Below are positions 1 to 32,107 of a stretch of DNA of 32,107 nucleotides, piece after piece. Each line of letters opens with the position of its first letter. Positions within the stretch are counted from its first letter, which is position 1. Source of the DNA: Clostridia bacterium (GTDB lineage: Bacteria; Bacillota; Clostridia; Oscillospirales; Acutalibacteraceae); assembly GCA_017416345.1 (NCBI GenBank), contig JAFQCR010000013.1:1-32107 (forward strand). Direction: 5' to 3'. A program made the translations under genes and the position numbers. Below the pieces are notes generated by a model, which saw only the letters and a list, made by a program, of their open reading frames with translations, made no database searches and was not told the origin of the DNA.

Positions 1-324
1 AGCGGTCTGTCGCAGGGTCAAAAGCAGTTGATCTCCTTGGCAAGGACCCTTGTCAGAAATCCAAGGATATTGGTGCTTGACGAGGCGACCTCCAGCGTTG
101 ATGCCAAGACAGAACAGCTTCTGCAAAGGGCTGTGGATAAGCTGATGGAGGGGCGTACCAGCTTCATCGTTGCCCACCGTCTGTCCACGATTCAAAATTG
201 CGATTGCATAATGTTTATTGCCGACGGCGGAATCGCCGAATTCGGCACCCACGAGGAGCTGCTCCGGAAAAAGGGCCGTTATTACGAGCTTTACACCGCC
301 CAAAGCATTGCCGAAAATTCCTGA
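1..324 (+). CDS. ABC exporter ATP-binding subunit, C-terminal fragment
   Basis: This is the end of an ABC transporter nucleotide-binding domain whose N-terminal part lies outside the window. The frame is open from base 1 and begins inside the signature motif (SGLSQGQKQL). Then come Walker B with the catalytic Glu and D-loop (ILVLDEATSSVD) and the H-loop (IVAHRLST). The sequence order and spacing match type-IV exporter half-transporters of the MsbA/MdlB group, which carry a membrane domain fused in front; that part cannot be seen here. The substrate cannot be told. A terminator follows 26 bases after the stop, so this is the last gene of its operon. Confidence 0.93.
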   Translation, partial: SGLSQGQKQLISLARTLVRNPRILVLDEATSSVDAKTEQLLQRAVDKLMEGRTSFIVAHRLSTIQNCDCIMFIADGGIAEFGTHEELLRKKGRYYELYTAQSIAENS

Positions 325-350
325 CCGTTAAATAAAGCTCCAACCGCAAC

Positions 351-386
351 AAAACCGCCGTAAGGTCTGACCTGCGGCGGTTTTTT
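351..386 (+). terminator. Rho-independent terminator after the ABC exporter gene
   Basis: A ten-base stem (AAAACCGCCG at 351-360, CGGCGGTTTT at 375-384) has an extra inner AGGTC/GACCT pairing and ends in a run of six T. It closes the upstream ABC transporter operon. Confidence 0.88.
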
Positions 387-410
387 AGCCTCAAGGCAAA
401 GGGGTGACCC

Positions 411-439
411 TTGACAGAAAAAGGTAAATGTTGTATATT
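411..439 (+). promoter_or_regulatory. SigA-type promoter for the membrane protein / phosphoglycerol transferase pair
   Basis: A TTGACA box at 411-416 and TATATT at 434-439 are 17 bases apart. The TTG of the -35 box is also in frame with the downstream gene, but it cannot be its start because it lies upstream of the transcription start. Confidence 0.82.
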
Positions 440-491
440 AACCTTGTCACAAATGAGTGAATGTTCAATTTTTCAAAAAGAGGTTTTTAAG

Positions 492-848
492 ATGATTCTT
501 TTTATCTGCCTGTTTTTCCCTGCCGTGCTGGCGGTCTGGATCTATGAGGCGCTCACCAAACGTAAGCTTGGGATAAAGGGCTGGGTCTACCGCTTCTGCT
601 TTAACGCCACGGTCATAAATCTGTTTGTGTTTTTGGTCAAAAAGTTTGTTTCGCACACCTCAAACGAGCTTATCGCACTCCCCGGTGCCGAGGTCGTGCC
701 CGAGATCGCCATTCGCTACCTTGTGATGGCGCTTCCTGCCGCCATTGTCAGCGGTATCGTGTGTGCTTTTGTTTCACGCTATGCCAAGGTGGAAATGGAG
801 CAAAAGCAGAATGACGAAAACACAAAGGATAAAGACGGCAATGAGTGA
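492..848 (+). CDS. Small membrane protein of unknown function (118 aa)
   Basis: I do not recognise this family. The ATG at 492 is chosen because AAAGAGG stands 8 bases upstream and the frame further upstream runs into the promoter at 411-439. The protein has about three hydrophobic segments: the N-terminus (residues 1-20), a middle segment around residues 38-54 and a third around residues 80-100. A charged, Lys/Asp/Glu-rich tail follows. Its end overlaps the start of the phosphoglycerol transferase gene by 8 bases (841-848), so the two are translationally coupled. An accessory role to that envelope enzyme is possible, but it rests only on the coupling. Confidence 0.75.
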   Translation: MILFICLFFPAVLAVWIYEALTKRKLGIKGWVYRFCFNATVINLFVFLVKKFVSHTSNELIALPGAEVVPEIAIRYLVMALPAAIVSGIVCAFVSRYAKVEMEQKQNDENTKDKDGNE

Positions 849-2385
849 AGAAAACAAGTCCAAAAAGCCAAAACGCTCGGCGCTGCACATAACGCTGTCT
901 GTTGTGCTGTCGGTAGTGCTGCTGCTGGCGTTCATACTGTATTTTGCCGCAAGATGGTACATCAATACCTACGGTGACCTCGGCTTTGAATCCATAATGT
1001 TCACCCTTTTGTCGGGACTCAACGGCGTTCAATCGGGCCTTATCGGTGACTATCTGGTGGACGGTCTTTTGCCGGCCGTGGGTCTTTGGCTGGCCGTGTC
1101 GGCGGTGGTGTTTTTCACCTCCAAAAGAAGGCTGGTGCTGACACTTTTCGGCCGTTTAAAGCTTTGCCTTTACCCGTTTTCACGTGCCGTGCGGTATGTG
1201 TTGATTTCAGTCTTGTCGGTTGCGCTGGTCATTTCGGGCGGCATAAGTGTCCGATTTTTTGAGTATTTCAGCCGCCAGACCGAGCAATCGGTCATTTTTG
1301 AGGAAAAATATGTCGATCCCTTGTCGGTAAAGGTCGAATTTCCCGAAGAAAAACGTAACCTTATATACATTTTTGTCGAATCGTTGGAGACCACCTATTT
1401 TTCCGAAGCCCACGGCGGTGCCTCTAAAGAGGAGCTGATGCCGGGACTTTACGGATTGGCACAGGATAACGTCAACTTTTCCACAAGCTCCGGTGTCGGC
1501 GGATATTCGGCCGTTTCGGGCACGACCTGGACGGCAGGCGCAATGGTTGCCCACACGGCAGGCATCCCCTTAAAGGTGCCGGTCGGTATGGCCGATAACA
1601 CCTATGGCAAGGATTCCTTCCTGCCCGGTGCCAACTCGATAATGAACATTTTAAAGCAAAACGGCTATTATCAGACCCTTATGGTGGGGTCGGATGCCAC
1701 CTTTGCCAACCGTGCGGTGTATTACAATACCCACGGCGTTGATAAGATCTACGATTATTTCACGGCACAGACCGACGGCATCATCCCCGAGGGCTACTAC
1801 GCCTGGTGGGGCATGGAGGACAAATACCTTTACGAATACGCCCGTCGGGAGCTTTCAAAAATTTCCAAAGAGGACAAACCGTTTGCCTTCACTATGCTGA
1901 CGGTGGATACCCACCACATCGGCGGATATATGTGCGAATACTGCGAAAACGAGTACCCCGAGCAGTATCAGAATGTCATTTCGTGCGCCGACCGTCAATT
2001 GAGCGGCTTTATCGAGTGGCTGAAGGCTCAGCCGTTTTACGAAAACACCACCGTTGTTATATGCGGCGACCACCCGACAATGGATTCGGGCTATATCACC
2101 CGCAACGTTTCGGGCGATTACGTCCGCACGGTGTATAACTGTATACTTAATTCCGCCGTTTCGACCGAAAACACCAAAAACCGACAGTTTTCGGCAATGG
2201 ATATGATGCCCACAACGCTGGCGGCAATGGGCTGTACCGTTGAGGGCGACCGCCTTGGGCTTGGCACCGATCTGTTTTCCGAAACGCCGACCTTGGCCGA
2301 GGAAATGGGCACGGCCGAGTTTTCCGAGGAGCTTGCCAAAGCCTCGGAGCACTACAGCAAAAAATTCATTTACAATATAGAATGA
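841..2385 (+). CDS. LTA synthase / OpgB-like phosphoglycerol transferase (514 aa)
   Basis: This is a membrane-anchored enzyme of the alkaline phosphatase/sulfatase superfamily. Family members move phosphoglycerol from phosphatidylglycerol onto teichoic acid or glycan chains outside the membrane. About three membrane segments (near residues 17-40, 60-90 and 115-135) precede an extracellular sulfatase domain. Likely active-site residues are Glu180 (FVESLE), the nucleophile Thr228 or Thr229 (SGTTWTAGAMVA) and Asp410-His411 (CGDHPTMD). The stretch GTTWTAGAMVA followed by AGIPL resembles E. coli OpgB (MdoB) more than S. aureus LtaS. The start is the ATG at 841 with AAAGGA upstream, overlapping the preceding gene by 8 bases. 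A strong terminator follows the stop. The exact acceptor is unknown. Confidence 0.88.
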   Translation: MSEENKSKKPKRSALHITLSVVLSVVLLLAFILYFAARWYINTYGDLGFESIMFTLLSGLNGVQSGLIGDYLVDGLLPAVGLWLAVSAVVFFTSKRRLVLTLFGRLKLCLYPFSRAVRYVLISVLSVALVISGGISVRFFEYFSRQTEQSVIFEEKYVDPLSVKVEFPEEKRNLIYIFVESLETTYFSEAHGGASKEELMPGLYGLAQDNVNFSTSSGVGGYSAVSGTTWTAGAMVAHTAGIPLKVPVGMADNTYGKDSFLPGANSIMNILKQNGYYQTLMVGSDATFANRAVYYNTHGVDKIYDYFTAQTDGIIPEGYYAWWGMEDKYLYEYARRELSKISKEDKPFAFTMLTVDTHHIGGYMCEYCENEYPEQYQNVISCADRQLSGFIEWLKAQPFYENTTVVICGDHPTMDSGYITRNVSGDYVRTVYNCILNSAVSTENTKNRQFSAMDMMPTTLAAMGCTVEGDRLGLGTDLFSETPTLAEEMGTAEFSEELAKASEHYSKKFIYNIE

Positions 2386-2388
2386 CAC

Positions 2389-2424
2389 AAAAACCGATGC
2401 GAGACACAAAAGCATCGGTTTTTT
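2389..2424 (+). terminator. Rho-independent terminator after the phosphoglycerol transferase gene
   Basis: The stem AAACCGATGC / GCATCGGTTT (2391-2400 with 2412-2421) has an 11-base loop and ends in a T run, starting a few bases after the stop codon. Confidence 0.9.
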
Positions 2425-2449
2425 GTTGCCCGTCAACCTCAAAAAAGTA

Positions 2450-2478
2450 TGGACAAATTGACACAAGGGAGATATAAT
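2450..2478 (+). promoter_or_regulatory. SigA-type promoter for the AraC-type regulator gene
   Basis: TGGACA at 2450-2455 and a perfect TATAAT at 2473-2478 are 17 bases apart. A second TTGACA at 2458-2463 is only 9 bases from the -10 box and so is probably not the working -35. Confidence 0.8.
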
Positions 2479-2517
2479 AAAAATGAGAAGTGAATTGCTC
2501 GAAAAGAGGTGGAACGG

Positions 2518-3342
2518 TTGAATAATGATGTAAAATTTGAAGATATCGGCTATTCGGGGGCGGTTTTCAGCAATATTAACGCCACGGGACAGAGCTGGAG
2601 CTTCAAGCCGAAATACCACGGTTATATGAACAAACCGAGACCCGATAACGGCATCGTTCTGATCACGTCGGATATGACCGCACGGTTCGAAGCGGCCGAC
2701 GGTACCGTGTTTGAGGCTCACCGCGGCGATGTTATTTTTGCGCCTCAAGGTACCAATTATAAGGTCGATTTTTTCAACGTCGATCATTCCTTAAGATTCC
2801 ATTCCTACACCGTGAATTTTGAAATGAGGGACAGAGAGGGCCACGAGCTGTGTGAGGACGGCGGCCTCAGGATAATCACCCACGACCGCACGGGTGAGTT
2901 CAAGCCGATGGCGGCCGAGCTGTCGTTGGCCTGCAACGATGTTAGAAACAATCAGCTTCGCATTATGGCCAAGTTCTGCACCCTTTTGGATGCCTTGATG
3001 GCCGGGATCGGCGAGCGCTCCGAGGAGTATTACCCTATCAGACGGGGTATCGACGTTCTGAGTGTTGAGTGGAACCAAAACGAGCGCATCTCACGCTATG
3101 CCGAACTTTGCGGCATCAGCGAAAGCTATTTCCATATGCTGTTCAAGCGGTGGTCGGGTCTCAGCCCCGTTGACTATCGCAACCGTTTAAGGGTGGCGCA
3201 CGCAAAATCCATTTTGCAGAACAGCTCAATGAGCGTTGGCGAGGTGGCCACGGCGGTCGGCTTTGAAGATCAGTTTTATTTCAGCCGTGTGTTCAAAGCC
3301 GTCACGGGCACCTCGCCTCAAAAATACCGAAAGATGAAATAG
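2518..3342 (+). CDS. AraC/XylS-family transcription regulator (about 274 aa)
   Basis: This is a one-component DNA-binding regulator. The N-terminal half has a cupin-like sensor pattern (AHRGDVIFAPQGTNYKV), which in this family binds a small ligand, often a sugar. The C-terminal 100 residues hold the double helix-turn-helix, with ISRYAELCGISESYFHMLFKRW and the diagnostic second half VGEVATAVGFEDQFYFSRVFK ending in GTSPQKYRK. The start is uncertain. The TTG at 2518 has AGAGGTGG about 6 bases upstream and is preferred; the in-frame GTG at 2509 sits on top of that ribosome binding site. Two unrecognised genes follow on the same strand and may be co-transcribed. The ligand and targets are not evident. 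Confidence 0.87.
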   Translation: MNNDVKFEDIGYSGAVFSNINATGQSWSFKPKYHGYMNKPRPDNGIVLITSDMTARFEAADGTVFEAHRGDVIFAPQGTNYKVDFFNVDHSLRFHSYTVNFEMRDREGHELCEDGGLRIITHDRTGEFKPMAAELSLACNDVRNNQLRIMAKFCTLLDALMAGIGERSEEYYPIRRGIDVLSVEWNQNERISRYAELCGISESYFHMLFKRWSGLSPVDYRNRLRVAHAKSILQNSSMSVGEVATAVGFEDQFYFSRVFKAVTGTSPQKYRKMK

Positions 3343-3353
3343 GAGGAGCATTT

Positions 3354-3764
3354 ATGACCTGCTACAAAATTGTGTCAACAAGATCCGAAGGAACGCTGGA
3401 GCTGAAAAGCGGAGTGCTTTTAGACCGTTACGAGCTGTCCGACGAGGAGTTAAGTGCGGTTGAGGCCGAGCTTCAGAAATGGCAGCTCCATTGTTTTTAC
3501 AGGTTCCTATGTGTTGCCGACAGCGACAACGGGATCGACCAGGAGGATGAAAGCGAGAGCATTCTCGACCTTAAAGCTCAATTTGCGGTCGTTTCGGATA
3601 ACGGTGCGGTTGGTTACTGCATTGAAAACACGGGTGATGCCGTTTATTTTGCTGATTACGATCCGAAAGACCCGCCCAAGCTTCGCTGTGTAGAGGAATC
3701 CTGGGCAGGCGGCTGGGGAGATATCACCAAAACCAGAGTGTACACCCTGCAAACAAGACAGTAA
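3354..3764 (+). CDS. Hypothetical cytosolic protein (136 aa)
   Basis: I do not recognise this protein. It starts at the ATG at 3354 behind a strong AGGAGG that overlaps the stop of the regulator gene, so it is probably expressed with it. There is no signal peptide or membrane segment. It is acidic in the middle (SDNGIDQEDESES) and has a Trp/Gly-rich end (EESWAGGWGDITKTRVYTL). The codon use matches neighbouring genes and the ribosome binding site is good, so I take it to be a real gene. Confidence 0.7.
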   Translation: MTCYKIVSTRSEGTLELKSGVLLDRYELSDEELSAVEAELQKWQLHCFYRFLCVADSDNGIDQEDESESILDLKAQFAVVSDNGAVGYCIENTGDAVYFADYDPKDPPKLRCVEESWAGGWGDITKTRVYTLQTRQ

Positions 3765-3795
3765 GTCGCCTCTTGTTACATAAAAAGGAGAAAAT

Positions 3796-4224
3796 ATGTT
3801 TATAACCTGCATTCACGTCGCCGTTATTGTCCTGGCCTTGCTCCCGTCGGTTCTGACCGTTTGGCAAAAGGACAAAGCACGGCATATTTGGTTGGATATT
3901 ACCGTAACACTTTCGGCGGCGGCAGCAGCGTTTTTGCTGGTCGTGCCGATTGGAGTTAAGGATTTCGGCTTCAACCACAGCATCGAGTTTTTTGTGTGGC
4001 TTGCGGCGGTTGCGGTCGGCACCGTTGCAGTCTTGGTGCTTTTTGCGGTAAATTTCAGAAAAAACAAAAGCGGCATACAGCTTGCCGCTCGGCTTATTGT
4101 ATCGGCAATACTTGTTTTGACGGCTGTTTTTGAGGACTACACGGCACTTCTGACGGCGGCGGTGGTGTTTTTGTCGCTTGGCCTCGTCCGCCACGCTCTT
4201 GCCCGACGTGACAGAGCAAATTGA
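3796..4224 (+). CDS. Four-helix membrane protein of unknown function (142 aa)
   Basis: The protein begins at an ATG 7 bases after AAGGAG. Four hydrophobic segments are visible, roughly residues 3-20, 32-55, 63-90 and 95-135, joined by short loops, with an Arg-rich C-terminus (RHALARRDRAN). No motif points to a function. It lies 31 bases after the preceding hypothetical gene and is followed by a block of palindromic repeats rather than a clear terminator. Confidence 0.7.
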   Translation: MFITCIHVAVIVLALLPSVLTVWQKDKARHIWLDITVTLSAAAAAFLLVVPIGVKDFGFNHSIEFFVWLAAVAVGTVAVLVLFAVNFRKNKSGIQLAARLIVSAILVLTAVFEDYTALLTAAVVFLSLGLVRHALARRDRAN

Positions 4225-4257
4225 CATTTTGCGGGGAACAATATTTTTGCTTTGCAA

Positions 4258-4390
4258 AAGCCTGTTTTAGCGGGCGAACAAAGTTCGCCCCTACGGTAGA
4301 GCTCGGGATCTCTCGTAGGGGCGCATCACGATGCGCCCGAAAGGCTGAAATCAACCTTTGTAGGGGCTGCGTCCCCGACGGTCCGCAAAT
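4258..4390 (+). repeat. Cluster of GGGCG...CGCCCCTAC palindromes
   Basis: Three members of one short palindrome family lie here. The first is GGGCGAAC-AAA-GTTCGCCC followed by CTACG (4272-4295). The second is the same design on the other strand, GGGCGCAT-CACG-ATGCGCCC at 4319-4338, preceded by CGTAGG. The third is a shorter copy with GTAGGGGCTGCGTCCCC at about 4361-4376. Copies 1 and 2 face each other and can form a larger hairpin through CCCCTACG / CGTAGGGG. A fourth copy stands at 22123-22146. No coding is seen. These are dispersed chromosomal repeats. Confidence 0.8.
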
Positions 4391-4464
4391 CCTGCGCACG
4401 CCGTCTTCGTTTAAGATGTAGGCACCTCTATCGGCGGTGCGGAAAAATATTTTTCAAAAAACTC

Positions 4465-4493
4465 TTGACAAATCAACCTGTCCGTATTATAAT
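4465..4493 (+). promoter_or_regulatory. Consensus promoter of the tRNA-Met / tRNA-Glu pair
   Basis: Perfect TTGACA (4465-4470) and perfect TATAAT (4488-4493) are 17 bases apart. The tRNA-Met starts 31 bases after the -10 box. Confidence 0.92.
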
Positions 4494-4524
4494 ATCGTGG
4501 CACAGTTCCCAAAACTTAATATGT

Positions 4525-4601
4525 GGCGGTATAGCTCAGTTGGCTAGAGCACTCGGTTCATACCCGATTTGTCGTTGGTTCAAATCCGACTACCGCTACC
4601 A
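4525..4601 (+). tRNA. tRNA-Met (anticodon CAT), elongator type
   Basis: The full cloverleaf can be drawn. The acceptor GGCGGTA pairs with TACCGCT, with a G1-U72 wobble, and ends in A73 and an encoded CCA. The D arm is GCTC/GAGC, the anticodon loop is TTCATAC and the T arm is GTTGG TTCAAAT CCGAC. The anticodon stem CTCGG/CCGAT has one C-U mismatch at positions 27-43. The sequence closely resembles elongator tRNA-Met of other Bacillota rather than the initiator. Confidence 0.95.
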
Positions 4602-4637
4602 AAAACGATCCGCGCTTACCCTGGTGCGGATTTGTTT

Positions 4638-4712
4638 GGCCCGGTGGTCAAGCGGTCAAGACACCGCCCTTTCACGGCGGTAACACGAGTTCGATTCTCG
4701 TCCGGGTCACCA
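4638..4712 (+). tRNA. tRNA-Glu (anticodon TTC)
   Basis: The acceptor GGCCCGG pairs with CCGGGTC, including one G-U pair, with A73 and encoded CCA. The anticodon arm is CCGCC CTTTCAC GGCGG and the T arm is ACGAG TTCGATT CTCGT. It lies 36 bases after tRNA-Met. A small hairpin (ATCCGC/GCGGAT, 4608-4630) lies in the spacer and could guide processing of a joint transcript. Confidence 0.96.
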
Positions 4713-4757
4713 TGTAAAAAACCTCTTTTGTCTACCGGACAAAAGAGGTTTTTTACA
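4713..4757 (+). terminator. Strong terminator after the tRNA pair
   Basis: A perfect 20-base inverted repeat (4713-4732 with 4738-4757) has a five-base loop TACCG and an A-run/T-run base. It begins directly after the CCA end of tRNA-Glu. Confidence 0.93.
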
Positions 4758-4924
4758 ATGATATCCGTTCCCTGCGGTCACGGATGATATAGCTAACGCT
4801 ATGATATCTGCTTAGCAGATGATATACGCTTCGCGTATGAAGGAACGGATATTATATCATGCTTGCCGCAGGCAAGTATATCATACGGCAACGCCGTATA
4901 TCATATTGCGTAGCAATATATCAT
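4758..4924. repeat. Hairpin array, TGATAT / ATATCA type
   Basis: This is a chain of small hairpins with different stems separated by a constant spacer. The left arm has the spacer TGATAT and the stems ATCCGT/ACGGAT, ATAGC/GCTAT, ATCTGC-TTA-GCAGAT and ATACGC-TTC-GCGTAT. The right arm has the complementary spacer ATATCA and the stems CTTGCC-GCA-GGCAAG, ATACGGC-AAC-GCCGTAT and ATATTGC-GTA-GCAATAT. An outer pair CCGTTCC / GGAACGG encloses the left arm. Most loops are exactly three bases. The block starts at the end of the tRNA terminator. No coding is seen; open frames across it are by-products of the palindromes. Confidence 0.85.
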
Positions 4925-4976
4925 TTTTGCAAGAGTTCGAATTCATACGCAAACTCGGCGAAAATATCTTTTTTGA

Positions 4977-5106
4977 GTGATGCGTTCCTTCGGAACGTGA
5001 TGCGCACTTTGTGCGTGATGCAGGCTTCGCCCGTGATGCACGCCTTCGGCGCGTGAGTGGAACGCATTGCATCACCCATCACAGCGAAGCGACATCACTT
5101 ATCACT
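4977..5106. repeat. Hairpin array, TGATGC / ATCAC type
   Basis: This block has the same design as the array at 4758-4924 but a different spacer, GTGATGC. The stems in order are CGTTCC-TTC-GGAACG, GCGCAC-TTT-GTGCGT, an imperfect CAGGC-TTC-GCCCG and CACGCC-TTC-GGCGCG. The spacer then turns over to GCATCAC/CATCAC around AGC-GAA-GC. The flank TGATGCGTTCC (4979-4989) is answered by GGAACGCA (about 5059-5066). The 52 bases between the two arrays and the 77 bases up to 5183 show nothing recognisable. Confidence 0.82.
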
Positions 5107-5183
5107 ACTTGCGTAATGACTAAGTATATACATCGTTTCGATCGCTTTATCAGCCATAAGATAACTGTAATTCAATAAACATA

Positions 5184-5224
5184 ACCCCACCCCGACCAAG
5201 ATTTGTCCTCGGTCGGGGTGGGTT
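5184..5224 (-). terminator. Terminator-like hairpin downstream of the AraC-type gene
   Basis: A GC-rich stem of about 14 pairs (AACCCCACCCCGACC at 5183-5197 with GGTCGGGGTGGGTT at 5211-5224, one bulged G) lies 23 bases past the stop of the minus-strand regulator. On the minus strand it is followed by GTTATGTTT, a weak T tract. It may also stop plus-strand readthrough. Confidence 0.7.
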
Positions 5225-5247
5225 GCTATATTGTCTCAAATTATATT

Positions 5248-6144
5248 TTATTTCTTGTTTTCTTTTCGGTACTGCAAAGGGGTCATGTTGTACAGCTTTT
5301 GAAATTCACGGTAAAAGCCGGTTTTTCCGTTAAAGCCCACCGTTTCGGCGATATCGGACACCGAATCGTCGGTGCTTTTGAGCATTGCGGCGGCGGTCTC
5401 GACACGCTTGTTGTTGATCAGCGTGTGCAACGGCACACCGTAATAGCGGTTCACAAAGCGTGAAAGCTGGCGCTCACTCAAAAACAGCGAATCTGCAAAC
5501 TCTTTGTTGGATATATTGGCATTGTAACGGCTGTTTATCAGTATCTCAAGGTTGACAAGGCGGTCGATATCGGGCTTGGAAATCCTGCGTCCGCCCGAGG
5601 TGGGGTCGGACACCTGCTCGCCGTCCGAAACAAGGAGACACAGCTCGGTTGCAAAGCGAATGAGGTCGGTGCGGCGTATATCCTTGGGGTCACAGTGGAC
5701 AACATTTTTGATGATTTCGTAAAACGGGGTGTTTGTGCTGAAAACGGACACGGTATCGCTGTCCAAAACAGATGCTGCGCGGGCAAAGGTGCCGACCTCA
5801 CCAACGGTCCGACACCGTGTGCACAAAACACCGGCCGTCACCCAAAGCGTACCGCTTGATGTGCCGCCGTGCGTTTTGGTATGCATTATACCGGACGGAA
5901 TAACAGCCACATCGCCGGCCTTCAGCGTATAGCTGTGGGGCGGTATGCTGATGGTCACCGAGCCCTTGCCGCAGGCGAAGATCTCGGTATACAGATGGGT
6001 GTGCAGGCCGTAAAGGTTCTGGTTATGTATGTCGGAGCTGCGGCCGTAATAGGTTATGTTCAAAAGCTGCCGCTGGTTCGGAATGGTCTCGATAAGTGCA
6101 TCGCACACCTGTATCGGGTTGCCACGCTTTTTATGAACATCCAT
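5248..6144 (-). CDS. AraC/XylS-family transcription regulator (298 aa)
   Basis: This is a cupin plus double helix-turn-helix regulator. The N-terminal half shows the metal-free cupin pattern of this family (LHTHLYTEIFACGKGS, LKAGDVAVIPSGIMHTKTH). The C-terminal half has NKEFADSLFLSERQLSRFVNRYYG and the second HTH VSDIAETVGFNGKTGFYREFQKLYNMTPLQYRK. An ATG at 6186 would extend the frame, but a TTGACA-17-TATGAT promoter places its -10 box at 6175-6180, downstream of that codon. The start must therefore be the ATG at 6144, which has AAGGGAG upstream. It is transcribed alone, away from the lipoprotein / two-component operon. Its target is unknown; autoregulation and the divergent operon are the obvious candidates. 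Confidence 0.9.
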   Translation of the reverse strand: MDVHKKRGNPIQVCDALIETIPNQRQLLNITYYGRSSDIHNQNLYGLHTHLYTEIFACGKGSVTISIPPHSYTLKAGDVAVIPSGIMHTKTHGGTSSGTLWVTAGVLCTRCRTVGEVGTFARAASVLDSDTVSVFSTNTPFYEIIKNVVHCDPKDIRRTDLIRFATELCLLVSDGEQVSDPTSGGRRISKPDIDRLVNLEILINSRYNANISNKEFADSLFLSERQLSRFVNRYYGVPLHTLINNKRVETAAAMLKSTDDSVSDIAETVGFNGKTGFYREFQKLYNMTPLQYRKENKK

Positions 6145-6174
6145 ACATCTGCCACTCCCTTTCTTCTTAAAATC

Positions 6175-6203
6175 ATCATACTCCAACCGCCGTGCAATGT
6201 CAA
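6175..6203 (-). promoter_or_regulatory. Promoter of the minus-strand AraC-type gene
   Basis: Read on the minus strand, TTGACA (6203-6198) and TATGAT (6180-6175) are separated by 17 bases. Transcription should start near 6168, giving a leader of about 24 bases before the ATG at 6144. Confidence 0.85.
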
Positions 6204-6359
6204 TAAAAAAGTATCGTTTTCGGACGTTTTGGCGATTTTTTCAAAATTTCGAAACGAAAAACTCATTCCTGCTTCGGACAGCCTTTGTCAAATGCCCTAT
6301 AAAAAATAATAAATTTTTGTTAAATATTAAAATTAACTATAGGAATTAGTAGAGTTTTG

Positions 6360-6368
6360 TGTTATAAT
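6360..6368 (+). promoter_or_regulatory. Extended -10 promoter for the lipoprotein / two-component operon
   Basis: TGTTATAAT carries a perfect TATAAT (6363-6368) with the TGn extension. No good -35 is seen at the expected place (TAGGAA at 6340-6345). The region 6187-6445 between the two divergent genes is AT-rich and holds an 8-base palindrome TTTCGAAA (6247-6254), but no clear operator. Confidence 0.6.
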
Positions 6369-6445
6369 TACGGTGTATAAATATAAACTGCGGTAATGTG
6401 TACCTTTTGTACATTTTCCGCCGAGAGAAAGGAGCTCGTGCATAT

Positions 6446-7780
6446 ATGAAAAAACGTTTTGCGGCGGTCGTTATGACCGTTTTGCTGGTCCTTTTGTCGG
6501 GTTGCTCGGGCTTTAGTCTCAGCGTTTCGGAAAACCTTGCTCCCCCCAAGCCCTCGGGTGAGCTTTATGAGATACAAAAGACTCTTGAGGCCTCGGTGGG
6601 ACACGATGTTGACCTGGTCTACCCCTCGTCGGGCAAATACCGCTCGGCCATCATCACCAAGGACATAAATTCCGACGGCAAATACGACGTGTTCTCGTTC
6701 TACAGCACCGAGACCGACGACAAGACCACCGTTATGCACATAAACTATATCCGCTGGATAGATGAGCGCTGGGTCTCGGTCACCGATATGCAGGTCGATG
6801 CCTCGGGTGTTGAGTCCATCGAATTTGTAAAGCTTGACAACAGCGATACTCCCAAGGTATTGGTCAATTGGGAACGCTATTCGGCCAACAACAAGCGCCT
6901 TTCGGTCTACGATATCGATTCGGGCGAGCTGGACGAGCTGACCAACGAGGTCTACTCGGTCTACACCACCTGCGATTTTGATTCCGACGGAATTTTTGAG
7001 ATAGTTGCGGTGTATCTTGACCCCGAAAAGAAGCTGTCCACCGCAACCCTGCTGTCGTTGGGTGACGACGGCCTTTCCGAAAAAAGCACCTGTCGGCTCG
7101 ACGGAACCGTCACGGCCTATTATCCGCCGATGCTTTCCAAGCTGACCACGGGTGAGACGGCATTGTTCATTGATGCCGACAAGGCGACCGGCATGATAAC
7201 CGAGGTGCTTCGCATCAAGGACGATCAGCTGGTCAGCGCCGTGCCCTATATGTCCAATATGGAAAACGTCAACACGCTGCGTGTGTCGTCGGTCCGCTCG
7301 GTCGACTACGACGGCGACGGCTCGATCGACATACCGCTTGCCTATAAGATACCCACCGTTTCGACCTCGTCGGAGGATGACAGCGCATATATGACCGTGT
7401 GGAACAGCTTTGACGGCGTTATATTTAAGCCGATATTCCACACCGTCATCAATTATACCGACGGTTATTATTTCAACATTCCGCCCAACTGGGTCAACGC
7501 CGTTGCGGTCGAGCGCCGCCTTTCGGAAAAGGAAAGGGCGTTTTACCGTTGGGATCCGCTTATGCTGGAGCTTGGTGAGGAGATATTAAGGATCCGAGCC
7601 GTGCCTTTAGCCGATTGGGAAAACGGAAAATCGGGACTTGACGGCTACAGCGAGATCAGTCGCAGCCTTGAAGAGGCTTTTGTGGTGCGATTCGGCAGCA
7701 GCGCTTTAAATCCCGGTATCGAATTTTTGAAAAACAATTTCAATCTTATCACCGCCGACGCAGCGGCATACATCAAGTGA
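6446..7780 (+). CDS. Lipoprotein with Asp-rich FG-GAP/VCBS-like repeats (444 aa)
   Basis: The signal peptide ends in the lipobox LLSGC, with Cys20 as the expected lipid anchor, so the protein should sit on the outside of the membrane. Three short stretches look like calcium-binding loops of FG-GAP/integrin-type repeats: DINSDGKYDVFSFY (from residue 73), DFDSDGIFEIVAVY (from residue 177) and DYDGDGSIDIPLAY (from residue 287). A partial beta-propeller is likely. The ATG at 6446 is chosen because the signal peptide starts there; AGAAAGGAG lies about 11 bases upstream, a rather long gap. The response regulator gene follows after 19 bases and the kinase after that. A role as an external partner of the kinase is inferred from position only. 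Confidence 0.82.
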   Translation: MKKRFAAVVMTVLLVLLSGCSGFSLSVSENLAPPKPSGELYEIQKTLEASVGHDVDLVYPSSGKYRSAIITKDINSDGKYDVFSFYSTETDDKTTVMHINYIRWIDERWVSVTDMQVDASGVESIEFVKLDNSDTPKVLVNWERYSANNKRLSVYDIDSGELDELTNEVYSVYTTCDFDSDGIFEIVAVYLDPEKKLSTATLLSLGDDGLSEKSTCRLDGTVTAYYPPMLSKLTTGETALFIDADKATGMITEVLRIKDDQLVSAVPYMSNMENVNTLRVSSVRSVDYDGDGSIDIPLAYKIPTVSTSSEDDSAYMTVWNSFDGVIFKPIFHTVINYTDGYYFNIPPNWVNAVAVERRLSEKERAFYRWDPLMLELGEEILRIRAVPLADWENGKSGLDGYSEISRSLEEAFVVRFGSSALNPGIEFLKNNFNLITADAAAYIK

Positions 7781-7799
7781 CACCGAAAGGAGAATACCA

Positions 7800-8507
7800 T
7801 TGAAAAGAATACTCATCGTTGAGGACGAGCAGAACATCCGTGAGTTTGAGGTCATCAACCTCAAGCGTGTGGGATACGAAACGGTCGAGGCAGGCTCGGG
7901 CGAGGAAGCGCTCGAGATATTCGATAACGACCGCATTGGCTTTGATATTGCTCTTCTGGACATCTCTATGCCGGGAATGGACGGCTTCCAGCTTTGCAAG
8001 GAACTGCGCCGCCGCTCTCCCAGGCTCGGAATCATTATGCTGACGGCTCGCACGCAGGAGATGGATAAGGTCAGCGGACTTATGATAGGTGCCGACGATT
8101 ATATCACCAAGCCGTTCAGCCCCACCGAGCTCAACGCACGTGTGGACTCGCTCTACCGCCGAATCGAGCTTATCAGCACCGGTGTCCCCGCCGTTTCGGA
8201 GGAGATACGCCACGGTGAATTTGTACTCAATATGCGCCGCCGTACCCTAACCAAGAACGATAAGGATATTGAGCTTACGCAGGTTGAGTTCCAGATAATC
8301 GAGTATCTGTTCACCAATCCCGATACTCCGCTTGACCGAAACGACATTCTGACCCGTGTGTGGGGCGAAAGCTATTTCGGTGAGGAAAAGATAGTCGACG
8401 TCAACATCCGCCGACTGAGAATGAAGATCGAGGACGAGCCCTCCACACCGAAGCACCTTGTTACCGTGTGGGGCATGGGCTATAAGTGGTGCACGAACAA
8501 AGAGTGA
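7800..8507 (+). CDS. OmpR/PhoB-type response regulator (235 aa)
   Basis: The receiver domain occupies residues 1-120: acidic pair in LIVEDE, phospho-acceptor Asp54 in ALLDISMPGMDG, a Thr in IMLTAR and the conserved Lys in DYITKPF. A winged-helix DNA-binding domain follows (LTQVEFQIIEYLFTNPDTPLDR, then VDVNIRRLRMKIED and GMGYKW). The start is a TTG at 7800 with GAAAGGAG 7 bases upstream; no in-frame ATG competes. The cognate kinase is encoded next, but a repeat element lies in the 146-base gap between them. Targets cannot be named from this window. Confidence 0.95.
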   Translation: MKRILIVEDEQNIREFEVINLKRVGYETVEAGSGEEALEIFDNDRIGFDIALLDISMPGMDGFQLCKELRRRSPRLGIIMLTARTQEMDKVSGLMIGADDYITKPFSPTELNARVDSLYRRIELISTGVPAVSEEIRHGEFVLNMRRRTLTKNDKDIELTQVEFQIIEYLFTNPDTPLDRNDILTRVWGESYFGEEKIVDVNIRRLRMKIEDEPSTPKHLVTVWGMGYKWCTNKE

Positions 8508-8637
8508 AGAATGAATATTGAAAAATGAATAATGAATAATTGATGTGTCGGCTGCGCCGACAAATTAAAAAGTTCGCAAAGCGAACACCGCAATTATTCA
8601 TTCTTCATCATTCATTTTTAACTGTTCATTTTTTAAA
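8505..8637. repeat. AT-rich inverted-repeat element with two triloop hairpins
   Basis: Imperfect AT-rich terminal arms of about 35-45 bases made of ATGAATAAT-like steps (8505-8541 and 8591-8637) enclose two GC-rich hairpins: TGTCGGC-TGC-GCCGACA (8546-8562) and GTTCGC-AAA-GCGAAC (8572-8586). The element fills the gap between the response regulator and the kinase genes, starting at the stop codon of the first. It is non-coding. It may act as a weak attenuator or mRNA stabiliser, or it may be a passive miniature element. Confidence 0.75.
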
Positions 8638-8653
8638 CAAAGGTGGTGAGACC

Positions 8654-10111
8654 GTGGAGACCGATATCAGATTGCACAGTATAACGAGGCGATGGATAAT
8701 GAACGTTTTAGCGTTGGACTTTCTTATCATCCTTGTTTGTGAGATACTTGTCGGCGTTTTTATGTTCAACTATTACCGCAATTCGGTAATTGATGCATCG
8801 TCGGAGTATGTCAAAAACATCAACGTGCTGGCTATGACCGACGAAAGGGGATATCCTGCTGCGGCTCGCCGCTATGCACAGACCTTCCAATACCGTGATA
8901 AGGTCGAGGTACAGATCTTTGACTCGGATGATAATATGCTGGTCACCACCAACGGCTTTGCTTCTCCCGGTGTGGCCGAGGTCGCAACCGACTACGCCGA
9001 GGCCAAAGAGACCAACGGTGAGGCCTGGTGGTACGGCAATAACGATAACGGCGAAAAGGTGCTGGCCATAACCAATCCGTTGCCCGATCTGGGCTTCGGC
9101 TTTAACGGCTATTACCGTGTGCTGGTGTCTATGGAGGAGGTCATCGACAGCTATGTGCTGTTCTTGGTGATAGCCATCCTTGTCGGCCTTTTGACGCTTG
9201 GGTTCTCGAGCTTCACGGGTGCATATTTCGTGCGCTCGCTGGTACGCCCCGTGCGTGAGGTCACAGCCACCGCCCGAAAGATCGCCTCGGGCGACCTTAA
9301 GACCCGCCTTGAGGTCAAGCGCAATGACGAAATAGGTGAGCTTTGCGACACCATCAACTATATGGCGTCCGAGCTTGAAAATACCAACAAAATGAAGAAC
9401 GACTTTATCTCGTCGGTCTCGCACGAGCTGAGAACGCCGCTCACGGCCATCAAGGGCTGGGGCGAAACGGTCAGTATGTCGATAGGCGAGGATGACGAGA
9501 TAGTCAAGCGTGGCGTCGATGTTATGCTGGGCGAGGCCGACCGTCTGTCGGGTCTTGTCGAAGAGCTGCTCGACTTTTCTCGAATCGAGGCAGGCAAGCT
9601 GACCATTACAACCTCTTTGAACGATCCATTGTCCATCGTCGGCTCGGTGGTCGATATGTATGAGGAGATCGCACGTCAGCAAAAGCTGTCGCTGACCTTT
9701 GTTAAGCCCGAGACCAGCGAAATGATAATGGCCGACCGTGACCGTATCAAGCAGGTGTTCATCAATGTTATCGACAACGCCGTAAAATACACCGAGGCAG
9801 GCGGACATATCGTGGTTTCGGCCTTTAACGAGGAGGGCTGTATCCGTGTGACCATAAGCGACACGGGTTGCGGCATCCCTGCCAAGGACCTTAACCACGT
9901 TAAGGAAAAATTCTTTAAAGCCAACAGCAATGTGCGCGGTTCGGGTATAGGACTTGCCGTTGCTGATGAGATAATAAAAAGCCATAACGGACTTATGTTC
10001 TTGGAAAGCACCGAGGGCGAGGGAACAACGGTCACCGTCGTTCTGCCCACCGTTAAGGCTCAGCCCGACGAGGTCACCGAGATAGTCTTCCCTCCCGAGC
10101 AGAAAGGATAA
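8654..10111 (+). CDS. Membrane sensor histidine kinase (485 aa)
   Basis: This is the partner kinase of the preceding regulator. Membrane segment 1 spans about residues 17-40. An extracytoplasmic sensor region of about 120 residues follows, then membrane segment 2 (VLFLVIAILVGLLTLGF), a HAMP linker (LVRPVREVTATARKIASGDL), a HisKA dimer domain with His257 in SHELRTPLTAIKGW, and a HATPase domain with N box NVIDNAVKYT, G1 DTGCGI and G2 GSGIGLAV. The GTG at 8654 is preferred because AGGTGG lies 7 bases upstream; the ATG at 8699 has no such site. The Pho/Vic-like layout does not identify the stimulus. Confidence 0.93.
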   Translation: METDIRLHSITRRWIMNVLALDFLIILVCEILVGVFMFNYYRNSVIDASSEYVKNINVLAMTDERGYPAAARRYAQTFQYRDKVEVQIFDSDDNMLVTTNGFASPGVAEVATDYAEAKETNGEAWWYGNNDNGEKVLAITNPLPDLGFGFNGYYRVLVSMEEVIDSYVLFLVIAILVGLLTLGFSSFTGAYFVRSLVRPVREVTATARKIASGDLKTRLEVKRNDEIGELCDTINYMASELENTNKMKNDFISSVSHELRTPLTAIKGWGETVSMSIGEDDEIVKRGVDVMLGEADRLSGLVEELLDFSRIEAGKLTITTSLNDPLSIVGSVVDMYEEIARQQKLSLTFVKPETSEMIMADRDRIKQVFINVIDNAVKYTEAGGHIVVSAFNEEGCIRVTISDTGCGIPAKDLNHVKEKFFKANSNVRGSGIGLAVADEIIKSHNGLMFLESTEGEGTTVTVVLPTVKAQPDEVTEIVFPPEQKG

Positions 10112-10114
10112 ACC

Positions 10115-11179
10115 ATGGCAAAAAAGACATCAATAGGCGGTCAGGCGCTTATTGAGGGCATTATGATGAAGGGCCCTCATAAGACCTCGATGGCCGTAAG
10201 AAAAAAGGACGGAACCATAGATATTTCCGAGGTGAAAGAGAAGCATTTAAAGGATAAATGCCGTATCTTCGGTTGGCCGCTGATACGCGGAATGGTCAAT
10301 CTCATCGAGTCGATGATGATCGGCTATAAGACCATGATGCAATCGGCCGATATTTCGGGCTTTACCGATCTTGAGGATGAACCTCAAAAGACCGAAGTCC
10401 CCGAAACGGCAGAGGCTCCCGTCGCAGAAGCCGCCGAGACCGAGCCTCCGACCGCAACCGCCGAGCCCGAAGCAGTGCCCACAGCCGAGGCACCCAAGGA
10501 GCCCGACAAAAAGGAAAGCGTGCTGACCGGAGTTATAATGACGGTCGGTGCCGTGCTGGGCGTGGCACTTGCGCTGGTGCTGTTTATGTACCTGCCGTCG
10601 TTGGCCTTTAAGGGCATCGAGTATCTTGCAGGTGCCGACCTTAAAATGTACAAGGGTCTTATCGAGGGCGTTTTGAAGATGGCCATCTTTGTGAGTTACA
10701 TAGCCGTTGTAGCCCTCGAAAAGGATATCAAGCGTGTCTTTATGTACCACGGTGCCGAGCACAAGACCATATTCTGCTACGAAAGCGGAAAAGAGCTGAC
10801 CGTTCAAAATGTGCGTGGCTTCAAGCGCTTCCATCCCCGATGCGGAACCTCGTTTATGTTCTTGATGCTGGCCGTGGGCATACTTATCAGCAGCGTGCTG
10901 GTGGTTGTGCTGCCCGATTTTATCGTCAGCCGAAACTACATCTGGGTCCCCATAAAAATACTTTTGTTGCCGCTCACCTGCGGCCTTGGATATGAGCTTA
11001 TCAAGATCTGCGGCAGACACGATAATTTTATCACCCGCATCATTGCCGCACCCGGTCTTTGGATACAGCGTCTTACCACCAAGGAGCCTGACGACGATAT
11101 GATCGAAATTGCAATTGCCGCAGTTAAAGAGGTCATACCCGAGGACGGTTCGGACGAGTTGGGTTGTGGTTGCAAGTGA
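10115..11179 (+). CDS. yqhQ: DUF1385 / YqhQ-family membrane protein (354 aa)
   Basis: The N-terminus GGQALIEGIMMKGP and the central motif YHGAEHKTIFCYE are diagnostic for the DUF1385 family (B. subtilis YqhQ), a predicted metal-dependent membrane protein of unknown activity. Two or more pairs of hydrophobic segments are seen (around residues 140-165, 185-200, 245-270 and 280-300). An unusual Pro/Ala/Glu-rich linker of about 45 residues (approximately 90-135) separates the N-terminal block from the membrane part. The gene starts 3 bases after the kinase stop. YqhQ-type genes often stand next to prmC, as here. Confidence 0.9.
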   Translation: MAKKTSIGGQALIEGIMMKGPHKTSMAVRKKDGTIDISEVKEKHLKDKCRIFGWPLIRGMVNLIESMMIGYKTMMQSADISGFTDLEDEPQKTEVPETAEAPVAEAAETEPPTATAEPEAVPTAEAPKEPDKKESVLTGVIMTVGAVLGVALALVLFMYLPSLAFKGIEYLAGADLKMYKGLIEGVLKMAIFVSYIAVVALEKDIKRVFMYHGAEHKTIFCYESGKELTVQNVRGFKRFHPRCGTSFMFLMLAVGILISSVLVVVLPDFIVSRNYIWVPIKILLLPLTCGLGYELIKICGRHDNFITRIIAAPGLWIQRLTTKEPDDDMIEIAIAAVKEVIPEDGSDELGCGCK

Positions 11180-11985
11180 CCAAGGAACAGCTTATAGCCG
11201 AGCTTACCGCAAGGCTTAAAAACAGCGGATTTGAGTCTGCAAGGTTTGAGGCAACTCAGATCGTCAACGCCGTTTGCGGCAGTTATATGCTGTCACAGAA
11301 GGTGGCACCCGAGCTTGTGGCTTTGGCCGAAAGCAAGGCCGAGCTTCGCTTGAAGCACGAGCCGTTGCAGTATATTTTGGGCGAGTGGGAGTTTTACGGA
11401 CTGCCCTTTAAGGTCGGCCCGGGGGTGCTTATCCCTCGGCAGGATACCGAAACGCTGGTCGAGACCGCTCTGCCGCTTTTGAAACCGAGCCGCAACCGTG
11501 TGTTTGACCTTTGTGCGGGAAGCGGTTGTATCGGAATTGCGTTGGCAAAGCTTAGCGGTGCCAAGGTCACCTTTTTTGAAAAAAGTGACGATGCGTTGCC
11601 GTACCTTGAGGAAAATATCCGCCTTAACGGCATTGAGGCCGAGGTCCTGCATTACGACGTGCTGGGCGCTCCGCCGAAGATGAAGGTCGATATGATAGTC
11701 AGCAATCCGCCGTATATTAAAACAGCGGTGGTCGAAGGCCTTGAGACCGAGGTCAAGTGTGAGCCGTTGATGGCACTTGACGGCGGTGAGGACGGCTTGA
11801 GATTCTACCGCCATATAGCCACCGCCTGGAAGCCTTGTATCGAGCTTGGCGGTTATTTGATCTTTGAGATAGGCTTTGACCAAGGCGAGGAAGTTACGGA
11901 AATAATGAAAAATGCAGGGTACCGTGATGTACAATGCAAAAAAGACCTTTGCGGTGAGGACCGAGTGGTCATCGGCCGCAAATAG
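11176..11985 (+). CDS. prmC: Peptide chain release factor N5-glutamine methyltransferase (269 aa)
   Basis: PrmC methylates the Gln of the GGQ motif in release factors RF1 and RF2, using SAM. The N-terminal helical region is followed by the Rossmann methyltransferase fold with SAM motif LCAGSGCIGIAL and the catalytic SNPPYI, which is typical of glutamine/adenine N-methyltransferases. LIPRQDTETLVE before motif I is specific for PrmC. The GTG at 11176 is chosen because it overlaps the yqhQ stop by 3 bases; TTG codons at 11164 and 11170 are alternatives. Length matches the family. Confidence 0.93.
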   Translation: MTKEQLIAELTARLKNSGFESARFEATQIVNAVCGSYMLSQKVAPELVALAESKAELRLKHEPLQYILGEWEFYGLPFKVGPGVLIPRQDTETLVETALPLLKPSRNRVFDLCAGSGCIGIALAKLSGAKVTFFEKSDDALPYLEENIRLNGIEAEVLHYDVLGAPPKMKVDMIVSNPPYIKTAVVEGLETEVKCEPLMALDGGEDGLRFYRHIATAWKPCIELGGYLIFEIGFDQGEEVTEIMKNAGYRDVQCKKDLCGEDRVVIGRK

Positions 11986-12006
11986 GTCGTTTAAATCGGT
12001 TAAATT

Positions 12007-12020
12007 TTAGGTTGACCTAA
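12007..12020. promoter_or_regulatory. Palindrome just upstream of recA, candidate operator
   Basis: TTAGGT-TG-ACCTAA is a perfect 6+6 inverted repeat with a two-base centre, ending 26 bases before the recA ATG. No Bacillus-type LexA box (GAAC-N4-GTTC) is present between prmC and recA. No convincing -35/-10 pair is visible. It could be a divergent SOS operator or a chance palindrome. Confidence 0.35.
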
Positions 12021-12045
12021 TACATATATTTTGGAGGAGTTTAAA

Positions 12046-13185
12046 ATGGCAGATGATAAGCAGAAGGCTTTAGCCACAGCGCTGGAGCAGATCGAAAAAA
12101 CCTACGGTAAGGGCACCATTATGAAGCTGGGTGAGAACGCTCATATGAGCGTTGAGCACATCTCGACCGGCTCCATCGGTCTTGATGCCGCACTCGGTAT
12201 CGGCGGACTTCCCAAGGGACGTATCGTTGAGATATACGGACCCGAATCCTCGGGTAAGACCACCATTGCTCTGCACGTTATCGCAGAGGCACAGAAAAAG
12301 GGCGGCGAGGTCGCATTTATCGACGTTGAGCACGCTCTCGACCCTGTTTATGCCGCCGCTTTGGGCGTTGATATCGACTCTATGCTGGTTTCCCAGCCCG
12401 ACACCGGCGAGCAGGCACTTGAGATTACCGAGGCACTTGTCCGCTCGGGTGCTTTGGACGTTGTCGTTGTCGACTCGGTTGCCGCTCTCGTTCCCAGAGC
12501 CGAGATCGAGGGTGATATGGGCGACTCTCACATGGGTGTTCACGCAAGACTTATGTCGCAGGCCTTGCGTAAGCTCGCAGGCGCAATCTCCAAGTCCAAC
12601 TGTATCGCCATCTTCATCAACCAGTTGCGTGATAAGATCGGTGTTATGTACGGCAGTGCCGAAACCACCACGGGTGGTAGAGCACTTCGTTTCTATGCCT
12701 CTGTCCGTCTTGATATCCGCCGCAGAGATGCCATCAAGGTCGGCGGTGAGATAATCGGTAACAAGACCGAGGCCAAGGTCGTCAAGAACAAGGTCGCACC
12801 TCCGTTCCGTTCGGCCGAGTTTGATATTCTTTACGGCAAGGGCATCTACCGTCCGGGTGAGATAATCGAGCTTGGCATCAAGCTGGATATCGTCAAGCGT
12901 TCGGGTGCATGGATATCCTATAACGATGAAAAGATCGCCCAGGGTCGAGATAATGCCAAGCTTTATCTTGGCGAGCATCCCGAGCTTGCCGCCGAGATCG
13001 AAGCAAAGATTCGTGAAAAGCTCAATGAGCAGGCACAGACCGTAGGCAAGTCGGCCAAGGAGGCCGCCGCCGAAAAGGCCGCCGAGATCGACGCTGTTGT
13101 GGCCGCCGCTGCCGCCGAGGAGGGTGCCGCAGAGGAAAAACCCAAGCGCAAATCCAAGATCAACATCGATGTAGACGTTGAGTAA
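12046..13185 (+). CDS. recA: Recombinase RecA (379 aa)
   Basis: RecA forms ATP-dependent filaments on single-stranded DNA for homologous recombination and triggers LexA cleavage. Residues 65-72 are Walker A (GPESSGKT), with [41 protein letters not shown] (Walker B/L1) and the L2 loop around [15 protein letters not shown]. The C-terminus is long and Ala/Glu-rich with a basic end ([17 protein letters not shown]). The ATG at 12046 follows GGAGGAG and is favoured over the in-frame TTG at 12031, which sits at the edge of that site. The recX start overlaps the stop by one base. Confidence 0.98.
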
Positions 13186-13850
13186 TGAAGATAATTGAAA
13201 TAAGACCGAGAAGAAAGTTTGTTTCAGGCATAGTTTTTGACATCGAGGTCGACCCTAAAGAGTACGGTGCCGACCCCGATGCCGCAGGACTTTTGAGCTT
13301 GGACTCGGAGCTTTGCGAAATGAAGCACCTCAAAGCAGGGTTAGAGCTTACCGATGCCGAAATCTCGGCACTTGTGCGTGAATCGCACATAAAGCGTGCC
13401 AAGTCAAGGGCGCTGTGGTATCTTTCCCGTGGGGATTGCTCAAGAAAAACGCTTTTTGACAAGCTGAAAAAGGCCTTCCCCGAATATGCCTGCGAAGCCG
13501 CCTGCGACCGAATGGAGGAGCTGCGGTTTCTGGATGACGAGGCCTATGCCAAGCGTCGTTTGCAGAGGATAATCGACGAGAAAAAGGTCTCGGTCAGAAT
13601 GGCAAAGCAATTGCTGAAACTTGAGGGCATCGACGCTGATCTTATCGACGATGCCGCAGAGGTTGCTGAGTATGACCCTATAGGGACCATAGTCACGCTG
13701 ATTGAAAGAAAATACAAAAATAAATTGGGTGACAAGGCGCAGAATGACAAGGTCATCGCCGCCTTGATGCGAAAGGGATACAGCTACTCCGAAATAAGGG
13801 AAGCGCTTTCCCAATTTGACACACCCACAGATTATTGCGAGGATTATTGA
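13185..13850 (+). CDS. recX: Regulatory protein RecX (221 aa)
   Basis: RecX binds inside the RecA filament groove and modulates its activity. The family hallmarks are ALWYLSRGDCSRKTLFDKLKKAF, ELRFLDDEAYAKRRL and the three-helix repeats that follow (VSVRMAKQLLKLEGID, then KVIAALMRKGYSYSEIREAL). The position directly after recA, with a one-base TAATG overlap, fits strict co-expression. The N-terminal 65 residues are the variable region of the family. Confidence 0.93.
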   Translation: MKIIEIRPRRKFVSGIVFDIEVDPKEYGADPDAAGLLSLDSELCEMKHLKAGLELTDAEISALVRESHIKRAKSRALWYLSRGDCSRKTLFDKLKKAFPEYACEAACDRMEELRFLDDEAYAKRRLQRIIDEKKVSVRMAKQLLKLEGIDADLIDDAAEVAEYDPIGTIVTLIERKYKNKLGDKAQNDKVIAALMRKGYSYSEIREALSQFDTPTDYCEDY

Positions 13851-15184
13851 TGATTAAGGTAGGAATGGTCAGCCTCGGTTGCCCGAAAAATCGGGTGGAT
13901 GCCGAGATAATGCTGAAAAAACTGCAGGATGCAGGGTGCGAGATAACACCCGAGGAGGCCGAGGCCGACGTTATTATAGTCAACACCTGCGGATTTATTG
14001 AGGATGCCAAGGCAGAGGCTATCGAGAATATTTTAGAGGCCGCAAACTATAAAAAGGACGGCAATTGCAAGGCGCTTATCGTTACCGGTTGCCTTGCCGA
14101 GCGTTACCGTGATGACATAAAGGCCGAGTTACCCGAGGTCGACGTTACGGTCGGATTAGCCGGGAACAACGATATCGTTGATATCGTGCAAAAGGCCTAT
14201 GACGGTGCTTGCGAAAACCGTTACGGCAAAAAAGAGGACCTCATGATCGAGGGCGAGCGTCTGCTGACCACACCGCCTTATACCGCTTATGTAAAAATAG
14301 CCGAAGGATGCGACAATTGCTGTACCTATTGTGCCATTCCAAAGATTCGAGGTCGGTTCAGAAGCCGTCAGATGGTCGATATCCTGTTTGAAATAGGTCA
14401 CCTTGTCGAGCAGGGTGTTAAGGAGATAGTCCTTGTTGCGCAGGATACCACCCGTTACGGAGAGGACATCTACGGCACACCCCAGCTTGCCACATTGCTC
14501 AAAAACATCTGCCGTATTGAGGAGCTTCGTTGGGTCAGAATGCTTTATACATACCCCGACCTTATCACCGACGAGCTGTTGGACATTATGGCGGTCGAGG
14601 AAAAGATAGTAAATTATCTGGATATTCCGCTTCAGCATTGTGACGGCACGGTGCTTAAACGAATGAATCGCAAGGGCGACCGTGAATCTTTAGAGGCACT
14701 TATCGAAAAGATAAGAGCCAAGATCCCCGATATCACGCTTCGCACAACGCTGATAACCGGCTTCCCCGGGGAATCCGAGGAGCAGTTCCAGAGCCTTTGC
14801 GAGTTTGTGCAGAAAGTCAGGTTTGATCGCCTCGGATGCTTTGCCTATTCCGAGGAGGAGGGCACACCTGCCGCCGCCTTTGAGGATCAGATCGACCAAC
14901 AGACCCGAGTGGACCGAGCCGAGATAATCATGAATGACCAGCTCGGCATTGCGATAGAGAAAAACGAAGCCAAGTACGGCACTTTGCAGGAGGTGCTGAT
15001 CGAGGGCTACGATGATTATATCAAGTGCTATTTCGGCCGTACCCGTGCCGATGCACCCGAGATCGACGGTAAGGTGTTCTTCACCGTTACCGAGCCGCAG
15101 GTTATAGGAACCTTTGTTAATGTAAGGATAAACGATTCTTTGGAATACGACCTGCTTGGAGAAATGGAAGGAGAGGTATTATGA
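13850..15184 (+). CDS. rimO: Ribosomal protein S12 methylthiotransferase RimO (444 aa)
   Basis: This radical-SAM enzyme adds a methylthio group to an Asp of ribosomal protein S12. The N-terminal UPF0004 domain shows SLGCPKNRVDAE, NTCGFIEDAKAEAIENIL and TGCLAERY, whose three Cys bind the auxiliary cluster. The radical-SAM motif is GCDNCCTYCAIPKIRGRFRSR. A C-terminal TRAM region (IEGYDDYIKCYFGRTRADAPEIDG) follows. CPKN distinguishes RimO from MiaB. The ATG at 13850 overlaps the recX stop by one base and is preceded by GAGG; an upstream ATG at 13835 lies inside recX and has no ribosome site. Confidence 0.95.
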   Translation: MIKVGMVSLGCPKNRVDAEIMLKKLQDAGCEITPEEAEADVIIVNTCGFIEDAKAEAIENILEAANYKKDGNCKALIVTGCLAERYRDDIKAELPEVDVTVGLAGNNDIVDIVQKAYDGACENRYGKKEDLMIEGERLLTTPPYTAYVKIAEGCDNCCTYCAIPKIRGRFRSRQMVDILFEIGHLVEQGVKEIVLVAQDTTRYGEDIYGTPQLATLLKNICRIEELRWVRMLYTYPDLITDELLDIMAVEEKIVNYLDIPLQHCDGTVLKRMNRKGDRESLEALIEKIRAKIPDITLRTTLITGFPGESEEQFQSLCEFVQKVRFDRLGCFAYSEEEGTPAAAFEDQIDQQTRVDRAEIIMNDQLGIAIEKNEAKYGTLQEVLIEGYDDYIKCYFGRTRADAPEIDGKVFFTVTEPQVIGTFVNVRINDSLEYDLLGEMEGEVL

Positions 15185-15786
15185 ATCTGCCCAATAAACT
15201 GACCGTTGCAAGAATTATTATGACACCGCTTTTTATGGCGGCCATGATGATCGAATTTCCGCACCACTACATAGTTGCGCTGGTGCTGTTTGTTGTAGCA
15301 TCTTTGACCGACCTTTTGGACGGTAAGATAGCAAGAGCACGTGGCATCGTCACCAATTTCGGAAAATTCCTCGACCCCTTGGCCGACAAAATGCTGACCA
15401 CCGCCGCCTTTTTGGCTTTCTTGGCCAAAGGCTTCGGCTACGGCATCGAGTGGGTGCTGTTCATCGTCCTCTTCCGTGAGTTTATGATAGCATCGCTCCG
15501 CCTGGTGGCCGTTTCGTCCGAAAACAAGAAGGTCATCCCTGCCAATATGTGGGGCAAGACCAAGACGGTCACCCAGATGATCGCCATTATCTACGGTATC
15601 GCCGTGATGTACTTTAACGAGTCCATTCTGCCGCTTATCGAAAAGGCAGTAGCCGTTCCCGATGTTGTCGGCACTGTTATTATGTTACTTTTCGACATTG
15701 TTCTGTGGGTCTCGACTATTTTCGCCGTCATTTCGGGCGTTATCTACACCAAGGAAAGCTACGAGTTTATCGACCCCTCAAAATAA
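15181..15786 (+). CDS. pgsA: CDP-diacylglycerol-glycerol-3-phosphate phosphatidyltransferase (201 aa)
   Basis: PgsA makes phosphatidylglycerol phosphate, the precursor of phosphatidylglycerol, at the membrane. The CDP-alcohol phosphotransferase signature DG-x2-AR-x8-G-x3-D-x3-D is intact (DLLDGKIARARG then GKFLDPLADKML). Six hydrophobic segments fit the family. The start ATG overlaps the rimO stop by four bases (ATGA). Phosphatidylglycerol is the donor for the phosphoglycerol transferase at 841-2385, a functional link though not the same operon. The weak CCCC/GGGG pairing just after the stop is not a clear terminator. Confidence 0.93.
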   Translation: MNLPNKLTVARIIMTPLFMAAMMIEFPHHYIVALVLFVVASLTDLLDGKIARARGIVTNFGKFLDPLADKMLTTAAFLAFLAKGFGYGIEWVLFIVLFREFMIASLRLVAVSSENKKVIPANMWGKTKTVTQMIAIIYGIAVMYFNESILPLIEKAVAVPDVVGTVIMLLFDIVLWVSTIFAVISGVIYTKESYEFIDPSK

Positions 15787-15878
15787 TTTGGGGATTTCAG
15801 TAATATTGCGATCAAAAAGCTTACATAGTTGTTGTAACCGATCTATATTCAACGTTCCTCGCATTAAGGAGGTATTCT

Positions 15879-16730
15879 ATGTCTTACGAGAACAGATCTC
15901 CCGAAATGACCGAGCTTCCAAAGCTTCAACCCGTACCCAATGACGCCGTTACCAAAATGACCGATTCGAAGCTGTTTTCGGCGGCAAGGATACTGGCCAT
16001 CGTTTCGGCGGTTGCCTTTTCGCCCATTGCGGCCATTGTCGGTATGATGCTTCTCACCGTTGCTTTTTCGGCTGTAAGTAAGTGGAACGGTGTCGATTGG
16101 CAGAACGTTTTGTCTCTGGTGGTCGTTATTTGCATTTTTGCCAGAGCAATGACCGAAGCGGTGGGAGCCGCCTTCGGTCTGCGCCGTGTTGATATAAGCT
16201 ATCAGGTCGGTCTGTCCGAGCGAAAGGCCAGCCTTAAGGCTCTGTCCCGTGTCGGTACCGCCGTTGCGGTTCTGCAATGGATCATATTCGGCCTTTTGGT
16301 GTGTGTTATTGCGTGGGATTGCCATGAGGATCTGACCGCCCGATTCCCCAAAGAGGTGGACCTTGGCATGATCGCCACGATGCTGTCATTATGCCTTGTC
16401 CATACTGTGGCGTTGCAGATGACCGCCGTGGGTGCCAAGCATTATTTTAACGGCACCGAGGATAAGAAAAACAGCACGGTTTGTGCCGCAGGGCTTATCA
16501 TCAGCGGTCTGTTTGAGCTTGGCAATGTTATATTTGTTGTTATAAACGCCATAATCTCGGATGTTGCGAAATACCTTTTTGCGTCCGAGGTTTTAGCCGC
16601 ACCGTTCTTTGTGATGGTGGCTTTTGTCGCACACGGTACAAGTTTGTCGATACTTGGCATTTTGATGCTCACAAAATGTCGAAAAAAGGAGACCTTTGAG
16701 CCCTCGGCCGAAGCGGTTGAGGATACCTAA
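15879..16730 (+). CDS. Multi-pass membrane protein, first of three related genes (283 aa)
   Basis: I do not recognise a named family. A perfect AAGGAGGT stands before the ATG. A soluble N-terminus of about 30 residues leads into roughly six to seven hydrophobic segments and an acidic end (EPSAEAVEDT). The segment DSKLFSAARILAIVSAVAF resembles the first membrane segment of the two genes that follow (SSKLFLAMCILATVQPVII and SSSFFVMCILVTALGLL). This copy lacks the N-terminal zinc ribbon of the other two. It starts 92 bases after pgsA; no firm promoter was found in between. Confidence 0.78.
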   Translation: MSYENRSPEMTELPKLQPVPNDAVTKMTDSKLFSAARILAIVSAVAFSPIAAIVGMMLLTVAFSAVSKWNGVDWQNVLSLVVVICIFARAMTEAVGAAFGLRRVDISYQVGLSERKASLKALSRVGTAVAVLQWIIFGLLVCVIAWDCHEDLTARFPKEVDLGMIATMLSLCLVHTVALQMTAVGAKHYFNGTEDKKNSTVCAAGLIISGLFELGNVIFVVINAIISDVAKYLFASEVLAAPFFVMVAFVAHGTSLSILGILMLTKCRKKETFEPSAEAVEDT

Positions 16731-16752
16731 ACCTTTGAAGGAGGCTTTGACT

Positions 16753-17652
16753 ATGATATGTGATTATTGTCGGTCGGAGATCCCCGACGGAAGCGAAGTT
16801 TGTCCCAAATGCGGAATGAGGCTTCGCCCTGCCGAACCGCAGTATCAGCCGGTCAACGGCACACCTGCGCCCAATATGGGCCCCGAATCGGCGGCGGTCT
16901 GCGACCTTTTGAAAAACGCCTGCTCCTCAAAGCTGTTTTTGGCAATGTGCATCCTTGCCACCGTTCAGCCGGTCATTATTTTTGCCACACAGCTTATGTC
17001 GGGCATCTTGTCCATAATCATCCCTGCGGTTATCGCCGTTTCGTTGTGGACGATGCGATCGGCCGCTGCCAACAACCGCCATCTTCTGTCCTATGCCACA
17101 CCTTTAAAGGCGCTTGATATTATTATGGCCATCTATGTCGTGCTGATGTGGATCGTTGTTGGCGCATTTGCCGTCAGCGGAGTGGCGCTGATGTTCGGCG
17201 CAAAATTTGCCGAAACGTCCGAGCTTATCGCAGCTTTTGAAAGCATTGTGGGTCAGAAGATCAGTATTGAGATCATCAACGATGTGGGCTTTGAGGCCTT
17301 CTTTATGCTGATGGGCGGTGCAATTCTGGCCATTGGTGCTTTGGTTGCGGTCATCACGATATTTTACTACGGCAGTATCCGCAAGGCTACCCGTAGTGCC
17401 AGAGATTCGGTGTCGCTGGGGCGTCCCGTTTTCAAAGGCTTTAACACCGTTAAGGTCTGGCTTATCGTAATGGGCATCGTCAACGTCATAACGTCGGCCG
17501 CACGGTTTGTGGGTTATGACGAAAAGCTGTCCGAAACCGCAAATCTGGTGCAAAACCTCACAAGCGGTATTTCGGGAGTGTCGGCGGCGGTGGTTACCAT
17601 CATTGCAGGCGTGTTGCTCGGTCGTATATCCATCCCAAAGGACTGCGATTGA
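16753..17652 (+). CDS. Zinc-ribbon multi-pass membrane protein, second of three (299 aa)
   Basis: The protein begins with a compact zinc ribbon (MICDYCRSEIPDGSEVCPKCGMRL) with Cys pairs at residues 3/6 and 17/20. A Pro-rich linker follows, then six or so hydrophobic segments from residue 58 on. The ATG at 16753 is chosen for its AAGGAGG site and because it opens the ribbon. Ribbon-plus-membrane proteins are common in Clostridia and mostly uncharacterised. It follows the first copy by 22 bases and is likely co-transcribed with it. Confidence 0.82.
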   Translation: MICDYCRSEIPDGSEVCPKCGMRLRPAEPQYQPVNGTPAPNMGPESAAVCDLLKNACSSKLFLAMCILATVQPVIIFATQLMSGILSIIIPAVIAVSLWTMRSAAANNRHLLSYATPLKALDIIMAIYVVLMWIVVGAFAVSGVALMFGAKFAETSELIAAFESIVGQKISIEIINDVGFEAFFMLMGGAILAIGALVAVITIFYYGSIRKATRSARDSVSLGRPVFKGFNTVKVWLIVMGIVNVITSAARFVGYDEKLSETANLVQNLTSGISGVSAAVVTIIAGVLLGRISIPKDCD

Positions 17653-17704
17653 GTTCACATATTTATTTAAGGTTTTGTTTTGAGTTTAAAAAAGGAGAGT
17701 TACT

Positions 17705-18535
17705 ATGATCTGTAAGAAATGTGGAGAAAATTTGCCCGATAACGCACGTGAGTGCTTCACTTGCGGTGCCAAGGTACACCGTGAGGAGCCCAAGCCCCAG
17801 GTTGCCGAAACTACCGACGGTGCACCTGCCCCTGCCCCCAAAAAGACGCTTTCGGCAGGCAAGGTGTTCAAGTATATGTACACCTCGTCAAGCTTTTTTG
17901 TAATGTGCATTCTGGTAACTGCTCTGGGACTTTTGTCGCTGGTCTCGGCCATCGAGGCCATAATCCTCGGCAATGTCGGCGATTATCTTTCCGATGCCAT
18001 TACCGTTATCGTCGACCTTGTGCTTATCGTGCCGATGTGGAAGATGTACTTTGAATCCAAGACCACCAAGGCGGCCGATTACATCAAGCCGTTTAAGTTT
18101 TTCAAGATATACACCCTTATAAGGATGCTCTCGGTCATCCCCAGCCTGGTGCTTATGCTCGTTGTTACATTTGTGATCAGCGTTGATGCCGGCGCCGATG
18201 CTTTGGATTTTATCATGACCGTGGTTATGACCTTCCTCATAAGCATTCTGCCGTCGTATGTGGCATATCAGTTTGCCTGTTCTCTGGAAAAAAGCGCCGT
18301 CAACGACCGTGTTATACTTGACGGAATGAGCGGACTTCGCACCGTGCAGATAATATTCGGCGTTCTTCTTGCCATCGCCACACCGGTGCTCATTATCATG
18401 GTGTTTGACGCCCTTCTTCGTTTTGAAAGCTTTGCCGAGCTGGCCAACGTACTGTCCACCGTCATCGAAATGGCGATATTCTTCTATGTTTACGGTTGGC
18501 TGAAGGATCTCGGCAAAAAAATCGAGCAGGCATAA
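17705..18535 (+). CDS. Zinc-ribbon multi-pass membrane protein, third of three (276 aa)
   Basis: It has the same plan as the preceding gene: the zinc ribbon MICKKCGENLPDNARECFTCGAK, a Pro/Ala linker (APAPAPKKTLSAG), then about six membrane segments, ending in LKDLGKKIEQA. The first segment (SSSFFVMCILVTALGLLSLV) can be aligned by eye with the other two copies. An AAAGGAG site precedes the ATG. It is the last gene before the cysteine T-box unit. The function is unknown. Confidence 0.82.
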   Translation: MICKKCGENLPDNARECFTCGAKVHREEPKPQVAETTDGAPAPAPKKTLSAGKVFKYMYTSSSFFVMCILVTALGLLSLVSAIEAIILGNVGDYLSDAITVIVDLVLIVPMWKMYFESKTTKAADYIKPFKFFKIYTLIRMLSVIPSLVLMLVVTFVISVDAGADALDFIMTVVMTFLISILPSYVAYQFACSLEKSAVNDRVILDGMSGLRTVQIIFGVLLAIATPVLIIMVFDALLRFESFAELANVLSTVIEMAIFFYVYGWLKDLGKKIEQA

Positions 18536-18543
18536 ATTTGTAG

Positions 18544-18571
18544 TGGACTTTTTTGAAAAACCTGCTATAAT
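18544..18571 (+). promoter_or_regulatory. Promoter of the cysteine T-box unit
   Basis: A perfect TATAAT (18566-18571) is preceded by TGC, giving an extended -10. TGGACT at 18544-18549 serves as a fair -35 with a 16-base gap. Confidence 0.8.
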
Positions 18572-18577
18572 AGTTAT

Positions 18578-18822
18578 AAATAAAAGAAATATCAGCTTTG
18601 AGCAGGATAAGTAACCGCAAACGAAACCAACAGGGACAAGGCCGCACCGACTGAAACGGCCTTGAGGCAGAATTTGGGGCGAATGCACCTGTGAGCTTGT
18701 GAGGGGAACCAAAGTATCCTCACACGGAGTGAGCCACGTTATAAGCTTTCAAAGTTACAAGCAGGAGTGGAACCGCGTTTTTACGCCTCCGATGGGTATT
18801 TGACCTATCGGAGGCTTTTTTA
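18578..18822 (+). promoter_or_regulatory. T-box leader specific for tRNA-Cys
   Basis: This is a tRNA-sensing transcription attenuator. Stem I carries the AGTA motif (18610-18613) and, on its far side, GAA-TGC-ACC, where the specifier codon is TGC (18684-18686, Cys). The T-box AGGAGTGGAACCGCG is at 18763-18777. Its TGGA would pair with the UCCA end of an uncharged tRNA whose discriminator is U, as in tRNA-Cys. A terminator follows (stem 18785-18797 with 18803-18815, then a T run). Uncharged tRNA-Cys would stabilise the antiterminator and switch on cysE and cysS. Confidence 0.95.
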
Positions 18823-18880
18823 TAAGTAAGAGGTAATAGGTAAGAAGTAATAAGTAGTAGGCAGTAAACACGCCGCCTAC
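18822..18880. repeat. Degenerate GTAATAGG-like repeat with short inverted arms
   Basis: About 45 bases of loosely repeated GTAATAGG/GTAAGAAG steps are followed by GTAGGC (18857-18862) and its complement GCCTAC (18875-18880). No coding is seen. It lies directly after the T-box terminator and recalls the AT-rich arms at 8505-8637. Confidence 0.45.
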
Positions 18881-18908
18881 TTAATTGCCGCAAAAACAGC
18901 AAATTTTA

Positions 18909-19072
18909 GCCTTCCCCGGCGGGGGAAGGGGGACCGCTTGCGGTGGATGAGGCGTTGTGCGGATTACATTTTAATAAATACGACACGTAAGGTTTTGACT
19001 ACTCATCCGTCATTGCTTCGCAATGCCACCTTCCCTCACAAGGGAAGGCTGACGGCCGCTTGCGGATCGTAA
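18909..19072. repeat. Pair of CCTTCCC...GGGAAGG elements facing each other
   Basis: The left copy has CCTTCCCC-GGCG-GGGGAAGG (18910-18929), ACCGC-TT-GCGGT (18933-18944) and GGATGAGG. The right copy is the same order on the minus strand: CCTTCCCT-CACA-AGGGAAGG (19029-19048), CATTGC-TTC-GCAATG (19011-19025) and CTCATCC (19002-19008). A partial third piece GGCCGCTTGCGG lies at about 19054-19065. The pair encloses some 50 AT-rich bases and fills the gap between the T-box and cysE. Confidence 0.8.
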
Positions 19073-19094
19073 AGAACTGAAAAGGAGAATTGGT

Positions 19095-19730
19095 TTGTTT
19101 AAGAGAATACGAGAGGATATCCAGGCGGTCAAGGAACGTGACCCTGCCGCCAGAAGCTCCATCGAAATATTTTTCCTCTACCCCGGTGTCAAGGCGCTTC
19201 GGATGTACCGCCGTGCGCATTGGTTTTACAAGCACAATATGAAATTCATCGCACGCTGGATCTCCCAACGTGCCGCACGAAAGACAGGTATCGAGATACA
19301 CCCCGGTGCCACCATCGGCCGCCGCCTTGTAATCGACCACGGTCACGGTGTTGTCATCGGCGAGACCGCCGAGATAGGCGATGACGTTCTGATCTATCAG
19401 GGGGTCACTCTGGGCGGTACGGGTAAGGACGTCGGTAAGCGTCACCCCACCATCGGCAACAACGTAATGGTGTGCAGCGGTGCTAAGGTGCTGGGTCCCT
19501 TTAAGGTTGGCGATAACAGCCGAATTGCCGCAGGTGCCGTCGTGCTGGAGGAGGTTCCGCCCAACTGTACGGTGGTCGGCATCCCTGCCAAGATAGTCCG
19601 TCAGGACGGCCAAAAAATAGCGCCGCTCGATCAGATCCACATTCCCGACCCCGTGGCACAGCAATTGGATGCACTCAACGACCGCATAAACCAACTGACC
19701 GAAAAGTTGGATGAAATATCAAAGAAATAA
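19095..19730 (+). CDS. cysE: Serine O-acetyltransferase (211 aa)
   Basis: CysE makes O-acetylserine from serine and acetyl-CoA, the first step of cysteine synthesis. The left-handed beta-helix with hexapeptide repeats is clear (HPGATIGRRLVIDHGHGVVIGETAEIGDD, GVTLGGTGKDVGKRHPTIGNNV). The active-site His/Asp lie in VIDHGHG. The short N-terminus and 211-residue length match the Bacillota type rather than the 270-residue E. coli enzyme. The start is a TTG at 19095 with AAAGGAG 7 bases upstream. The T-box leader in front ties its expression to cysteine starvation. Confidence 0.95.
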   Translation: MFKRIREDIQAVKERDPAARSSIEIFFLYPGVKALRMYRRAHWFYKHNMKFIARWISQRAARKTGIEIHPGATIGRRLVIDHGHGVVIGETAEIGDDVLIYQGVTLGGTGKDVGKRHPTIGNNVMVCSGAKVLGPFKVGDNSRIAAGAVVLEEVPPNCTVVGIPAKIVRQDGQKIAPLDQIHIPDPVAQQLDALNDRINQLTEKLDEISKK

Positions 19731-19753
19731 ATCACCTTTCCTTTTAAAAAAAG

Positions 19754-19860
19754 CCTCCCTTGTCTAAAGGGAGGGGGACCGCAAAGCGCCCCTTGCCTAA
19801 AGGGGAGAGGGCCGCGCGTAAGCGTGGCGAGGGGATTTTTAGCGGTGGAGGGATTCCCTC
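19754..19860. repeat. Palindrome cluster between cysE and cysS
   Basis: Four hairpins stand in a row: CCTCCCTT/AAGGGAGG (19754-19774) followed by GGGACCGC, CCCCTT/AAGGGG (19789-19805), GCCGCGC/GCGTGGC (19811-19827) and GAGGG-ATT-CCCTC (19848-19860). The order of an outer CCTCCC stem, GGACCGC and a second hairpin matches the element family at 18909-19072. Although the cysS frame is open upstream through this block, it is not coding. Confidence 0.75.
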
Positions 19861-19894
19861 CGAGGTAACGAAAACATATATCAAGGAGAACATT

Positions 19895-21283
19895 ATGAAA
19901 ATTTATAACACTTTAACCAGAACCAAGGACGAACTCAAAACGGTTGAGGAGGGCAAGGTCAAGATCTACGCCTGCGGCCCTACCGTTTACAACTACATCC
20001 ATATCGGCAACGCACGCCCTCTCTGTGTTTTTGACGTGCTTCGCCGTTACCTTGAATGGCGTGGACTTGATGTCCGTTTCGTTCAGAACTTTACCGATAT
20101 CGATGATAAGCTTATCAAAAAGGCCAACGAGGAGGGCATCACCGTCCCCGAGGTCGCCGCACGTTATATCGAGGAATTCTGGACCGATTCCAACGGTCTT
20201 AACATCCGCAAGGCCACCGTTCATCCCAAGGCCACCGAGAATATCGACGCCATCATCGGTATAATCACCGAGCTGGTCGAAAAGGGCTACGCATACCCCT
20301 CGGCAGGTGACGTTTACTTCAGAGCCAAGAAGTTCAACGAGTACGGCAAGCTTTCGCATCAGCCGCTTGACGAGCTGGCAGAGGGTGCCTCCAACCGTGT
20401 CGACGGCGGTGCCGATGTCAAGGAAGACCCCATGGACTTCTGTCTGTGGAAGGGTGCTAAAGAGGGTGAGCCTTTCTGGGAGTCACCCTGGGGCAACGGA
20501 CGTCCCGGCTGGCATATCGAGTGCTCGGCCATGGCAGGACGCTACCTCGGCAAGACCATTGACATTCATTGCGGCGGTCAGGACCTTATCTTCCCCCACC
20601 ACGAAAACGAGATCGCACAGTCCGAGTGCGCCAACGGTTGCGATTTTGCACATTATTGGATGCACAACGGCTATATCAACGTTGATAACCGCAAGATGTC
20701 CAAATCCTTAAACAACTTCTTCACCGTGCGTGAGGTTGCCGAAAAGTTTGGCTACGAGCCTGTACGTTACATTATGATCGCATCGCACTACCGCAGCCCC
20801 ATCAACTACAGTGTTGATATTATCGAGCAGGCTCAAAGCTCTTTGGATAGACTTTACAAGTGCCGTGAAGGTCTTGAGTTTGCTATTTCTCATGCCGAGG
20901 ATGGCGGCGAAGCACCCGAGTTCCTCGAAAAGTACAAGGCACAGTTTATCGAGGCTATGGACGACGACCTCAACACCGCCGATGCTTTGGGCGCATTGTT
21001 TATGATGGTGCGTGATATCAACAAGGCGGTTGCCGACAAGGCAGGTAAGACCGCTTTGGAGGCCTGCCTTAAGGGCTTCAACGAGCTTTGCGACGTTTTG
21101 GGTCTGCTTTACGTTAAGAAGGATGATTCGCTTGATGCCGAGGTCGAGGAGCTTATCGCACAGCGTACCGCAGCGAGAAAGGCCAAGGACTTCAAAAAGG
21201 CCGACGAGATCCGTGACAAGCTCAGCGAAATGGGCATCATCCTTGAGGATACCCGTGAAGGCGTCAAGTGGAGCCGCAAGTAA
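19895..21283 (+). CDS. cysS: Cysteinyl-tRNA synthetase (462 aa)
   Basis: A class I aminoacyl-tRNA synthetase that charges tRNA-Cys. The HIGH motif is CGPTVYNYIHIGNARP and the KMSKS motif is at residues 267-271. The zinc site and active centre show WHIECSAMAGRYLG and HCGGQDLIFPHHENEIAQSE. The C-terminal helical anticodon-binding part ends in DKLSEMGIILEDTREGVKW. The ATG at 19895 follows AAGGAG and starts the usual N-terminus. The gene lies 164 bases after cysE, with no terminator-plus-promoter in between, so the upstream T-box probably controls it too. Pairing cysE with cysS is classic in Bacillota. Confidence 0.98.
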   Translation: MKIYNTLTRTKDELKTVEEGKVKIYACGPTVYNYIHIGNARPLCVFDVLRRYLEWRGLDVRFVQNFTDIDDKLIKKANEEGITVPEVAARYIEEFWTDSNGLNIRKATVHPKATENIDAIIGIITELVEKGYAYPSAGDVYFRAKKFNEYGKLSHQPLDELAEGASNRVDGGADVKEDPMDFCLWKGAKEGEPFWESPWGNGRPGWHIECSAMAGRYLGKTIDIHCGGQDLIFPHHENEIAQSECANGCDFAHYWMHNGYINVDNRKMSKSLNNFFTVREVAEKFGYEPVRYIMIASHYRSPINYSVDIIEQAQSSLDRLYKCREGLEFAISHAEDGGEAPEFLEKYKAQFIEAMDDDLNTADALGALFMMVRDINKAVADKAGKTALEACLKGFNELCDVLGLLYVKKDDSLDAEVEELIAQRTAARKAKDFKKADEIRDKLSEMGIILEDTREGVKWSRK

Positions 21284-22020
21284 TGGACGGTCTTAAAAAA
21301 GAACCGTTAGGTAAATTTGAAATTATGGTCAGCTCTGACCATACCTTTGGCACCGATGCCGTGCTTTTGGCCGATTTTGCAGGCCGACAAAGGGCAAAAA
21401 AAGCCTGCGATATCGGAACGGGTTGCGGCATCATTCCGCTTTTGCTTTTGAAGGACGGGAAGGCTTTGGAGGTTCACGGTGTTGAGCTTCAGCCTGCCGC
21501 CGCCGAAATTGCAGGCAAAAATGCCACGCTCAACGGCATCGAGGCACAGTTTTCGGTGCACAACGTCGATATGAAGGAGGTCAAAGGTGCTCTGCCCCAC
21601 GCAGAGTTTGACCTTGTGACCTGCAATCCGCCCTATAAGGTGGACGGCACAGGCAATCAGAACCTCACCGAAGCGCAACGCATCGCCCGACACGAGGTCA
21701 AATGCACCTTTTCGGATGTCACTGCCGCCGCAAAGTATCTGCTGAAATTCGGCGGACGGCTTTGCGTGTGCCACCGACCCGAGCGTTTGGCCGACATCAT
21801 CTGCGATATGCGTGAGTGCGGGATCGAGCCGAAGGTGCTGCGTGAGGTCATCCAACGGGAGGGCAAAGAGGCTTGGCTGGTGCTGGTCGAGGGCAAGCTC
21901 GGCGGCAACCGAGGAATGACCGTTTTGCCACCCTTGTATGTTGAAAAAAACGGCGAGCTGACCGATGAAATGATAGCAATCTACGGCGATTACAAGCAAG
22001 GCCACGGCCGTAAGATCTAA
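21283..22020 (+). CDS. tRNA1(Val) adenine-37 N6-methyltransferase-like protein (245 aa)
   Basis: A SAM-dependent N6-adenine methyltransferase of the TrmN6 (YfiC / B. subtilis YabB) group. Motif I is CDIGTGCGIIPLLLL, the acidic residue of motif II is in VHGVELQPAA, and the catalytic tetrad is NPPY in VTCNPPYKV. The N-terminal FGTDAVLLADFA is typical of this family. The ATG overlaps the cysS stop by one base (TAATG). The next gene is rsmI, as in the yabB-yabC order of B. subtilis. The family is sure; the exact target base is inferred. Confidence 0.88.
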   Translation: MDGLKKEPLGKFEIMVSSDHTFGTDAVLLADFAGRQRAKKACDIGTGCGIIPLLLLKDGKALEVHGVELQPAAAEIAGKNATLNGIEAQFSVHNVDMKEVKGALPHAEFDLVTCNPPYKVDGTGNQNLTEAQRIARHEVKCTFSDVTAAAKYLLKFGGRLCVCHRPERLADIICDMRECGIEPKVLREVIQREGKEAWLVLVEGKLGGNRGMTVLPPLYVEKNGELTDEMIAIYGDYKQGHGRKI

Positions 22021-22068
22021 TCTTTGTTGTCCCGAATAATTAAGGGAACTCCACGCTCCTTTTAAGAA

Positions 22069-22146
22069 CCTCCCTCTGACGAGGGAGGTGGCAAAACGAA
22101 GTTTTGACAGAAGGAGAGACCTGGGCGATTCGTGAATCGCCCCTAC
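22069..22146. repeat. CCTCCCTC element joined to a GGGCGATTC palindrome
   Basis: CCTCCCTC-TGAC-GAGGGAGG (22069-22088), TGG and CAAAAC-GAA-GTTTTG (22092-22106) form one element of the CCTYCCC family. Seventeen bases later GGGCGATTC-GT-GAATCGCCC plus CTAC (22123-22146) is a fourth copy of the palindrome seen at 4272-4376. Both families thus sit side by side in the gap before rsmI. Confidence 0.8.
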
Positions 22147-22175
22147 AACATAAAGCGCATAACAAAGGAGAAACT

Positions 22176-22997
22176 ATGGCAGGAAAATTGTATGTTGTCG
22201 GCACTCCGATCGGCAATCTGGGTGACCTTTCTCCCCGTGCCGCCGAAATTTTGGATACGGTCGACTTTATAGCCGCCGAGGACACCCGTGTGACGGTCAA
22301 ACTGCTCAACCACCTCGGCATAAAAACGCCGATGGTCAGCTACCACGAGCACAACAAGGCCTCGCAGACCGAGAAAATTGCCGAACGAATAGCATCGGGT
22401 GAGACCTGTGCGCTGGTGACCGATGCAGGAATGCCGGCCATATCCGACCCCGGCGAGGACCTAGTGCGTTTTTGCCGTGAACGGGATCTGGATGTCGAAT
22501 CGGTACCCGGCCCCTCGGCGCTTATCACGGCACTTGCCATTTCGGGAATGCCGTCACGCCGCTTTTGCTTTGAGGGCTTTTTGTCGGTCGAAAAAAAGGA
22601 ACGTGAGGCACAGCTTGAGGCCGTGAAGAACGACACGCACACCCTCATTTTTTACGAGGCTCCGCATAAGCTTGCCGCAACGCTCAAGGATATGCTGAAA
22701 TATTTTGGCGACCGCAGCATTGCTCTGGTCAAGGAGCTGACCAAGCTGCACGAAGCTTGTGAGCGCACCACGCTGTCAGCCGCCGCCGAAAAGTACGCCG
22801 ACGGCAGTGCCAAGGGCGAATTTGTGCTGATAATCGGCGGTGCCGAGCCTGCCAAAGATACAGAATATACTCTGGAAGCGGCCGTCGAAATGGCGCAAGG
22901 CTTTATAAAAGACGGAATGTCGCCCACTGCCGCCGCCAAAAGTGCCGCAGGCCTCACCGGCTTTAGAAGAAACGAGATTTATAAGAATTTGATATAA
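22176..22997 (+). CDS. rsmI: 16S rRNA cytidine-1402 2'-O-methyltransferase RsmI (273 aa)
   Basis: RsmI methylates the ribose of C1402 in 16S rRNA. It has the tetrapyrrole-methylase fold: N-terminal VGTPIGNLGDLSPRAAEIL, AAEDTRVTVKLLNHLGI, VTDAGMPAISDPG and VPGPSALITALAISG. The ELTKLHE block and a helical C-terminus ending in RRNEIYKNLI are typical of RsmI. The ATG at 22176 follows AAAGGAG. Upstream codons in frame fall in the repeat block and are rejected. It is likely the last gene of the cysteine T-box transcript. Confidence 0.96.
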   Translation: MAGKLYVVGTPIGNLGDLSPRAAEILDTVDFIAAEDTRVTVKLLNHLGIKTPMVSYHEHNKASQTEKIAERIASGETCALVTDAGMPAISDPGEDLVRFCRERDLDVESVPGPSALITALAISGMPSRRFCFEGFLSVEKKEREAQLEAVKNDTHTLIFYEAPHKLAATLKDMLKYFGDRSIALVKELTKLHEACERTTLSAAAEKYADGSAKGEFVLIIGGAEPAKDTEYTLEAAVEMAQGFIKDGMSPTAAAKSAAGLTGFRRNEIYKNLI

Positions 22998-23032
22998 AAT
23001 TTGACATAAATCAAGACAAAGCGGTGAAATTT

Positions 23033-23275
23033 ATGAAAAGAATTTTGGAAACAGAAAATATGAATATAATCGGTCAACGGGTAAAAGAGGCACGCATTAA
23101 CGCAGGGTTGAGCCAACAGCAACTGTCCAACAAGCTTGAGCTTATGGCGGTGTATGTGTGCCGTGGTTCGTTATCACGCATCGAAAACGGGGAGCGTGCC
23201 ATAACCGATATTGAAATAGATGCCATATCAAAGGTTTTAAAGGTATCGTTAGACTATTTGTTTGGAAGAGAATAA
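23033..23275 (+). CDS. Small XRE-family DNA-binding protein (80 aa)
   Basis: Nearly the whole protein is a Cro/CI-type helix-turn-helix domain: IIGQRVKEARINAGLSQQQLSNKL, RGSLSRIENGERAITDIEI and ISKVLKVSLDYLFGRE. The Val-Tyr-Val-Cys insert before RGSLSRIE is seen in many clostridial members. The start may be the ATG at 23033 (GGTGA five bases upstream) or the ATG at 23060, just before MNIIG. The stop codon lies inside the terminator stem that follows. There are no phage genes around it, so it is likely a stand-alone regulator. Confidence 0.85.
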   Translation: MKRILETENMNIIGQRVKEARINAGLSQQQLSNKLELMAVYVCRGSLSRIENGERAITDIEIDAISKVLKVSLDYLFGRE

Positions 23276-23307
23276 AAGAGCGGAGGCAAAGCCTCCGCTC
23301 TTTTATT
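23271..23307. terminator. Bidirectional terminator between converging genes
   Basis: A 17-base perfect inverted repeat (23271-23287 with 23291-23307) with an AAA loop has an A/T run on both sides. It serves the XRE gene on the plus strand and the lipoprotein gene on the minus strand, and contains the XRE stop codon. Confidence 0.92.
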
Positions 23308-23311
23308 GTTA

Positions 23312-23776
23312 TTATTCAGCACATTTTTTACAAGGGGTCAGGCCTTGCTTTTCGGCGACATCCAGCGTGGTTGCTTTAGCGTTTTTGCCGCCGCACTCGG
23401 GGTCAAGGTGATACCGCTTGCCGGTGGGTGTTGTGTACACGGTCTTGGATTGTGTGACGGTTTCGCTCTCAACCGACGAGACGGTCTCCTCCTTTGAAGA
23501 AGTCACCGAGGTCTGCTCGGAGGACACGTCACTCATATCTTGAGAGGTGACGGTGCTGTCAACCGACGACACTTCCTTGGAAGATACATCATCAGACGGC
23601 ACATCCTCGGACTGCACGGTGCTTGAAACGGTCGTGCTCGAAAATTTGCTCTGTGTTCCGAACTGAAAGTCGGAATCGGTGCTTTGTGCATCCGAGCCGC
23701 CGTCGGCCACATTGCCGCAACCGATGGCCGCAAGGCTCAAAACAAGTATCAAAGCGACAAATATTGATCTTTTCAT
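23312..23776 (-). CDS. Ser/Thr-rich lipoprotein with Cys/His-rich C-terminal domain (154 aa)
   Basis: Signal peptide with lipobox LAAIGC (Cys20), then about 90 residues of Ser/Thr/Val/Glu-rich stalk with little order. The last 40 residues are a compact domain, TPTGKRYHLDPECGG followed by GLTPCKKCAE. The pattern Tyr-His-x4-Cys and a final Cys-x2-Cys suggests a small metal-binding knuckle. Similar tails occur at the ends of various secreted proteins and nucleases of Bacillota. The gene lies 20 bases after the ATPase-permease gene on the same strand and is probably co-transcribed. GAGGG precedes the ATG. Confidence 0.8.
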   Translation of the reverse strand: MKRSIFVALILVLSLAAIGCGNVADGGSDAQSTDSDFQFGTQSKFSSTTVSSTVQSEDVPSDDVSSKEVSSVDSTVTSQDMSDVSSEQTSVTSSKEETVSSVESETVTQSKTVYTTPTGKRYHLDPECGGKNAKATTLDVAEKQGLTPCKKCAE

Positions 23777-23796
23777 ATTCTACCCTCAGTCTTTTT

Positions 23797-26700
23797 TTAT
23801 TCGGTTCGCAAAGCCACAACGGGATCCTTGCGTGCGGCAACCTTTGAGGGGATAAAGCCTGCAATGATGGTCAGCGTCATGCTGATGACCACCAGAATTA
23901 TCGCACCGTCAACGGGGAGCTTGGCAAGTCCGCCGATGTCGGTAAACGACTCAACGATAAGGCTTATCGGGATGTTGAGCAGCATTGTTACGATAATACC
24001 CATCATACCCGAAACAAATCCCACAATGAGGGTCTCGGCGTTAAATACTCGGGAAATATCCTTCTTGGAAGCACCAATAGAACGCAGGATTCCGATCTCC
24101 TTGGTGCGCTCCAGCACCGAAATATAGGTGATAATGCCGATCATAATGGATGAGACCACCAGCGAGATGGAAACAAAGGCGATCAGCACGTAGGAAATAA
24201 TGTCGATAATAGTGCTGACCGACGACATCATCAAAGCAACATAGTCGGTGTAGGTTATCTGTGCATCCTCGGGCAGACCTTGGTTGTATTTGGCAATAAC
24301 ATCGGCAATTATGTCCTTGTTTTCAAAGGTCGAAGCGTAGATGTTCACGGTCGAAGGATCGTCCTTGTCCGAGAAGCCCATGGCCTTGAGATTCTGCTTC
24401 AAGGTAGTGTTGGAGAAGCGAAGCTCAACGGTCAGGTCGTAAAGTGAGCTGAGGCGAGCCTCGTCGGCGGTGGCCATCATAGCGTCCAAAGCGCCCACCA
24501 TTTCGGCAACCGTCATATTGCTCAGCTGCTGACCTGCGGCGGCCGCATACTGCTGCTTGACCATTGCGGTAACGGTGTTTTTTACCAGCTCATAAAGTTG
24601 TTCATCGGTCATGCTTGCCAAAAACTCACGCACGCTGTCCTCACTCATGTCAGACTGTGTCTGCGTGTAGATGTTGATGAGCAAGGCCTCCTGGGCTGCA
24701 CGGTCGGTGTATTTCACCATTTCGTCGTTGACCATCTGCAGTAGCGTTGTATTGTCGGGGGTCACCGCAATATGTGAGTAGACCTCGACCTTTTTGGCAT
24801 CGCCCAAAGCACCTATCCACGCCTTAAGGTCGGCGGCTTTGTCGGCATCGGTGTCGGGGGTGACGGTCATAAAGGGCAGACCGGTCAGCACGTCAACAGT
24901 GGGATTTTCCTGCTGGTATTTGATCATTTCGGATTCGGAGATCTTCTGCAGATACCAATCGGTCAGCTGAGAGGTGTAGGCCACGGCGGTATTCTGCAAT
25001 GCGGTGGAAACGGCATCCTCCTTCGGGCGGATGATACCAACCACCTCAAGCTCCTCAGCCGAGGCAAGCAACAGCTTCATAAAGGCTTCGTCCTTGCTCA
25101 TGTCGGCCCAACGGTCAAGCTTGCCGTCACCGTCGGTGTCGATTCCCTTGAACTTGTCGGTGGGAAGTATCAGCTTATACTTCATTCCCACAAGATCCTC
25201 ATATTTCCAATTGGTGTCTATCTCAACCTTTTCTTCGGTCTTGTTTCCGGCCATTATCTCACGGAAAAGCTCGCCCAGCTCCTTGCGGTCAAGCAATCCC
25301 AAAGCATAAAGGAAGGATTCCTGTATCTCGTTGTGCTCGTTGACCACCAGTACTACCTGGTTTTTGTCGGTCGGCCAATGCATGGTCTTGCCGTCGATCA
25401 GCTCATACTGCTCGTAAATAAGGTCGTTTATACCTTCACCGTTCTTGTCCGAGATCATTTCGCTGAAGACCTTGATGGGGGTCGAGGATGTCATTATCGA
25501 CACCATGCCCTCCATTCCGGTCTCCTGACCGCCGCCTGCAATGTCGGTGAAAAGTGCCTGATAATCGTTGGCGGCCAGCACACCGTTTGACGTATCGCTT
25601 ACATAAACGTCAAGGTTGGTGGAATAGCCGTACTGAATGGCCGAGGTGTATTTCGGCAGGTCGCTTTTGCCGCTGTCGATCCACGCCTTGAATGCTTTAA
25701 GGTCGTTCTGCTTGGTCTCCGAGTTGAACATTGCGTTCATCATATCGTACATATCGGTGTTGGCGTAGACCTTGTCATTCTCACGGTTTTCGCGGTCGAC
25801 CTTGTTTTCGGCCATCGACTGGAACAGGACCGACATATCCATTTCCTCAGCGTTGATGGTGATGGGGTAGGACGAAAGCGTGTCCTCCTGCACCTTGTCG
25901 ATATACGCCTGGAAGCCCGAGGACAGCGACATTATCAGCGCAATGCCGATGATACCGATACTGCCTGCAAACGAGGTCATAAAGGTGCGTCCCTTTTTGG
26001 TCATCAGATTGTTAAGACTTAAAGAGAGCGCCGTGAAAAACGACATCGAGGTGCCTTTTTTCTTTTTCTTTTTGTTCTTTTTTGGTGTTTCGGCCGTGGG
26101 GGTCTCAACCTCGGGCTCGGACGCCGCTGTATACGGGTCGGTATCACCGATGACCTGACCGTCAAGCAGGCGGATGATTCGGGTGGAATAATGCTCGGCA
26201 AGCTCGGGGTTGTGGGTGACCATTATAACAAGGCGGTCGTTGGCGACCTCCTTCAAAAGCTCCATTATCTGCACCGAGGTCTCAGAGTCCAAAGCGCCGG
26301 TCGGCTCGTCGGCCAGCAGGATCTCGGGGTCGTTGATAAGCGCACGGGCAATGGCTACACGCTGCATCTGACCGCCTGACATCTGGTTGGGCTTTTTGTT
26401 TATCTGGTCACGAAGTCCCACCTTTTCAAGAGCGGCAATGGCTCTCTTGCGACGCTCGGCACGTGACACGCCCGAAAGCGTCAGCGCAAGCTCAACGTTG
26501 GAAAGCACCGTCTGATGGGGGATAAGGTTATAGGTCTGAAAAACAAAGCCTATGGAATGGTTGCGGTAGGTATCCCAATCGTGGTCGGTGTATTCTTTGG
26601 TCGAGCGGCCGTTGATAACAAGGTCGCCATCGGAATAACGGTCAAGTCCGCCGATGATGTTGAGCATGGTGGTCTTTCCGCAGCCCGAAGGGCCGAGGAT

Positions 26701-26808
26701 GGACACAAACTCGTTTTTGCGGAACTCGATATCAACGCCTCTCAAGGCCTTGACCGAATCCGAATCGCTGACATCGTAGTGCTTGGTGATGTTGACAAGT
26801 TTCAGCAT
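23797..26808 (-). CDS. MacB/FtsX-type ABC transporter, ATPase and permease fused (1003 aa)
   Basis: Residues 1-225 form a LolD/MacB-like ATPase: Walker A GPSGCGKTT (40-46), signature MSGGQMQRVAIARAL, Walker B with Glu in LLADEPTGALD, and H-loop MVTHNPELAEHY. After a Lys-rich linker a membrane segment (MTSFAGSIGIIGIALIMSLSSG) opens a large extracytoplasmic region of about 550 residues. Three membrane helices of the FtsX domain close the protein, with the typical LERTKEIGILRSIGASKKDI. Such type-VII proteins use ATP to move or pull on envelope substrates rather than import solutes. The ATG has AAAGGA upstream. The Ser-rich lipoprotein follows it. Confidence 0.93.
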   Translation of the reverse strand: MLKLVNITKHYDVSDSDSVKALRGVDIEFRKNEFVSILGPSGCGKTTMLNIIGGLDRYSDGDLVINGRSTKEYTDHDWDTYRNHSIGFVFQTYNLIPHQTVLSNVELALTLSGVSRAERRKRAIAALEKVGLRDQINKKPNQMSGGQMQRVAIARALINDPEILLADEPTGALDSETSVQIMELLKEVANDRLVIMVTHNPELAEHYSTRIIRLLDGQVIGDTDPYTAASEPEVETPTAETPKKNKKKKKKGTSMSFFTALSLSLNNLMTKKGRTFMTSFAGSIGIIGIALIMSLSSGFQAYIDKVQEDTLSSYPITINAEEMDMSVLFQSMAENKVDRENRENDKVYANTDMYDMMNAMFNSETKQNDLKAFKAWIDSGKSDLPKYTSAIQYGYSTNLDVYVSDTSNGVLAANDYQALFTDIAGGGQETGMEGMVSIMTSSTPIKVFSEMISDKNGEGINDLIYEQYELIDGKTMHWPTDKNQVVLVVNEHNEIQESFLYALGLLDRKELGELFREIMAGNKTEEKVEIDTNWKYEDLVGMKYKLILPTDKFKGIDTDGDGKLDRWADMSKDEAFMKLLLASAEELEVVGIIRPKEDAVSTALQNTAVAYTSQLTDWYLQKISESEMIKYQQENPTVDVLTGLPFMTVTPDTDADKAADLKAWIGALGDAKKVEVYSHIAVTPDNTTLLQMVNDEMVKYTDRAAQEALLINIYTQTQSDMSEDSVREFLASMTDEQLYELVKNTVTAMVKQQYAAAAGQQLSNMTVAEMVGALDAMMATADEARLSSLYDLTVELRFSNTTLKQNLKAMGFSDKDDPSTVNIYASTFENKDIIADVIAKYNQGLPEDAQITYTDYVALMMSSVSTIIDIISYVLIAFVSISLVVSSIMIGIITYISVLERTKEIGILRSIGASKKDISRVFNAETLIVGFVSGMMGIIVTMLLNIPISLIVESFTDIGGLAKLPVDGAIILVVISMTLTIIAGFIPSKVAARKDPVVALRTE

Positions 26809-26921
26809 AAATTTGTCCTTTCAAAAGTGAAGGTTAAATAGTTTATATAAGATGATATCCTATATTAGCATATAAATATTAATAATGTGTTACGGTTTGA
26901 ATTTTTTTGGAAAAATTTTCC

Positions 26922-28145
26922 TCACCAGCCGACAGTAAAGCCCAGCGCACCCGTAATGCCGCCGTAGGAGTAGCTTTTTATGCGCTGAGAGCCCGAAAGC
27001 TCGGCGTTTACGGCACTGATGCAACGCTCGATTTTGAAGACTTTGGTAACGTCGCCCTCACCAAACACAAACCCCATCTTGGGAGAAACGGCAAACTCGG
27101 CAAAGCTTCGGCCGCTTCTTACGGCATCGCAGATAACGCTGACTACCGTTGATTCGACCTGGTCAGCCGAGCCGATGTAAAGCGAGTTTACAACGTGGTA
27201 GTTTTGTTTTGTTGCGGTACAGCTTGGCAGGAAAAGGTTGAATTTTCCCGAAGAAATATCGCTGTCAGAAGCATTGGTCGCCTTTTTGTCAACGGTGCGA
27301 CCTTTTTGGATACACTCATCGGTCACATTAAAGAAAAAGTGGTAAAAACCGCTTTCGGTATCGTCCGAGGTCGTGTCAACGTGGTACCAATCACCGTCAA
27401 TTTTTACGGTGTTCCACATATGCGATTGCGACATCACACCCGTCACAAGAGAGCAATCGATACCCATCATATACATCATGACCTGAAAAGCACGGCTGTA
27501 GCCCTCGCAAACGGCCTTGCCTTTGGCAATGCCGCCAACAATGCTCCAGGCGTGAGCGTTGTTTTCGGGGCTTATCAAAGCGGCGTTGTCATAGGTCACA
27601 CGGTCGCAGATACGGTCGTGTGCCGCAAGCTCAAGCTGAAATTCGCCCTCCTCGGCACTCACGGTCTTCAAAAATTCCGAAAGCTCGGCCTTTATCTCAC
27701 GTTCAAGCTCGGCACGTTGCTTTTCGGAGTACACCCAGTCCGAGGACTTGTCGGCAAAGCTCAACTCAAAGCTGTTGTCCTTTGAGCGAAGCTTGTATTC
27801 ATTAGGCACCCAAAAATATTCCGGGCGGTCATTCCTTAAGGCATAGTATGCCAGCTCAACATCACGCTGCTCGCACTCACCAAGCGGTACAAAGCCCTCC
27901 TGCATATTGTAAAGAGCGTTGTCCAGCTTTATGTAGATGCTCTTTTGCAGGTCGTTAAGCGCCTTGTACTGCGCACGGTCAAACCGCTCCACAACCGTAA
28001 ACGGGTTGTTATCGGGATAAATGTCGAATTTTGCGGTGGAGTCGTCCTCCGAAACCGAAGCGACACCGCCCGAGTTATCGGAGCTGCCCATGCAACCCGA
28101 CAAAATCAGTAAAACAGCAAATCCTAAGGCCAAAAGTCTTTTCAT
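26922..28145 (-). CDS. Transglutaminase-like lipoprotein (407 aa)
   Basis: The signal peptide ends in LSGC, making Cys18 the lipid anchor. A transglutaminase-like cysteine-protease fold follows, with the triad Cys in GKAVCEGYSRAFQ, His in QSHMWNTVKI and Asp in WYHVDTTSDD. Such domains in Bacillota are cell-surface proteases or peptide-crosslinking enzymes; the substrate is unknown. The start is the ATG at 28145, one base after the stop of the LCP-like gene, with AAAGGA upstream. An ATG at 28163 lies inside that gene and has no ribosome site. The 113-base gap to the ATPase-permease gene is AT-rich and holds no clear promoter. Confidence 0.88.
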   Translation of the reverse strand: MKRLLALGFAVLLILSGCMGSSDNSGGVASVSEDDSTAKFDIYPDNNPFTVVERFDRAQYKALNDLQKSIYIKLDNALYNMQEGFVPLGECEQRDVELAYYALRNDRPEYFWVPNEYKLRSKDNSFELSFADKSSDWVYSEKQRAELEREIKAELSEFLKTVSAEEGEFQLELAAHDRICDRVTYDNAALISPENNAHAWSIVGGIAKGKAVCEGYSRAFQVMMYMMGIDCSLVTGVMSQSHMWNTVKIDGDWYHVDTTSDDTESGFYHFFFNVTDECIQKGRTVDKKATNASDSDISSGKFNLFLPSCTATKQNYHVVNSLYIGSADQVESTVVSVICDAVRSGRSFAEFAVSPKMGFVFGEGDVTKVFKIERCISAVNAELSGSQRIKSYSYGGITGALGFTVGW

Positions 28146-28146
28146 T

Positions 28147-28752
28147 TCAGTTTCCTTTCGCATAAAAAATATCGTAAAATAAAGGGTATGACAAGTTGTT
28201 GACCGAGGTGTTCAGAATTGCCGAAAACCCTTTTTGGGGGTCGGTTTTAAGAAAATACTCGGCCAAATAGCGGCAAAAACGGCTGAAAAGCACCGGGTCA
28301 AGCAACCGCTCGGCCTGACCGCCGGTTAAAAGCCTTGGTGCCGTGCCGCTTTCATTATACACCAATCCGCCACAGCTGTCAGCAATTTCTGCAAATTTTT
28401 TGCCGTCGAAAACGGTATATTTTACACTTTTTTTGCCGATTTTTGTCTTAAGCGCCCCCAAAAGCGAGTATACCCCGTGCTCCGCACCGTTTTCGGGAGG
28501 GGTAACAACGCTTGCTTTAGCTGTCCCGCTGTCGGGGTCAAGCTGTAAAAGTGCGGCAAAGGTGCGGTCGTTTTCGTGCAGTACCGCCAGCAAAGAAACC
28601 GTTTGTGACGGCGGATCTGTCGCTTCGGGTTGGTTTTCGGACGCAGTGCCGCCCTTTTGCCACAGCGAAACGCCTACAGCAACGGCCGCCGCCAACAAAA
28701 ACAGTAAAAATGCCGCCGCAGTAGCCGCGGCAAAAATAGCAAATCGTTTCAT
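28147..28752 (-). CDS. Membrane-anchored LCP-like protein, short and diverged (about 201 aa)
   Basis: A basic N-terminus and one membrane helix (about residues 6-30) precede an extracellular domain. The stretch VKYTVFDGKKFAEIADSCGGLVYNES followed by LLTGGQAERLL is reminiscent of LytR-CpsA-Psr domains, which attach polymers to peptidoglycan. The protein is much shorter than true LCP enzymes and I do not see their conserved Arg residues. It may be a non-catalytic relative. The ATG at 28752, with GGGTG upstream, is my choice; ATGs at 28800 and 28842 would add a tail before the membrane helix. The transglutaminase gene follows after one base. Confidence 0.6.
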   Translation of the reverse strand: MKRFAIFAAATAAAFLLFLLAAAVAVGVSLWQKGGTASENQPEATDPPSQTVSLLAVLHENDRTFAALLQLDPDSGTAKASVVTPPENGAEHGVYSLLGALKTKIGKKSVKYTVFDGKKFAEIADSCGGLVYNESGTAPRLLTGGQAERLLDPVLFSRFCRYLAEYFLKTDPQKGFSAILNTSVNNLSYPLFYDIFYAKGN

Positions 28753-28806
28753 TTTCTTCACCCAACCCGATTTTGGACAAAACGCTAGATAATTATTCAT
28801 TGGCTG

Positions 28807-28835
28807 TTGAGTTTTTGCCTTGAGTGTGGTAAAAT
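28807..28835 (+). promoter_or_regulatory. Likely promoter of the VanZ-like gene
   Basis: TTGAGT (28807-28812) and TAAAAT (28830-28835) are 17 bases apart, followed by a strong AAAGGGGGG ribosome site and the ATG at 28857. It overlaps the upstream region of the divergent LCP-like gene. Confidence 0.6.
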
Positions 28836-28856
28836 TGTTCAAAGGGGGGCGGGAAT

Positions 28857-29372
28857 ATGAAACTTAAACACATCGACCGTATCGTTTCGGCGGTGGCTGT
28901 AGCGCTTTGGATGGCGGTCATATTCTGGTTTTCAGCCCAAAACGGCCAAAGCTCAGGTTCAATGAGTGCCGGCATCACCCAAGCCGTTGCCCGATTTCTC
29001 ACCCCGGGGTTTGACAGCCTGTCGCCCTTGGCGCAGGCCGAGGTGGTCGAGGCTCTGCACCTGTTTGTCCGCAAGGCGGCACATTTTTCGGAGTACGCCG
29101 TTTTGGGTGTGCTTACCGCAAATGCCTTAAGAACCTACCGTTTAAAGCACGGTTTACGCTTTTTGTTGCCCGTGGCGGTCTGCTTTTTGTACGCCGTTAG
29201 CGACGAGGTGCACCAATATTTCATCCCCCAACGTGCCTGCAGGGCATTCGATGTTTTTATCGACACCTGCGGTGCCGTGACCGGCGCTGCGGTGTTTTTG
29301 GCCGCAGGGTATGTCTTGAGAAAAATAAAGAACCGAGGTAAACACGATGATACGCAAGCTTCAGCAGAGTGA
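28857..29372 (+). CDS. VanZ-like membrane protein (171 aa)
   Basis: A VanZ-family protein with four membrane segments. It shows the family motifs WFSAQNGQSSGSMS after helix 1, RKAAHFSEYAVLG before helix 2, and SDEVHQYFIPQRACRAFDVFIDTCGAVTG around the last helices. VanZ of enterococci gives low-level teicoplanin resistance, but most family members have no known role and are probably envelope proteins. There is no van cluster here. A strong ribosome site (GGGGGG) precedes the start and its end overlaps the next gene by 26 bases. Confidence 0.9.
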   Translation: MKLKHIDRIVSAVAVALWMAVIFWFSAQNGQSSGSMSAGITQAVARFLTPGFDSLSPLAQAEVVEALHLFVRKAAHFSEYAVLGVLTANALRTYRLKHGLRFLLPVAVCFLYAVSDEVHQYFIPQRACRAFDVFIDTCGAVTGAAVFLAAGYVLRKIKNRGKHDDTQASAE

Positions 29373-29781
29373 CCGTGAGGTCTATATGAAAATGGCGGCC
29401 GAATTTTACGCTTCGGACGCCGTGTGGCACGATATTCCCAAGGAGAATCTTGAAAAGACCTTTTCGGAGCTTATGCGTTCGGACGAATACGCCGAATGCT
29501 TTGTGTTTGAGGACGAAGGTGTTGTGGTGGGCTACGCATTGCTGGCCAAGACCTTCTCGCAGGAGGCAGGCGGCCTTGTCGTTTGGATAGAGGAGCTGTA
29601 CCTGAGCCCCGAATCCCGCGGAAAAGGCTTTGGCGGTAAGTTTTTCGACTTTTTGTTCCAAAACCGTCCTGCCGCACGTTACCGCCTCGAGATCGAGCCC
29701 GAAAACGAGCGAGCCATCGCCCTTTATCGCAAAAAAGGCTTTGAGATAATGCCCTACGGCCAGATGGTCAAGGATATTTAA
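29347..29781 (+). CDS. GNAT-family N-acetyltransferase (144 aa)
   Basis: A GCN5-related acetyltransferase. Motif A, the acetyl-CoA pyrophosphate loop, is SPESRGKGFGGKFFDFLF, preceded by the beta-4 strand WIEELYLSPE. Motif B is NERAIALYRKKGFE. The length fits a single-domain enzyme. The substrate is unknown. The ATG at 29347 lies within the end of the VanZ-like gene with GAGGTAAA upstream, so the two are translationally coupled. A strong terminator follows. Confidence 0.92.
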   Translation: MIRKLQQSDREVYMKMAAEFYASDAVWHDIPKENLEKTFSELMRSDEYAECFVFEDEGVVVGYALLAKTFSQEAGGLVVWIEELYLSPESRGKGFGGKFFDFLFQNRPAARYRLEIEPENERAIALYRKKGFEIMPYGQMVKDI

Positions 29782-29820
29782 AAAGCGTGAGCACTCCGTT
29801 TGGAGCGCTCACGCTTTTTT
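29781..29820 (+). terminator. Rho-independent terminator after the acetyltransferase gene
   Basis: AAAAGCGTGAGC (29781-29792) pairs with GCTCACGCTTTT (29807-29818), with further inner pairing CTCC/GGAG and a T run. It begins at the stop codon of the acetyltransferase. Confidence 0.93.
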
Positions 29821-29888
29821 AGCGTTATTTTATCCTATTTCCAAAGAACACAACAGAACCGTCCTTGTGCGTGTTTTCTGATTCTAGC

Positions 29889-30812
29889 TTATTCTTGTTC
29901 TAAAAGCGCAACGTGGACAAATAAGGTATTCTGTGAAAAAGATATACCGTTAGTCTCTCTGTCATCTTTAAGTTTGACTGTTATTGTATGCTTTTTCACC
30001 AATTTCCCGTCCGGCATAACATAAAGGTCAGAGCCTGAAAACTCAATCTTTTCAGTTTCCGAATCCTTCAAAATCGTTTTAACCTTAGTTAAAGCGATTT
30101 GTTGAGCTTCGTTCGACTCCAGTCTCTGTACTGCCTCAACCGCATTTCCTTTTTTGCTTTTTCCTACATTTTGATATCCGTCATCTACCCAGTTTACAAA
30201 CTGTTCAAAATTCCCGGCGAAATCATAGCGGATTGATAAGAAACTATTCGTTTTTTGGTCGCCAACGTACTGTGTGTAAACAAATTTATAGCCCACACCG
30301 TCAATTATTTCGTGTTCCATTTTAAAATACGTTACATCGATGTACTTCTCGGCAATGGCAGCAGCGTTTTCTTTGCAAGCATCAAATATCTTTTGGTCAA
30401 ATTTGCCATCAACATATTTCCTGTATACCGTTACTCCAATCAATTTTCCTGTACAGGCGTCAACTGTGATTTTACAGCCTCCCGAACTGCTAACAGTTTC
30501 GTATCGATGCACGGTCCTCGTGCCGATCCATACAGCGTCTGTGGAACTATATGGTGCAGTATAACTTTTGCCTTCGAACTCAACCGTGATCTCCGACTTG
30601 TGGGGTTGCACAGTACGGCCGTATTTTTGGCTATACCAATTACTAAGCTCCTGCTCGACTTGTATCTCATTACCGGTGGTGCCATCGGTCATTATTGTGT
30701 CGATAGCATACGCAACAACCTCCGTTTTGTCAGAGGCTGCTTGTTCAGCATTAGAACAGCCGACAAATACTATGCACAACACAACAATCAAAATCACTGC
30801 CAATTTCTTCAT
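29889..30812 (-). CDS. Lipoprotein of unknown function (307 aa)
   Basis: The signal peptide MKKLAVILIVVLCIVFVGC gives a lipidated Cys19. The rest is soluble, about 285 residues, with alternating strands and Lys/Glu/Tyr-rich segments. I do not recognise the family. Two parts resemble each other loosely in being amphipathic strand-helix units (DACTGKLIGVTVYRKYVDG; RYDFAGNFEQFVNWVDDGYQ), somewhat like PepSY/DUF modules, but this is not firm. The gene lies 13 bases downstream of the DNRLRE-caspase-like gene on the same strand, so the two are very likely made together. Base composition is more AT-rich than in the rest of the window. Confidence 0.78.
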   Translation of the reverse strand: MKKLAVILIVVLCIVFVGCSNAEQAASDKTEVVAYAIDTIMTDGTTGNEIQVEQELSNWYSQKYGRTVQPHKSEITVEFEGKSYTAPYSSTDAVWIGTRTVHRYETVSSSGGCKITVDACTGKLIGVTVYRKYVDGKFDQKIFDACKENAAAIAEKYIDVTYFKMEHEIIDGVGYKFVYTQYVGDQKTNSFLSIRYDFAGNFEQFVNWVDDGYQNVGKSKKGNAVEAVQRLESNEAQQIALTKVKTILKDSETEKIEFSGSDLYVMPDGKLVKKHTITVKLKDDRETNGISFSQNTLFVHVALLEQE

Positions 30813-30825
30813 GATTCTTACCTCT

Positions 30826-32107
30826 CTATTGAAGTACTGTCTGCTTATTACCGCAAACAGTAATCTGCGTAATCGAACTATAATGCCAGATTAACTCATC
30901 GTCCGCAAAGACTCTGTTAATAGCACTTTGGACTGTGTTACCATACGATAATTGTTTAAAAAATTCTTTCGTCCATTGATTTGCATCCCTACAATCTATC
31001 TCTTCAACAAACCCAATCGCAGTTACAGCACCCATATTGACAAGTTTGGATGGTAGATTGTCTGCACCCTCTCCACCTTTTCCCGTTTCACACGCACACA
31101 GCACAACCAGCTTTAGATTTGATAAATCCAAAGATGAGTTGATGTTCATATTTGTAAGTGATGCCAGTGATTGTGATGAAACTTGTATGCCTGTTTGGAA
31201 AATATATGATCCTGCTTCTTGAAGGTATCCATGGCTTCTGCTGACGAAAACAGAGTTTTGGTTATTATCCAAATAGCTTTCAACCGTTGCAACGGTTGAA
31301 TCACCATAATAACTGTTATAGGTGAAACCTATCGACTGTAAATGTGAACCCACCGTTGTGCGCCATGATGAATGGTCGTGGCCGTTTTCGTCATCAGGTA
31401 TTCCTAGCAGAACTGCATTTGTTGCATATACAACATAATTCACCTTCAAACTCGGTTTGTTGGACGCTCGGTTGTAAGATGCAAAGGTCTTATACAGCGC
31501 ACTGCCACTTTCCACACTGTCGCTTGCTCTCAACATAATGCCCTTGGACTGTGAATAAAATCCCGTTTTCCAGCTCTTTACGGCCTGGGTTATATCTATG
31601 CTGTAACGGTGGGCAGGGTTTTTTGCTGCGCCGTTTGAATAACATACATCAGCATAAGCATTCGGCATTTCAGTCCAGGAATTTGGGTCAACATTAGACC
31701 AATTGGCTGTTGATTCCGACCACTCGTTTCCGTCAAAAATATAGCCGTAAACCGTCATAATGGTGGTTTCGCACATCATATCACGGATCTCAACATAGGC
31801 ACTTGTGATGTTGTTGGCCGAAGATATTGCACCAAGATTCAACCCCGGGAATTTCATTAAGGTTCTTGAGATACCATAGGTGTTACGCTTGCCGACATAC
31901 AGCGAACCGCTTGTGCCGCTTGAACCCGAGTTCTGATTCAGCGTGACATCCTGAATTGCGCTTGCGCCGTTGCCGTCATAGGTTATCTCAATGGTCGGGT
32001 CGATGCGGATGGGGTATTTTGTCTTTTCATCCTTGAGATATTCCGCATCAATGTGAATAGTTACAATATACTGCTGATCTTCTCTGACCGTTGTGTGGGT
32101 CATAGAG
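30826..32107 (-). CDS. DNRLRE-type beta domain fused to a caspase-like (CHAT/clan CD) domain, C-terminal part
   Basis: The gene enters from beyond the right edge; the frame is open to the last base and 425 or more residues are visible. The first 40 residues (VTIHIDAEYL, YPIRIDPTIEI) match the segment that often precedes DNRLRE domains in cell-wall and RHS-like proteins. A DNRLRE-like beta domain of about 180 residues follows (SLYVGKRNTYGISRTLMKF, WSESTANWSNV, YSIDITQAVKSWKTG, SNKPSLKVNY). The last 200 residues look like a caspase-fold peptidase: His in VSRSHGYL (codon 31231-31233), Cys in LCACETGKGG (codon 31090-31092), then GAVTAIGFVEEI and WTKEFFKQLSYGNTVQSAINRV. It is probably secreted. 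Catalysis is inferred. Confidence 0.82.
   Translation of the reverse strand, partial: SMTHTTVREDQQYIVTIHIDAEYLKDEKTKYPIRIDPTIEITYDGNGASAIQDVTLNQNSGSSGTSGSLYVGKRNTYGISRTLMKFPGLNLGAISSANNITSAYVEIRDMMCETTIMTVYGYIFDGNEWSESTANWSNVDPNSWTEMPNAYADVCYSNGAAKNPAHRYSIDITQAVKSWKTGFYSQSKGIMLRASDSVESGSALYKTFASYNRASNKPSLKVNYVVYATNAVLLGIPDDENGHDHSSWRTTVGSHLQSIGFTYNSYYGDSTVATVESYLDNNQNSVFVSRSHGYLQEAGSYIFQTGIQVSSQSLASLTNMNINSSLDLSNLKLVVLCACETGKGGEGADNLPSKLVNMGAVTAIGFVEEIDCRDANQWTKEFFKQLSYGNTVQSAINRVFADDELIWHYSSITQITVCGNKQTVLQ

Follow-up and report, generated by a model that had tools for sequence, protein, structure and literature searches.

A gene that breaks off at the edge of its contig appears to encode a secreted protein ending in a caspase-like domain, which raises the question of what such an enzyme might cleave outside the cell and how its maker would stay safe from it. 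Bacterial caspase-like enzymes are mostly discussed as intracellular executioners, triggered by CRISPR or CBASS systems, or as host-directed virulence proteases. The window analysed here is the entire contig C11 (G000:C11; 32,107 bases) of a Clostridia assembly of 2.47 Mb in 38 contigs, and the effector ORF is open at the contig edge (Table 1). The lipoprotein gene directly downstream, absent from an initial annotation of this DNA, is the most informative feature of the locus. The two genes probably, if by no great measure, encode an effector and its immunity or inhibitor protein, namely a Sec-secreted protein of the polymorphic-toxin type with a caspase-like tip and a partner of PepSY fold. 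This reading builds on computed features: predicted folds, conservation of the catalytic dyad, gene pairing, the sharing of the trunk with toxin types, and AT-rich, exchangeable ends.

A predicted caspase fold behind a DNRLRE domain

As the initial annotation had proposed, a DNRLRE domain precedes a CHAT-type domain: NCBIfam model NF033679 (DNRLRE) matches the window protein above its cut-off (E 1.4e-18, 67.5 bits, cut-off 34), the whole ORF matches both CBM96 and CHAT in Pfam (E 1.1e-7 each), and the last 200 residues, taken alone, score 34.1 bits with CHAT against a cut-off of 24, in an alignment spanning profile positions 176-261 of 289, that is, the Cys half only. The CHAT profile matches 5 of the 11 A1 members at E<=0.1, and no Rhs family match was seen in the window protein in the Pfam and NCBIfam scans. 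The two codons singled out as catalytic lie exactly where that annotation had placed them, and the residues, on whose conservation it had staked its call, are each kept in 36 of 38 aligned sequences, the two exceptions lacking both. This alignment comprises the window and L080-L119 (41 loci), minus five partial or duplicate rows (L094, L099, L105, L110 and L115) plus L120 and L124, and excludes the 22 weakest of the 64 rows matched by profile in the family and order searches (E 2.5e-11 or worse). Relatives of the peptidase at L111 (5688-6680) and L114 (5401-6105) have neither the His nor the Cys, and L111 keeps a PepSY-like partner.

An AlphaFold2 model of the C-terminal domain and its comparison with the PDB agree on a caspase-like alpha/beta fold, the point on which the caspase call had likewise been made to depend; we assign the domain a predicted caspase fold of the CHAT / clan CD type. 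Structures of Csx29/Craspase are among the PDB fold matches of the model. The peptidase sequence alone found no match among solved structures, and its profile found in the PDB a single, weak caspase-type match (8rot, E 0.06), ranked under a designed repeat protein that is probably a spurious match. Gingipains (C25) are close in fold, though profiles speak against membership: the window domain has no Peptidase_C25 match at E<=0.1, and one of the 11 A1 members matches weakly (E 0.0018). Peptidase activity through the His-Cys dyad is a prediction.

The domain might instead be a self-cleaving processing peptidase that releases part of the trunk and is not itself an effector. The sections of Zhang et al. 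2012 covered here ascribe such a releasing function to the majority of the caspase-like domains of polymorphic toxins, but also regard C-terminal versions as likely toxins (PMC3482391). In the window protein no further sequence follows the domain, which forms the C-terminus, and the CHAT match ends at most 40 residues from the end of the ORF in 33 of 41 loci, so that we find a processing role very improbable.

Secretion and the missing 5' end

No signal peptide lies within the window, and the extracellular placement claimed in the initial annotation, which we still consider likely, draws on sequences beyond it. The final 207 bases of C11 recur, at 99% identity, at the start of contig C10, and contig C32 ends in an open 340-residue ORF whose start reads as a signal peptide. 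Given the sequence that C11, C10 and C32 share at their ends and the open ORF on C32, the assembly apparently broke off within a trunk that is repeated in two genes. C32 is likely the upstream part of the window gene, the piece that had been left to be retrieved, but it could belong to C11, C10 or both; since the start of C10 has nearly identical bases, the join between C32 and C11 is ambiguous. Judging from the start of C32 and from relatives with complete genes, the window protein would be secreted. A named relative, 'Candidatus Woodwardibium gallinarum' (L123), combines an N-terminal domain of the same kind, DNRLRE, a ricin-like stretch and CHAT in an ORF of 820 residues (parts compared by eye). 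Secretion and operon assignments were made with a home-made ORF caller and a hydropathy rule.

Table 1. Features of the window and of related loci discussed in the text
Feature	Location	Strand	Description
Partner lipoprotein	29889..30812	(-)	307 aa, with a PepSY-like fold predicted; putative inhibitor or immunity protein
Caspase-like effector gene, 3' part	30826..32106	(-)	426-codon ORF, 5' end beyond contig
CHAT-type caspase-like peptidase domain (modelled stretch)	30829..31428	(-)	
Predicted catalytic Cys codon (CACETG)	31090..31092	(-)	36/38 rows; directly after strand 107-111 of model
Predicted catalytic His codon (SRSHG)	31231..31233	(-)	36/38 rows; directly after third strand of model
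DNRLRE / CBM96 beta domain	31438..31944	(-)	Residues 54-222 of 425-aa translation; NCBIfam NF033679, Pfam CBM96
Repeat at assembly break	32005..32107	(-)	103 bp identical to end of contig C32; within 207 bp shared with C10 start
C10 paralogue	L125 2-2975		Nearly same trunk start; matrixin tip; overlapped by 195-aa lipoprotein gene
C17 trunk gene	L126 3954-7836		Unassigned AT-rich C-terminus, then 145-aa membrane-anchored protein
C20 trunk gene	L127 6314-10125		Unassigned AT-rich C-terminus, then 227-aa lipoprotein
L141	391-4807		DNRLRE/ricin-type trunk, TNT tip (E 1e-26), then Imm63 (E 2e-14)

A PepSY-like lipoprotein encoded downstream

The partner gene starts 13 bp downstream of the peptidase gene, and its product has a predicted PepSY-like fold, as judged from a second structure aligner, DUF4901 matches and the order of helices and strands. 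With the second aligner, the nearest solved folds of the partner model include YpeB and protease propeptides; Foldseek alone returned mostly noise (rank 1 MucB, at low probability; YpeB at rank 6, E 0.007, probability 0.99). No curated PepSY-type profile exceeds its cut-off on the window partner, DUF4901, which we take to belong with PepSY, reaching 18.7 bits against 27 and no PepSY model being listed; the best DUF4901 E among 27 partners is 5.3e-7. The sequence profile of the partner found no clear match in the PDB, a PepSY-M4 propeptide appearing at E 0.15, and profile-profile comparison gave a probability of 57% for the L080, L082 and L083 partners, 77% for that of L084 and 7% for that of L113. 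The partners of the peptidases are mostly lipid- or membrane-anchored. Dockerin-like repeats are visible by eye in the genes at the partner position of L082 (6604-7404), L083 (4746-5936) and L099 (6721-7212), which suggests that some of the pairs might dock to a surface that bears cohesins.

PepSY propeptides hold metalloproteases in check, and PepSY proteins can also be folding helpers and regulators, which counts against an immunity function. A single operon encodes SleB and YpeB, and YpeB is believed to keep SleB inactive at the membrane, as related in the part of the source covered here (PMC13393411). Given both the propeptides and YpeB, the simplest assumption is that the partner restrains the peptidase. 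Restraint could also serve a housekeeping secreted protease, with a self or dietary substrate and no warfare, whose PepSY-like partner acts in trans as a chaperone or zymogen inhibitor at the cell's own surface until release. The YpeB- and propeptide-like folds and the SleB/YpeB operon are as much precedents for this arrangement, and carbohydrate-binding-type domains fit a digestive enzyme too; on the evidence given below we nevertheless consider it rather unlikely. In another alternative, suggested by analogy with Craspase and Csx30, the lipoprotein is the substrate or signalling target of the caspase-like enzyme, which would cleave it and free a regulatory fragment. The adjacency of the two genes and the Csx29/Craspase structures among the fold matches agree with such a role, but the predicted fold of the partner resembles PepSY proteins and propeptides, and we regard a partner as substrate as improbable.

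Peptidase and partner occur together

Searched as a single sequence, the window domain has no close relative among the genome contigs, viral contigs, phages and plasmids; the four-row alignment A2 found five loci in the genome contigs and none in the viral contigs. By taxonomic rank, a close relative occurs in none of the three other genomes of the genus, while matches are found in 10 of 398 genomes of the family with the single sequence and in 27 with the profile, in 25 of 295 genomes of the order (profile) and in 2 of 249 genomes of the phylum at E 1e-6 (later profile), the genome of the window being included in these family, order and phylum counts; the weakest family (profile) and order matches may be other caspase-like proteins. 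So patchy a spread within the family tells against a housekeeping protease. A function in anti-phage defence was set aside, as neither protein matches a PADLOC family at E<=0.1 and there are no phage or plasmid relatives.

The CHAT gene is followed by a near, co-directional gene for a secreted or membrane-anchored protein in 33 of 37 loci, against 20 of 243 other ORFs and 7 of 36 other secreted-like ORFs taken as controls, on which basis chance adjacency of the lipoprotein was rejected. These 37 loci exclude a near-duplicate (L105), three loci with no downstream gene on their DNA (L089, L109 and L118) and the 22 weakest of the 64 family and order match rows. A partner is present after all five loci in named genomes, but just two of them, L120 and L124, add to the places already counted, L121, L122 and L123 being the same loci as L106, L102 and L103. 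Five of 35 adjacent co-directional genes have no match to the partner profile and a sixth (L084) matches weakly. The trimmed partner profile matches 29 adjacent partners, 27 of which built it; the partners independent of the profile are L093, which is only in A6, L105 (near-duplicate of L104) and, outside the 29, L120 and L124.

Distances among peptidases and among partners are correlated over 26 loci (r 0.64; none of 5000 permutations reached this value, the highest giving 0.33) in a Mantel test that omits L105, loci without a PepSY-type profile match and loci not in A6, and is uncorrected for genome kinship; a partner serving as substrate would fit this correlation as well. Among the matches listed, both families occur in 13 of 398 genomes, versus 1.5 expected from 27 and 22 (Fisher 9e-12), with a cut set by hand at a partner E below about 1e-12 because weak matches of the partner profile, present in at least 289 of 398 genomes at E 0.001, for the most part extend over no more than the signal-peptide end. 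Again among the matches listed, 14 of the 27 genomes with the peptidase have no strong partner match, and 9 genomes have a partner without a peptidase match.

Six loci gave 15 pairwise comparisons, and in each of them the peptidase shows higher conservation than the partner (e.g. 37% vs 23%); these pairs are not independent of each other and include the signal peptides. Additional partner copies lie near L092, L094, L095, L104/L105 and L124; among 18 further partner loci, some of them cut by contig ends, 17 have no CHAT match and one (L162) has a CHAT gene that is not adjacent. Partner-like proteins are thus often unpaired; some may be immunity proteins left without their effector, or PepSY proteins that serve another function. 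A less conserved partner with extra and unpaired copies is less expected of an obligate chaperone, and the fact that such copies need no adjacent enzyme also argues against a partner as substrate. Some relatives lack the trunk and consist of a signal peptide and CHAT only (e.g. L093 and L096), yet the partner is retained. The pair thus does not depend on a toxin carrier, a point in favour of a secreted protease with its chaperone or zymogen inhibitor. At L159 (3517-4404), the partner ORF opens with a sequence similar to the leader of a CHAT ORF found elsewhere in that genome (L086), as though a peptidase gene had dropped out while its partner stayed behind.

A trunk shared with other C-terminal domains

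The genome of the window contains three paralogues, on contigs C10, C17 and C20, with an N-terminal part of the same kind as that of C11 and different ends, each directly followed by a gene for a lipoprotein or an N-terminally membrane-anchored protein. The tip of C10 is a matrixin metallopeptidase (Pfam E 1.3e-7, HELGHALGYSGH), and C10 reads as a second peptidase-lipoprotein pair of this genome; the other two tips belong to no assigned family, C17, covered by NCBIfam only, containing DNRLRE in that scan and C20 having no Pfam match. Between C10 and C11, 197 of the first 200 aligned bases agree, after which the two diverge; similarity recovers towards the close of DNRLRE and drops off beyond it, so that their homology stops where DNRLRE stops. 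GC contents of trunk, tip and partner are 0.464, 0.398 and 0.41 for C11, 0.464, 0.381 and 0.398 for C10, 0.445, 0.373 and 0.342 for C17, and 0.448, 0.339 and 0.311 for C20, with 0.49 to 0.52 in the surrounding DNA and 0.494 in the trunk start on C32. Tip and partner are therefore AT-richer than the trunk in all four cases.

A search with the trunk domain in 250 genomes of the family, including that of the window, matched 6 of the 249 others, one match being cut by a contig end. L141 is plainly a toxin with its immunity gene, carried by a related trunk, L144 and L145 are, by eye, RHS proteins led by a related N-terminal domain, L142 joins such a domain to an alpha/beta-hydrolase end, and the fifth readable match has a tip of no assigned family. 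Both peptidase tips and a TNT-type tip are hence mounted on related trunks. Two traits of polymorphic toxins are found here, a constant secreted N-terminal trunk with differing C-terminal domains, in this genome and in others, and a gene directly downstream of the variable end (at 33/37 CHAT loci and behind the matrixin, C17 and C20 tips); by its sequence relationships the trunk would be a toxin carrier. That it is common to TNT/Imm63 and RHS proteins, and that tip and partner are AT-rich, argues against a housekeeping protease.

TNT is an intracellularly acting NADase, and the Imm63 protein beside it in L141 starts without a signal peptide, as read from the sequence. Set against the anchored partners of the peptidases, this hints at an extracytoplasmic substrate for the caspase-like tip. 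Partner location has been used likewise to infer the site of action of other toxins in the part of PMC12419801 covered here, where PepSY is mentioned once, as a ligand-binding domain.

Comparison with known systems

Toxins with a caspase-like C-terminus have been predicted before: Zhang et al. 2012 list 'Tox-Caspase' as a polymorphic toxin, with the immunity families Imm36 and Imm57 (PMC3482391). As far as the covered sections of that work go, Tox-Caspase resembles the window protein in being a C-terminal caspase-like domain with His and Cys, in a secreted protein to which an immunity-type gene is assigned, but its immunity proteins are Imm36 and Imm57, whereas a PepSY-like lipoprotein occupies this place here; the terms DNRLRE, PepSY and CHAT are absent from the first 300,000 characters of the article. 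The initial annotation knew its pairing from no described system. A CHAT-type tip with a PepSY-like partner was not found in the literature searched (without preprints and most subscription journals), nor did any paper within the same scope join PepSY with a CHAT domain or a CHAT domain with a polymorphic toxin; the C-terminal Tox-Caspase, on the other hand, was already listed (PMC3482391).

SAVED-CHAT, TPR-CHAT/Csx29 and DdvA differ from the window protein, which is probably extracellular, has DNRLRE in place of SAVED or TPR and is paired with a lipoprotein. Among the gingipains, RgpB carries a pro-domain of its own (title of 4ief); in our locus the PepSY-like protein comes from a gene apart from that of the peptidase. 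SleB, paired with YpeB in Bacillus spores, is a cell-wall lytic enzyme and not a caspase-like peptidase, according to the covered part of PMC13393411. The WapA/Rhs proteins of Streptococcus suis, as far as the covered part of PMC12704120 describes them, share with our locus a Sec-secreted DNRLRE N-terminal fragment, swapped C-terminal toxins and adjacent immunity genes, but they have LysM and Rhs parts and nuclease-like tips, unlike the window protein with its lack of an Rhs match. The same source makes their N-terminal fragment, with its Sec signal, DNRLRE and LysM, responsible for anchoring in the cell wall.

Proposed function of the pair

For the preferred pair of effector and immunity protein, we infer catalysis, target, toxicity, inhibition and competition from the features described above. 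The constant trunk (signal peptide, conserved N-terminal domain and DNRLRE) would be exported and stay attached to the cell envelope or close to it, and its tip, a cysteine peptidase of caspase fold with a His-Cys dyad of the CHAT/gingipain type, would cleave proteins outside the membrane, its targets most likely lying on competing cells. The lipoprotein partner would sit on the outer face of the producer membrane, where its PepSY-like domains would bind and block the peptidase and thereby protect the producer and its kin.

A wider proposal, which we hold tentatively and with slightly less than even confidence, is that the locus stands for a hitherto undescribed class of effector-immunity pairs in which extracellular caspase-fold peptidases of Clostridia, mounted on DNRLRE trunks or secreted alone, are matched with a membrane-anchored PepSY-like guard. 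If this is true, PepSY domains would act as immunity proteins and caspase-like enzymes as surface weapons between bacteria. Taken together with its relatives, the locus indicates that Clostridia have an extracellular branch of caspase-like enzymes with a conserved, separately encoded partner of PepSY fold. Should the partner inhibit the enzyme, the pair would provide a simple two-gene system for how extracellular caspase-like peptidases stay safe for their maker, and a function for unannotated lipoproteins of the PepSY/DUF4901 type.

In L155 (322-3993), a papain-like NWCWAAC motif is visible by eye in the protein encoded at 322-1926, with a partner-like fragment two genes on, and a lipoprotein of the window (26922-28163, minus strand) looks transglutaminase-like by eye.
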